Positions 1 through 64,000 of a stretch of 64,000 nt of DNA are shown one piece after another. The notes below the pieces were generated by a model. The model was not told where the DNA came from, ran no database searches, and saw nothing but the letters and a program-made list of their open reading frames with translations. Source of the stretch: Sialis fuliginosa. Its lineage: Eukaryota > Arthropoda > Insecta > Megaloptera > Sialidae. Both the position numbers and the translations under genes were made by a program. The number at the start of each line of letters is the position of its first letter. The stretch's first letter is position 1. The stretch lies in the NCBI GenBank assembly GCA_961205875.1, contig OY540812.1, forward strand, positions 29,955,098-30,019,097. Direction: 5' to 3'.

Positions 1-368
1 TCGGATAAAAGTTGAACCCTTCTGAAGTTCTCAAACAGCCATTTGAAAATTTTAAATATAATATAAAAAATATGTAAATAAGCAATAAAAATTATTAAAA
101 TGCAATCAAGAATAAAAGAATAACTATAACGTTGTGCTGTACCAAATTGTGACAATAATTCATCCAAGAAAATATTAAGTTTTCATCTGTTACAAAAAAT
201 GCAAAACTTAAACTTAACCTCCATTAATTATAAAAATATTTATATATGCGGTGAGCACTTTTTTAATAGTACATTTACATTAAACGGTAAATAATATTAA
301 TAACAGAAATCTTAATTTGAATTCAAATCGCTGTTTGGGAGCTTCAAAAGGGTTCAAGTTTTATCCGA
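1..368. mobile_element. Terminal-inverted-repeat element with a THAP remnant, cut by the window edge
   Basis: The first 50 bases and the stretch 319-368 are imperfect inverted copies: TCGGATAAAAGTTGAACCC at the left pairs with GGGTTCAAGTTTTATCCGA at the right, with AAACAGC/GCTGTTT further in. The left edge of the element may lie just outside the window, so no target duplication can be judged. The interior holds a short degenerate THAP-like reading frame (133-294). THAP domains occur at the N-terminus of P-element-type transposases and in some Kolobok and Harbinger elements, so a non-autonomous P-like element is the leading inference. Confidence 0.6.
133..294 (+). pseudogene. THAP-type zinc-finger fragment
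   Basis: An open frame begins with CAVPNC, continues for 53 codons and stops at 292-294. It shows the C-x4-C pair at its start and, 32 residues later, CGEHF, which matches the C-x2-H end of a THAP domain with its following Phe. The usual spacing between the pairs is about 35-50 residues and the conserved Trp is absent, so the domain is shortened. No start codon or downstream catalytic part is visible. It is read as the leftover DNA-binding exon of the surrounding transposon, not as a host gene. Confidence 0.5.
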
Positions 369-1451
369 TAGGTGGCAGAGTGGTCACTGACCATAGCGAA
401 TATATATTTTGTTACGTTAGGTAATATAAGGAATAAGCAGTGACGATAATAGTAAATCAAGTCGGAAAAAAGTTTGCCGCTAGCGCGTTCTTTTGCAGTA
501 TGCTGACTTAACCGTTAAATATTGTATAATATAATATAGTAAAGAATTGAATAAAAAGGCCTAAAATAAACATCGCGATACCATAGATCTAACTTTTATA
601 TTTAAGCGAGCGAAAATTGTATATTTTGATCTAGTAAAAAAAACTCTAAAGTTGTTGGTTTCCAAGTAAAACATTCTTGAAAGTTCAAAATCTCTCTCTA
701 TTTTGTTGAATGTCTTAAAAAGTCGTAACAAAAAATTCCAACGAACGTTGTTTCTTTTTTCACGAAGAATACGATTCAGCAATAAATAATAGGGGCTCCT
801 ATTAAAAAAAAAAGATAACTAATCATCTGATACTCTTTTTTACACCTTTCAACTTTTGACTGAAACGTTTTTATCTATCTTTGTTTTTGAAATATAAGCC
901 TGAGGCGTTTAAAATAAGAGACTATATTGCTATATGCATATATTTTTTTAAATATTAATTTTGACGTGAGTCAAATCTTATTACGTTCTTCTTGATGTTC
1001 TCTTTCAGAATTTATAAGAATATTTACTTTAATCAAGTTTTTGAGTGGAGCAATTCCTTTCTGAATATCGGTATCTGTTAAATTCTCACGAATCTTTTTT
1101 CTGTTTTATTGTCACGTTTAAACTCAGCGCATTGTATGAATATATTTTCTTGATATATAAATCTGCAGGTTCTGTCTCAGTAGTGTTACGAAGATTTTTG
1201 TAGGGGGGTGAATTTTTTTACATATGTATAACACATATCTATATTATATGATCAGGGGCCACCACGGCAGCGTTAAACTGTTTTATTTATTTGATTCTAA
1301 CTTGAAGATCTTACACTTACTACTTTAGATTTTAATGACGTCTTTTTTTACAAATTTAACACTTATTACTAATTTTGATTGAAATTACCTTTTTTTTTCG
1401 TTGCCAATTGAATTTTACATTTATTATTAATTAAAATTAGTACATTTAATA
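369..1451. other. Unassigned AT-rich stretch
   Basis: No gene, RNA or complete transposon was recognised. The part after 385 contains TTTTGTTACGTTAG, which resembles the terminal sequence of the inverted-repeat element at 41487-42041. Otherwise the sequence is low-complexity AT. Confidence 0.4.
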
Positions 1452-2260
1452 TCTTCCTATATTAACATACATACTGGAAGAATAAATACAAACAAAACCT
1501 AATATTGAACTAATTTAAAATAAATCTTAATACTTGACTTTATGAAGAACGTTTTCAGACCTTTCCGAAGTTTATGAGATTAGTAATTTTTTTTGGCATT
1601 TATTTTCATATACAGCCAGTTATTTACGTCACTATGCCACTACCAGACATGGATGACTGGGGGGATCGGGAAGTGCCTTGGGGCAATCAGGGCAGAGATT
1701 GGTAATTTCAGTGTACCATATCGCCAAACACAAGACTCGAATCCAAGTATGTATGAACATATATTATATATTTACCGTAACGTATTTAGATATTGCAATG
1801 CTTTCGTAAAATGACTATATCTAGTGAACTAAAAGTCCGATTTACCCCATTTTTAATTTTTTTAAAAGACAATTAAATGTACTACAATCAATTATAATAC
1901 ATTCTTGGTCATAAAAAACTTTATACCTATCAAAAAGGCTGTCGAACTCAAAATTTTACATTTTTAAAGTAAAATTTTTAGTTTGACCACCATTTTGAAA
2001 GGTATACAATTATTTTTGGTTAAAATAATGATAAAAAGGTTGTAGATAATTTAATTATCTGTTTAAAATGTGAAAGACGGGGTTGATTGAACATTCCGTT
2101 CGTTAGATACAGAGTGTTTACAAAATCCTTGTAAAACAAAACTTTGGGCTCTTGGTTGAGGGTGTTCCGGAGCAAATTTTGCTAGGGAGTTTTCAGGAAA
2201 TACACATCTGGACATGTTCTAATCACTGTTTAAATTTGGTACTTCATACATTTACTTGGT
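1452..2260. repeat. Single copy of the ~720 bp unit that builds the 55-59 kb palindrome
   Basis: The sequence matches the right palindrome arm (58730-59370) in the same orientation over its length, including the run from the TACTGGAAGAATAAATAC region, through CATTTTGAAAGGTATACAAT, to TTGCTAGGGAGTTTTCAGG. Similarity continues a little past the palindrome edge (TTTATTTC-TGG near 2270 and 59412), so the family is slightly longer than the mirrored part. A ~106 bp insertion interrupts it at 1590-1695. Confidence 0.8.
1590..1695 (-). mobile_element. 5'-truncated retroelement tail inserted in the repeat
   Basis: Compared with the uninterrupted copies at 58841 and 55900, an extra ~106 bp is present, flanked by a 13-bp near-direct repeat (AGATTAGTAATTT and AGATTGGTAATTT). 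The insert starts with a run of T, as expected for a minus-strand poly(A) tail. Its interior (TTTTCATATACAGCCAGTTA, GGGGCAATCAGGGCAG) is related to 33598-33700. A variable-length duplication plus a poly(A)-like end suggests a LINE or SINE 3' end; the family is not identified. Confidence 0.6.
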
Positions 2261-2620
2261 ATTTTTTTCTTTATTTCTTGGACTGTAATTGATAATAATT
2301 AAACTTAACACTTTTTACCACAAAAATAATAGAAAACATATATTGTAAATACAAACATAGCACGTGATCCTCGTGGTGTAGTCTATGGAGCTTAGTGATA
2401 CTAACAACAATTTGAATTAATTCGTTCGGATAGTTTCGATGGAACAAATATTGTCCGTTTCATGAACTATCCGTTTCAATGTTTATCTCACCGACCTACC
2501 AACCAAAAAAACTTTTTAAAAATTTGAAAATTTTTACAGGTAAGTGAAAACTTTCACTGAAATTGAAATTTATGAAACTTTTCAATTAAAACTTGACAAC
2601 TTTATATCACTATACATATA

Positions 2621-3273
2621 CAGGGTGGTCTGGTTTGGAATACAGATATTTTAAGAGCTGATTCCTTGACTCATTGTGAGTGGGGACCATTTTCAACATC
2701 CTCTAAGCTACAGGGTGTTTAAATACTTTCTTCAGAGTAGTACTTACAAACATGACTGTTTCATTTAATAGGATTGGTAGCAAAATAGTCACTTTGGAGA
2801 TTATTTAGATAAATTTATAACTGGAAAAATGTAAGACCCAGGTCCAAACTTGGTATAGTTAATTTGTAGGTAATATTATAACACACCAAAATAATAATAG
2901 AAAATACCACATATTATATGTAATTTTGGAAAAAAATGTCATTTTCATAAAAACTTTCAAAAAAATAAATATATTTTTTGACTTTGATGAGCAATAACTC
3001 TGAACTGGAAACACGGCTAGCAATAACACTAATACTGAAAAATATGTTAGTTAATTACCTATGAAACTGACTCATTGTGGTTGCTCTAGTTGCGTTACTT
3101 TGGAAGTTATGAGATAATCTTTGTTTGTAAGTACTACTCTGAAAGAAGTTTTTAAACGACCTGTAGCTCAGACGGTATTGAAGATAGACCCCACCTTTCC
3201 GTACAATTTTTTAGTCACAATGAGCCAAAAAATCAGCTCTTAAAATATCTGTATCCCAAACCGGACCATTCTG
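2621..3273. mobile_element. MITE with ~60 bp inverted repeats and TA target site
   Basis: The left end begins CAGGGTGGTCTGGTTTGGAA and the right end is its imperfect inverse (CCCAAACCGGACCATTCTG). The match continues through AAGAGCTGATT / AATCAGCTCTT and CTCATTGTGA / TCACAATGAG. Both ends abut TA (2619-2620 and 3274-3275), the signature of Tc1/mariner-type insertion. A second inner pair (GTAGTACTTACAAAC near 2739 and GTTTGTAAGTACTACTC near 3123) extends the fold. No transposase frame is visible. Confidence 0.8.
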
Positions 3274-3752
3274 TATATATGCATATATGAAAAATAAATG
3301 TATCTAGTATAAAAAAAGAAAAGATTTAAAAAAATGCGGGGAGTTTTTATTAAATTAATAAAAAAATAATATAAATTTAAAAAAATAAATATTTTTTTTA
3401 GAATCGATTTATAATACATTAACGAGACTATAACTAAAAAATAATAGTCCGCCTATTTGTTTCATCCGCCTTTATCCTAAAATGAAAATTTGTTCTCATC
3501 AATTCGACTGGAGTTAATTTAAATATCCTGTACACATTTTTTTATATCGACACTTCCATTTGCACACAACAAAGGCATTAAACTCTTTTGTATAAATGCT
3601 AACAAGTGTGAACTCTCCGTAACGAGTTTGTACGGAGTCTGTTAACGATGATGATACGTGTCATGGGCGGACCCAGGAAGTTTACAATGAGGGAGCATTA
3701 TAAAAAACTGCTAAATATATTTTTTTAGTTATTTACAAAATTTGGGCCTACT

Positions 3753-4202
3753 CAACGGCGAATTTAGGCATGGGCAACATGGGCTGCTGCCCAGGGTGGC
3801 AAAATTTTGGGAGGCGGTAGATTCTGGTAGAATACAACTTTTTTAGTTTAATACACAACACTAAAAAAAGGAATACAAAAAATTACTCTGATTATCAAAA
3901 CGATTTTTTTATATCTTGTAAAAATTCTCTGACGATTTCGATTGCTTTCATTTTTCAAATATCCTTTCTATCAATTGAACTACTGATTTCGAATTAGCGC
4001 GTGATTTTCGTTCTGAAAGAGCTGATCAACTTGCTGCCATCTTTGTACCAACTCATTAACTACATCCGCCCATATTTGTTTACTTCAACAATCGCATATT
4101 TGAAATATGTGATTGTTGAAGAAAATAGGTTATATTTTCCCTTGGTAGAGGAGCGGCAATTTTTTTTTGCCCAGGGCGGCATTTAACGTAAATCCGCCGC
4201 TG
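3753..4202. mobile_element. hAT-type MITE (CAGTGGCG-like ends), copy 1
   Basis: The left end is CAACGGCGAATTTAGG and the right end AACGTAAATCCGCCGCTG, an inverted pair. It is flanked by an 8-bp near-duplication (GGCCTACT at 3745-3752, GGCTTACT at 4203-4210). The right half (GGTAGAG-AGCGGCAATTTTTT through GCGGCATTTAACGTAAAT) is shared with the element at 4702-5027. An 8-bp duplication with CAG-type termini is the hAT pattern. The open frame at 4001-4186 is repeat-internal and resembles no known protein. Confidence 0.75.
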
Positions 4203-4701
4203 GGCTTACTCGTGATATTTTTGATTTTCTGAGAAAGGTAGGTATTTCTAAATTTTTCATAAACTATTTTTGCTATAATGTCCGTCATAATTTTCACTGA
4301 AAGTTACTAATTAAAAGCTACATTCTGGATTTTTCAGAGTTTTTGCAGAAATTGGAAGGGGGGAGCATTCTGATAACAATTTTGAAAGTAAATATATCGT
4401 AACTAAAGGGTTAAATCGAAAGGTCCTAAAACATTTCTTGTTGCATTTTAGGAGATTTGACTAAAGTTTTTTTTTTTTTTTAATATACCTAGTAGAATTA
4501 AAACTAGTCTAAAGACTAACCATTAATTTAAATCTGAATATCTTAAAACTAAATACTATCAACTAAAGTCAATTCATTAATGTCCTTTAGTTTTCTCTAT
4601 TTTCAATACTCCTATATGTGCAATATGCATGCATATACACTTTCCCCGCGCACTATGCTCTGCTTTACTCACAACACACTACACTAATTGTAAGTCAAGT
4701 G

Positions 4702-5027
4702 CAGTGGCGTATTTACCATGGGGCCATGGGGGCCATGGCCTAGGGCGGAAGGCTGAGAGGGGCGGCAGATTCTTTAGTTTCTTTTAGTTTAATACAGAAT
4801 ATTAAAAAAATAGGAAGACAAAGGAATTTCAATTGACGTGACAAAAAAAAGGTCTCCGGTTTTTAATTTATATTATATTTTGTTCTACATCACTTATAAA
4901 AACAGTTATCACTTTTCAGTTCATATAGTAATTCTAACTTCTATCAAAAATAAATTATATTTTCCCTTGGTAGAGGGGCGGCAATTTTTTTTTGCCCATG
5001 ACGGTACTTAACGTAAATACGCCACTG
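4702..5027. mobile_element. hAT-type MITE (CAGTGGCG ends), copy 2
   Basis: The ends CAGTGGCGTATTTACC and ACGTAAATACGCCACTG are inverted. The flanks are a perfect 8-bp duplication, GTCAAGTG, at 4694-4701 and 5028-5035. The element is 326 bp, non-coding, and related to 3753-4202. A partial further relative starts near 48100 (CAGTGACGTATTTACC). Confidence 0.88.
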
Positions 5028-5035
5028 GTCAAGTG

Positions 5036-5260
5036 GCTTGGTTCTTTTCAATCTTCGGACATGGTGCTGATTGTCTAGCAACCGAAGAACCTCTGGATTG
5101 GCATGAAGGCGGAGCCTGGCTTCATGCTTGCTAGTAACAAACATGATGTACCTACCCAATACTGCATTTTTATACTTGCGATTTATATTACTTTCTCCTG
5201 AGGTATAATAACCCGGCTCCGACACCGGTTTTGTCGGTATGTGGAAAAACGCCCTAAAGG
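5036..5260. mobile_element. One-sided remnant of a Harbinger-like element
   Basis: The right end (GTCGGTATGTGGAAAAACGCC followed by CTAA) matches the terminal inverted repeat of the complete 287-bp element at 35389-35675. The left end appears lost or displaced next to the hAT MITE at 4702-5027. The minus strand has an open frame across this interval (to 5225), but it runs on into the MITE and matches no known domain, so it is not called a gene. Confidence 0.55.
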
Positions 5261-5648
5261 TTCCTAGTTTTCTAGCGGATTCTTAAATCGCGAGTTTTCG
5301 ATCCATTATGTAGCACATTGTATACAATATGTTGACATTTTTAAACAGGTTTCGTATTGATTAACAATACCGCCATTCTAATCATAAAATACCATCTGTT
5401 ACTCGCGACCGTTCGCGTGGAATACAGGTTAGGTAATTTAGATTTCTGTTATGATAGTCGATAAAACAGGTTTTTAGTTTCGCATTTGTACGCTAGAATT
5501 TTACGCCAAAAAAGTATATCCTAGTGTGCGTACAAATATCACACATCCATTTTTTATCTAATGAAGGATGAGGTTTCTGACTCTAAGGCGCTACATTATC
5601 TTAACTATTTATATGTGAGGTAAAGCCATTGTGATATTTAGAAATACA

Positions 5649-6219
5649 TAAGGTAGTGGCACCAGTCTTGGCAAAGACCAGTAATGGCAACTTTTTAAAT
5701 AAATGTACTGAATTTGAAATATGTGTTCATATTTGATTACTACCATTTCTGAATATTAATCTATATAATTTAACTGTCTTACAGCGTGATTTGATGATAA
5801 TCGGCCAATAGGTGTCAAAATGGTGAACATTTAAACTAATTATTAGTATAATTTATTTATTAATTATTATATTATCATAGAAACAGCTTTACATTGTTTC
5901 AAATTTGACGATTCTTTCTTTTGTATCTTTTATGCCGTAGTACTTATCATTTTGTAATCATTAGCAAGTGTCCATCACTGCGTGCTCATTACTGATTTTA
6001 CTTTATCCATTACTGGAGAAAATACATAAACAAAATAAAAGGCTATACCTAAAAAAAAACTATATTTGCGGACTTTGGTAATTAAATTGATTAAATAAAA
6101 AGTTACTTATTTTATTAGTATCATGAGTTCATGAGAGTTACAAAAAAGAAACCCGTCAATCACAAAAACAGTAAACCGCTAAATGCAATATAGCGGCCAC
6201 AACGCGTTCCAGTACCTTA
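5649..6219. mobile_element. Dispersed repeat family R, complete copy
   Basis: The ends are inverted: TAAGGTAGTGGCACCAGTC at the left and GTTCCAGTACCTTA at the right. The interior (TTTCTGAATATTAATCTATA, CATCGGCCAATAGGTGTC-like motif, CATCACTGCGTGCTCATTAC, TATTTGCGGACTTTGGTAA) recurs at 28750-30602, 33523-34303, 34750-35317 and 50985-53420. It is about 570 bp with no coding capacity, so a MITE-type element is likely. No clear target duplication was found. Confidence 0.75.
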
Positions 6220-6235
6220 TTTAAATTTTTAACCA

Positions 6236-6415
6236 TTTTTAGGGCCAAAGACCCACCTTATGGACCCTCATTCTTTTTCGTGAAACAGAATAACAAGCTA
6301 TCTCCTTGCCAAATTACATCAAGCTTGGTTCAGCGGTTTAGCCATGAAAAGATAACAAACAGACAGACGGACAGAAAGTTAAAGACACTTTCGCATTTAT
6401 AATATTAGTATGGAT
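6236..6415 (+). mobile_element. 3' tail of an RTE-like LINE
   Basis: The run CCAAATT-ACATCAAGCTTGGTTCAGCG, then TTTAGCCATGAAAAG, a short ACAGACAGACGGACAGA repeat and the terminal TTTATAATATTAGTATGG is a pattern known from insect RTE-type retrotransposon tails. Only the 3' end is present; no reverse-transcriptase frame is nearby. Confidence 0.5.
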
Positions 6416-6794
6416 TTAATATATACTTCAGATCGTGGTGGGGTGGGGGGGGGGAAGGTACCGCATCTAGTGCCTTTCAAGGAGCCGCTTATGACACATA
6501 ATTACATTTATTATAAATGGTACCCGTCTTTAGTGGTGTCATTAGTGAAGGTGGTAGCAAAGCACGCGGATACAGATCTAAAAGCCGTCACATTCTGGTT
6601 ATTTCCACTCAAGTTTAGTGAGATTATCGCTGTGCTGTAACCACGCAGCGTCCTAGGCTGTCTTTAAATCTTCCATAATCTGCTTTGTTTAATACATTGT
6701 TATTCAGGATGTGAAATTTTGCTTGGATTACCACTTGTGAAATATTTTATAAACATGGAACATTTTTATAGTATGTTCAAAGTTCAAAGGTATT

Positions 6795-7035
6795 TTGATA
6801 TTAACCGACTTCAAAAAAAGGAGGAGGTTCTCAATTCAACTCGTATATACATATATTTATATATATATGTTCATATTTTAGCCATGTTGACGCTTAATTT
6901 CGTATTACGTGGATATTTTGATAATTTTTTGTTATTAATCTTATTATAGGGTTTTACAAAAGACTAGGGCTGCAAGTCGAAACGAGTCTCGTATCGGGCT
7001 TGAAACGAGACTGATACGATAATGCACTCATTAAA
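6795..7035. repeat. accgacttc-type repeat and GTCTCG-rich fragment
   Basis: AACCGACTTCAAAAAAAGGA near 6803 begins a common insect dispersed repeat, also present near 10082 and 28014. From about 6963 the sequence carries short CGAGTCTCG / GAAACGAGAC motifs, similar in style to 15040-15110. Neither is coding. Confidence 0.4.
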
Positions 7036-7700
7036 GAAATTAAAAGCAAAAAATTCAAATTTTTAAACTGTAATATCTCCGCGAAAAATGATTAATTTGC
7101 AAAATTCAAAGCTTATTCAAAAACTTGCACTTTCTAGTTTGTTTTTTAGTCTAAAGCTCAAACTTTTCATCCCCTGCCACTCTGTGCCAAGAGTTAAGAG
7201 TTTGAAAAAGTATCCCTTAATTATTTATAAACTTTGAAAGCGTCAATGGGGTGAAAAATATTTTGAACGAGAAATTCAATGTAAGCGTTCGAAAACTTGA
7301 TCTTTTTTTTGAAAATGCTTTTTTTCCTTTCTATAAAATTTCATTGACCCCGTTATTTATTGTGTCAAAGTAAAATTAACAATTTTGACTATAAACTCCT
7401 ATATAACATGAAATAATGATCGCACAATAATAGACTTGACATCATTAGAAAGCTGTACTTAAGTGTTCTTTTGAAATTCTTTGAATTCAAATGAAATGGA
7501 ACTGTTTTTTTTTTGCCGAGAGTGATATGAATTTTTAAGGGATTGTCTATAATTTAGTTTAAAAAAATCTCTAATTATTACTAAAAATAGAATTTTTAGA
7601 AAAACAAAATGTTTCTCGAATTCAGTCACGTCTGCGTTTATAAAGCGAAATCAAAAAAGATTAGAGGCACACTGTGCCGCAACTAACAAACGTAAAACGT
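7036..7700. other. Unassigned AT-rich stretch
   Basis: No gene or recognised element. It consists of AT-rich sequence with homopolymer runs. Confidence 0.4.
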
Positions 7701-7704
7701 GTTA

Positions 7705-8560
7705 CTTTTTACTTTCTTATACCTACCCATATATATGAAATATACATACATATAGTATAAGTACATTTGTAAAACCGATTTTTTTCGAAATTCGGATTTT
7801 GATGGAATTATTTATTTTGACCTTCCTTGAATCCAATCTGATTATTTTCGTCATGTCTGTGTGTCTGTCTGTCTGTAAGCGCTGTAACTCAAATACGACA
7901 AATCGTAGAAGGGTGAAATTTTATATTTAAGATTAATTTTTATCTGGGAAGAGAACCTCATATTTTTGAAAACGATCTTTCAACCGGATATGGATGTTTA
8001 CTAACGTTGATTTTTTAATTTTTCGAAGTACTTTGAAATAGTGCGAATAAGAGAAAAAATGGCAAGTTAAAAATTGTAGGTAATATTATTATCTATAATT
8101 TATGTTCTATTCATTTTTTTTCGAAAAACAATTAAAAAAAAAATTATAATCCAAATGGTTCATAACAGAGAAGAAATATCTGCCATTCTTATACATATGA
8201 CAGAGATTCAACAGTGTGTGTGTTTGCCATAGGTACCATGTGACTTTCTTATATGTAATACTAAATAATTTTTTTTTTATTTCTGACAAAATCATGTTAG
8301 AAAAAATGTATGGGGAATAAATTATAGATAATAACATACTCGACTTTTTTTAACGTAAACATTTTTTTCTTATTTCAAAAATAATTTGAAAATTCAAAAA
8401 TTAACTAGAGTAAACATCCGTTTTCGGTTTCGCATTGATTTTATTCTATCCTTTATTAGTTTGTCAGAAATATATTATAATCACGTATAATATTCACTGT
8501 CAGGATTACACATAAGAAAATCCTGTGGCTCCCATGGCAGATATTTTATTATAGAAAATA
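7705..8560. mobile_element. Dispersed repeat family S, copy 1
   Basis: It shares long stretches with 51147-52103: TTACTTTCTTATACC at the left, TGTCTGTGTGTCTGTCTGTC, GCTGTAACTCAAATACGACA, ATCTTTCAACCGGATA, ATCTATAATTTATGTTCTAT and, at the right, an inverted relative of the start (AAGAAAATCCTGTGGCTCCC). A partial relative lies at 15510-15880. The open frame at 8107-8337 lies inside the repeat and is not a gene. Confidence 0.65.
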
Positions 8561-9046
8561 TGCAATTAGGTTGGCTATGTACAAAAACCTATGAAAATTA
8601 GTTTTATTTTTTATGTTTCTGTATTTATGGGCTGAAGGATAGAGGGTTGTAAAACTAGTTTACTTGGAGTATATAATATATCAATCTATAGCATTTAAAG
8701 TGTGACATACTTCGTTGCATTCATTCTCCAGGGGTTACTGCCGCACCGGGAAAGACGTTGTTCTATGTCAAAAAACACCACAAAAACTAATATATCTTCC
8801 ATAGATCTTCTCTTTGATATATTTTAGTGATCTTTAGAATATATTAAATGAGCTATTCATTCAAATAAATAAAATAAAGGATACATTAAAAAATATATAC
8901 TTAAAAAAGCACAAAGCATTAAGCTAAGGATTCATCCGTAAACTGCAATAAATTTTATTAAAATCATAAAAAATTTTATAGCCACTTAATGTTTAGATTG
9001 TTTCAATCCCAATTATGATAAATAATTTGATAGGTAGAGTACTTAC

Positions 9047-9109
9047 AGATAGGGTGATTATCTTGTCAAATAGCATCACCGCAGGCATGTGGAAGTCGAA
9101 CACAAAGTA
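9047..9109 (-). CDS. Otoferlin-like ferlin, internal exon (C2B continuation)
   Basis: This 63-bp exon encodes 21 residues beginning YFVFDFHMPAVM and ending DKIITLS. It is bounded by a polypyrimidine-CAG acceptor (AG at 9110-9111) and a consensus GTAAGT donor (9041-9046), phase 0 on both sides. The sequence continues the C2B domain exactly where the exon at 27395-27581 stops (PYYNE joined to YFVFDFH), a junction conserved in vertebrate otoferlin. Ferlins are multi-C2, tail-anchored membrane proteins; otoferlin acts in Ca2+-triggered vesicle exocytosis. The following exon, expected to carry the rest of C2B and FerI, was not found in 1-9040 and presumably lies left of the window. The 18.3 kb intron before this exon contains another gene. 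Confidence 0.9.
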
Positions 9110-9247
9110 CTGAAATAAAAAAAATCAACAGACAATTAACGACAAAGAAATTCATTATAAATGACAAAACATTTCACTTTTTTTAAATACAATCTTTTCA
9201 CTGGGGCCTCATTTTTTTGCACCACGGGCCTCAGGATGTGTAAGTAT

Positions 9248-9920
9248 TAGAGATCAGATCGGACCTTAAAAAAGTAGCCCAATCCGGTCCGAAACTTTTT
9301 TTTTCGGCCCGGTCCGATCCGGTCCGATTTATACGATTTATATTAAGGTCCGATCCGACCCGGTCTGGTTTATACTAAGGTCCGATCCGATCCGGTCCGA
9401 ACATTACAAACAAAAATTAAGCCCGGTCCGATCCGATCCGAATTTCGGACCGGATCAGGCTGGCCCGGCCCGAACTGATCTAAGAAAATTGTATTGTATT
9501 ACAAATTACAATACAAGTTTTTTTGATAGTTCATATAATAAATTATAAATATTAAAAAGGAAGTATATAATATACAAATATACTAATTCATTGATATGTA
9601 TCGCGATGGTAGCGACGCGTTCAGTGGTAAAAATCGAAACTAACATTAGTAAACAATTAATTCACTGATTATATATACGTTCAATTAGAGTATTTAATTT
9701 CACACATCTTAACCCAGAGACAGTGGACGCCCTTATTTTTTTTACATGATTATTATAAATTATAATGTTGTTAATAATATATAAAATAATAATAAAAGTA
9801 ATTGTAGGTAAAAGTTTTGTTTAAAAAAAAAAAAAATTATTTATTCTTTAGGTCCGACCGAAATTCGGACCGGGATAAATTCGGATTGTATCGGACCGGC
9901 CCGGCCTGATCTGATCTCTA
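9248..9920. mobile_element. hAT element with arrays of GGTCCGATCC-type subterminal repeats, long form
   Basis: The ends TAGAGATCAGATCGG and CTGATCTGATCTCTA are inverted, flanked by a perfect 8-bp duplication GTAAGTAT (9240-9247 and 9921-9928). Just inside both ends are tandem imperfect copies of a ~10-bp word (GGTCCGATCC, GGCCCGGTCCG) at about 9260-9475 and 9850-9910. The core is AT-rich and non-coding. A 233-bp short form lies at 47645-47877. Confidence 0.88.
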
Positions 9921-10079
9921 GTAAGTATGGTCTTGGCTAGAAATAACCGATATGTCGGAATGAAATCCCTGATAAGTAATGTTTAGAATATTTATTCATT
10001 TAGAACAGAAAATGAGTTATAATTCAGACATAATTTTAACTACAAACATGTCCGTATACAAAATATTAAATTGTTCATT

Positions 10080-10390
10080 TTTAACCGACTTCAAAAAAGG
10101 AGGAAGGTTTTTAATTCGTTTGTATATATTTTTTATGTATGTATGTATGTATGTTCGGGCATAAATCCGACAAACATGCACCGATTTGGACGATGTTTTG
10201 TTTGTTTTAAAGAGCCCAGAAAAAAATTTCAGATCTGAAGTGATCAAATCAGATATTGATAGATCTGTATTTTGAGACATTATATTTTTTCACTGGTTTT
10301 TGATTTGTGGAGACCTGTAAAGATCTACAACGACCTATAAAGATCTACATCGATCTACAAAGATTTCTAAAGATCGTTGAAAGGTATAAA
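10080..10390. repeat. accgacttc-type repeat with a short GATCTAC tandem run
   Basis: The left part begins AACCGACTTCAAAAAAGGAG and contains a (TATG)n run. At 10310-10385 a degenerate ~11-bp unit (AAAGATCTACA/ACGACCTATA) repeats about six times. Open frames on both strands here are repeat-internal. Confidence 0.55.
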
Positions 10391-10398
10391 GGTTTCAC

Positions 10399-10633
10399 CT
10401 CGGGTTGCATAAAGCAAAATTGACCACAATTAGTTAATCAGTTGTTTTCATATCATGATTAATGTTAATTCTAAACTTAATCTCAATTTGTAAATGAAAA
10501 ATTCACTAAATATGATAATTTTTTACCTTATAAAATATATCATAACCATGATTGTTTTTTAAAATTGACGTAATAATGGTTTTAAAACAACTGATTAACT
10601 AATTGTGATTAATTTTGCTTGGTGCAACCCAAG
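10399..10633. mobile_element. MITE with ~50 bp inverted repeats
   Basis: CTCGGGTTGCATAAAGCAAA at the left mirrors TTTTGCTTGGTGCAACCCAAG at the right, and the match continues inward through ACAATTAGTTAATCAGTTGTTTT and its inverse. It is 235 bp, non-coding. A target duplication could not be fixed. Confidence 0.75.
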
Positions 10634-10904
10634 GTCAATATCCAGCATTTTACTTTTGTTAAAATAAAAACAACACACATTACAAACTATAGAAATGAAA
10701 TATTATATATATTGATACTTTTTTATCGGGTACAATGAATTTAATAGGTATTCATTCCATATTTTTTATAGTCAATAAAACTAACTGTTGTATTTCCGTA
10801 AATAGATTTTATTTCTCTTAACACCCTATAAAATTAATTTATGGCACAGCACTTACAATTAGTTAATTTATTTGATAATATACGGGTACTTTGCAATCAT
10901 AATA

Positions 10905-11973
10905 AGGTTGGATCCAGACTATCGAGTCGGTCTCGGTCCGGTCTCGGCCCAATAAAATCTTATTGTATTCATATTAATGAGCTGCTCTCGGTTCGGTCTC
11001 GCTCCAATCAAATCTTATGGTATTCATATTAATGAGCCGCTCTCGGACCGGTCTCGCTCCAATAAAATCGTATGGTATTTATATTAACTCACAAGTTTAT
11101 AGCACGCTTTACTCGGTGATCAGTACTAAAACAATTGACAACGAACTGAAATTGCTATTCGCACTATGGGTACAATCAATGCCAGGTTCGATCACGCTAA
11201 AATCAGGGACTTGAACCGGAATTTATTTATGGTTCGGGTTCGGTTCGGGTTCAAACATAAATTTCGGTTCGGGTTCGGGTTTGGGTTCAATATGGTGCAA
11301 ACTATTTGGATTCAAAAACCGTTATTTTTTTAGGGTTCAGGTTCGGGTTCGGGTTCAAGTTTGTAATTGAAAGAAAATTATTTTGTTCGAAAAAAAATTA
11401 TAATTAACAAATAAAACATTTTCTGAAGAAGAAAAAAACATTAATAGCCATTAAAATATTGTTATAAAAAAGGGCAAAAAATAAAATTACATTTTAAAGA
11501 TTGAAATTTCTATTTTTCAGATTTTTTTTGCTAACTGAAATGTAATTCAGTTATAGTATTAAAAAAGAAAGAAAAACATATGTAAATTTCAGTAGTTGAC
11601 TTGATAAGTCACATGATACCATAAAATTCAAACAGATTTCCAGTATTAGTACATTTTATAATCTCTTAAAAATTCTTGGAGGAAAATATTAAAAATAATT
11701 TATTGAACTTTTTAAAAGTATATGGTTACCGGTTATCCATGAAAAGGTTCGGGTTCAGATTCAGGTTCGTTGACTTTGAGATATCGCGGTTCGGTTCGGG
11801 TTCAAGTCCCTGGCTAAAATATTCTTCGATACTGTATCGGAGCGTGATTGGACCGAGATCTGACCGATACCTATAGTGTGAATGATTTCATTGGATATTG
11901 TTTATTTATATTTTATTGGAGCGAGACCAGACCGAGCTGATCCGAAAGCGGATCGATAGTGTGGATCAAACCT
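10905..11973. mobile_element. Inverted-repeat element with GGTCTCGGTCC-type internal repeats
   Basis: The ends AGGTTGGATCCAGACTATCG and CGATAGTGTGGATCAAACCT are inverted. Interior stretches near 10920-11070 and 11845-11960 carry repeated GGTCTCG / CGAGACC words. A hAT element is inserted at 11204-11812. A second partial copy follows directly (11975-12143) and ends with CGATAGTATGGATCGACCCT. Confidence 0.7.
11204..11812. mobile_element. hAT element with GGTTCGGGTTCGG subterminal arrays, nested
   Basis: The ends CAGGGACTTGAACC and GGTTCAAGTCCCTG are inverted, and the flanks are a perfect 8-bp duplication GCTAAAAT (11196-11203 and 11813-11820). Tandem GGTTCGGGTTC words fill 11225-11360 and 11745-11805. 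The core is AT-rich and non-coding. The neighbouring partial copy of the host element at 11999-12050 lacks this insertion and so acts as a related empty site. Confidence 0.9.
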
Positions 11974-11974
11974 A

Positions 11975-12143
11975 TGGGTACAATCTATGCCAAGTTCGAT
12001 CACACTCCAGTATAATATTCTTTGCATTTTGATGTACCGGAGCGAGATTGGACCAAGACCTGACCGATACCTATAATATGAATGATTTCATTGATTGAGG
12101 CGAGATCGGACCGAGACCGAAACGATAGTATGGATCGACCCTA
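11975..12143. repeat. Partial second copy of the 10905-11973 element
   Basis: GGTACAATCTATGCCAAGTT at 11976 matches 11168 onward, and the copy runs through CCGGAGCGAGATTGGACC to the terminal repeat near 12143. It is truncated at its left side. No coding content. Confidence 0.6.
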
Positions 12144-12539
12144 AAATGGATATTGGAAATAATTAAATCTATACATATACATATGTATGTATATAATAAA
12201 AAATTCAGTTTATTCAAGGCTGAATTTAATTTAATATTTTTATAAATTTATACATATACCGGATTTTTATAATAATTTAATTTCAAGCATATTTTAGAAA
12301 CAAATATTTACTCTCTTCTTAATAATGTTGCGACAAATATATTTTCAGTTTTCCAAACAGAAGTCGGAAAAAGGACACTTGTGGACCGTTTGACCTATAA
12401 AGCTAAGATTTGGTAAATATCGTGAATGGTATACCAATATTAGAACTGGATTTTAAAAGTATTTTTTTAGGTTTTGGAGGGGCGCGAGTATCAAATGAAA
12501 GCTGATAATAATTCAAGGAATTTAAATTTATAAACCTTT

Positions 12540-12915
12540 TTACTTTCATGTTCTGAAAGAAATGGAAGTATTGTATGTTAATACCCAATACCGTCTGATT
12601 GTACTACCTTCAAAACTTAAAGAAAAAATAATTCTGCATGGCGGCTGTCCATGTGTCTGTGTGTGTGTGTGTCTGGATGTAGAATTTTCTTTCGTTGACG
12701 ATAACTATTGTAAAAATGCACCGATCTGATTTATTTTTGGGGAAAATGTTTGTCTCAGTGAGTACTCCAGACCTATTGATTTTTGTGCTAAAATAGAGAG
12801 TTACTTGTTTTATTAGTAACATGAGTTCATGAGAATTACAAAAAACAAGCCCCTTAATCCAAAAAAATCGAAAACTTGCTCTTATAGCGGCCATAACTAG
12901 TGCCTTTACCTTATA
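12540..12915. repeat. Family U fragment joined to a family R tail
   Basis: The left part (TTCATGTTCTGAAAGAAATG, GATTGTACTACCTTCAAAAC, GATGTAGAATTTTCTTTCGT) is family U, also at 13870-14190 (reverse), 15890-16540 and 54815-55265. Near 12795 it switches to the right end of family R (TTATTAGTAACATGAGTTCA ... GCGGCCATAACTAGTGCC). This looks like insertion or recombination between repeats. The minus-strand open frame 12610-12921 spans the junction and is not considered a gene. Confidence 0.6.
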
Positions 12916-13865
12916 GTACATTTGAATTATCTGTTATCTAATAGACTAACTATTAATTAAATATAACTAGTGATTCTTAACTTTACTAAAATTAAATTAA
13001 ATCGTCAAAATTTGCTCCGATCCTCGATGTTACGACACTTGCTTCGTAGTTACGTCTTTCTTTGTGGCATGATAATTTTAATGTCCGAGTATAAATCTTG
13101 CAAAAAAGGCCGGAAAGATATTTTTATTTCGTTGAAGAAAAAGGATAAGGTGAAAGAGAATTACGCATAATATATTCTCTGTTAGGAAACTTAAATGAAA
13201 ACAATCTGACACAAATAACATTTTTTAGAAATATGTATATGGAGGATTATGAGATTTTAAAAGAATCCTTCTTCAAGACACTCACCGAAATTAAAAATAT
13301 ATAATATTACAACTCAGAAAACTGAAGACAAGTTTAAAAAATTTACGGACGCAATATTTCATATTGTATTAAAAAGTAGAAATAATCTTGTCATAATTTT
13401 TTTCGTTTTATATTTATATTTTTAACTTGTTGAATCTTCATAGTGTATCTTGCAGGTACACTAGGGTATTAAAAATATATTTGTTCTCATTACGAAATAA
13501 ATTAGTTTATGACCTAAAATAAATCCTCGCGCAAGGATTGCCCTGTAGTTCAATTTTAAGGGAGAGGGGGGAGTTCCATTTCCCATTTAAATAACATTGG
13601 GAAAATGATTCATTAGACTCATGTTGGTATTACTGATCCATGACATCTGATGAAATTTTTTTAAAGATATCACTTCATAGATAATAAAATTATGTACAAA
13701 AGTGTCCACAAAGTCAAATCCCTTAATTCAACGGATTATAAGTCACAGATATTAAAAGTTATATTAATATTTTATGAATAATATTTGTTAAAAACATCTA
13801 AAAGGCTCTCACAATTAAACTATTGTATTTATAAAATTAAGTTAACTCTTTACTGGTATTGTGTG
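12916..13865. other. Unassigned AT-rich stretch
   Basis: No recognised element or gene. The plus-strand open frame at 12970-13170 has no domain, no splice context and background composition. Confidence 0.4.
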
Positions 13866-13869
13866 GGCC

Positions 13870-14190
13870 GGCCCCCTCAGACGTATTAATTAGTATTTAA
13901 AATTCAAATTTTGAGGGTGTTTTTCACCCCTTCAATGGCTGTCCTTTAGGTTCAATTGAAGTACAAATGTATCAAGTCTTATCAAAATTAGTGAGATAAT
14001 ACTCACAACGTTCACTTCTTAGACGATAAAAGTTACAAAATTTCGAGTATTTCCAAAACCTCTAATCCGATTAGCACCAAAATCAATACGTCTGGAGTAC
14101 TCACTGAGACAAACATTTTCCCCAAAAATAATTCAGATCGGTGCATTTTTACAGTAGTTATCGTGAACGAAAGAAAATTCTACATCCAGA
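13870..14190 (-). repeat. Family U, reverse copy
   Basis: Inverse of 16255-16510: GTCTGGAGTACTCACTGAGA, CGGTGCATTTTTACAGTAGT and GAACGAAAGAAAATTCTACA correspond to the forward copy. It is non-coding. Confidence 0.65.
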
Positions 14191-14351
14191 CAACAAATTC
14201 CCCCCAAAAATATCGACTTTTGAAAATTTGACTTTTTTTTAAAAACGAAATATCTCAAAAACTATCAATGATAGCGTAAAAATACAAGGGATCATTTTTG
14301 TAGGAAAATTTATATAATTTATTTAAAAAAATATTTTGCTGCACAAAACTT

Positions 14352-14820
14352 TTGTTTAAATATATTTTATTTTTATTTATTTAAAAAATTTAACTGAAAA
14401 TTTGGGGCACATGTCAACTCTGAATTTAAAAAATAAAAATATATGCTGTAGCTTAATCATTCCTGAGTATGTAGCACTTTGAAAATTTATGAACATATGA
14501 AAACTTTATGAAATATTAATTTTTTTAGGTAACGACGCGCGAGTCTTAATAGAGTCGATAATATAGCATTTGCAGTAAATGTTGAACGCTCCGACACAGT
14601 CGCGCAGTGATACGTCCAAGCAAGCGCGCTAAGACTCACGCATCATTACCTAAAAAAATTAATATTTCATCAAGTTTTCATATGTTCATAAATTTCAAAA
14701 CGTTACATACTCAAGAATGATTAAGCTACAACATATATTTTTATTTTTAAAATTCAGAGTTGACATGTGCTCCAAATTTTCAGTTAAATTTTATAAATAA
14801 AAAAAATATATTTAAACAAA
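14352..14820. repeat. Long hairpin (inverted repeat) element
   Basis: The left arm (TTTGTTTAAATATATTTTAT, AACTGAAAATTTGGGGCACA, ACTTTATGAAATATTAATTT) is mirrored by the right arm (TTAATATTTCATCAAGTTTT, TGTGCTCCAAATTTTCAGTT, ATATATTTAAACAAA). Arms are about 190 bp around a ~90 bp spacer (near 14540-14630) that is richer in GC and itself partly inverted (GACGCGCGAGTCTTA / TAAGACTCACGCATC). It is a foldback-type element; superfamily unknown. Confidence 0.8.
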
Positions 14821-14989
14821 TTTTTTTTTCGATTTTTAAGTACCGTTAAAAATCTTCTTTTAACTAGTATTAAACATATGTAAAAATTAAAAAAATCGGT
14901 AACAATAAGAAAAAAAGTGTGCAGTTATTTATGGAATGACCGAAATGCATATAATTTGGCCCTTACGTTACTACATTACATAAGAGGAA

Positions 14990-15120
14990 AAGAAAATTGA
15001 CAGGAAATTCTCGATCTCGATAGTCATGTATACAAAACGAGACCGAGACGAGATTGACACGAGATTGCTTCAATTTTCACGAAACAGGATCGAAACGAAA
15101 ATTCAACGTGTAAAATATAA
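14990..15120. repeat. GAGACGAGATT-type short-word fragment
   Basis: Repeated words such as CGAGACCGAGACGAGATTG resemble the internal repeats of the 10905-11973 element and the 6963-7030 fragment. The rest of the flanking sequence (to 15500) is unassigned. Confidence 0.35.
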
Positions 15121-15509
15121 GTCTTTCTCACGTGCAGTTCTTTTCAAAATAAACTTATAATGCACGCCACTGCTGTGTTTATTTTGTTATTTAGTGTAGC
15201 TAAATATTTTCATTGGATTAATTTTTATGACGCTAGGCGCGAAAATACGATTTAATTAAATCAGTTTTGTTAATAAAAGGGGGAACTAATAATTGTATTC
15301 GTAAATACGGGGTAAAATAAGTTAGGCATGTGTATATAAGATAAATATCATGTACATACATATTTTTTTAATGCTACTAGAAATTTAAATTTGTATTTTA
15401 TGATGTTTTGTAAAATAAACTGCCCAGGTCACAATGGTTTCTTATTTGTTTGATATTTCAACAGTTCGACACTTTTTATATATTTAATTGACAGTTGGAA
15501 GAAAAAATG

Positions 15510-15880
15510 CTTTTAATTTCATAGGTAACTAGATTATTCAAACATATTATTATAAAATTATTATTTTTTGGTAAATTCAAAAAAGATGCAAAAAAAAGAA
15601 TAGAACATAAATTATAGATAATAATATTCTCTATAACTTGTATCTAAAATATTTTTTCTAATACGTACCGTTTAAAAAAGAATGCAAAAAATTCAAATTT
15701 CTTAAAAAAAAAATTTTGGGGGGAAAAATGAACAGAACATAAATTATAGATAAGAGCATTTTCTAGAACTTTAATCTAAAACATTTTTTTCTACTGCGCA
15801 CCGTTTCTAAAATAATTCGAAAAATTGACATCAGTAAACATCCGTTTCCGGTTTAGTGATGATTTTAAAAAATAGGAGGT
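15510..15880. repeat. Partial relative of family S
   Basis: ACATAAATTATAGATAATAA occurs twice (near 15604 and 15732), followed by GTAAACATCCGTTTCCGG, both shared with the right part of family S (8315-8420 and 51825-51935). It is non-coding. Confidence 0.5.
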
Positions 15881-15889
15881 GCACATCTA

Positions 15890-16540
15890 GAGTATACAAG
15901 AACCTTAAGTTTGAAATTTCATGTCTACAAGTCTCACCGTTTTGGCTGTAGAGCGTTCACAGACACACACACAGACGTCATTGAGATATTGGTCGTACGT
16001 GGTTCAGGGACCCTCAATACGTGTAATTCCGTTGAAATCTCGATTCGAATTTTTTCATGATCACTATACTTTATTGTATAGTACATTTCATGTATGTATA
16101 AAAAAGTAAAAATCATATGTATTACTTCCATGTTCCGAAGGATGATATGAGCTGATTCTGATTGTACTACCTTCAAAACGTAAAGAAAAGTTGATTTCCG
16201 TATGGTGGCTGTGCGTGTGTATGTGTCTGGATGTAGAATTTTCTTACGTTCTCGATAACTACTGTAAAAATGCACCGATTTGAATTATTTTTGAGGAAAA
16301 TGTTTGTCTCGGTAAGTACTCCAGACCTATTGATTTTGGTGCTAATCGGATTAGGAGTTTTGGAAATTTTCGAAACTGTAACTTTTATCGTCTAAAAAGT
16401 GAACGTTGCGAGTATTATCACACTAAGGGACATTTCTTATTTATACGTGCCTAGACAGCCATTGAAGAGGTGAAAACTACCCTCAAAATTTTATTTTTAA
16501 ATACTAATTAATACGTCATTAATTCATGTTGCCTTAGAAA
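15890..16540 (+). repeat. Family U, longest copy
   Basis: It contains CTACAAGTCTCACCGTTTTG, TTACTTCCATGTTCCGAAGG, TTGTACTACCTTCAAAACGT, ATGTAGAATTTTCTTACGTT and AATGTTTGTCTCGGTAAGTA, shared wholly or partly with 12540-12790, 13870-14190 and 54815-55265. Open frames on both strands overlap but carry no domain. Confidence 0.6.
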
Positions 16541-17400
16541 CAAATTAAAATTGTCAAATTAGTTATTATTATTATGTTTTTTAGAAAATTAATATAAATA
16601 ATACAAAGGTGAGTTTTGATTCTGACAATTCCTATTGAAATTTTTCATATATTAAAAACTATTAATTTTTTTCTTGTGTTGTCCCGATAAGAAAAGTTTT
16701 AGTTTCATTTGACTTCCGGTACCACCAGAAATTAAAAAAAATGGACAACAAACCAAAAAAAATATTTGCTAGTAAAATGATAGATTATAAATTATCTCTG
16801 AAAATTGATATGATGAAAATAAAATACATAAAAAATTGTTTTGTCTTATAAAGAAGATACATGCGCCTCTGAATTCGATTATCCTCAAATCATTATTGCG
16901 CTATCAAAAAAATAGTTAGCTTGATACACTTTAAACGGGGTATTAATACTATGATGTTCTCTATGGACTTGTTTTGAAATTTACAACAGCGGTATTTCAG
17001 TTCACTTAAGGCCTGGGACGGAATGTTAAGAGTCCATCACTTCCCCCGGTGACACGTTATGAAATATTATATAAAAAAATTTTCAACGTAATACCTGAAG
17101 ACATTTTTTGCTCTTCAAATAATTTTGGTCACTTGTTTCATAAAAATAGTCTTCACATATTTTTTTAGTTTTAGTTTAACATAATTTTCATTAATCATGC
17201 CACACAGGGCCCCCTAGCAGCCCCACCCCCAGACCGCTACTCTGATTGTACATTATATTTCAGAACAACCCTTGCTATTGCATATGCGCTAAACATTAAT
17301 AAACGTCATGGGACTGTCATACAAGTTTGATACCCCGTTCAATAAATTAATAAAAATTTTGTACAAAAAATTGCTACTAACTCATTTTCTATATAATCAT
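16541..17400. other. Unassigned intronic stretch
   Basis: Background AT-rich sequence within the large ferlin intron, downstream of the zinc-finger gene. A C-rich patch at 17200-17232 looks like a transposon remnant. No gene was seen. Confidence 0.4.
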
Positions 17401-17401
17401 G

Positions 17402-17407
17402 TTTATT
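17402..17407 (-). promoter_or_regulatory. Candidate polyadenylation signal of the zinc-finger gene
   Basis: On the minus strand this is AATAAA, about 83 bases after the stop codon at 17490. The motif is common in AT-rich DNA, so the assignment rests on position. Confidence 0.35.
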
Positions 17408-17408
17408 A

Positions 17409-17489
17409 ACTTCATTTTTAACAGGCTTTACATTTACAACTAATTTCACATTGGTCGCATTTAAAAAACTATTAACTAATTAGAATGTG
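17409..17489 (-). pseudogene. Decayed C-terminal zinc finger beyond the stop
   Basis: Directly after the stop, the minus strand still carries finger-like sequence out of frame: CACATTCTAAT (from THSN) and TTTAAATGCGACCAATGTGA (FKCDQCE). Comparison with upstream units shows one base missing in the CAT codon of finger 13 (GGACAT-AAATTA reads GGACAAAATTA here). This shifts the frame onto TAA. A fourteenth, degraded finger therefore lies downstream. Confidence 0.75.
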
Positions 17490-18737
17490 TTAATTTTGTC
17501 CATTCAAATGAGTCTTACGTTTAAAACTCTGTTCACATTGGTCACATTTAAAAGGTCGTTTATTAGAATGGGTTAATTTATGTCCATTCAAATTTCTTTT
17601 TTGTTTAAAACTTTGTTCACATTGGTCGCATTTAAAAGATCGTTTATTAGAATGGGTTAATTTATGTTCATTCAAATGAGTCTTACGTTTAAAACTCTGT
17701 TCACACTTGTCGCATTTAAAAGGTCGTTTATTAGAATGGGTTAATTTATGTGAAGTCAAATAACTTTTTTGTTTACAACTATATTCACATTGGTCGCATT
17801 TAAAAGGTCGTTTATTAGAATGTGTTAATTTATGTTCATTCAAAGCTCTTTTTTGGTTACTACTATGTTCACATTGGTCGCATTTAAAAGATCGTTTATT
17901 AGAATGGATTAATTTATGTTCATTCAAATGAGTCTTACGTTTAAAACTCTTTTCACACTTGTCGCATTTAAAAGATCGTTTATTAGAATGGGTTAATTTA
18001 TGTAAAGTCAAATAACTTTTTTGTTTACAACTATATTCACATTGGTCGCATTTAAAAGGTCGTTTATTAGAATGGGTTAATTTATGTGAAGCCAAATCTC
18101 TTTTTTGGTTACTACTATGTTCACATTGGTCGCATTTAAAAGGTCGTTTATTAGAATGTGTTAATTTATGTTCATTCAAATGAGTCTTACGTTTAAAACT
18201 CTGTTCACATTGGTCACATTTAAAAGATCGTTTATTAGAATGGGTTAATTTATGTGAAGTCAAATAACTTTTTTGTTTACAACTATATTCACATTGGTCG
18301 CATTTAAAAGGTCGTTTATTAGAATGGGTTAATTTATGTGAATCCAAATGACTTTTTTGTTCACAACTATATTCACAGTGATCGCATTTAAAAGGTCGTT
18401 TATTAGAATGTGTTAATTTATGTCCATCCAAATGAGTCTTACGTTTAAAACTCTGTTCACACTTGTCGCATTTAAATGGTCGTTGACCAGTATGTATTAA
18501 TAGATGCTGTAGTAAATTACATCTACGTTTAAAGTCTTTCATGCATAAATAACATTTATATTTGTTCAAATTCACACTCTGGATAGTAGATCTTGACTTA
18601 TAGTTAATTGTTTTATTACCATTGCTTGAATTTAAATATTTATCACTGTTATTTGTTTCTTCACTAAAATAATTTTCTTCGTGATTATTTGTAATGCCGG
18701 TGTCTGTCAGATTTTCTTCTTTAACTTCCGAATCTCC
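17490..18737 (-). CDS. C2H2 zinc-finger protein, exon 2 (finger array)
   Basis: Exon 2 starts after a CAG acceptor (18738-18740) in phase 0, matching exon 1 at 23175-23276. It begins with about 55 acidic, Asn/Glu-rich residues (GDSEVKEENLTDTG...), then one canonical finger with a TGQRPF linker. Eleven intact 28-residue fingers of the form FKCDxCExSxxxKxxLxxHKLTH follow, and finger 13 loses its histidines by frameshift. Linkers read HSNKRPF or HSNKRSF instead of the usual TGEKPF. Contact positions -1/2/3 fall into few classes (R-T-H, Q-S-Y, Q-R-D/A/N), and fingers 5-13 follow a repeating three-class order. A nuclear, sequence-specific DNA-binding role is expected from the family; the target is unknown. 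The unrearranged frame and intact splice sites suggest a functional gene. Confidence 0.92.
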   Translation of the reverse strand, partial: GDSEVKEENLTDTGITNNHEENYFSEETNNSDKYLNSSNGNKTINYKSRSTIQSVNLNKYKCYLCMKDFKRRCNLLQHLLIHTGQRPFKCDKCEQSFKRKTHLDGHKLTHSNKRPFKCDHCEYSCEQKSHLDSHKLTHSNKRPFKCDQCEYSCKQKSYLTSHKLTHSNKRSFKCDQCEQSFKRKTHLNEHKLTHSNKRPFKCDQCEHSSNQKRDLASHKLTHSNKRPFKCDQCEYSCKQKSYLTLHKLTHSNKRSFKCDKCEKSFKRKTHLNEHKLIHSNKRSFKCDQCEHSSNQKRALNEHKLTHSNKRPFKCDQCEYSCKQKSYLTSHKLTHSNKRPFKCDKCEQSFKRKTHLNEHKLTHSNKRSFKCDQCEQSFKQKRNLNGHKLTHSNKRPFKCDQCEQSFKRKTHLNGQN

Positions 18738-18740
18738 CTG

Positions 18741-18915
18741 GAAAATGATAATTTATAACTCGATATAATGTAAGTTATTTAACAATATAAAATTAGAAAT
18801 TAACGCACATGAAAATTGATGTACAAGGGTTGTTTTAAGAAAATTTTTTAACTGCAAATACCTTCTTTTTTTGTTTTTTTGGTCTACACTTTGTATATTT
18901 CTCTTTCACAAATTA
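18741..18915. other. Start of zinc-finger gene intron
   Basis: This is the minus-strand intron directly upstream of exon 2. The intron runs from 18738 to 23174 (about 4.4 kb) and is mostly filled with MITEs and repeats. Confidence 0.7.
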
Positions 18916-19149
18916 TCCAGTATTATAAAGGAGCTAGCAAGCACTTTTAAATGGGGTATCAATTCTGTATATAGTATCTATGGATTAGCTATAGAATTTA
19001 GAGCATTGATACTTCACCTTATTATAACACAGTTGGCGTCTCTGATCGTACAAAATAATTCTTCAATGGAATCTGTCAGTTAGGTTTAAAACCTCATTTG
19101 AAAGTGCTTGCTAGCTAGCAAATTTTGCTAGCTCGTTTATAATACCGGA
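18916..19149. mobile_element. MITE with TCCGGTATTATAAA ends, copy 1
   Basis: The ends TCCAGTATTATAAAGGAGCT and AGCTCGTTTATAATACCGGA are inverted. The interior, including AATGGGGTATCAATTCTGTA and CACAGTTGGC, is shared with 24787-25609. It is 234 bp, non-coding. No certain target duplication. A further end is at 60149. Confidence 0.75.
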
Positions 19150-19355
19150 CATTAAACTTTTTAATATTTTTCTTTCTACTAGCAATTTTTCAACTACACA
19201 AATTAGTTTTTATAACTGCAGTTTTAATTTTTTGAACTACAGAAACTAGCTACAACTACACACTAACATAAAATAACCCCTATTGAGGTAAGTATTAGAA
19301 TATTCACTACTGGAAAACGGAGAAACTGTGGTTTATTAGTCACTTTAAATAAAAA

Positions 19356-19640
19356 TGTACACCTTAACCACAATAAAACAATCAATCGACACGTGTTTCG
19401 ACTTCACAAGAAGTCCTCATCAGGAGCCTAACAGTTCTAGATTGATACAGTTTTGGTCAAAACCTATATTTATACTAAAAGGGCTTATCTCGCTTTAATA
19501 ATTCAAACCAATTCTGAATCATTTAGTATAAATACGTATCAGTCTGGAACTGTTAGACTCCTGATAGGGACTTCTTGTGAAGTCGAAAAACGTGTCAAGC
19601 AACATTGTTTAAATGTGGTTCAGGTGTACATTTTTAGTTT
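19356..19640. mobile_element. Inverted pair of Penelope-type ends with hammerhead-like motifs
   Basis: The segment 19356-19440 is an inverted copy of 19540-19636: GTACACC / GGTGTAC, then TTTCGACTTCACAAGAAGTCC against GGACTTCTTGTGAAGTCGAA, and the AACAGTTC end. Read on the minus strand, the first copy contains CTGATGA (19423-19417), a 6-bp stem GACTTC/GAAGTC with loop TTGT, GAAA (19399-19396) and ACACGTGTC (19396-19388). This is the order of a minimal type I hammerhead ribozyme as described for Penelope-like retroelements. One G (19416) is extra between core and stem, and stem I is not evident. The second copy has a damaged core (CTGATAG). No reverse-transcriptase frame is present. Confidence 0.55.
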
Positions 19641-19679
19641 AAGTGTATTAGAATATTATTGAATTAATAACTCGATATT

Positions 19680-20830
19680 AAAAACCTGTCCCGTGAAATA
19701 GTTAGGGCAAGGTATCGAAACCCCTTTGTCTAACAAGCTCTGATTATAGTCCAGTAAATGACGGTTATCACCTCTCAATTCTTTGAACATGAATGAATTG
19801 ATTTGAAATTTTGACAGGTGGCAGAGAATAGCACAAGAAGTAAAAGTGGCCCAGTGCTGACGTGTGCTTTTTCTTGGGGGTGGAAATTTTTTCGGCCAAA
19901 ATAACCTCGGGAATCGATAAAGGGATTAATTTCAAGCTAAAAATGTATTATTAATTTTTTTTTGATAAACCAATACTTTTCGAGTTTTTCGCGATTGAAA
20001 CCTAAGAATTTTTATTGAAAAGAACCGAATTTTAAACGGTTTTTCACGAATAACTCAAAAACTAAGTGTTTTATCGGAAAATTCTAAACAAAATTGTAGC
20101 TTATTAAAAAACAAAGAAAAGTGCAATACAAACCGAGATATGACTCATTAACGTTGAGTATGAATTCGCAAACTACTGTTTAAATGTTCAACATCAAATA
20201 GCGGGAAAACAAAGAAAAATTTGGGGAAAATTCACAGAATCTTTCTTAAAGTTATTGAAAAGAGCTTCAAAATGAGCACTGCTAAAAAGAGATATGATAC
20301 AAATAAAATTAGTATCAATATTTTTCAGCGTAAAAATTATCAATAATACCCCCACCATTATCACCAAAATCAAAATTGGACGAAAATCCTTTTACTTGAG
20401 TACTATCAATGTGATCCAGGAGTTTTGACCGTTTTAAAAGCATGGTTTTGAAAAAAAGTTTGTTTGAAATGAGGATAGATTTTTTATAATTTCAAAAAAA
20501 TTGCCTTTTTTTAATTACTCAAAAACTAATGCAGATACGAAAAAATAGCAAGAATAAAAAAAGCTGGGATTTTTAATTTACTATAAGTTTTTTTGTTGTT
20601 TTCTGTAGCATTAAAAATAACTGAGTTATGAACGTTTGAAGTTTGCATGTTACAGTGAAAGTCCTCTTTCCCTATCCCTTTTAACGGAATAATTTTATAT
20701 ACACCTTTGTTACGGTGTTAGAAAAAAACGTGTAAAAGTCACCATCGATATTGTGCCGGCGTTGCGAGATATGTCACGAAAAACGGGTTTTCATGAATAC
20801 CACGCTTCCTATGACTCGGAAGTCAATGGG
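19680..20830. repeat. Probable dispersed repeat, unassigned
   Basis: Motifs such as TTTTTCACGAATAACTCAAA and AACTAAGTGTTTTATCGGAA resemble a widespread insect repeat type, but no second copy or termini occur in this window. No gene. Confidence 0.35.
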
Positions 20831-20839
20831 GGGTATTAT

Positions 20840-21745
20840 AAAAATTATAGATTGCTAAATTCTCATCAAAAAATGTTTTATCCATTTTTTTAAAACAAGT
20901 GTTTTCGTGGTGGACCGCGGGGATATTACGGCTATGTATTTGCATACGGTATGACGCACTCTATGGCAATAGTCCGAACTATTTGTACGTGAAAAAATTA
21001 CAGGACATAAATTAATAATTCGGGCAAGACATACACGAGTGTATGCCATAAGGGTTCCGAAGTACGTACTACGTGAAATGTTTGGACCCACTTACAGGTG
21101 CATTTTTCAGTTAAAGTTAAAATATAAAAATGTGTCAAGTTCTACTAATTAAGATATATATTTTGACATACCACATGCCTAGATATCAAAATAAAAAATT
21201 CTATGACGCCCCTCCTTATAATTCCAAAATTTAAAATTATATTGTTGACTTTAGTATTTGTCGTTGGTAGTCCCACGAAAGCCTCGTTACCCAATTTTTT
21301 TCAGATTTTTTAAGCCAGTAGTTACAGAGTTACAGGGGTGGGGGGACAAAATAAAACACTGCTTTTAGCCCCCTGCAGGCGCCATTTTTGAATTAGAAAA
21401 AAAATAAAAATATGATCATGTTCTACGAATTGAGATGTACATTTTGACATACCACATGCTTAGATAAGAAAATAATTTTTTTTAATTCTCTTACACCCCT
21501 CCCTATTATTCCAAAATTTAAAATTATATTGTTGACTTTAGTATTTGCTTTAGCTCCTTATTTCCTCCCCTGAGAAATAATTTATTCACTAAATTTGTAC
21601 ATATTTTACTAGAGGGTGTCATTTTACATGTTCAGTAAAAATTTCAAGTTTCTAGCTTATATAGTTTATGTGCTATTTGGCTTTGAGTGAAAAGGACGAA
21701 CGACAAAGTGAGATTAATAGGGTCTCTTCGGAACCCTAAAAAGTA
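20840..21745. repeat. Repeat containing a ~295 bp internal direct duplication
   Basis: CCAAAATTTAAAATTATATT followed by GTTGACTTTAGTATTTG occurs near 21224 and 21519, and TTTTGACATACCACATGC near 21161 and 21441. The two halves are therefore tandem diverged copies with spacing of about 280-295 bases. The right end reads GGGTCTCTTCGGAACCCT. The minus-strand open frame 20855-21091 has no recognisable domain. Confidence 0.5.
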
Positions 21746-22606
21746 GAAAATTCTCTATAAGACGTGTTAATCGGATATATTAAAAAAATCATTTTTAATC
21801 AATTTTAATCTAGTGATTTATGAAAAATAACCATTCATGTCCAATTTTGTGTTCATAATCTATAATTAAGCTCTTGCAATGTTATTTAATGGTTCTACTA
21901 AAATAAACTATGTACATGTTGAGTAGGAAAGAGAGAAAAATTGTGTTAAATTGACATAGTTAATTAATCGAATAGTTAAATTTTAATTAATTGTTAAATA
22001 TAGATTTAACAATTAATCAAAAAGTAACTATTCGAAACAAAATCACCCTGTTTAATGTATGAAGTGTACTTATGTTATAAATATGACTAAACACTAAAAT
22101 TAAAAATATTTATAGGCTGTACACATGTTTTTTATTCTTTTTTTGCTGGAAAAACGTCTATTCATACTAGCGCAGAATCTCTTGATAGCTAAATGCAAAC
22201 CTTCAAACTAAAAAAAACTGGAAAGAATAGATTCATAATAAAATTTCGTATTGTAAACAATTTATTATTATTTTTATAAAAGAAGAACAGCATAAGATTA
22301 ATATATGGTTTGATGTACAATAATACTTTTCATGTTCCTATCTTGATGCGGATCTTTTATAAAACAAAAAATAATTGCGCCGAAACAATTTTTCTTGTTA
22401 TCGTCTAATATTCGTTGATTTTGACTTCCAATTATACGAAAATTGTATAATTTAGTAAATAATAATATAATTATTGCTTAAAATTCTAAATTTTATGACG
22501 AATCTATTCATTCCCATCCATGTTCTCCGTATTAACTCAATACATTTATTTGAACAAGCTAATACTTACATTAATTGAATAAACAACCATAGATGAATAT
22601 TAACTG

Positions 22607-23073
22607 CAGGGCCGTCATTATAGGGTCGGGGGCCCTGGGGTACGAAGTGACCGAGGGCCCCCCAGAATATGCAAAAATAAAAATTGAAGACTTTTTTTTT
22701 GTTTTGACAATCTCAAAGTGTTTAATTTTTTTTCACATATCTTACTAATTATTATAATTTCTTACTAAAGCGTCGATTACATTGAGCGAGTTTACAAGCT
22801 AACAAGCCAGCTTTTTTTACAAGCTGCTTGTAAACTCGCTCAGTGTAATCATGTTCACTAGTTAACAAGCCAGCTTTTTTACAAGCCAGCTTGTAAAAAA
22901 GCTGGCTTGTTAGCTTGTAAACTCGCTCAATGTAATCGACACTTAAACAAAAAAAAGGTCATTAAATAAAACATTTTCAAAAACCAAATAAAAATAAAAA
23001 TTTTACGCTGACGCGGGCCCCCCCCTACCCTCGGGGGCCTCTGGGCACTACCCCGGTGGTAGTTACGACCCTG
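22607..23073. mobile_element. hAT-type MITE with CAGGGCCGT ends, carrying a nested hairpin
   Basis: The ends CAGGGCCGTCATTATAGG and ACTACGACCCTG-type (GTAGTTACGACCCTG) are inverted. They are flanked by near-identical 8-mers ATTAACTG (22599-22606) and GTTAACTG (23074-23081). Both subterminal regions are G/C-rich (GGGGGCCCTGGGG, GCGGGCCCCCCCC). A perfect-armed hairpin element is inserted at 22772-22940. Confidence 0.8.
22772..22940. mobile_element. Nested near-perfect palindromic MITE
   Basis: GTCGATTACATTGAGCGAG at the left is exactly inverted at the right, and the match continues through TTTACAAGCTAACAAGCCAG. The middle contains further inverted copies of CAAGCCAGCTTTTTTACAAG and a second TTGTAAACTCGCTCAGTGTA end. 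This gives a palindrome within a palindrome and suggests one copy inserted in or rearranged with another. Confidence 0.85.
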
Positions 23074-23174
23074 GTTAACTGTCAAAATCGAATTCAACAA
23101 CACTTAACCTATTTTTGTTATAAAACTATAACTATGTATTACTTATTGTTAGTATTAGCAATGTTTTTAATTAC

Positions 23175-23276
23175 CTTGGGTTCTTCCTTATAATGTACAG
23201 AAAATTCGTCATAAATTTCAATATCCTGCAAAAGATTGACATCTTCTTCTATATTTTCTTGTTTCACGTGAAACAT
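23175..23276 (-). CDS. C2H2 zinc-finger protein, exon 1
   Basis: The coding part of exon 1 is 34 codons, starting ATG at 23276 (MFHVKQENIEEDVN...) and ending ...YKEEPK before a GTAATT donor at 23169-23174. The phase-0 end fits exon 2 at 18737 exactly. The residues are acidic with a VKQE motif, typical of N-termini of insect zinc-finger factors; no ZAD domain or other N-terminal domain is present. The start is the first ATG in frame. Transcription begins further right, probably between 23277 and 23560. The gene lies wholly within an intron of the ferlin gene, on the same strand, and needs its own promoter. Confidence 0.75.
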
Positions 23277-23579
23277 TTTCACACACTTTCAATTTTAAGG
23301 TACAATTTCACAATAAAAATTAAAACTGAACTACGTTAGCCAAACAATAGTAGAACACAGAATAAAGATCTGACAAGCTGGATATTATTCCACAGAATAA
23401 TAAACATAATGAACATAATTAAACACATCATTAGTGTAACCAGTGTAACATTACGAAGTAGGCGGATCTGATTGGTTGGGTGCATATTTACTCGGCACCA
23501 ATCACATGCCAGTATACGAATATTTGAAATCCACATACTTAATATGTTTTCTGTTTACATACATATTATTAGAATTTAG

Positions 23580-24780
23580 CGTAACCATTGAGTAAAAAAT
23601 AAGAGATCAGTGGCGAGGCGTGATATTTTTAATAAGGGAAGCATATTTTGTAAAATAAGTCAAAATGTTTCATAAAAATAAATAAGTAAATAAGTAGGTA
23701 ATAACCGTTTTAACAATGGGCTTATCGACCCCCTCGCCCATTAAAAAATCTAGTTATGAAACACCTTAAATTCAAACTTTTACTTTTTAAAATATATTCT
23801 ATTTGATGTGAATATTATTATGTTTATTGTTAGAAATAACGGTTACTGAACGAGTGATAATCAATATAACACAACAATAGATTAAATCACACAATAAACA
23901 TTATTATTTAAAAATGAAAAGTAAACGACAACTTCACATAACATCGTTTTTCATTTATCGATATTTTTCTATTTGAAAAACTAATTGCTCATTACACAAA
24001 AATTTTTTTCTAATGAACTATATAAAAATGCATAAGATTATCAAAGTATTTTATTTTTAATAAAAATATAAAAATTAAAAAAAAAACACGAATAATATAT
24101 TTTTGTTACCTATACAACCTATTAAATTATAAAAATATCTAACTAAAATGAACAATAACAACAATATAAGCAATATAAGCATGAACAATCGAACGACAAC
24201 ATATATACTGCACTATATAATAGATTGCCTATATACAATGTTAAATTTTCCGTAAGGACAGGTTATGCAGAATCATCCAGTGCATAACCAGTCGGTATTT
24301 TAAACAATTAATTCATACCTAAGAATTTTTACATTTTGTTTGTTTTTTTTCTTAATTAAATAAACAAAATAGAGTTTAAATTTACATTTACTAATATAAA
24401 TAAGCAAATCCGCTAATAAAAGGGCATTAATTATTATTATTAATTCAACAGGCAAGCAAATATTTCAGTATATATTAAACAAAAAATAAACATGATAGAG
24501 CAGTGCAAGCAAGGTGTGTCTCTCTCTGGAGCATGCGAATTCGCATAGACGCGTCTCTCTCTCTATCTGATTCAGTTATGCTAGAAGTACGACGTGTATG
24601 CATGTGTTTGCATAGGTGTATTTCGTATAGGTTTACAGTTTATTTAATTCTGTGGTATTATAGTTTTATAATTGAGCGTGTAAATTAATATTAAATGCTA
24701 TTTTTGATTTTTGGATAATGTTCGATTTGCGCATTTATTTATTAATTGAAAAAACAGTTTTGTATTAATTTGCCCATAAA
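23580..24780. other. Unassigned stretch upstream of the zinc-finger gene
   Basis: AT-rich sequence; at 24515-24560 there is a TC-rich patch with GTCTCTCTCTCTCTATC. No conserved promoter element can be pointed to with confidence and no gene is seen. Confidence 0.4.
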
Positions 24781-24786
24781 GTAATG

Positions 24787-25609
24787 TCCGGTATTATAAA
24801 GGACCTAACAAAATTTGTTAGCTAGCAATTACATTCAAATGGGGTATTAATTCTGTACTAGTATCTATAGATTAGTTATGGAATTTAGAGCAGTGACACT
24901 TCAACTAATTGTAACACAGTTGGCATGTTAGACCGTACAAAATAATTTTCATAACATCACCACTGTTTTAATACCGTTTGTATTTACCTACAACGCGTGC
25001 GCGAAACTTGTCAAAGTCATCAACAAACTCCAAAAGAACTGTCATATAAGTTTGATATCTCAGTTGAAAGTGCTTGCTAGCCTACAAATTTGTTAGGTCC
25101 TTTACAGTGTTGCCAGAACGTACTTTTTAGTACGGTTTTCGTACTATTCATGACCCGACCGCACCAAAATCGTACCTCAGCTCTGACCGTACCTTTTGCC
25201 CCACAATGATTTTTACAAGTTTTTATTCAGCTTCACTACGTAAAAAAATAATTTTTTATTATGAATAACACCAATAAAAATAAAAGTAAAAACAAAACGT
25301 ACTTTAATTTTTCGTCTATATTTACTTTTCAGTATTTTTTTAACGAAACATAAAGGGCGTTCCGAGGGGCGTCCATTAAATACTTGATAATTGATGACTT
25401 TTAACACAAAATAAAAAAAAATATAATTAAATAAAAAATAATAATTTAAATACAACATTTGTAGTATCAGGGGTTGGGGGCGACAAAAAAAATTATTTAA
25501 TCACAACAGTTTGAAACCGTACCTTTTTGTCAAATTCCGTACCATTTTGGTAAGCCTATCGTACATTTTAGGGAGTTCATACTGACAACATTGGTCCTTT
25601 ATGATACCA
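24787..25609. mobile_element. MITE with TCCGGTATTATAAA ends, copy 2, interrupted by a hAT element
   Basis: The left end TCCGGTATTATAAAGGACCT and the body AAATGGGGTATTAATTCTGT match 18916-19149. The right end (GGTCCTTTA-TGATACC) is displaced to 25594-25606 by the hAT insertion at 25105-25593. Removing the insertion restores a ~330 bp element. Confidence 0.75.
25105..25593. mobile_element. Nested hAT element with CAGTGTTGCC end
   Basis: It begins CAGTGTTGCCAGAACGTAC and ends GTTCATACTGACAACATTG, an imperfect inverted pair typical of hAT elements. It is flanked by a perfect 8-bp duplication GTCCTTTA (25097-25104 and 25594-25601). Repeated words CGTACCTTTT / CGTACCATTTT lie inside both ends. Minus-strand frames (25213-25458, 25501-25725) lack any transposase motif. 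Confidence 0.9.
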
Positions 25610-26870
25610 AGGGAAGCACTGCTTCCATGGACGCTTCGCCATAAATTTTTGTAATTTGTAATTTTTTTTCTGTTATACCCCCTCCGAGAAGTTAGGCTGT
25701 ATACGCGCCTGATCATTTCGTACAAAATTGTTATTCCCTATAATCAATAGGTATATTACGACAATCATGGAATTATACATTTCCTTATGATTTTATGCTA
25801 TACATATTGTGATATAATTCAAGAAATTACAGACACAGTAATGACAATGTCATTATTTGATATATTACATGGAATATAGAATTGATGTATTGATTTAAAT
25901 TACATTTGAGTTTAATATTATCAGAAATGAAGTTTATTATCTAAACGTGTACTTGCATGTATTATACCGCGTGTTTACACCAAAAAGACAAAACATCATG
26001 ACCCCCACAACTTGTGACGGTCCCCCAGACTGGAATTGTTGGCGTCCCCCCTAAGAATTTTTTTTCGATGTTTGAATTACCTTTTTTAGGTCTTTCAAAA
26101 AGAAAAGAAAATTTCATAGGCATGTTTTTCAAGTATTTCAATTAAAAATATTAGTTCGTAAATACCAAAATCAATTACGTTTTTTTGCTCGCCGCGCCGA
26201 GCCCTCTTTAGTCCCGGGCCCCAGGACTAGCGTGCTGTCAGCCCCCTCTCCATGTAGGGCCATGCAAAACAGTATTTTTTTTTACAAAATAAAATAACCC
26301 TATACATTTTTAAAAGTTTAAAAACACTATGTTGCTATTTAGATTTTTGGTCAAACATGGCAAATACATATTATTTCTCATTTCTTTTAAGTTATATTGT
26401 AAAAAGATAAAAAATTAGAAGCTATTATTAATTTTAATTAGACACAAATAAGTTTAGATACCATAGTTAGAAATTCAGAAATATTGTTAATATTATTATA
26501 TTAATATAACATATATAATAATAATATTATTAATACCAATCCCTGTATCAAATTTTATAACTACATATGTAGCACAATGGATTCTCTATAGATATTAAAT
26601 AAACACTAATTTTGGGTAAAAGACTTAAGCTCCCTCACGTAGAATAGGCATGATGCCTAATTTTTAAAAACTATTTTATGATCATCTTACGTGTCTAATA
26701 TTTCCAAAAAAATACTTATTTCTGCAGAAAATAAAGGTTAAATCACAATAATTGACTCTTTTAAAATTAATTTTAAATTTGACGCCTAAACGCTCGCAGG
26801 TGCCATGGCGCATTTTTGACGTCACGCCTATGTTAACACTCCTTGTCAACTATAATAAATCCTTGTTCCA
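25610..26870. other. Intronic stretch with a C-rich transposon fragment
   Basis: The segment 25980-26270 carries GACGGTCCCCCAGACTGG, GCGTCCCCCCTAAG and GAGCCCTCTTTAGTCCCGGG, resembling 40080-40140 (CACCGAGCCCTCTTAGTGCC). It looks like a decayed hAT-type element. A long AT palindrome lies at about 26490-26535. No gene. Confidence 0.4.
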
Positions 26871-27394
26871 TTGCTAACGTTTCTTTTGGTAACACAAAAC
26901 TGAGCAAATTGATAATTTAAAACCACAAAATAATTTATAAACAGTGCAGATATTAATGAAACAAAAATGATGTTTACTTAGCCGTGACGCGTCATCCACA
27001 CTGACTGGTGTTTTATCTAACATGGCGGATTGCTGTATTTTGTGTTTTATTTTAACAAAAATCATATTAATTTCGCTTTTAATATAAAAATAAATACATT
27101 TTTTAGAATCTTTTTAACCTATTTCATTATTAAAAATCATAATTTCAGTGATACTTCAGTGATAGCTATTTCTGGACATAGGTTCACATAAGGTTTTTTA
27201 TTTAAAATTACAACCTCGATCTACTGTTAAATTTTTTTTACACTAATTGTAAATCATTATGTATAATTATTAAATTCAAACGGCTGTCAATTTTTTTCCT
27301 CGACGCATATGGATGAAAATTAATTAATTAAAAAATAATTAAAATGAATACTAAAAAAATAAATAATAATTTTAATATTCATTTGTTTACATAC

Positions 27395-27581
27395 CTCATT
27401 GTAATACGGACAGTTGGTACTCTCTTTAACACTAGTATATTTCTTTGTGTCCCCGACTTGCACGCACACCACTGGGTCCATATTCAAGCCTGCCAACTGC
27501 CGAGCCTCGACTATAGTTACACAAACCTGGAAATCTTGAGCCTTTAAGATCGATTGGACTGTACTGACTTGCTCCCGTAGT
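27395..27581 (-). CDS. Otoferlin-like ferlin, exon encoding the start of C2B
   Basis: This 187-bp exon has a CAG acceptor (ending 27582) and a GTATGT donor (27389-27394). It starts by completing a codon split with the exon at 31856-32310 (AA + A gives Lys). It then reads [20 protein letters not shown], followed by [20 protein letters not shown] and ends [11 protein letters not shown]. The stretch from [12 protein letters not shown] to NCPYYNE matches the first beta strands of vertebrate otoferlin C2B almost residue for residue ([28 protein letters not shown]), which fixes the gene identity. C2 domains bind phospholipid and often Ca2+; C2B contributes to SNARE and membrane contacts in otoferlin. 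Confidence 0.95.
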
Positions 27582-28750
27582 CTGGAAGCAATAACACATA
27601 TTTTAAGTTACATTCTAAGTTACATAATAAAAATATCAAGTGAATAAAAAACCTCAGCTGTTTGGCCACATAGAACTCTGGAACTATAATACCCTTTACC
27701 GACATTTAAGCGTTTATAGTGCCTATCCGGATTTTACAAAGAAGTGATTGATTTGTTCATCGAAAAATCATTTTTTTAACAACTTTTAAGCGATGGCACT
27801 TAACAGAACGGAGGCCGACACCATTTTGACCTTGAAAATCTATTATATGTGATTTAATAAGAGCTGATTATAGCGCCGCCAAAACGGTACGGCGCGGACA
27901 GGCGTTTAAAAAAACGCTTTGCTGGCGTGTAAGACGACGGCTTCAATATAGAAAAAACGGTGTCCACCCGGCACTTGGATTTTATGCAAATGATACAGTA
28001 ACGTTCTCCGTTCACCGACTTAAAAAAGGAGGAATTTTTTAATTCGAAAAAATATATTTTTATGTATGTAGGGCATAACTCCGACAAATATGCACCGATT
28101 TGGACGATCTTTGTTTGTTTGAAATAATATACTTCCTAGGTGGTCCCATATAAATTTTATGAGAATCTGACCATGGACTTCAAAGATACCTACGCCATTT
28201 AAAAGAGAAAAATAAACTTAAAAAAAAAATAGTTTTTGAAGTCAGTGTCAAGCCAATAAAAGACTTTTTCAAATATAAAAAAATAAAACCGACTTGTTTT
28301 TAATTATTATATACTTTTCAGTTTTTTAAGATTTTTTTGAAGTCGTTTTTATTTTTTCTTAAAAAGTTTTTTATAATTGATATTTACATCTTCGGGATTA
28401 GTGACATATAATCACATATAAACACAGTTCAACTTTTTTCACTTGACGCTAGAATTCAAAATCTATCACGTAACTTGTGCACGTGACTACTTTTAACGCT
28501 AGAACGAGCGACGAGTGTTAACATGAAAAGGCACTGAACCTGACAGTGTCTAATATAGCAATAAAAATAGTTTTTTCAAAACATCTCGTTAATTAATGAT
28601 TTGATATAATAATATGGAATTGCTTTGAACAGAAGTAACTACTTTACTTTTTACTTTCTTTTTTGTCCATCTGTCTGTCCGCCAAGAACTCTTTTCTCAG
28701 CGAAGGCTAGATATATCAAGTTGAAATTAATATCAAATATGTTTGATGAT
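27582..28750. other. Ferlin intron, right of C2B exon
   Basis: No gene. A fragment near 28014 (ACCGACTTAAAAAAGGAGGA) and the sequence to 28310 belong to the accgacttc-type repeat also near 6803 and 10082. Confidence 0.45.
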
Positions 28751-28754
28751 TATA

Positions 28755-28845
28755 AGATGATGATTACTACCATTTCTGAATATTAATCTATATACATTTA
28801 ACTGTCTTACAGCGTGATTTGATGACCATCGGCCAATAGGTGTTC
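28755..28845. repeat. Left part of a family R copy split by the 160 bp array
   Basis: The segment (GATTACTACCATTTCTGAAT through TCGGCCAATAGGTGTTC) matches 5738-5818. The family resumes at 30308, so about 1.46 kb including the array is inserted or has replaced internal sequence. Confidence 0.65.
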
Positions 28846-28978
28846 AAAAATTTGGATGTTCGCTTTTATATGTCGTTTTTTTGGTATCGCACACCTTTTT
28901 TTTGTATGTGGCTGTGTAATTCATGAACAGACAGACGAATTTTCGATTCAGGGAGTCTCAGTTAATTTTCGAGGCCTC

Positions 28979-30045
28979 CTTCGGCTATAATTAAGAAATT
29001 AAAATTGATAATTTAACATATAAGTTGAATAGTTAATATGTCAGCTTGGTGCGATCGAGCAGACTCCAGTTTTTTTTTTAAATATAGCTTACACCATTAT
29101 CTTTAAGACTATCTAATGCCCTAAGACCTTCGAGACCGCCTTTGGCTGTTATTAAGAAACTTAAATTGAAAATTTTACAAATAAGTTGAATAGTTAATAA
29201 GTCAGCTTGGCACGATCGAGCAGACTCTAGTTTTTTTTTTAAATATAGCTTACACCATTATCTTTAAGACTAACTAATGCCCGAAGACCTTCGAAACCGT
29301 CTTCGGCTATTATTAAGAAATTTAAATTGAAAATTTAACAAATAAGTTGAATAGTTAATATGTCAGCTTGGCGCAATCGAGCAAACTCCAGTTTTTTTTT
29401 AAATATAGCTTACACCATTATCTTTAAGACTATCTAATGCCCGAAGACCTTCGAAACCGTCTTCGGCTATTATTAAGAAATTTAAATTGAAAATTTAACA
29501 AATAAGTTGAATAGTTAATATGTCAGCTTGGCGCAATCGAGCAAACTCCAGTTTTTTTTTAAATATAGCTTACACCATTATCTTTAAGACTATCTAATGC
29601 CCTAAGACCTTCGAGACCGCCTTCGGCTATTATTAAGAAATTTAAATTGAAAATTTTACAAATAAGTTGAATAGTTAATATGTCAGCTTGGCGCGATCGA
29701 GCAGACTCCAGTTTTTTTTTTTAATATAGCTTACACCATTATCTTTAAGACTATCTAATGCCCGAAGACCTTCGAAACCGCCTTCGGCTATTATTAAGAA
29801 ATTTAAATTGAAAATTTTACAAATAAGTTGAATAGTTAATATGTCAGCTTGGCGCGATCGAGCAGACTCTAGTTTTTTTTAAATATAGCTTACACCATTA
29901 TCTTTAAGACTATTTAATGCCCGAAGACCGTCGAGACCGCCTTCGGCTATTATTAAGAAATTAAAATTGATAATTTAACAAATAAGTTGAATAGTTAATA
30001 TGTCAGCTTGGCACGATCCTACAGATTCCAATAAAAAAATTATTT
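28979..30045. repeat. Tandem array of seven ~160 bp units
   Basis: The word CTTCGGCTATTATTAAG, or a near variant, begins at 28979, 29140, 29301, 29461, 29621, 29782 and 29941, so spacings are 159-161 bases. Each unit contains ACAAATAAGTTGAATAGTTAA, GTCAGCTTGGCGC, GATCGAGCAGACTCCAG, a T-run, AATATAGCTTACACCATTAT and GCCCGAAGACCTTCG. Units differ by a few percent. The first and last units are the most diverged. There is no coding frame. Confidence 0.95.
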
Positions 30046-30307
30046 TTTTAGGTGTGTCACGTGTGAACATGAAATTACTAAATATACTTTAAAAAATAAT
30101 CAGTTTTATGTTGATAAACATAATATGTTTATTAATATAATATAATTATAATATTATTTTATTATACTATAATCTTTTAGCGGTTGCATATATTCCACCG
30201 TTTGAACACCGTTCAATTACGAACATAAATCATATGCGTGCGCACACCCAAATAATGTATTGCCAACAAACAAAAATATGAAATCTGTGTGTACGTCGGA
30301 TACTAAA

Positions 30308-30602
30308 GTTTCGCCGTAGTACATATCATTTTGTAATCATTAGCAAGTGTCCATCACTGCGTGCTCATTACTGATTTTACTTTTGCCATTACTGGAGAAG
30401 AAAACATGAACAAAATAAAAGGCTATAATTAAAAAAAAAAAACTATATTTGCGGACTTTAGTAATTCAATTGATTACATAAAGAGTTACTTACTTGTTTT
30501 ATTAGTAATATGAGTTCATGATAATTACAAAAAACAAGTTCATTTATCCAAAAAAAACGAAAACTTGCTCTTGTAGCGGCCATAACTGGTGCCTTTACCT
30601 TA
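30308..30602. repeat. Right part of the split family R copy
   Basis: GCCGTAGTACATATCATTTT to GGTGCCTTTACCTTA corresponds to 5933-6219, including CATCACTGCGTGCTCATTAC and TATATTTGCGGACTTTAGTA. Confidence 0.75.
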
Positions 30603-30654
30603 CCAATTTGAAATGAATTTCAAATACTAGGTTTAAGTTTTATAGTACAGCCTC

Positions 30655-30955
30655 ATAATCCTGTAAAAAATCAATTTTCTAACTCAATGCAATAAAAAGA
30701 TACGGCCTTTCAAAACGTATTTCTATACTGACTCACTGATCATCAAAACCTACACGATATTTTCCGCAAGAAGGAAGGTCTCATAGCATAAGTAAAGGAC
30801 AAATCTGGAAATCATTAATTTCTAATTGGAATTATAACGTGACAAACTTAATTTTGCGGTTTCTTCCATATAGCGTCTACGTAAATACGCCTACACACAA
30901 AGACACCTTGGGAATCCGGTCCATTGTCTTCGTAACTAACTGTTGTCAATAATTA
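30655..30955 (-). repeat. Family X, copy 1 (reverse of 37260-37745)
   Basis: GCAATAAAAAGATACGGCCT, AAGAAGGAAGGTCTCATAGC-type and ACACACAAAGACACCTTGG are inverted counterparts of GCCGTATCTTTTTATTGC, GAGACCTTCCTTCGTGCC and CCAAGGCGTCTTTGTGTG in the second copy. It is non-coding. Confidence 0.6.
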
Positions 30956-31044
30956 AGTTTTATATAACAGTGCGGAAATCTAATGGCGCGAATTCTATTC
31001 GCATTTGTCCGTCATGTTTATTTCAAACTTTGTTTTTTTCAACA

Positions 31045-31710
31045 ATTGCTTTCTCGCTATATCGAAGATATGAGAAGCTTTGTGATAGTTTTAGAATGAG
31101 ACAAAAAATTTTTTCTCCTATTTGTAATATTTTAAATTGATCTTTCCGTTTCGCGTTAAGACAAACATTTTTTTTCCGTGTCTGTCCGTCTGTCCCTTGA
31201 ATCATTGTCACACGCATAACTCATGAACCACTGAACCGATATTGTTGAAACTTGGTCAGATGGTTGGGTCTGGCTTGAGCATGGTTCCATTTCAAAATCA
31301 TTAAAATCGTATGAAAGGGGGAGGGGTAATTTAATTTCCTATAATATAGGTCTACAACGTTTGTTGTAAAATACTCCCTTACAAAGATTTATCTCAATTT
31401 GCTTTTAAAAATCGTGTTTTGTTTTTTTTTAAATTGATATTAACTTTGATATATTAAATGTAATTTTGACGTTTGCATAAATTTAGATTTAGATTGAAAT
31501 TGTCAAAAAATAAAAAATATACGAAAAAAAGGAAAAAATCTTCGAACTAATATTTTTTAGTAAAATTGTATAAAAATTAAACGGTTAACCAATGCTAGAC
31601 AATTTATCTGAGCACTTTATTGGTTTTTATTTAAATTGTTTAATAATTCACTACCTTTGGTGAATTTGGTACGTGGAATTACATGCATTTACATGGCAGA
31701 TATTTTTTTT
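31045..31710 (+). repeat. Family T, copy 1
   Basis: It shares AATTTGATATTTCCGTTTC-type sequence, GACAAACATTTTTTTTCCGT, GAATC-TTGTCAC-CGCATAA, GATGGTTGGGTCTGGCTTGA and the right end (CCTTTGGTGAATTTGG) with 36258-37000 and, inverted, with 40225-40930. Short opposing open frames here (30943-31140, 31023-31217) are incidental. Confidence 0.65.
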
Positions 31711-31855
31711 TTGTGGTAACTATTAAACTGTTCATCAAATTTTAATACGTAAAACTAGTCTATATAATGAACATTTTAACATGATGATATATAGTTCCGG
31801 AATACTATGTCGCCAAAAAGTTGATGTTTTTTTATTCAACCATGAGTCAACTCAC

Positions 31856-32310
31856 TTAGCAGCCTTTTTACTGACAGCTCCTTCAATCAACATTCCCGAC
31901 TGTATGCTATCATTATCCGAGGAAATTGAAGTCTGACTTACAGCTCTCGACACCGTTGCCGTCTCCGGTGTTCCCGCTCTAATTAGAGCCCTCCTCTCAT
32001 CATCCCCGTCGCCCTCGCCGTCGGTACTGTCCCGTGACGACGCCGAGGTTGCGCGTCTCGATTTCCCGCCTAGCCGCATGAGACTGCGCAGCGTAGAGCT
32101 ACGCTTTCTTCCACGCGCTCTGGCCGCAGCCTCTTCGTCGATAGCTGCGGCGTTTGCTGCTAGACTGCGCTCGAGACTGGCTATGTTGCGTTCTATGTCC
32201 ATCAACATCTGGTTCTCGTCGTCAGCCGATGCGCCGGTACCGTAGGTCATCGCGCTCGAGGAACTTGCCATGTCGGGGATTGTGTAGCTTACCTCGAACT
32301 CTACGGTTAT
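31856..32310 (-). CDS. Otoferlin-like ferlin, exon with end of C2A and a long linker
   Basis: This 455-bp exon is markedly richer in GC than its surroundings. It follows a TTCCAG acceptor (32311-32312) and ends at a GTGAGT donor (31850-31855), phase 0 to phase 2; the phase-2 end is required to join the exon at 27581. It starts ITVEFEVSYTIPD, the last strand of C2A, then encodes ~138 residues of linker. The linker has a Ser-rich start, a helical, probably coiled-coil segment (ENQMLMDIERNIASLERSL), a basic patch (ARARGRKRSS), an acidic patch (DGEGDGDDE) and a Ser/Thr-rich tail ending VSKKAAK. The linker is not recognisably conserved and is likely disordered. Reading through the donor gives an immediate TGA, which supports splicing here. 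Two further donor-like sites lie inside the exon (see findings). Confidence 0.93.
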
Positions 32311-32591
32311 CTGGAAGAGAAAAATATAATTGCCTTTTTTTTGATCGCTCATTTGAGTTTTATACTTCTTACTAATTTTAATCAATAAATAAAATAAATA
32401 AAATTGGCAGGTCGTTTCAATCAAAATTCGTAATAAGTGTTAAATTTGCAAATAAGGATAAAAAAGGAGGTCATTAAAATCTAAATTTGTAATAAATAGA
32501 GATTGGAAAAATAAAAAAACTATTTTCCGAAAAAAAAAATTCAACTAGTAACTATTTCATTGAAAATAACTATTTTTCCAATCTTTAGTAA

Positions 32592-32950
32592 GGGACCATC
32601 CATAAATTACGTCACACGTTAAGGGGGGGGGGGGGTCAACGAAGTGTGACATTGTGTGACAAAGGGTGGGAAGGGGTCCTAAATTTCGTGACATCATATT
32701 TCAAAATATAAAATAGGTACAAGCTTTTTTTTAGACATTAAAAGCTCTACAACTTTTCAATACAAATCATTCATGTATTACGCAACTGCTGTTTTAATTT
32801 AATAATTTTAAGGTATAAAATTGCAAAATATATGACGTCACACTAGGTAGGGGGGGGGTCTCACAAATGTGACCAGCTGTGACAAGGACGGGGGGGGGGG
32901 GGGGGTAAAAAAATCATGAAATTCGTGTGACGTAATTTATGGATGGCCTC
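32592..32950. mobile_element. PIF/Harbinger-like MITE with poly-G tracts
   Basis: The ends GGGACCATCCATAAATTACG and CGTAATTTATGGATGGCCTC are inverted and flanked by TAA (32589-32591 and 32951-32953), the 3-bp target typical of PIF/Harbinger elements. Inside each end a G run occurs (13 bases near 32623, about 16 near 32890). It is non-coding and lies in a ferlin intron. Confidence 0.8.
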
Positions 32951-32954
32951 TAAT

Positions 32955-33520
32955 AAATGTAACAGTACGAGGAAGCACTGTGCATTTACTTGGCAGATGT
33001 TTTTTAACGGTTCATAATAAAAATGTTTTAAATAAAAGTTGTACCTATGTACCTACATTTATATTTTTTTAGTTAATTTGTATGGTTTTACACTCATTAA
33101 TACCTACAGAAATATGCTTCTTTATAACGTTGCATTGAAAATGAAATTCGACTTTATAAAATGTAAAAGCCGTAGTACACGTATATTATACACATAATAC
33201 ACTCATTCATAGCAATTTGAATAATTCCATTGAAACTTGGTTTATTCGAAAAGAACTGCTGGTAAATTATCAGATATATCATACGTACAATTTACATTTT
33301 TTATGTTGTTTAAAAAGTTACCGAGTATTATCTTTTGAATAAATATACATTTATCAAAAGCAGTGTTCTTTCAAACATGCAAAAAAATATGTATTTACGT
33401 AAAATCGTTTCATATTTAAAACCACTGACTTTGTTATTTTTTATTTTAGAGTAACACAATTTTGACAAGTAATATTTATATGTAAATAAATAAAGTGATG
33501 TATTTTTTTACAAAAACAAA
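32955..33520. other. Ferlin intron, unassigned
   Basis: A short family T end (ACGAGGAAGCACTGTGCATT) is at 32969-33005. The rest is AT-rich without recognised features. Confidence 0.4.
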
Positions 33521-33522
33521 TA

Positions 33523-34303
33523 ATGTACTAGCACCAGTTTTGGACGCTTTAAGTGCAAGGTTTTTTGGGATTGATTTTTTTTTATATATATTTTTTGTCC
33601 TCATTTTTTATATACAGACAGTTACATCAAACCCCTCACCGAACAGGGTTTACTGTTAGGAAGGGAACTTGCCCCGGGGCAACCAGGGCAGGCACATGTA
33701 CGACGCCCAAATGACTATGTATTTCCAGGCTAGGTTTACACATTATGATCTTATTCTATCTTAATCTATACCCGCATTCATGCGACCCCCCCCCCCCCAT
33801 CCTGTGTGTCACAGAGTTGTATGAGTGAATCGTCTTCCAGCGGGTATTACATTTGTCCCACTGGTTGGGATTGATAGGCTTATTTTTTTAATTATCATGA
33901 ACTCATGTTACTAACAAATCAAGTACCTCTTTATTAAATCATTTTAATTATCGAATCTCGCAAATATAGTTTGTTTTTTAAATTATAGCCTTTCATTTTG
34001 TTTATGTTTTTTCTCCAATAATGGACAAAGTAAACCCAGTAATGGTCACCCAGTGATGGACACTTGCTAATGATAAGTACCTACTACGACACAGAAGTTA
34101 TAAAATAAAGAATCGTAAAATTTGAAACAATGTAAAGCAGATGCTATGATAATACAAAAATTAATAGATTAACACTAATAACCAGTTTAAATGTCCACCA
34201 TTTATTATGATTCAGTAATGGCAACAAATATTTTTAATTTAGTACATTTAAATAAACAAGTGTCCAACACTGGAGTATTATCCAAGCCTAGTATCAGTAC
34301 CTA
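33523..34303 (-). mobile_element. Dispersed repeat family R, reverse copy with an insertion
   Basis: GTACTAGCACCAGTTTTGGA at the left and CTAGTATCAGTACCTAA at the right are the family ends, and the body (ACTCATGTTACTAACAAATC, CAGTGATGGACACTTGC, CACCATTTATTATGATTCAG) is the inverse of 34750-35317. About 270 bp at 33590-33870 is foreign, including a retroelement tail related to 1590-1695. Confidence 0.7.
33590..33870 (-). mobile_element. Retroelement tail inserted in family R
   Basis: It begins with T-rich sequence and TTTTTTATATACAGACAGTT, then CTTGCCCCGGGGCAACCAGG, matching the insert at 1590-1695 in order and orientation. A run of 13 C is at about 33786-33798. The family is unidentified. 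Confidence 0.5.
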
Positions 34304-34749
34304 ATTGATTTAAAATATTTACAATTTTTAATGCCCGGTTTCATGAACGATAGTTATCTACAGATAGTCCCTTACAGTTTGATAATTACTGATTATAAAA
34401 TCATGAAATTTTAGGGTAACAAATGTTATTTTTACGAATAAAATTTAAGTTAAAATATTTTCTTCAATAAGTATAAAAAAAAATTCAGTTTTAAACGGCG
34501 TCAAAATAAATAGTTGTTAGTTTGTGACATCACAAGTTTGTATTTGTAAACTGGTACTAATCCCCAAAAAACACAAAGTATAATAAAATTTATTAAAAAA
34601 ATATTTTCTATGATTAAAGTTGCAAATAAAAACATATTAAAAGACTGAAAAAATTATATTTTATTTTGTTACGAAAAATAAATAATGAAATAAGCTTAAA
34701 ATTTAGGTGTCACACCACAATACTGCCTTAATATTAAAATATTTAAAAA

Positions 34750-35317
34750 TAAGGTGCTGGCACTAGTCTTGGATATAGCCCCAGTAATGACTATTTTTTA
34801 ATTAAATGTACTGAATTAGAAATATTAGTTTATATTTGATTTCTACCATTTCTGAATATTAATCTATATATAAATTTAACTGTCTTACAGCGTGATTTGA
34901 TGACAATCGGCCAATAGGTGTCAACATGGTGGATATTTAAACTAATTAATTATTAGTATAATTTATTTATTAATTATTATTATATTATCATAGCAACTGC
35001 TTTTCATTGTTTAAAATTTGACGATTCTTTCTTTTATATCTTTTGTGTTGTAGTACTTATCATTTTGTAATCATTAGTAAGTGTCCATCACTTCGTGCTC
35101 ATTACTGATTTTATTTCATCCATTACTGGAGAAAAAACGTGAACAAAATAATTTAAAAAACAAACTATATTTGCGGACTTTGGTAATTAAGTTAATTAAA
35201 TAAAGAGTGACTTGTTTCATTATTATCATGAGTTTATGAGAATTACAAAAGAGCCTGTCAATCTCAAAAACAGTAAACCTTGGTTTTATAGCGGTCATAA
35301 CTGATGCCAGTACCTTA
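34750..35317 (+). mobile_element. Dispersed repeat family R, complete copy
   Basis: TAAGGTGCTGGCACTAGTC and GATGCCAGTACCTTA are the inverted ends, and the interior aligns with 5649-6219 throughout. It lies tail-to-tail with the reverse copy at 33523-34303, about 450 bp away. Open frame 35116-35298 is repeat-internal. Confidence 0.8.
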
Positions 35318-35388
35318 CAGCTACATATTTTATAAAATATGAAGAAATAAAAGTTACAAAAATTTAAACAGTGATAGAAACTCAGTTA

Positions 35389-35675
35389 GGACGTTTTTCC
35401 ACACACCGGCAAAACCAGTGCCGGTGACGGCGCTGGTTGCAATGTAATCAAATCAGAGCTTTTCCACGTAGACCGGCCCGGTTAATTTGCCAGCGAAGCA
35501 CCGGCACCGTCAAATGCTGCCGACGTTGAACTCGACAATCGGATAAGTACCTTACAGTCAACAGAAGGTACAACAAGAAGGTAACGCTTGGTAAGCATTG
35601 CACACATGTTTCTATCACCACAGTTAGAACACAACTGCACCGGCACTGAGAATGCCGGTGTGTGGAAAAACGGCC
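35389..35675. mobile_element. PIF/Harbinger-like MITE with GG-CGTTTTTCCACACACC ends
   Basis: The 22-bp ends are inverted with one mismatch (GGACGTTTTTCCACACACC and GGTGTGTGGAAAAACGGCC), flanked by TTA on both sides (35386-35388 and 35676-35678). GCACCGGCACCG / TGCACCGGCACTG words occur inside. The element is GC-richer than its surroundings and carries opposing open frames without recognisable motifs. One end of the same family is at 5237-5257. Confidence 0.85.
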
Positions 35676-35817
35676 TTACTGTATTCAGTTTAGTATTTGT
35701 TTGTTTATTTATGTATAAAAACCGGGCTTTAAATATTAAAAAAATACGTTTAAAAAAATCCACAAATTTCTAAACGACCTTAAAAAGATATAATTAAATT
35801 AGTTAATGTCAGCTTAC

Positions 35818-36027
35818 CGGAAGCGGTTTGTTGTTGTTATCGAGCAGAGTGTCCGCGACGTGAAGTCTGGGGGACTCTCTGACCAAGCTCTGCAGCACTA
35901 GGATGTAAGAGCCGATGACCCGGCCTGCGGAGGACGGCAGGATCTGTTGAAACCTCCCTAGAGATACGAGTTCTACTTTCAGCAACTCTTCGCTCTCTAC
36001 TGGCCTCGCCACCGGCCATTCTAATCT
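35818..36027 (-). CDS. Otoferlin-like ferlin, exon encoding most of C2A
   Basis: This 210-bp exon (70 codons, phase 0 at both ends) has a T-rich tract and GCAG acceptor (36028-36031) and a GTAAGC donor (35812-35817). It reads RLEWPVARPVESEELLKVEL, then RVIGSYILVLQSLV and ends VADTLLDNNNKPLP. The order W-P-V, (V)IG-(F/Y)-(hydrophobic)-VLQ and TL(L/I)D(D/N)NN follows vertebrate otoferlin C2A. The domain is completed by ITVEFEVSY in the next exon. About 45-50 residues, including the start Met, should lie in an upstream exon, which was not found up to 64000. Use of the AG two bases further in would break the frame. Confidence 0.92.
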
Positions 36028-36257
36028 CTGCAATAAAAAAAAAACATTTGAGTGTTATTAAAAAACAACAAAATCGAAGAAAAATTGTGGAACGTTGTTT
36101 TTTTTTAGTTTTTTTTTTTAATCTTAGATTCATATTTACATATGCTCAAAATAAAACGTTACGAATTTTTATTTCAAAAATTAAGCTGTTTACATATAAA
36201 ATCTTTTCATACAAAAATTGTTCAATTATGTCAGATGATAGGGGACAATTACATTAT

Positions 36258-37000
36258 ATTGCTTCTTCGCAATATCGAAGATACGAAAAGCTTTGTGTTC
36301 GTTTTAAAATGAGACAAAAAAATTATTCTGCGATTTCAAAATTTTAAATTGATATTTCCGTTTCAGGTCAAGACAAACACTTTCCGTTCCTTGTCTGTCT
36401 CTGTATATCTGTGTGTGTCTGTCCCCTGAATCCTTGTCACTCGCATAATTCGCGACCCACTGAACGGATATTAATTAAACTTGATTGGATGGTTGGGTCT
36501 GGCTTGAGCACGATCCCATTTAAAAATCATCAAAATCGTGTGTAAGGGGGAGAGGTGACCTCCCAAAATATTTATTTTTTAAAGAAATCTCAAGAACGAC
36601 ACATGTTACGTAAAAATTTAATAGAATATTTTTTGTACAGCATTCAATTTCTAATTTATAATATAATAAAATGCGTTTGTTGTAAAATATTCCCTTACAA
36701 AGATTTATCTCAATTTCCTTTAAAAAATCGTCATTTTTTTTAATTGAAATTTACTTTGACATATTAGATGGCATATTTTGACGTTTTAAATGTCATTTTG
36801 ACGTTATAAATTTAGATTTAGATTGCAATTGTCAAAAAATTAAAAAAAATTAAATGGTTAACCAATGCCAAGCAATTTATCTGAACACTTTATCGGTTTT
36901 TATTTAAATTGTTCAGTAATTAAGGTAGTTAATTATAATTAACTACCTTTAGTGAATTTGGCACGAGGAAGCACTGTGTATTTACTTGGTAGATGTTTTT
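36258..37000 (+). repeat. Family T, copy 2
   Basis: It aligns with 31045-31710 from AATATCGAAGATACGAAAAG to GTGAATTTGGCACGAGGAAG. At its right half AGGTAGTTAATTATAATTAACTACCTT is a perfect 26-bp palindrome. Open frames inside are not genes. Confidence 0.65.
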
Positions 37001-37259
37001 TTAATTTTTTTATTTGTGAATGTTTTTTGATGTGAAATTTCTTTAGCGGGATTAGTGAATTTTTCTGTAAGCACTGCTCAGCCTATTGATGGAATATCGT
37101 GATGATATCTAGTTAAAACTAGGGTTTTATGTTTTCTAACAGTAAAAATCCCATTGAAGTCATTTCAGTTGTTTTTGAGTTAACTCGATACAAACAGGCA
37201 GAAAATACAGAATTAAAAAAAGACGGACAAGTGCTAGTAGGATCCTGAGTGTTTCGTAC

Positions 37260-37745
37260 CGTTATTAAAACTTAATTATTGACAATAGTTTTTTTTTTTT
37301 TTTAAAGTTCCGCGCTAATGCTCTTTTAACCTAAATTTGATTTAAATCAATATTTAGGCTCTCAATGAAAAATGTACATAATATGCGTTGTAAGACAATA
37401 GTTAGTTAAGTGGACAATATACCCGATTTCCAAGGCGTCTTTGTGTGTAGACGTCTTTACGTAGACGCTGTATAAGAAACTGTAAAATTAAGTTTTTCAC
37501 GTAATAATTCTACATAGAATTAGTTTTTTTTTTTTTTTCCATAATTTACTTCTGCTACGAGACCTTCCTTCGTGCCAAATTTCAAAATTCTAGGTCAATA
37601 GAAAGTACCTTATACGTTTTGATAATTAGTCTGTCAGTATCAAAATACGCTTTGATACTGACAGGCCGTATCTTTTTATTGCATTGAATTAGAAAATTGA
37701 ATTTTTTTATAAGACCTTAGTATTTGATATTAATTTCAATTTGAT
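37260..37745 (+). repeat. Family X, copy 2
   Basis: Inverse of 30655-30955, with extra flanking sequence. It contains a 20-base inverted word (GTCAGTATCAAAATACGCTT / GCTTTGATACTGAC) near 37632-37662. It is non-coding; the downstream open frame 37741-37926 ends in AT-rich sequence and has no domain. Confidence 0.6.
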
Positions 37746-37929
37746 ATCTCTAGCCGTTCCTGAGAAAAAGAGTCTTGATGGACAAACAGACAGACAACAA
37801 AGTGATTCTATAAAGGTCTGTCAGAATAGATTTATTACCTGTAAAATGACGAATAAATTCAAAAAATTAATTAAAAATTTACCATTAAATATGTACATAA
37901 ATACTTTGATTAAAATTTATAATTAATTA

Positions 37930-38600
37930 TATTTGAATATGAGTTTAATTTAAACAAAATTGGGGTAATGTACACACATATAATATGTTTGATAATGAAT
38001 ATTTACAAAATAAATATTTATTCATTGAATTATGTACATATATATGAATTGGGATTTTAGAAATATTTTTGAAATAAACAATATAATTAATCAGTTAAAA
38101 TTTATTTTCATCGAAGCCCCTGAAATATCACTTTCAGTTCAATTTGGAGAAGAAAAATATATTTTATGAATTTTATAAACATAATTTCAGCACTAAAATT
38201 AAATCTGACTGAAAAATAATGCAAATAAATAAATAAAGAGTATTTAGATCATATTTTGACGAAGGGTTGGATTAAATGTATACAGGTGATTTACAGCGAA
38301 TGTAAAAATCTTTGACAGTGGATTAAGGATGTTATTTTATTATTTTAAGCAAAAAACTTCATATGGACATGTGTTTGGAAATTCTTCTTGACAGAGCTAC
38401 AACCACTCAAAAATGATTGGTTTTTATTTAAGTCTTGTATTCAAATGCACTTTTTACTTTCTATATGTATAATATATGAAATACCTATACTAAAAATTTG
38501 ATTGTATACTCAAACATAAATTTTAATATTTTGCACTAAAAATTTGTTAGTACGCACTTTGTAACGTATATAAAGTTAGCGGGGACCCTATAGCGGTTAA
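37930..38600. other. Unassigned AT-rich stretch
   Basis: No feature recognised. Confidence 0.4.
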
Positions 38601-38639
38601 AAAAAAAATATGTGGAGATTTTGTTGCTAATTTGTGCCG

Positions 38640-39430
38640 CCAATCCTGATTTTGTTGCTCTATTCGTTTCAGAGAAAATCCGGATTAGTTAATTTAATAG
38701 CTTCAAACAACTGTTCCACGATATTTCAAGGAAAAATGAAGCTAACGAATTCAAACAAGTATCATAATTTGTTGCTAATTTGTGCCGCCAATCATATTTT
38801 TTTCCTCCATTTGTTTCCGTACAAATACGGATTAGCTAACTTAATAGCTTCAAAACAGCTGTTCTGCGATATTTCAGGGAAAATGAAGCTATTGAATTCA
38901 AACAGGTATCATAATTTGTTGTTAATTTGTGCCACCAATCATATGGAAAACTTCAAAACTGCTGTTTCGCGACATTTCAGGGAAAAATGAAGCTTTCGAA
39001 TTCAAACAAGTGTCATAATTTGTTGCTAATTTGTGCCGCCAATCATATTTTTTTCCTCCATTCGTTTCCGAACAAATACGGATTAGCTAACTTAATAGCT
39101 TCAAAACAGCTGTTCTGCGATATTTCAGGGAAAATGAAGCTATCGAATTCAAACAGGTATCATAATTTGTTGCTAATTTGTGCCGCCAATCATATTTTTT
39201 TCCTCCATTCGTTTCCGAACAAATACGGATTAGCTAACTTAATAGCTTCAAAACAGCTGTTCTGCGATATTTCAGAGAAAATGAAGCTATCGAATTCAAA
39301 CAGGTATCATAATTTGTTGTTAATTTGTGCCACCAATCATATGGAAAACTTCAAAACTGCTGTTTCGCGACATTTCAGGGAAAAATGAAGCTATCGAATT
39401 CAAACAAGTGTCATAATTTGTTGCTAATTT
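38640..39430 (+). repeat. Tandem array with alternating 147 bp and 104 bp units
   Basis: The word GAATTCAAACA begins at 38747, 38894, 38998, 39145, 39292 and 39396, so the spacings are 147, 104, 147, 147 and 104. The long unit contains TTGCTAATTTGTGCCGCCAA, TTTCCTCCATTCGTTTCCG, AACAAATACGGATTAGCTAA and AGCTGTTCTGCGATATTTCA. The short unit lacks about 43 bases of this and has ATATGGAAAACTTCAAAACT instead. Open frames across the array exist because 147 is a multiple of three, but the 104-bp units break the phase. Confidence 0.92.
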
Positions 39431-39434
39431 GTGC

Positions 39435-40220
39435 ATCCAATTATATTTTTTCTCCATTGGTGTTATCGATTTTCAGTATCAATCAATAATTTAGCCAGGG
39501 TATGTATGGATTAGGTTAGGTGTAACCCGCGTCTAATTCAGCTTTAATGTATGTATATGAATGTCAAGTTATTTAAATAATTATTCTCTGTTTAATGAAA
39601 AATAGTAAAACTTGAGTTATTACAGAAAAATAAATAAATGAAAAAATCTCTATTTGAATCTGAATTTGCAACAATGAATATTAATTATATTTAATAGGTC
39701 ACGAATGTCATATTTCCACTTTAAAATATGCTCTAGATTTTAGATTAAGTACTATTAACCAGAGGCGCATATAATAGTTGAAGAAATGGAGAGAAAACGG
39801 GTTATTCAAAGTTTTTTGTTCATTTTTTTTCAATTATAAAATTAATTAATAAGACATAAATTATTATAATGCCTTTAAAAGTATTTTAAAGAAACGTATA
39901 GCAGTTATTAAGTCTATTATAAACCAAATTTTACTGTAATTTTGAGCATGGTCCTCACATCTTATCGCCGTTCCCCGTGTCAGGATTTTCGTTGGGCTCT
40001 CTTGTACCAGGATTATTTTGGGGGAGGGGGGAGGGGGTTAAGTATAAAAATGTTTACCAATTATTTTCAAATGACCTTTTTTTTACTCTCAGTTAAAAAA
40101 AACTTGCTGACTCGCCGCACCGAGCCCTCTTAGTGCCGGGGTTTTTTTTAAGAATGACAGCATATATTTTTTATTGATTTATGAATAGATTTTAATTTTT
40201 TGTATATAACCCTGTACAAT
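39435..40220. other. Unassigned stretch with a G-rich fragment
   Basis: At 40018-40036 there is GGGGGAGGGGGGAGGGGG, followed near 40110 by GCCGCACCGAGCCCTCTTAG, related to 26190-26215. It looks like a decayed transposon. No gene. Confidence 0.4.
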
Positions 40221-40224
40221 TTTA

Positions 40225-40930
40225 ATGGCATTGCAAACGAAAAAACATCTGCCAAGTAAATGCACAGTGCTTCCTCGTGCTAAATTCACCAAAGGTAGTT
40301 AATTATTGAACAATTTAAATAAAAACCGATAGTGATTAGATAAATTGCCTGGAATTGGTTAACCATTTAATTTTTATTAAAAAATATTAGTTCGAAATTT
40401 GATTATTGATTATTTTTTTGTATATTTTGAATTTTTTGACAATTTCATTCTAAATCTAAATTTGACATTTTTTCAAAATGACATTTAAAACGTCAAAATG
40501 ATATTTAAAACGCCAAAATGACATTTAAATATCCAAGCAAATATCAATTTAGAAAAACAAAACACAAATTTTTAAAATAAATTGAGATAAATCTTTAAGG
40601 GAATATTTTACAACAAGCGTTGTAAAACCATATTATAGGAAATTTAATGCTCTACAAAAAATATTCTATAAAATTTTCACGTTACATGTGTCGTTCTTGA
40701 GATATCTTGAAAAAATTAATATTTTGGGGTGTAAGGGGGAGACACACGATTTTAATGATTTTGAAATGGAACCGTCCTCAAGCCAGATCCAACCATCCGA
40801 CCAAGTTTCAACAATATCGGTTCAGTGGTTTATGAGTTATTCGTGTGACAAGGATTCAAAGGACAGACGGACGGACAGACAGATAGACACGGAACAAAAA
40901 GTGTTTGTCTTGACGTGAAACGGAACGACC
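40225..40930 (-). repeat. Family T, reverse copy
   Basis: ATCTGCCAAGTAAATGCACA, AGCCAGATCCAACCATC-type and GTGACAAGGATTC correspond to the inverse of 36258-37000. The open frame 40688-40918 is the reverse shadow of the repeat. Confidence 0.65.
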
Positions 40931-41486
40931 AAATTAACCTAACTTAATCAAATAATTAAAAATGATTGAAACATATAAATCATTTTAAAAAATCTAACGA
41001 TACGACCCAATAAATAAATAAATTTATTTGGTTGTTAGATTTTTTTGTTAATTTGTATGTCCATATATGTACATTCCTAATCTAACATACATAACTTTAA
41101 ATGTATGTTCCTGTTACCGAAACCAAAGAGTTATTATAATTCAATTTTATGATTGTCAATCTAGTTTTATAGATACTTACACCACTTATGTACTACTGTA
41201 AAAGCTACAAAAATAAACATTGTACTACATAAGTCCTTAAACGATTATCTAGAAAATAAAAAAAACAATGCTTCAAGCGAGAATTAAATAACGTACAAGA
41301 AATAAAGAAGTATCTGTAAGAAGTTCTTAGAAGAAAACACTCTAGTAGTATAATCTCTTTTTGCTTTCGAGTCATGGACAATTAAAGGTTGTTTTTTTTA
41401 GAAATGTGTCGACAACCTTTCACAGAAAATATTCCTATTTGATTTGTCGGCTTAAAATAATATTATAGGTGTTTAATAAAAAAAAA

Positions 41487-42041
41487 GTGCGCTTATCACT
41501 CGAGAACCACTTTAATTCATAGGTACATTCTCTGGCCAGGTTATAGGCTATATTTTGTTACGTTAAGCGCGAATTGCTGTTAATAATATGTTATTGTGTG
41601 TATACATATTTCACGTTATTTCCTAAACCAAAAGACCAAATTGTATTCTGTAAAGGGCAAATTATATCTACATTAAGTACTTATGACGATGAAATCATTT
41701 ATCTCGATAAGAATTTAATGTTTTGCAGGTCATAAGTCCACGTAAACAAAACCCAAATATTTTTAATTTTCTTTGTAACATAAAAGCTGTCATTGTGGCT
41801 TAAATATAAAAGTTAGACATATCGTGTCGCTAACTTTATTGTAGATCTTTTGATTCAACACATTTCTTTAATACATTATTTTGTTCAATATTGAACGGTT
41901 TATGCAGCGTATTGCAAAATAGCGCGCCGACACATCGTCACTGCTTAACGTAACAAAATATAGCCTATAACCTGGCCAGAGAATGTACCTATGAATTAAA
42001 AAAGAAACCACGTAAATCGGATAAGTGATAAGCGCACTAAC
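41487..42041. mobile_element. Inverted-repeat MITE (~90 bp arms)
   Basis: GTGCGCTTATCACT... AATTCATAGGTACATTCTCT and GGCCAGGTTATAGGCTATAT at the left are mirrored by ATATAGCCTATAACCTGGCC, AGAGAATGTACCTATGAATT and AGTGATAAGCGCAC at the right. The arms end toward TTACGTTAAGC / GCTTAACGTAA. A related fragment lies near 405-440 and an interior match (CTGTAAAGGGCAAAT-ATATCT) near 47595. Confidence 0.8.
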
Positions 42042-42080
42042 GGACAGACAGACAGAGACACGTTGAGCTTATACAGTGTA

Positions 42081-42472
42081 TTTCAAGTTGATTAAGACAT
42101 AGGAAATTCAACATGAGGACAGTTAGAAATGTTGTAGTAACCTTTGGTCAAATTTAACGATGTGTGATTGGTGCATTTTGAAATGCCGCCGCGAAAGTAA
42201 CTGATAAATTTTAAATTAATCAACAGTATTTTGTTTTCAACTTTAATAAAGAATAAAATACATTAATGAAATTAAAATAAGCATCCTAGATAAAATTATA
42301 TTAATATTTTTTGGCAAATATAAATTTGAAAACAAAATACTAATTACTATTTTATTAAATTTTGTGGCGACATTTCAAAATGCACCAATGACACATCGTT
42401 TTTGACCAAAGGCTACTACTACATTTCTAATTGCCCCCATGTTAAATTTCCTATGTCTTAATTAACTTGGAA
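42081..42472. mobile_element. MITE with ~40 bp near-perfect ends and 9-bp target duplication
   Basis: TTTCAAGTTGATTAAGACAT at the left and ATGTCTTAATTAACTTGGAA at the right are inverted, the arms continuing (with gaps) for more than 100 bp. The flanks are a perfect 9-bp duplication TACAGTGTA at 42072-42080 and 42473-42481. A 9-bp duplication fits Mutator-like or Merlin-like transposition. Confidence 0.88.
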
Positions 42473-42489
42473 TACAGTGTATAATATAC

Positions 42490-43510
42490 ATATATTAAGG
42501 ATTACATTTTCGAAATATTGAAATTTAAAACTAACCGTTTTTATGAATATATAAAATTAATTTTAAACGTCCTTATATCCTTTTGTACGACATGTAAAAT
42601 TAGCTCTAATTTATAGATCAAAAGAGAATAATAATAACTGACTCACTAAATTGATGTTGTGTATATAAATTATAACATCAAACGTTTCGGAGATACGATA
42701 TCTCTGAACTCAAGTAGATACGTGTTTTGTAATATAATTGTTGTAGGTACTGAAAGTATTACTATCAAAGGGGTGTTTGTAATTTACATATTATAATATC
42801 AGGCAGGCTTCTATAATTCAATGAATTATATCGTCATACATAAGTAAAATTATTAACATTTTTCCTCCTGTAAATTTAAATTATTAAAGTAGGTACATGC
42901 TAGATGTGAACATTGAACATTTTCCTAAAGTAAAGAATGGAAAACTTAGTTTTTGTTTTCATCTGTATTAACCATTTATTATGTTTTTAAAATTACCCGC
43001 GTACTCATCCACGTATATTTTAAATTATATTATTTATTAGAACATATTAACTTATGTATGTTTTCTCTACCTAAATATTCATGGGAACTAATTAAACGCG
43101 TAGTATATTAAATGAAATGAGAAATAGGGAAGAGCAATAAATAAACTTTTCTAACACTTAATAAACTATTATAGCATTTGTAAACAATATTGAACAGTAT
43201 TTTTTGTGTTTTAGCAATTGTTAATATAAACTAGCGTTAAGAAAATACTTTTTGTTCATTAAAGAAATAAAATGACACATAGAAACAAAAATTGCTCCTT
43301 AAAATGGCTAAATGAGTTTTAGATTGGTGATATTTGTACTAAATGAGCAATATCATGTATTTATATAATATTTTATAAATCGTACAGAGTTGATGTTCTA
43401 ATAAAATACAAGTTAACTGTCCTTGGTTAGGGCAATCTATTGGGGCGAAATCGAGTTAATTAGTTTTGGGTAATTGTGTCGTCGGTAATTATACTTCAGG
43501 TTAACTTTAT
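42490..43510. other. Unassigned AT-rich stretch
   Basis: No feature recognised beyond low-complexity sequence. Confidence 0.4.
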
Positions 43511-43517
43511 TTGATTT

Positions 43518-43539
43518 GGGGGGGGGGGGGGGGGGGGGG
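43518..43539. repeat. 22-base G homopolymer
   Basis: Uninterrupted run of 22 G in otherwise AT-rich DNA. Its length may be inexact because such runs are hard to sequence. Confidence 0.9.
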
Positions 43540-44950
43540 TAATGGAACACAATTTTTTAAATTAAAATCTGATAAAATTTAAAAAAAAAACAGAATTTTG
43601 TTTTTAACTTTTGCTGTTGCTATTTTAAAAAAATAGTAATCAAAATATAGTATAAATAATTATCCTAGTTTCATTAGATCAAAATAATTTTTTTGCAATT
43701 ATTCTGTAAAGATGATTGTTTCCGAGTAAAAAAATTCCTGGAAATCCAAAATTTCTAATTATTTTGTTAAATGTTTTTGAAAAATTAAATCATAAAAAAC
43801 TTTGTTAAGACAAAAATTGCTTGTTTTTACCCATAAAATAAGATCTGTAATAAAAAATATAAGTTTTCATTTAAAACAAATTATTGACCTTAAAAACGTT
43901 CACCAAACCAAAAACTAACAACGGCATTTTGTTTATCCTTCAACCCCTAAGAACTTTTATTGAAAAATGATTTTTCTTAAATACTCAATTTGAGAAATAT
44001 TCAGATGGTGACTGAAAATGAAATAAAGAAAAAAGTGTTAGTTATCGTTTTAGCGCTCAAATTTATTTTATCGGAAAATCTGTTTTGTTTTAATACCTAA
44101 TGTTACTAATTTAGCTATCCATAGATATTGACAAAAAATTGTAAAAAAATCGTAATAGAAATGACCAAAAAAAGAATTTTTACAAAAATATTTATTACAA
44201 TCATAAAATCAAATAATGATTGCCTAGCTTTCGTTATTTAAAGTTGTATATCACTTTTATCATAAATATTAAAAATTCTAAATTATTAAAAAAAATATTT
44301 TAGTAACATGACTTTTCGATTATAAAGCAACTGTTCAACACATCTGTATCCATAGATAAGAACACATTTAGATATTATAACAAAATAGATTCTTCATAAA
44401 AAATTTAGAGCAAACGATAAATAAACGAAAAAACTACGCGCCTGACATTTAATAATAGCACGTCTAATAACCTGTAGAAATTAATGTACATACACATTTC
44501 GTTAAAATTGTCAAGAGATCGTTTATTTTTCTAAACTTTATTACGAAACAAGGGCATCGTAGAATGAATGTTAATTTAAAATAAATTCTACGCGGGATTG
44601 TGCAGGAAATAAAATTTAATTCCTTCTGTAAATATATTCGTTAGTCGTTTGTGAGGGGGTGAGGGGAAGCCCGCCACATGACCAAGTCTCTGAACTGTTG
44701 TATACTTTTATTAACATCTGTTTTAATATTTGTGAGGATAAACGTCACATAATTTTACAATAAATTTTCCGTTATAGTCGCTTTATTCCCTTTTAATGCT
44801 GTACCAAATTTATTATAGTTTTTATTTTTATTGTTTTATTACTTACATTAATAAAATCGTTTCTTTTGTACTTTTATTGTTACAAGTGTTTATGTATACA
44901 GTGCACATCATAAGTATTTATAAATTACAGTTTAATTTTTACAATGCAAA
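43540..44950. other. Unassigned AT-rich stretch
   Basis: No gene or element recognised; the open frame 44796-44996 is AT-rich and runs into the neighbouring element. Confidence 0.4.
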
Positions 44951-44956
44951 CGTATT

Positions 44957-45682
44957 TCCAAGTGAACACTGTTACATAACTGTTATGTACCTGTAATGTA
45001 ACAAAAATTACATGTAACGTTGTTACATAACTGTAATATCACAAATGTTACGTACCATTATTATGTAACAATGTTACGTAAAAAAGTGTGAAATAGTAAC
45101 TCACAAGTCAGTTACAGGTTACATAAATGCTACTTATCTGTGATTTTTTTACACCACGGGCACGTAATAGTTATGTAACAAAAATCACAGGTAAGTAACA
45201 GATATGTAGCTTGTATGTCACATGTTAGTCACCATTTCACATCACATTATTACGTAACATTTGTGAAATAAAAATAACAGTTTGTCATTTTTACATTTTA
45301 ATGACACTGTAACGTCAATATTACATAACGTTGTTACATAACTGTTATATCACAAATGTTACGTAACATTTGTGATATAACAGTTTGTCATTTTTACATT
45401 TTAATAAAACTGTGACGTCAATATTACGTAACGCTGTTACATAACTGTTATATCACAAATGTTACGTAATATTATTATGTAACAATGTTACGTAAAATTA
45501 TTATGTAACAATGTTACGTAATATTATTATGTAACAATGTTCCGTAATATTATTATGTAACAATGTTACGTAAAAAACCGTGAAATAGTGACTCACAAGT
45601 GAGTTACAGGTTACATAACTGCTACTTACTTGTGATTTTTTTTACACCACTGGTACGTAATAGTTATGTAAAAGTATTCACT
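44957..45682. mobile_element. Inverted-repeat element packed with TTACGTAA-type motifs
   Basis: CCAAGTGAACACTGTTACATAA at the left is mirrored by TTATGTAAAAGTATTCACTTGG at the right. About twenty copies of TTACGTAA, TTATGTAA or TTACATAA lie between, many in tandem (ATTATTATGTAACAATG-TTACG). At 45342-45383 there is a perfect 42-bp palindrome centred on TTACGTAA. The motif-rich sequence continues to about 45745. No coding frame is present. Confidence 0.75.
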
Positions 45683-45759
45683 TGGTATGTAGTAGTTACG
45701 TACCTGTGATGTAACAAAAATCACAGGTAAGTAACAATTATGTAACCTGTAAGTCATTT

Positions 45760-45975
45760 GATATAAACTAATTTATTTTCATTATCCATTATTGGATTAA
45801 TTGACAATATATGTCATCTCAATTATCCATTATTCAAGATATTGTATCTTCAATTCCCGTTTATTTCAGTATTTGGTAATATTGTATGCTCAATTATCCA
45901 CTACTTAAGTAATGGAAAATATTTTTCTCCAATTATTTTCTATTTGAGTAATTGAATTTTTTTTTTCAATTACAA
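45760..45975. repeat. Degenerate CTCAATTATCCATTATT repeat
   Basis: Words like TCAATTATCCATTATT and TTCAATTCCCGTTTATTTCA recur at roughly 50-60 bp intervals at least four times. It is diverged and non-coding. Confidence 0.45.
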
Positions 45976-45979
45976 GACA

Positions 45980-47215
45980 AATTTTCAAAACAAAAACTCT
46001 TAATTTACACTGTTTTTGAATACAATTGTGATAATTATAATTTAAATTGTGCTTTATATATTTACCTGTAACTTGACCAATTTAAAAGTAATCACGGTGG
46101 GACAAAAACAATTATTTAGGGCATTAAATGTTCTATGGATCCCTAGCTGGATTTTATTTTATTCGGTGTAGAAGGTCTTCATTTATGAATAAAAATCATT
46201 ATTATTATTAACATTATTTATCCTTGTCATGTATGAAAATAGTATCTACTTTAACATATTATTATAATCTCAATTAAGCTTTTCGAAAAAAAATTGTTTC
46301 ATTATAATTTCATATGACATAAATATATCACAAAAACTTCGTAGGTAGGTATACTATACATTATACATAATACATACATTATATTTTAATTTGAGAAAAT
46401 ATACATCCCGTACACTACAAACTCGAAATAGCTTTTATAACCTAACTCAGTTTTTTGTTTAATTACTTATATTCATTCTTCATGGATATACATTCTCGAC
46501 CTTTGACCTTTTGTACAAAAATCGAAGAATACATAATTTCGCTTTCAGTTGTATTGTAATTCATATTGTAACGTAATTATTTTTGATACATATCTAATTA
46601 TTTAAACCCATTAAAATCAAGTTAACATTTTAATGTATTTTTTCTTGAGAATTAGACAAAGTTATAAGGATAAGGAAAGTAAATTATATAGTTTTATAAT
46701 TAAATTATGTAGTTCTTTAAGAAAATTGGGATAAGATTTTTTTGTCTGATTAAAATTTTCTGCAGGGTAAGTAAAAATTAAGAAAAATTGATTCTAAAGC
46801 CATACATAATAACATTATGAAAAAATTCTGTCTACAATAATTCCTTGTCAGATTATTACCAGAGTTTGCTGCAATCTTATTTGTTCTATGTGATTTTATA
46901 TACAGGATGAGTTAATAATGCGAGTTTCTTCGATATCTCTTCATTGACCGCGTAAATGGATGGATAAGAGTCCGTTCACAGGGTGCCGTAACGTTTTTTC
47001 CCCGGAACGGTTTTTTCCGTGCGCCAAGCAGTGGCGATACATTTCATAATAATATGAGAGTGTTCACACGACACACGGCTGACTGCCGTATACGGTCGGC
47101 CGTGTGTCGGATTAAGTGCCGGATACAGTCAGCGCGGGGCCTGTAGCACATGTTATAAAGAGGCTATGGAATCTTTAAATAACCAAAAAAAGAATGTAAA
47201 TAGGCTTTATTTTAT
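45980..47215. other. Unassigned stretch with a GC-rich fragment
   Basis: Mostly AT-rich. At 46970-47150 there is GC-richer sequence with two direct near-copies, GTCCGTTCACAGGGTGCCG and GTGTTCACACGACACACGG, probably transposon debris. No gene. Confidence 0.4.
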
Positions 47216-47221
47216 TAATAA

Positions 47222-47280
47222 ACTAGCTGGACCCGCGCGGTTTTGCTCGCGTGGACTACGGAATTATTGTTTAGGATTTA
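47222..47280. mobile_element. ACTAGCTGGACCCGCGCGG-type repeat end
   Basis: ACTAGCTGGACCCGCGCGG followed by TTTTGCTCGCGTGGACTACG is the conserved end of a repeat common in insects. Its inverted partner (CATGCGAACGAAGTCGCGGG then TAATAGCCAGT) is at 50551-50584. If both belong to one element, it spans 3.4 kb and has been expanded by nested insertions. Confidence 0.5.
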
Positions 47281-47644
47281 AAAAAAAGTTGAATTAAGTA
47301 CAAACACGATTAGTTATTATTGTAATAAAAACCAAACAACACTTAAATTACCTATACCTAACAAAAACGAATCAGAACAAAAAGTAAAACTAATTTTTGT
47401 CTTGTTTTTTAAAAGTTAATTATTGAAAACAAAATAACAATTGACAATCAAAAGAATACCGGCTGTTATCATTCCCTCTGCCCTGCGTCTACTTGGCACG
47501 CCCCCTCCTTCCACCGGTCGCCATCGCGCGAATAATATGTTCCCGTATGTATATTTCAAGATATTTTCTAAACTATACGACCAAATTGGATGCTGTAAAG
47601 GGCAAATCATATCTACATTAAATACGTATCGCGATGGTAGCGAC

Positions 47645-47877
47645 TAGATATCAGATCGGACCTTAAAAAAGTAGCCCGATCCGGTCCGAAACTTTTTTTT
47701 TCGGCCCGGTCCGATTTATACGATTTATATTAAGGTCCAATCCGACCCGGTCTGGTTTATATTAAGGTCCGATCCGAACATTATAAACAAAAATTAAGCC
47801 CGGTCCGATCCGATCCGAAATTCGGACCGGGATAAATTTGGATCGGATCGGGCTGGCCCGGCCCGAACTGATCTCTA
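47645..47877. mobile_element. hAT element with GGTCCGATCC arrays, short form
   Basis: The ends TAGATATCAGATCGGACC and GGCCCGAACTGATCTCTA are inverted. The flanks GTAGCGAC and GTAGCAAG agree at six of eight positions. The interior is almost wholly GGTCCGATCC / GGCCCGGTCCG words. It is a deleted relative of 9248-9920; its left flank (TATCGCGATGGTAGCGAC) also occurs inside that element near 9599. Confidence 0.8.
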
Positions 47878-48266
47878 GTAGCAAGACACCCCTCGCCGGA
47901 TAATATCTATTGTTACTCCGCGCTATTTATTATTGAACTGCTATTGTTTGTACGCGATATAAACGTAACCGCCTGGAGTATTCATACAACTCACCGGATC
48001 ACAACCGATTATTAAACCCGCATATTATTGATACTCGAGACAACTGAATACGCTCAGAATCTCGTAGTAAACCCGCTAATTGTTATTTGTTGTAAATGCC
48101 AGTGACGTATTTACCTAAGGGCGTATGGAGCGATCGCCCGGGGCGGCCGGAGGGCGGCGTATAAAAAAATATTTTGGTACAATAAAATCACGCAAGTCTG
48201 TTTATTATTCGTTTAAAATTTTTATGATAACTCTGCACGTACGAGTTAGATAAATGTAAGTAGGTA

Positions 48267-49624
48267 GGGGAGAGCAGGTAGGATTCGTACACTTTTTACT
48301 TTGAGCCTTATAAAAAAAAACTATGAGCTATTACAAAATTATTTTAATACCGCTATATTACCCATATATCTGGCTTTAATACTGTGAAGTGTAGTTTTCA
48401 TATAAAGCAGCATGGAGAAGCTACGGCAATTTTCCTAAAAAATGAAAAACGTACGAAAGCACCCCGTGCATGGGGCACATTCGTACATAGTGGGGAACCT
48501 CCGTACAGTCAAAGAAAATGCCATTTATTCAATGTATTAAAGTCATTTATCAAGATCAAAGTTAACACTGAATCAGCCTTCATGTAGTAAACTAACAATT
48601 ATTGTATTTAAAGTACTTATAATTGCTTAAACATAAATATATAACACAGTTAATATTTTTTACTTTTTCAAATAAAGGAACTAATGAATAGAATCAGCCT
48701 TCGTGTAGTAATAACTAACAATTCTTGCGTTTAAAGTATTAAACTATTAAAGTATTAATGTAGTAATAATGAAAAAATATTGTTTTAAGTACTTAAGTAG
48801 TTTAATACTTATAACTACTAAGTCCTAAAAATATTTATGTAACATAACACTTTTATTTATTTTTTTCATTAACAAAGGAACTAATAAATCAATAATATCA
48901 TAAGATTAACAGGTCTTAAACTTATCAAAAAAAAAGATTGAACCATCCATCATTATACATAGATAGGTCTTTTTTAAAGCTATATATGTGGTCTATTCTT
49001 GCTGTCAAAGCAGATTTTGGTGACGGCAATATACATACATACCACATCTGATATGTAAACGGTCGCTTCATCTTTGGTTGTTGCTGAACAATCTTTTTGC
49101 AGTCACTTAAAACATAAAATCGAGTTGTGTTTATCGTGAAATGTGAATAGAATTGCCTATAGGTATAAGTACAATAAGTACTGGTACCTATTATCTAGTA
49201 GAGGAGGATTCGTACAGTACGAATCTACCCCACTCATAACTGCACGAAGGTACCCCAACCTGAGAAATCAACAAATGAATTTGGAATAAAAATTATCGTT
49301 ATAGTTAGGGTAAAATGACTATTTAAATATTAAACCTAGATTTTAAGGCATAAACTATAATAAATCACTTTTATAATTCGAGCATTACTTATACCAGCCA
49401 AGCGTGTTCAAAGATGAAAACAAAAAATACTTACGCAGAGCAAAAACACTTATCGAATTGCTCCATCGAAGCCGGCGACCGTATTGTCGCCCCAACTTGC
49501 AGGTACCCGGTGTGTATGAGTGGGAGTCACACACACACAAACGCGAACACGTCAATGTATTGAATAGCGTAGATATCTCCACTGTACGAATGCTCCCTGT
49601 GTACGAAGCCTACCTGTTCTCCCC
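48267..49624. mobile_element. 1.36 kb inverted-repeat element with TA target site
   Basis: GGGGAGAGCAGGTAGGATTC at the left and CTTCGTACAC-mirrored GCCTACCTGTTCTCCCC at the right form 27-bp ends with two mismatches, flanked by TA. Variants of TTCGTACA beside CCCC/GGGG words recur internally (near 48480, 49208 and 49235), as if terminal motifs were repeated. Short frames (48384-48587, 49404-49670) carry no transposase motif. Confidence 0.75.
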
Positions 49625-49679
49625 TACTGGGCCTGTATTCTCGAGTTCGCTCGACTTTTTTTTCGTTTGACTTACTAGT

Positions 49680-50540
49680 AAGTAACTAAGTTGTTCCCTA
49701 AAATTTCGAACGCAACGGAAATAGCGTATTCTTAAATCTCGATTCGACTTTTCGTTCATAAAATATCAAATGAAAAATCTGCATGCAAGATTATAAATAT
49801 CGCTCAACTTTTTTATTTGTTTGTTTATGTTTTAATATACATAAAAATGTTTTTTAAATGGAGGTTGTAGGGAATTTCATAGCGAATACTTTTTATTTGG
49901 AACTTTTTTTTGTATAATACTTATGTAGACCGGTATTCAACAAAAATCAGAAAATCTGAAGAATTTTATAACTGAACCATGGTTTATTCATGACGCGGAC
50001 AACCAAAATCGGAGCAAACTTAGGGTATTATTGTTAACCACATTTGTAACAAATCCTGTGAGTGGCAAAACTGTACCTAAAACTAACCTGTTTTAGCCTC
50101 CATAGCCTGGTTTATACTACAATACACAGAAAAATTTGCTCTCGGCAAAATAATCACGTGAAATATCCAATTTCTTATAATTCTATTTTTAAATAATTTA
50201 TTCTAAAATCACTCATTGCTAAACTTTCGTTTATATTAAGTTTTTGGCATTCAAATTATAAATACGTCCCTGGTAAATGCTATTATTTGTTTTGTGCACT
50301 TTCGTATTGTTATGAGTTAACGTTTAGTGTAAATTATTAGTACACTTGTACAAACACAGTACTTATAAGGATTTCTCGCATCTCGAAAACATTATCGAAA
50401 CGACGCACACTGGAGCAAGAGACCTTCAAAGCTGGCATCAAATCAGATACTGTATGATTGGACTTATACGTTGGATATTTCTTTGTAAAGTTATTTGTAG
50501 TGTGAAATAAAAGGCATTTTCTCTTTTTCTGTCAGCTTCT
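49680..50540. other. Unassigned AT-rich stretch
   Basis: No feature recognised; it lies between the TA-flanked element and the repeat end at 50551. Confidence 0.4.
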
Positions 50541-50550
50541 ATCTAACCTA

Positions 50551-50584
50551 AATCCATGCGAACGAAGTCGCGGGTAATAGCCAG
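50551..50584. mobile_element. Inverted partner of the ACTAGCTGG repeat end
   Basis: CATGCGAACGAAGTCGCGGG followed by TAATAGCCAGT is the diverged inverse of 47222-47255. Confidence 0.5.
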
Positions 50585-50684
50585 TATTTTATTATTTGAT
50601 TTTAATCATGAGCGATTTCTTTATAAGACCGGGACATCAAAATGTCAAACATTCTTACTACTTTATAGAATTTTCAGTCTAAAT

Positions 50685-50890
50685 AACTCTTGACAATATG
50701 GAAACCTTTTGCTACCAACAAAAATAATACGCTCCAGATGTTCACATTAAAGATAATCACAAGGGTCGGCCGGGTTGAAGTACACACAGCGGGAATATCC
50801 TGGTCCTGCGGGAACCACACAGTGCTGCCACCTAACCAACGCAAACAGTACTTTAAGTTGTGTGTACTTTTTGCATGTTAATATTCAGTA
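50685..50890. other. GC-richer segment of unknown origin
   Basis: It contains GGGTCGGCCGGGTTGAAG and CCTGGTCCTGCGGGAACC, unlike its flanks. A plus-strand frame of 63 codons crosses it, but no domain, splice signal pair or repeat partner was recognised. Confidence 0.35.
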
Positions 50891-50984
50891 TTTGTTGTAG
50901 GCTTCGGTGTGTTTGCTCTTATTGTTATGACATAACATAAATAACAAAGTCTGAACAAATTAATCCATATATTATTTACTAAAC

Positions 50985-52299
50985 TAAGGTACTGCAACCA
51001 GTCTTGGACACTTTAAGATCACAATATACTGTTTTTTGGGACTGATGAGCTTCTTTTCTGTAATTCTCATGAACACAAATTCCTAAAAAAACAAGTACAT
51101 TTTATTAAATCAATTTAATTACTAAAGTCCGCAAATATAGCTTGTTTTTTACTTTCTTATACCATGTACATATATGAAATATACATTAGTGTAAGTAAGT
51201 ATAGTGAAGCCGATTTTTTTCGAACTCCGGATTTTGACGGAATTATCTATTTTGACCTTCCCTGAATCCATTCTATTTATTATTTTCGCCATGATGTCTG
51301 TGTGTCCGTCTGTCTGTCTGTCTGTAAGCGCTGTAACTCAAATACGACAAATCGTAGAAGGATGATATTTTATATTTAAGATTAATTTTTGGCTGGGAAG
51401 AAAACGTCCTATTTTTGAAAACGATCTTTCAACCGGATACGGATGTTTACCTACGTCGATTTTTTAATTTTTCAAATTACTCTGAAACAGTGCGAAATAA
51501 AGAAAAATGGTCAAGTTAAAAAATGTAGGTAATATCTATATCTATAATTTATGTTCTATTCATTTTTTCGTAAAAACGAATTTTTGAAGAAAAAAAAATT
51601 TATTATAATTCAAATGGTTCATAACAGAGGAGAAATATCTGCCATGAGTGTCATGGGACTTTCTTATACGTATTACAGAGATTGAACAGTGTGTGTATTT
51701 GCCGTAGGTAACACGGGACTTTCTTATACGTAATACTGAGAGTGAACTGTGTAGGTGAATCTAAATAATTACATTAAAAAATTCTTTCTGGCTAAATCAT
51801 AAATGTTGGAAAAAAATTTATGGGGAATAAATTATAGATAACAACATACTCGACATTTTTTATCTAAAACATTTTTTTCTTATTTCAAAAATAATTCAAA
51901 AATCCAAAAATTTACAAGAGTAAACATCCGTTTTCACGTTAAAAAAAAATCACTTGTTATATAAATATAAAATTATTCATTTTGTTCTTTCTTGTTAGTT
52001 TGTTAGAAATGTTTTAATAAACAAAGAATCACGTATACAATTCACTGTTAGGTTAGGTTAGGTTAGGTATAAGAAAGTCCCGTGGTTCCCAAGGCAGATA
52101 TTTTTTTTAAATTATAGCCTTTTGTTTTATTTATGTTTTTCTTCCAGTAATGGACAAAATAAAATCAGTTATAGGTACCCAGTGATGGGGACTTGCTAAT
52201 GATTACAAAATGATAAGTACTACGACACAAAAGTTATAAAATAAAGAATCGTAAAATTTGAATCAATATACATAAACAGATGATATGATAATATAATAT
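50985..52299 (-). mobile_element. Family R, reverse copy split by family S and by a mariner
   Basis: TAAGGTACTGCAACCAGTCTTGG starts the copy. It is interrupted at 51147-52103 by family S, resumes with AAATTATAGCCTTTTGTTTT, and is cut again at 52302 by the mariner. Remnants continue to about 53420 (TTTTGACACCCATTGGCCAA, ATGATTCAGAAATG). Confidence 0.65.
51147..52103 (+). mobile_element. Dispersed repeat family S, copy 2
   Basis: It aligns with 7705-8560 and is inserted in a family R copy, which defines its ends: TTTTTTACTTTCTTATACC at the left and GGTATAAGAAAGTCCCGTGG near the right, an inverted pair. GGGACTTTCTTATACGTA occurs twice more inside (near 51655 and 51715). A (TTAGG)4 run lies at 52048-52067. 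Confidence 0.7.
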
Positions 52300-52301
52300 T
52301 A

Positions 52302-53141
52302 GGGGTACCCATAACTAATCAATTATTTAAGTGGCAACCAAAGAAACGAATTTATTTTATGTTTAATTATACTTTTAGTCGATTATGTAACCTCCGTTGT
52401 TATCTAGGAGTTTTAATTCCCTGTTCATAAAATTCATTTGGCTTTGATGTAAAATATGATTCTAGGTGAGCTCGCACCATCGATATTTCTAAAAATTGTA
52501 TTCCTTAGAGAATGTTTCATGGATCGGAATAAATGAAAGTCGGATAGCGCTATGTCAGGAGAATATGGCGGATGTGGTTAAACTTCCCAGTCCAGCTGCC
52601 TTATTTATTGTTGAGTTAATCTTCCTGCCATTTTTTCTTATTCATTTCCGACAACTGATGTGGGACCTATATACCCTGTCTGTAAACCTTCCCGATTTTA
52701 TGAAGGTGTCTTTGCACTGTTAACCAAACAGCCTGAAGAGTGCTTGCTATTTCCTGAATTGGAATCCATTTCGACCAGTGATTTCAAAACGTCATTATTA
52801 AATTCTATTGATCACTATCGGATAAATTAAAATCACCATTAAAAAATTTTCTAAACCAACGCCGGTACTTATTGACTTTCAGTACGTCCCCATACACATC
52901 ATATTTTTTTGTTGTTGCAACCGTTGCATTAAAATTAGATCGAAAATGAAACAGCATGCAATGACTTAAATGTTCTTCTGTTGGTTGATTGTCCACCATT
53001 TTGCACTGGTATAATAAAAACTTTTGTTTTTGTTATGAATAAAAAGTCAAGCAGGATAGCAAAAAAAAACACGTCTGTACAAGTTAACATTCTGAATTAG
53101 TTTGAAGCAAGTTTTCCTAATTGATAACTTATGGATACCCC
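52302..53141 (-). pseudogene. Internally deleted mariner transposon
   Basis: The ends GGGGTACCCATAACTAATC and GATAACTTATGGATACCCC are inverted and flanked by TA. On the minus strand, 52805-52999 encodes the N-terminal helix-turn-helix region of mariner transposase (VYGD...YRRWFRKFFNGDF matches the usual DVYGD...CQRWF-RFR-GDF). Further on, broken frames give WVPHQLSEMNK-like sequence near 52660. PHPPYSPDIALSDFHLFRSM near 52570-52510 is the D34D-class motif YSPDLAP-D-HLF. SKPNEFYEQGIK near 52430 is the C-terminal end. Stops, frameshifts and a length of 840 bp against about 1.3 kb for an intact element show that it is dead. Confidence 0.93.
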
Positions 53142-53429
53142 TAATAATTACCCAGATAGACATCTATGATGATCACGAATTGATAAAATAATTTTTTACA
53201 TTTATAGCAACATGAGTTAAATTTGAGTGTGTAAATAGATTTACTTCATGTCTATGCAAACTTTACATTACATCATTTGTTAAATTTTTCATCATCTACA
53301 AATTTATCATTTGTTTGGCCAGATATGAGCATTTTGACACCCATTGGCCAATTAATAAAAATTAAACTGTTTTACAGTTAAGTGTCTATAGGTTATGATT
53401 CAGAAATGTCAGTAGTCCATAGACATAGA

Positions 53430-54280
53430 GAATGTACAGTGCATTCTGTATTAACACAATGGTGTAACATTTGTTCAAAAAGTGAGAGAGAGATACAGTG
53501 TAGTTTGTAATATATCTATCTCTTTTTCTAAGAATCTGATTGGTAGCTCACTATAGTTCAGGGTAATATTTCTGTCCGATATATTTTTGTATATCTATCT
53601 TGTGATTTTTGTGCAATAAGTACTACTATAATGGTTCATATTTTACCGAGGAAATTAAAAAAAAAACATCAATTGATCTGATAGAAATTTGCAAAATTAT
53701 GAATGGATATTCCGGGAAAATAACATTTTTGCTACCAAAAATATTAAATATATATTAATAAAAAATATTTTTAAATCAATTCCCATGTGGTTGCTTTGCT
53801 ACAAAATGATGAGGTAGATTGCACTTACAAACAAGATTTACTTAACAAAATTTGTAATATTTTTTTTGATATCAGGTTACATTACGAAGCTACGAAAAAG
53901 GAAGAACAAGATATTAAAATTGGGTCAAAAAATTCGAAACTTATATTATTTAGAAATCAATAATTGTTTTTTTTTTAATAAAATTTTTTTATAACGTTAA
54001 TTATTTTTTGTTTTTTAACCTCTTTATATATATCTATGAATATTTTTAATGTTCGGGACCAAGAATGAAATAGTTACACTCCTGTTTAAAAAAAGAACAA
54101 GTATATTCCAAACCTGTTTCTATCTCTTTCTTTAGACACGACTCTGTTTTCGAGTCAGATGCGTGGTCCATTCGCTATGTTATATAATTATATGAAAGAT
54201 ATATAATATATATAATATGAAAGATATATGGCCAAATCTTAGACATAATTATTAGCGACTTAAAACATGTATAGACAATT
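53430..54280. other. Unassigned AT-rich stretch
   Basis: No feature recognised. Confidence 0.4.
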
Positions 54281-54289
54281 TTAAACTAA

Positions 54290-54555
54290 TTTATTTTGAG
54301 TCCATCCCTGTATCCACATTCTTCTTCATCTCCCGTGTAACCGTACACTGTACACGTACACACTGTACAACCCATCGAGTGTGACGGATTGTTGACAAGA
54401 CGTTGTTGTAAACATTGCCACTGCCCAGCGCCTACGCCACCAAGTGTACCTACTTGTGGCGGAGGCGCTGCGAAGTGTTTCATGATTAATTGTCTATCGT
54501 ATTTAATTAATTAACTTTGTTTGATTAGAAGTCTCTCTCTCTCTCTCTCTCTGTC
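54290..54555. other. GC-richer island and TC microsatellite
   Basis: The segment 54300-54485 is balanced in composition, with CGCCTACGCCACCAAGTG and its near-inverse CTTGTGGCGGAGGCGCTG forming a hairpin. A minus-strand frame (54286-54483) has no domain. It is followed at 54530-54552 by a (TC)n run of about 23 bases. It could be a non-coding exon, a promoter or a repeat; this cannot be decided here. Confidence 0.35.
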
Positions 54556-54814
54556 TGTGGAGTTTGAAGTGAAACTTTGACTGTTGTGGATTCAATAGGT
54601 AATCTGATATCTGGTTTAAATAAAAGTGTGATGTTTTGTTCTAATTAAAATGATGTTGATTGTGTATTATAGATGCAGTGAAACTTATTCAAACTGATTA
54701 AGGTGACCTTTATTTGGGGTATGTTAAAGGTTTATTCTTAACCGGCTTCAAATATATTTGAAATAAATTAGTGTGAAGCGCTCACTCTCCATTTTAACGA
54801 AAATGAGTATTTTT

Positions 54815-55265
54815 TACTTCCATGTTCCGAAGGAAATGGGAGTATTGTAATACCGTCGAAAAATGGTGTCCAATAATAATGACAATTTTTTGATTGTACT
54901 AACTTCACAACGTAAAGAAAAGTTGTTTTCCGCATGGCGGCTATACGTGTGTCTGTGTTTGTGTCTGGACATAGAATTTTCTTTCGTTCACGATAACTAC
55001 TGTAAAAATGTACCGATTTGAATAATTTTTGGGGAAATGAAATATTCGAAATTTTGTCACTATTATCGTCTAAAACGTAAATGTTGAAAGTATTCTATTT
55101 CTAATTTTGATAAGACTTGGTACATTTGTAGTACAATTGAACCTAAGAGACATTTATTTTTCATACGTGCCTGAAAAGCTATTGAAGGGGTGAAATCACC
55201 CTCAAAATTTAAATTTTAAATACTAATTATTACGGCATTAATTCATGTTGCCTTGGAAACAAATG
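54815..55265 (+). repeat. Family U copy
   Basis: TTACTTCCATGTTCCGAAGG, TGTACTAACTTCACAACGTA, CTACTGTAAAAATGTACCGA and GGGGTGAAATCACCCTCAAA align with 16110-16540, ending beside the palindrome. Confidence 0.6.
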
Positions 55266-55353
55266 CTACTAAATTCAAATTGTCAAATTAATTATCTACG
55301 AATGTATATTATTAGTCCAGGCAACGTAGAATTTTTTACTGGTGTAAAATTAG

Positions 55354-58300
55354 GAAAAATGTATGAGGTGCCAAATTTAAACAGTGATTAGAACATGTCC
55401 AGATGTATATTTCCTGAAAACTCCCTAGCAAAATTTGCTCCGGAACACCCTCAACCAAGGGCCCAAAGTTTTGTTTTACAAGGATTTTGTAAACACTCTG
55501 TATCTAAGGAACGGAATGTTCAATCAACCCCGTTTTTCGCATTTTAAACAGATAATTAAATTATCTACAACCTTTTTTATTATTATTTTAACCAAAAATA
55601 ATTGTATACCTTTCAAAATGGTGGTCAAACTAAAAATTTTACTTTAAAAATGTAAAATTTTGAGTTCGACAGCCTTTTTGATAGGTATAAAGTTATTTAT
55701 GACCAAGAATGTGTTATAATTGATTGTAGTACATTTAATTGTCTTTTAAAAAAAACAAAAATGGGGTAAATCGGACTTTTAGTTCACTAGATATAGTCAT
55801 TTTACGAAAGCATTGCAATGTCTAAATACGTTACGGTAAATATGTTCATACATACTTGGATTCGAGTCTTGTGTTTGGCGATATGGTACACTGAAATTAC
55901 TAATCTCATAAACTTCGGAAAGGTCTGAAAATGTTCTTCATAAAGTCTAGTATTAAGATTTATTTTAAATTAGTCCAATATTAGGTTTTGTTTGTATTTA
56001 TTCTTCCAGTACGTAATAAAGGAATATGTTAAATGTATAAAGATACATAAAAATTACATTTTTACATTACAATAAAATTTTGAAGTTTAGGATAATGTAT
56101 GAGGCATAAAATTATTAGAGCAATTAGAAATTAACGAGATGTATATTTCTTGAAAACTCCCAAAAAAAGGAGGGCCCGGAACACCCTCAACCAAGGGCCT
56201 AAAGTTTTGTTTAACAAGGATTTTGTAAACACACTATATCTAATGAACGGAATGTTCGATCTACCCCATCATTCGCATTTCAAACAGATAATAAAATTTT
56301 CTACAACCTTTTTTATTATTATTTTAACCAAAAATAATTGTAAACCTTTCAAAATGGCGGTCAAACTAAAAATTCTAATTTTAAAATGATTTTTTTTTAG
56401 TTAGGCAGCCATTTTGAATAACATAAAATCATTTTTGTTAAAACAGTCTTACTGTATATTATTGCACATTTAATTATCTATCCAAAACATGAAATATGGT
56501 GTTAATCTGATTTTCAGATCATTAGTTATAGTAATTTTACGAAACCATTATAATATCTTACATACTTGTGTTTGTGTCTTGTGTTTGACGACATGGTACA
56601 CCGAAATTATTAACCTCATAAACTTCGAAAAAGTCTAAAAATGTTCTTCATAAGGTCTAGTATTAAGATTTATTTTAAATTAGCTCAATAATAGATTTTG
56701 TTCGTATTTATTCTTCCAGTACGTAATATAGGAAGATGTTAAATGTATAGGTACATAAATATTGCTATTTTACATTACAATAAAATTTTGAATTTTAGGA
56801 TAATGTATGAGGTACTAAATTTAGCCAGTGGTTAAAACATACCAAGATGTGTATTTCCTGAAAACTCCCTTGCAAAGTTTACCCCGGAAGACCCTCAACG
56901 AAGAGCCTAAAGTTTTTTTTTTATAAGGATTTTGTAAACACACTATATCTAATGAACGGAATGTTCAATCTACCCCGTTTTTCGCATTTCAAACAGATAA
57001 TAAAATTGTCTACAACTTATTTTATTATTATTTTAATCGAACATAATTGTATACCTTACAAAATAACGGTTAAACAAAAAAAATTACTTTAAAAATAATG
57101 TGTTTTTGAGTTCGAGAGCATTTTTGATAGGTAAACAGTTATTTATGAGCATAAATGTGTCATAATTGATTGTAGTGCATTAAATTGTCTCTCCGAAAAA
57201 TTAAACATGGTGTTAAACGAACTCTTTGTTCACTAGATATATTCTGTCTACGAAACCATTATTTTATCTTATTGTTTTGATTGCATTTATTCTTTCAAAT
57301 GGAAATTATAAATATACAACATTTATAGGTACATAAAAATTTAATATTATTCAACTAATTTAAAATAAATCGTGACACTAGACTCTATGAGGAACATTTT
57401 CTGATATTTCCTAAGTTTATGAGTTTGATAATATCAGTGTACCATGTTGTCAAATATGAGACATAGACACAAGTATATAAGATAAAATAATGGTTTCGTA
57501 GACAGAATATATCTAGTGAACAAAGAGTTCGTTTAACACCATGTTTAATTTTTCGGAGAGACAATTTAATGCACTACAATCAATTATGACACATTTATGC
57601 TCATAAATAACTGTTTACCTATCAAAAATGCTCTCGAACTCAAAAACACATTATTTTTAAAGTAATTTTTTTTGTTTAACCGTTATTTTGTAAGGTATAC
57701 AATTATGTTCGATTAAAATAATAATAAAATAAGTTGTAGACAATTTTATTATCTGTTTGAAATGCGAAAAACGGGGTAGATTGAACATTCCGTTCATTAG
57801 ATATAGTGTGTTTACAAAATCCTTATAAAAAAAAAACTTTAGGCTCTTCGTTGAGGGTCTTCCGGGGTAAACTTTGCAAGGGAGTTTTCAGGAAATACAC
57901 ATCTTGGTATGTTTTAACCACTGGCTAAATTTAGTACCTCATACATTATCCTAAAATTCAAAATTTTATTGTAATGTAAAATAGCAATATTTATGTACCT
58001 ATACATTTAACATCTTCCTATATTACGTACTGGAAGAATAAATACGAACAAAATCTATTATTGAGCTAATTTAAAATAAATCTTAATACTAGACCTTATG
58101 AAGAACATTTTTAGACTTTTTCGAAGTTTATGAGGTTAATAATTTCGGTGTACCATGTCGTCAAACACAAGACACAAACACAAGTATGTAAGATATTATA
58201 ATGGTTTCGTAAAATTACTATAACTAATGATCTGAAAATCAGATTAACACCATATTTCATGTTTTGGATAGATAATTAAATGTGCAATAATATACAGTAA

Positions 58301-59395
58301 GACTGTTTTAACAAAAATGATTTTATGTTATTCAAAATGGCTGCCTAACTAAAAAAAAATCATTTTAAAATTAGAATTTTTAGTTTGACCGCCATTTTGA
58401 AAGGTTTACAATTATTTTTGGTTAAAATAATAATAAAAAAGGTTGTAGAAAATTTTATTATCTGTTTGAAATGCGAATGATGGGGTAGATCGAACATTCC
58501 GTTCATTAGATATAGTGTGTTTACAAAATCCTTGTTAAACAAAACTTTAGGCCCTTGGTTGAGGGTGTTCCGGGCCCTCCTTTTTTTGGGAGTTTTCAAG
58601 AAATATACATCTCGTTAATTTCTAATTGCTCTAATAATTTTATGCCTCATACATTATCCTAAACTTCAAAATTTTATTGTAATGTAAAAATGTAATTTTT
58701 ATGTATCTTTATACATTTAACATATTCCTTTATTACGTACTGGAAGAATAAATACAAACAAAACCTAATATTGGACTAATTTAAAATAAATCTTAATACT
58801 AGACTTTATGAAGAACATTTTCAGACCTTTCCGAAGTTTATGAGATTAGTAATTTCAGTGTACCATATCGCCAAACACAAGACTCGAATCCAAGTATGTA
58901 TGAACATATTTACCGTAACGTATTTAGACATTGCAATGCTTTCGTAAAATGACTATATCTAGTGAACTAAAAGTCCGATTTACCCCATTTTTGTTTTTTT
59001 TAAAAGACAATTAAATGTACTACAATCAATTATAACACATTCTTGGTCATAAATAACTTTATACCTATCAAAAAGGCTGTCGAACTCAAAATTTTACATT
59101 TTTAAAGTAAAATTTTTAGTTTGACCACCATTTTGAAAGGTATACAATTATTTTTGGTTAAAATAATAATAAAAAAGGTTGTAGATAATTTAATTATCTG
59201 TTTAAAATGCGAAAAACGGGGTTGATTGAACATTCCGTTCCTTAGATACAGAGTGTTTACAAAATCCTTGTAAAACAAAACTTTGGGCCCTTGGTTGAGG
59301 GTGTTCCGGAGCAAATTTTGCTAGGGAGTTTTCAGGAAATATACATCTGGACATGTTCTAACCACTGTTTAAATTTGGCACCTCATACATTTTCC
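55354..59395. repeat. Giant palindrome: two ~1.9 kb arms, each three tandem ~720 bp units
   Basis: Every position p in the left arm pairs with 114749-p in the right arm: 55435 with 59314, 56150 with 58599, 57270 with 57479. No net insertion or deletion separates the arms over ~1.9 kb, and only occasional substitutions are seen. The central spacer is 57271-57478. Inside each arm the marker ACCCTCAAC occurs at 55447, 56183 and 56891 (mirrored on the right), giving units of about 736 and 708 bp that are well diverged from one another. Small open frames mirrored in the arms follow from the repeat. A lone unit lies at 1452-2260. Confidence 0.97.
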
Positions 59396-59419
59396 TTGTA
59401 TTTTTTCCTTTATTTCCTG

Positions 59420-60900
59420 GGCTATATGTTTTTGACATTAATATGTTTTTTTATGTATTACGAAATATATATTCATAGTAGTAGGTTATATAAATAAATA
59501 TTTTTTCAAAAAATTTATATTTCAAAATTATTTAAAAAGATAGAAAGAACATGGAAGTAATGTATGGTTCTCCATACGGATATTTACCTATGTGTTAAAC
59601 ACTGATTATTGCAATTTTTTTATTTTTCGATGCTTTTAAACACTTAAAAAACTAAAAATGATTTGAGATTTGATGAATTTGTGCAATCAAGAGTAATTTA
59701 ACGATTATTAAAATTCAATTTTATTTTACTCATAAAAAATCGTGTTTTTAAATATTTTTTTATTTTACAGGAGAAGGCATTTTTAGGAAATACTTTCACT
59801 TATAAAACTAAAAAATAAAAGCAAATTTTGGCAGATACGATAGAAATTTCTGTAATTCTTGATGTTACCAACAATGAATATTTATGAATTAATAAATTAA
59901 AATGATTAGACCCAAGCCTGTTGACATCAAATTTGTGAAAAAAATATTAAATATTAAACATCATTTAAGATAAAATTGTCTTCTCTGAACCTTTTTAGCG
60001 GAAATCTCAGAATTACAAGGATTTACGTAACTAAATTTCAGCAAAATTGTTTTTTACGATATTTCGGCGATAGGGATCGATTTGATAACTCCAGATTATC
60101 CAAAAATAATATAAATTAATGAGGAAACGTAATAAAAAAATGATATCCGGTATTACAAAGAATTTGCTTCGGAGCAAAAGCTCAGCTAACGCTATATTAA
60201 TATTATATTAAATATAAATGACCACCCACTGCCAGTTCTAATCAATGATATGGTTTATATTTTACTAGCGTATTGGACCCGGTGTTTGTTGTAAAATTTT
60301 CTTAAAATAACCCCTGGCCCTTGGTAGATTGCGTTTATGCTATGCGGCCCAAAAGGTTCAAAAGGTTGGACACCTATATCTAGTGTTTCACGCCAGACAC
60401 TGGATGGGTATTTCAGAAACTGCAAACTTGTGTAATACGCTGAGATCAGTTTACGCTCTAGCGTAAATTTATAATCAGTATATCTCGACACTCAGAGCAG
60501 CTACTACACGGGTTTTCATCTTAAATTGTAGATCTCGATTAGAAAAATGAGGTTAAAGTAAAAATCAAAATATTTCACTAATTTTAATGCGTGAAAAACT
60601 TCATATTATAAAAAAAATAATTAAATATTGTATGTCCACGATTGCGTTTGTAAATATTAATTAATTGAATTGAAAAAAAATAAATTAAAGTATATCAGAA
60701 TATATTCTCTATGACCTAACGTTTTTAATTTTTTAAAATAAAATAATGAAATAAAAAGTAAATTTCGTATTTTCACGATTTTGTTTGAAAATATTAATTA
60801 ATTGAATTAAACAAAAAATAACAGTATAAGAATATATTCTCTACGAAGTAACGTTTTAAATTTTTTTTATTACAATTTTTTTAATTCAATAAAAAAATAG
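59420..60900. other. Unassigned stretch with a MITE end
   Basis: At 60149 TCCGGTATTACAAAGAATTT resembles the left end of the 18916 MITE family. The segment 60240-60500 is slightly richer in GC and carries a minus-strand frame without a recognisable domain. Two near-copies of TATTAATTAATTGAAT with AGAATATATTCTCTA (near 60655-60715 and 60790-60845) form a diverged tandem pair. Confidence 0.4.
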
Positions 60901-60907
60901 AAAGTAA

Positions 60908-62837
60908 AGGCTGTAGCCGGGTAGCAATGTAAAATCGGCCTCAACACGGATTTGGCTAATTTTTATTGTGAATGTTGCTCTTTATGTGAGCATTCTTATG
61001 CCCAATTATTAGCCTCCAAAAGTTGATCGTTTTTGAAAAAAAAATTATTTTCAATTTTTCAAAAATATTTTTTTTTAAGAATTTTTTTTTTTATTATGTT
61101 CAAACTATGGTACAATGTAAAAGTTGATATGGTGCATATAAGGTAAAATTTTCAAGAAGCTGCGCATACTCTATCAAATAAAAATTTTTTTTTGAAATTT
61201 TGAAAAAAAAATTTTTTTGGTTGTGGTTGAGCGACAACTTCAGATATTTCATGAAATAATCTTCATACTTTAGTATTACACCCTACCAAGTTTGAAAAGA
61301 ATCGAAGTGGTAGAACATACTTAAAAAAAATTAAAATCAATGGAAGTCAATATTAACATGTACAAATGCTATAGAAATAATGTAATATAAAAATAATATA
61401 AAAATGATATAAAAACAGTTATTTAAATAAAATTAACTCGAAATATTCAATAAAAACCCTTCTGTCTCCCACTGCCCGTTTGTCTTACCGTCTTGAACAT
61501 ATATACATTTCTTATGGTGATATACACATTACACATATAGTCTAGGCCACTTTACACGAAATAGAGTTTCTTTAAATAATTCATATAACAAAACTATTTC
61601 AATATACTTTTTTTTCGTTGTTGGATTGCACTGGAAGAGGAGGTAGGTGAAAATATTTAATTTAATATAAGGGTAGTAAAACTACACGATGGATCACTAA
61701 ATGTGTAATTTTGTATTTAAATAATATTAATATAAATGTATAATAAAATAATATAATGCAATATAATAAAATATAAGGGATGCTTAGGCGCCCCTAAAAA
61801 AACCTTGTACTTAAAAACGAATAATTTTGTTATTTTACATAATTCCACCTCACTTATTATTTTAAAGTTAAAGAAAGACAATAAGAACAGTTGGTGTTAG
61901 ATACTAGGTACATAGAAAGAGTTTAAATTGTATTTTGGGGAGAAAGAAGGCAAATTTTAAATTTCATATAAGGGTAGCATACAAAAACTAAATATGTTAA
62001 TTTTGTTCAAAAGCCTGCCAAAAATAAGAAAATTATTGTTTGGACGCCATATTGGTCGCCATCTTTCATATTGACTTCCGGTCAATGTTTCGGTTTGGTA
62101 ACAGGGATTTTCGGATTCAGCAGGGCCAAAATACTCTTAATAGCTTTGTTTGCAAAATGTTATACCAAGTACTTCAAGAAACCCAATTTCATGTAGTGGC
62201 TTGGACTAAATGTGTATATCACCATAATAAATGTATGTATGTTCAAGACGGTAAGACAAATGGGTAGTGGGAGACAGAAGCGTTTTTATTGAATATTTCG
62301 AGTTAATTTTATTTAAATAACTGTTTTTATATCATTTTTATATTATTTTTATATTACATTATTTCTATAGCATTTGTACATGTTAATATTGACTTCCATT
62401 GATTTTAATTTTTTTTAAGTATGTTCTACCACTTCGATTCTTTTCAAACTTGGTAGGGTGTAATACTAAAGTATGAAGATTATTTCATGAAATATCTGAA
62501 GTTGTCGCTCAACCACAACAAAAAAAAATTTTTTTTTCAAAATTTCAAAAAAAAAAATTTATTTGATAGAGTATGCGCAGCTTCTTGAAAATATTACCTG
62601 ATATGCACCTTATCAACTTCTACATTGTACCATAGTTTGAACTTAATAAAAAAAAAAAATTCTTAAAAAAAAAATATTTTTGAAAAATTGAAAATAATTT
62701 TTTTTTCAAAAACGATCAACTTTTGGAGGCTAATAATTGGGCATAAGAATGCTCACACAAAGAGCAACATTCACAATAAAAATTAGCCAAATCCGTGTTG
62801 AGGCCGATTTTACATTGCTACCCGGCTACAGCCTTTC
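60908..62837. repeat. Long inverted repeat, ~600 bp arms around a ~730 bp core
   Basis: AAGGCTGTAGCCGGGTAGCA, TTAGCCTCCAAAAGTTGATC and CTGTCTCCCACTGCCCGTTT at the left are mirrored by TGCTACCCGGCTACAGCC, GATCAACTTTTGGAGGCTAA and ATGGGTAGTGGGAGACAG at the right. The arms run to about 61505 and from about 62235. The core contains an open frame (62040-62267) with no known domain and CATATTGGTCGCCATCTTTC sequence. A foldback or long-TIR transposon is likely. Confidence 0.9.
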
Positions 62838-62871
62838 GGATTTCCACGATTTCATATGTTTTTAGACTATA

Positions 62872-63645
62872 CCTTTTACAGTATAAATTCACACATAATT
62901 TCAAATTAACGAAAACAGATTTCACACAAATGAAATATAATTTCACACTAACGAAAACTGATTTCACACAAATGAAAACAAAATTCACATATAGGAAAAT
63001 TAATTTTTTAAGTGTGATATTAATTTCAACGAAAGAATACATGTTTTTTATTCCTTATTATATTAACCCTAGCACCCTACACAGGGGTTACCCAAATCCC
63101 ACAAAATTTAATAAGATCTTCCTGATGCAATGATGCAGCATAATATCGTTTGACATGGAGCAATGTCTTCCAAAATAAGCATTAAATTTTTTTTAATGAT
63201 TGGAGCTTGATTATTAGCACATGTATAGAACAATATACATGAATTCTGCCCTGGATATATCGTTTTACTAACGATTTAAAGGAACTCCACTTTAAAAAAA
63301 CATTGCTATTGTGGCAATTTAAGAGATTTCACAACATCTTGAATATAACGATATCATTATTGCACCAGGAAGACCTTATTGAAATGCGATATAATTAACA
63401 TGTATAAGTATTTTATATTATAAGGAATAAAAAACTTTTAAATCTGCATTGATTTGTTGATATTAATTTCAATTTTTGTGCATTCTGTATACATTTGTGT
63501 GAAATCAGTTTTCTTTAATGTAAAATTATATTTCATTTGTGCGAAATCATTTTTCGTTAGTGTGAAACTATATTTCATTTGTGTGAAATCCGTTTTCGTT
63601 AATTTGAAATTATGTTTTATAAGTGTGAATTTATACTGTAAAAGG
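62872..63645. mobile_element. Inverted-repeat element with 42-bp (2 x 21) repeats in its arms
   Basis: CCTTTTACAGTATAAATTCA at the left is mirrored by TGAATTTATACTGTAAAAGG at the right, with TA on both outer sides. Within each arm a 42-bp unit repeats, made of two related 21-bp halves: AACGAAAACWGATTTCACACA and AATGAAATATAATTTCACACT (trimmed where variable). The left arm has about 2.5 units and the right arm about 3. Repetitive open frames (LTKTDFTQMKYNF) result from the 42-bp period. Confidence 0.85.
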
Positions 63646-63887
63646 TAAAGTTTACGGCAACATTTTATGTCAATTTTACAAATATTCAAACGTTTCTGTG
63701 TAACAAAAAAAAGTATCAATACATGAGTCTAGGTTTTATTCAACGTTACGGCCACATATTCACGTCAATACCTCGACTGTGCATGTAAACAAAGTCACAC
63801 CCATTTTTATTTTTTATTTTATTTTTTAATCGCGGAACCTCCAGAAAGGTTCCGCGGAACACAGTTTGAAGACCACTAGTCTATACC

Positions 63888-64000
63888 TTTTACAGTATAA
63901 ATTCACACTTATGAAACATAATTTCACATTAACGAAAACATATTTCACATAAATGAAATATAAAATCACATTAACAAAAACTGATTTCGCACAAATGAAA
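63888..64000. mobile_element. Second copy of the 42-bp-repeat element, cut by the window end
   Basis: TACCTTTTACAGTATAAATT then CACATTAACGAAAACATATT and further units repeat the left arm of 62872-63645. It runs off the window. Confidence 0.8.

Follow-up and report, generated by a model that had tools for sequence, protein, structure and literature searches.

How does a nearly perfect palindrome of about 4 kb arise in an insect genome, and what keeps its two arms alike? We analysed such a structure in a window of 64,000 nucleotides from Sialis fuliginosa (the whole stretch of DNA under study, C4:29955098-30019097), using the 392-Mb genome in 20 contigs as the search base.

Structure of the palindrome

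The left arm (55356-57272, plus strand) and the right arm (57477-59393, minus strand) are each 1917 bp long and pair without gaps, the right arm mirroring the left with one mismatch (55387 A, 59362 C). Paired positions sum to 114749, and self-alignment of the arms thereby confirmed the register given in the initial annotation, together with its description of a near-perfect palindrome made of tandem units. Three direct units lie in each arm, spaced by ~710 and ~736 bp. Pairwise identity of their core parts is 79.8%, 84.3% and 79.8%; the tandem units are therefore clearly diverged, as had been proposed. Within the middle unit lies a further, old inverted repeat (~67% identity over 326 columns).

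The spacer reported between the arms is present, although it measures 204 bp (57273-57476) and not the 208 bp given earlier. Positions 57345-57476 are unit sequence in the right-arm orientation and extend the array of the right arm. The preceding ~72 bp (57273-57344) resemble unit sequence in the left-arm orientation, judged by alignment scores against single-base shuffles: in this orientation the score was equalled in 0 of 1000 shuffles for each of two units and in 2 of 1000 for the dispersed copy, whereas for the reverse orientation the corresponding counts were 23, 890 and 544 of 1000. By these alignments the spacer is not foreign; it is built of unit sequence.

Further repeats were observed in the window. 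A second long inverted repeat (60906-62836) has arms of ~680 bp with 94.8% identity and a spacer of ~570 bp, without an evident target duplication on either side, and a tandem array of a 161-bp unit occupies 28978-30018 (6.5 copies, 94% matches). A C2H2 zinc-finger open frame of 361 amino acids (17490-18575) consists of a near-perfect 84-bp tandem array. Ten window ORFs outside the element were searched against Pfam, giving one C2 domain, one zinc-finger array and eight without a match.

Element ends, target site and dispersal

The repeated sequence exceeds the palindrome (55313-59424), because non-palindromic ends flank the arms. The whole window element is 4112 bp long with a G+C content of 28%, reads TAGTCCAGG...CCTGGGCTA and has TAT on either side, the left (55310-55312) and right (59425-59427) copies of the target duplication. 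End A is a single-copy terminal stretch of 43 bp on the plus strand (55313-55355) that starts TAGTCCAGG, and end B is one of 31 bp on the minus strand (59394-59424) that finishes CCTGGGCTA, both lengths being counted from the terminus to the arm with the termini included. Across the family, A starts TAGTCCAGGCAACG and B starts TAGCCCAGGAAATAAAGG, with the shared pattern TAG[TC]CCAGG. The two end sequences are otherwise different; they are alike in their nine terminal bases only, and agree at eight of these.

A query with the centre of the palindrome (57000-57700) gave 12 full-length genome matches of 96-100% identity and many partial ones. The complete 204-bp spacer occurs in at least 14 genome copies on 8 contigs, and at least 3 partial copies were also found, all counts from genome matching being lower bounds. 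With 14 whole-spacer copies in the genome, the palindrome is not an assembly accident. We fetched 20 loci, which with the window copy make a set of 21, and both ends and two arms were present in 14 of these (the window copy, L031-L042 and L047). The truncated or rearranged loci L043-L046 and L048-L050 were excluded from all arm counts, as was L032, in which part of one arm is missing, leaving 13 copies; smaller or larger gaps exist in L033, L034, L037, L042 and L047. In L044, turned as the palindrome, a second Foldback-like insertion is nested in the family copy at ~5066-8330, with arms of ~1.47 kb (96.6% identity), what looks like a target duplication of 8-9 bp, and short direct repeats towards one end.

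The flanks of the copies are unlike one another up to a fixed boundary. An exact 3-bp target duplication borders 21 of the 23 two-ended elements tested (14 palindromic and 9 short), the two without it being L033 and L034; shuffled flanks gave 2.26 such matches on average and never more than 7. In a length scan, flank identity of 4 bp or more was found in 0 of 23. Empty sites were recovered for two copies. For L040, six displayed alignments of related repeats run through the junction and lack the insertion, and four of these show a single AAG; for L041 one related-repeat alignment (window 15432-15826) does likewise, with a single TTT. The window insertion site gave a gappy comparison with related repeats, and the empty sites come from L040 and L041. 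Our first reading, a TA target duplication, was dropped in favour of 3 bp after the empty sites and the length scan.

Arm likeness and gene conversion

Arms differ by a median of 0.37% within a copy versus 1.75% between copies (312 comparisons). The nearest arm was the arm's own partner for 22 of 26 arms, the four exceptions coming from L031, L033 and L037. Within copies, we counted 1 difference in the window copy, 5 in L031, 20 in L033, 14 in L034, 2 in L035, 18 in L036, 12 in L037 (of 1329 sites), 7 in L038, 6 in L039, 19 in L040, 8 in L041, 0 in L042 (of 1406) and 4 in L047, with 1864-1917 sites compared in all copies except L037 and L042. In the arm tree, the two arms were sisters in 12 of 13 copies, with weak support in L035 (0.45) and L042 (0.71); those of L033 were not sisters.

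The initial annotation had offered two origins for this likeness, a mirror duplication much younger than the tandem array or gene conversion between the arms. The former is contradicted by the family, since the same mirror and spacer are common to copies whose arms are 1.75% apart (median), and the mirror therefore predates the family's spread. The latter is supported by private variants in both arms and by mismatch-free tracts. The 13 copies have 175 copy-private arm variants, of which 84 occur in both arms and 91 are confined to a single arm. Private change in the 12 copies with complete spacer and arms amounts to 0.55% per arm site versus 0.53% in the single-copy spacer (13 of 2448 bases), so that arms and spacer change at an equal pace.

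Long mismatch-free runs were sought in nine copies. L036 has no mismatch in its first 842 bases, all 18 falling in the remainder (P=0.0002), and L038 has a mismatch-free run of 1287 bp (P=0.0024). The signal was weak in L040 (P=0.011) and L033 (P=0.035), and no such run was found in L031, L034, L039 or L041 (P 0.10-0.55); the run in L037 was not counted because a deletion inflates it. One-arm and both-arm variants also occur in blocks, with 47 switches versus 65.5 (P=0.0003, unmerged, 153 variants in 10 nearly complete copies). When same-type neighbours within 5, 10 or 20 bp were merged, P rose to 0.008, 0.039 and 0.13, respectively, and without L036 it was 0.27 at 10-bp merging. The tract evidence for conversion is thus moderate. 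Because the tract tests are strong in few copies and weakened by merging, we grade arm-to-arm gene conversion only as likely, whether before or after insertion, a single genome having been sampled.

Arm mismatches in the family cluster in the inner 117 bp by the spacer (window 57155-57272 and 57477-57593), which hold 23 of 100 in 10 copies. A failure of conversion near the spacer was considered and rejected, the ratio of one-arm to both-arm variants in the inner 240 bp being not significantly different (P=0.10). Private change is also higher near the spacer, so a raised mutation rate accounts equally well for the inner mismatches.

Core orientation

The core occurs in two orientations relative to the ends, split 5 to 9 among the 14 copies. 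Reading all spacers in a single direction places end A at the left in the window copy, L031, L032, L039 and L040, and at the right in L033-L038, L041, L042 and L047, the last assigned from a spacer remnant of 36 bp. On the 13-copy tree, orientation requires at least 3 changes and shuffled labels average 3.6; orientation is therefore not clearly inherited. A crossover between inverted arms flips the core that lies between them. Going beyond the initial annotation, the palindrome belongs to a transposon with defined ends whose core occurs in both orientations.

Short derivatives and dispersed relatives

The end patterns, allowing up to 3 mismatches, are far commoner than the palindrome, with 161 places for A and 111 for B and none for the reversed control. 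Among 20 further sampled loci, eight are short two-ended elements of 287-878 bp (L051-L057 and L059), whose interior passes abruptly from the tip of one arm to that of the other, L053 being more rearranged. From this arrangement the eight look like central-deletion derivatives. A two-ended element of 716 bp with a single unit (L062) was also found. The other 11 loci are compound, or one-ended within the fetched stretch; they include L063 and L067, which also contain short two-ended elements, these two later elements likewise having 3-bp duplications (TAA/TAA in L063; by eye in L067).

Within the window, the dispersed relative noted earlier at 1452-2260 was recovered (1441-2287, plus strand) as a diverged relative that has a single unit and a B-like end. 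Compared with the outermost unit, it is ~92% identical over 1441-1589 and ~95% over 1695-2287. The short insert between these parts (~1590-1694) has a near-repeat of ~14 bp on its flanks and a T-run on one side, and is retroposed-looking.

Search for a coding partner

The longest ATG-started ORF of the window element encodes 50 amino acids. Rfam gave no match, and Pfam searches of five frames of 76-84 amino acids in or overlapping the element gave one meaningless match (E 0.47). A Tc1/mariner partner was rejected, as 12 loci (L075-L086) among the 150 listed PF01359 matches were without an exact TAG[TC]CCAGG end. Among 146 listed matches to PF13359 (PIF/Harbinger), by eye none lies inside an element with TAG[TC]CCAGG ends, and the match nearest to any listed B end is ~1 kb outside that end, on contig C14. 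PF13359 matches are, among those listed, strikingly dense at ~2.3-8.1 Mb of C14 compared with other contigs.

Pairs of convergent ends 1-20 kb apart, searched among 100 of the 161 A places and 100 of the 111 B places, comprised nine palindromic copies and the compound locus L063. One end B faces an end A at a distance of 22.4 kb (G000:C12:5295639-5318086), with arm tips of 148 and 214 bp; the adjoining 3 bp differ (TAA and ATA), which does not support one insertion event. The A-ended loci L064-L066, examined with L071-L073 and with 4 kb added to each, had no B end within ~5 kb and no open frame of 90 amino acids or more in the added sequence. Among the matches and end places listed, the PF01359, PF13359 and end-pair searches found no partner transposase for the foldback family. 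A link to viral contigs was also considered and rejected: a 16-base unit motif matched 22 IMG/VR stretches, and the blastn matches listed were all short and motif-centred, the best of them with E 0.009.

Relation to known transposons

Several features of Foldback elements are present. Long inverted repeats form the bulk of the element (2 x 1917 of 4112 bp), they contain direct sub-repeats (three units per arm), and the copies are dispersed with target duplications (21 of 23 at 3 bp) and empty sites. Inverted repeats reaching the very ends are absent, with 43 and 31 bp of unlike sequence outside the arms, although not all authors demand this of the Foldback-like class. Tc1/mariner elements have a TA target duplication and PIF/Harbinger elements TWA; the duplications here are 3 bp of varied sequence and not TWA. 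Zator has a 3-bp duplication, a size that agrees with the foldback family described here.

Galileo, a Foldback-like member of the P superfamily in Drosophila, is described as having 98-100% identity between the inverted repeats of a copy (PMC3573991), deletion derivatives and a proposed recombination or conversion (PMC3573991, PMC2775673), and 7-bp duplications with the consensus GTAGTAC (PMC2775673). The present family resembles that description in its long, internally repetitive inverted repeats, near-identical within a copy, and in its deletion derivatives. It differs from the reported 7-bp duplications and coding copies in its 3-bp duplication, TAG[TC]CCAGG ends and the lack of any coding copy in our searches, and its arms end 31-43 bp before the termini; a 7-bp duplication was found in 0 of 23 two-ended elements. 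Tetris, a Foldback element of Drosophila virilis, is reported to have tandem units in its inverted repeats, no known transposase, 8-10 bp duplications and 220-bp units with possible unit homogenisation (PMC4079207). The family here shares the tandem units within inverted repeats, but its duplications are 3 bp long and its units, of ~710-736 bp, show no homogenisation. A Mutator-type affinity has been suggested for Tetris; an 8-bp duplication was found in 0 of 23 two-ended elements here. Tm1 of root-knot nematodes is likewise of Foldback type by the title of its report, which assigns it to Mutator (PMC3169594). Chapaev3 (CMC) elements are described with CAC...GTG ends and TWA duplications (PMC4079192), unlike the TAG...CTA ends and the duplications seen here, which include GCT, AAG, TTT and ATC. 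Sex-chromosome palindromes of mammals and willow are reported to be conserved in sequence through gene conversion (PMC7023750); those are gene-bearing chromosomal structures, whereas here a 4-kb mobile element is replicated and no gene was found in it. No family combining such a structure with a 3-bp duplication was recognised in our searches of an open-licence library. By the published descriptions, then, this transposon belongs to a familiar general type, with features combined in an unusual way that set it apart from Galileo and Tetris.

Discussion

The family, with its short ends, 3-bp duplications, dispersal, empty sites, like arms within a copy and two core orientations, is in our view probably a nonautonomous Foldback-like DNA transposon whose arms convert each other and whose core is occasionally flipped by crossover. 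Conversion with occasional crossover is the account that best fits the arms and the orientations. A transposase acting in trans would cut at the ends and insert the element with a 3-base stagger. Pairing between the arms, in a copy or in the source it came from, would let each convert the other, so that a new mutation in one arm would either be lost or spread to its partner. A fraction of these pairings would resolve as crossovers, leaving the core flipped, and elements that lost their centre would become short, MITE-like derivatives. At ~80-84% identity, the tandem units have probably diverged too far for such homogenisation.

It is conceivable, though we think it doubtful, that the arms of this transposon are made identical only during copying, for example by hairpin-primed synthesis or excision-gap repair, and then diverge without conversion. 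The sister arms seen in 12 of 13 copies are what such copying predicts, private variants in both arms could stem from unsampled source copies, and the block test is not significant at 20-bp merging. However, L036 and L038 have mismatch-free tracts beside mismatch-rich stretches, and the long private both-arm stems in most tree copies would demand many separate source lineages. The initial annotation had suggested that a transcript across the spacer might fold into a hairpin and be a source of siRNAs against the dispersed family, which may be so. A further reading takes the palindrome as a hairpin-RNA locus, kept because its folded transcript feeds such siRNAs. Arms of 1917 bp would indeed form a long duplex if transcribed, and dispersed related sequences exist as targets; yet selection of this kind is not needed to explain transposon-type insertions, with their target duplications, at 14 or more scattered places, and the arms change at the spacer rate, giving no sign of constraint, which makes this reading very improbable. 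Foldback artefacts of assembly or sequencing, reported to occur in long reads (PMC12870357), had been a concern at this single locus. An artefact is effectively excluded, its probability being negligible when the identical palindrome and spacer lie at many places with different flanks and copy-specific mutations, and when copies have 3-bp duplications and empty sites.

Returning to the transposon with converting arms, we see an even chance that the family is of an unassigned kind in which conversion and crossover are ongoing at each insertion, the copies correcting themselves. Gene conversion between arms has mostly been discussed for unique sex-chromosome palindromes, and here there are ~14 dispersed replicates in one genome. 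In each copy the single-copy spacer serves as a mutation clock, and the two differing ends are reference points by which flips are revealed, so that conversion relative to mutation, tract length and the share of crossovers are measurable from one assembly plus population reads. The element adds a Foldback-like family with a 3-bp duplication, outside the 7-bp and 8-10-bp duplications in the reports on Galileo and Tetris. If conversion is indeed ongoing at each insertion, the copies would be replicates of one natural experiment in palindrome conversion, with orientation as the crossover counter.
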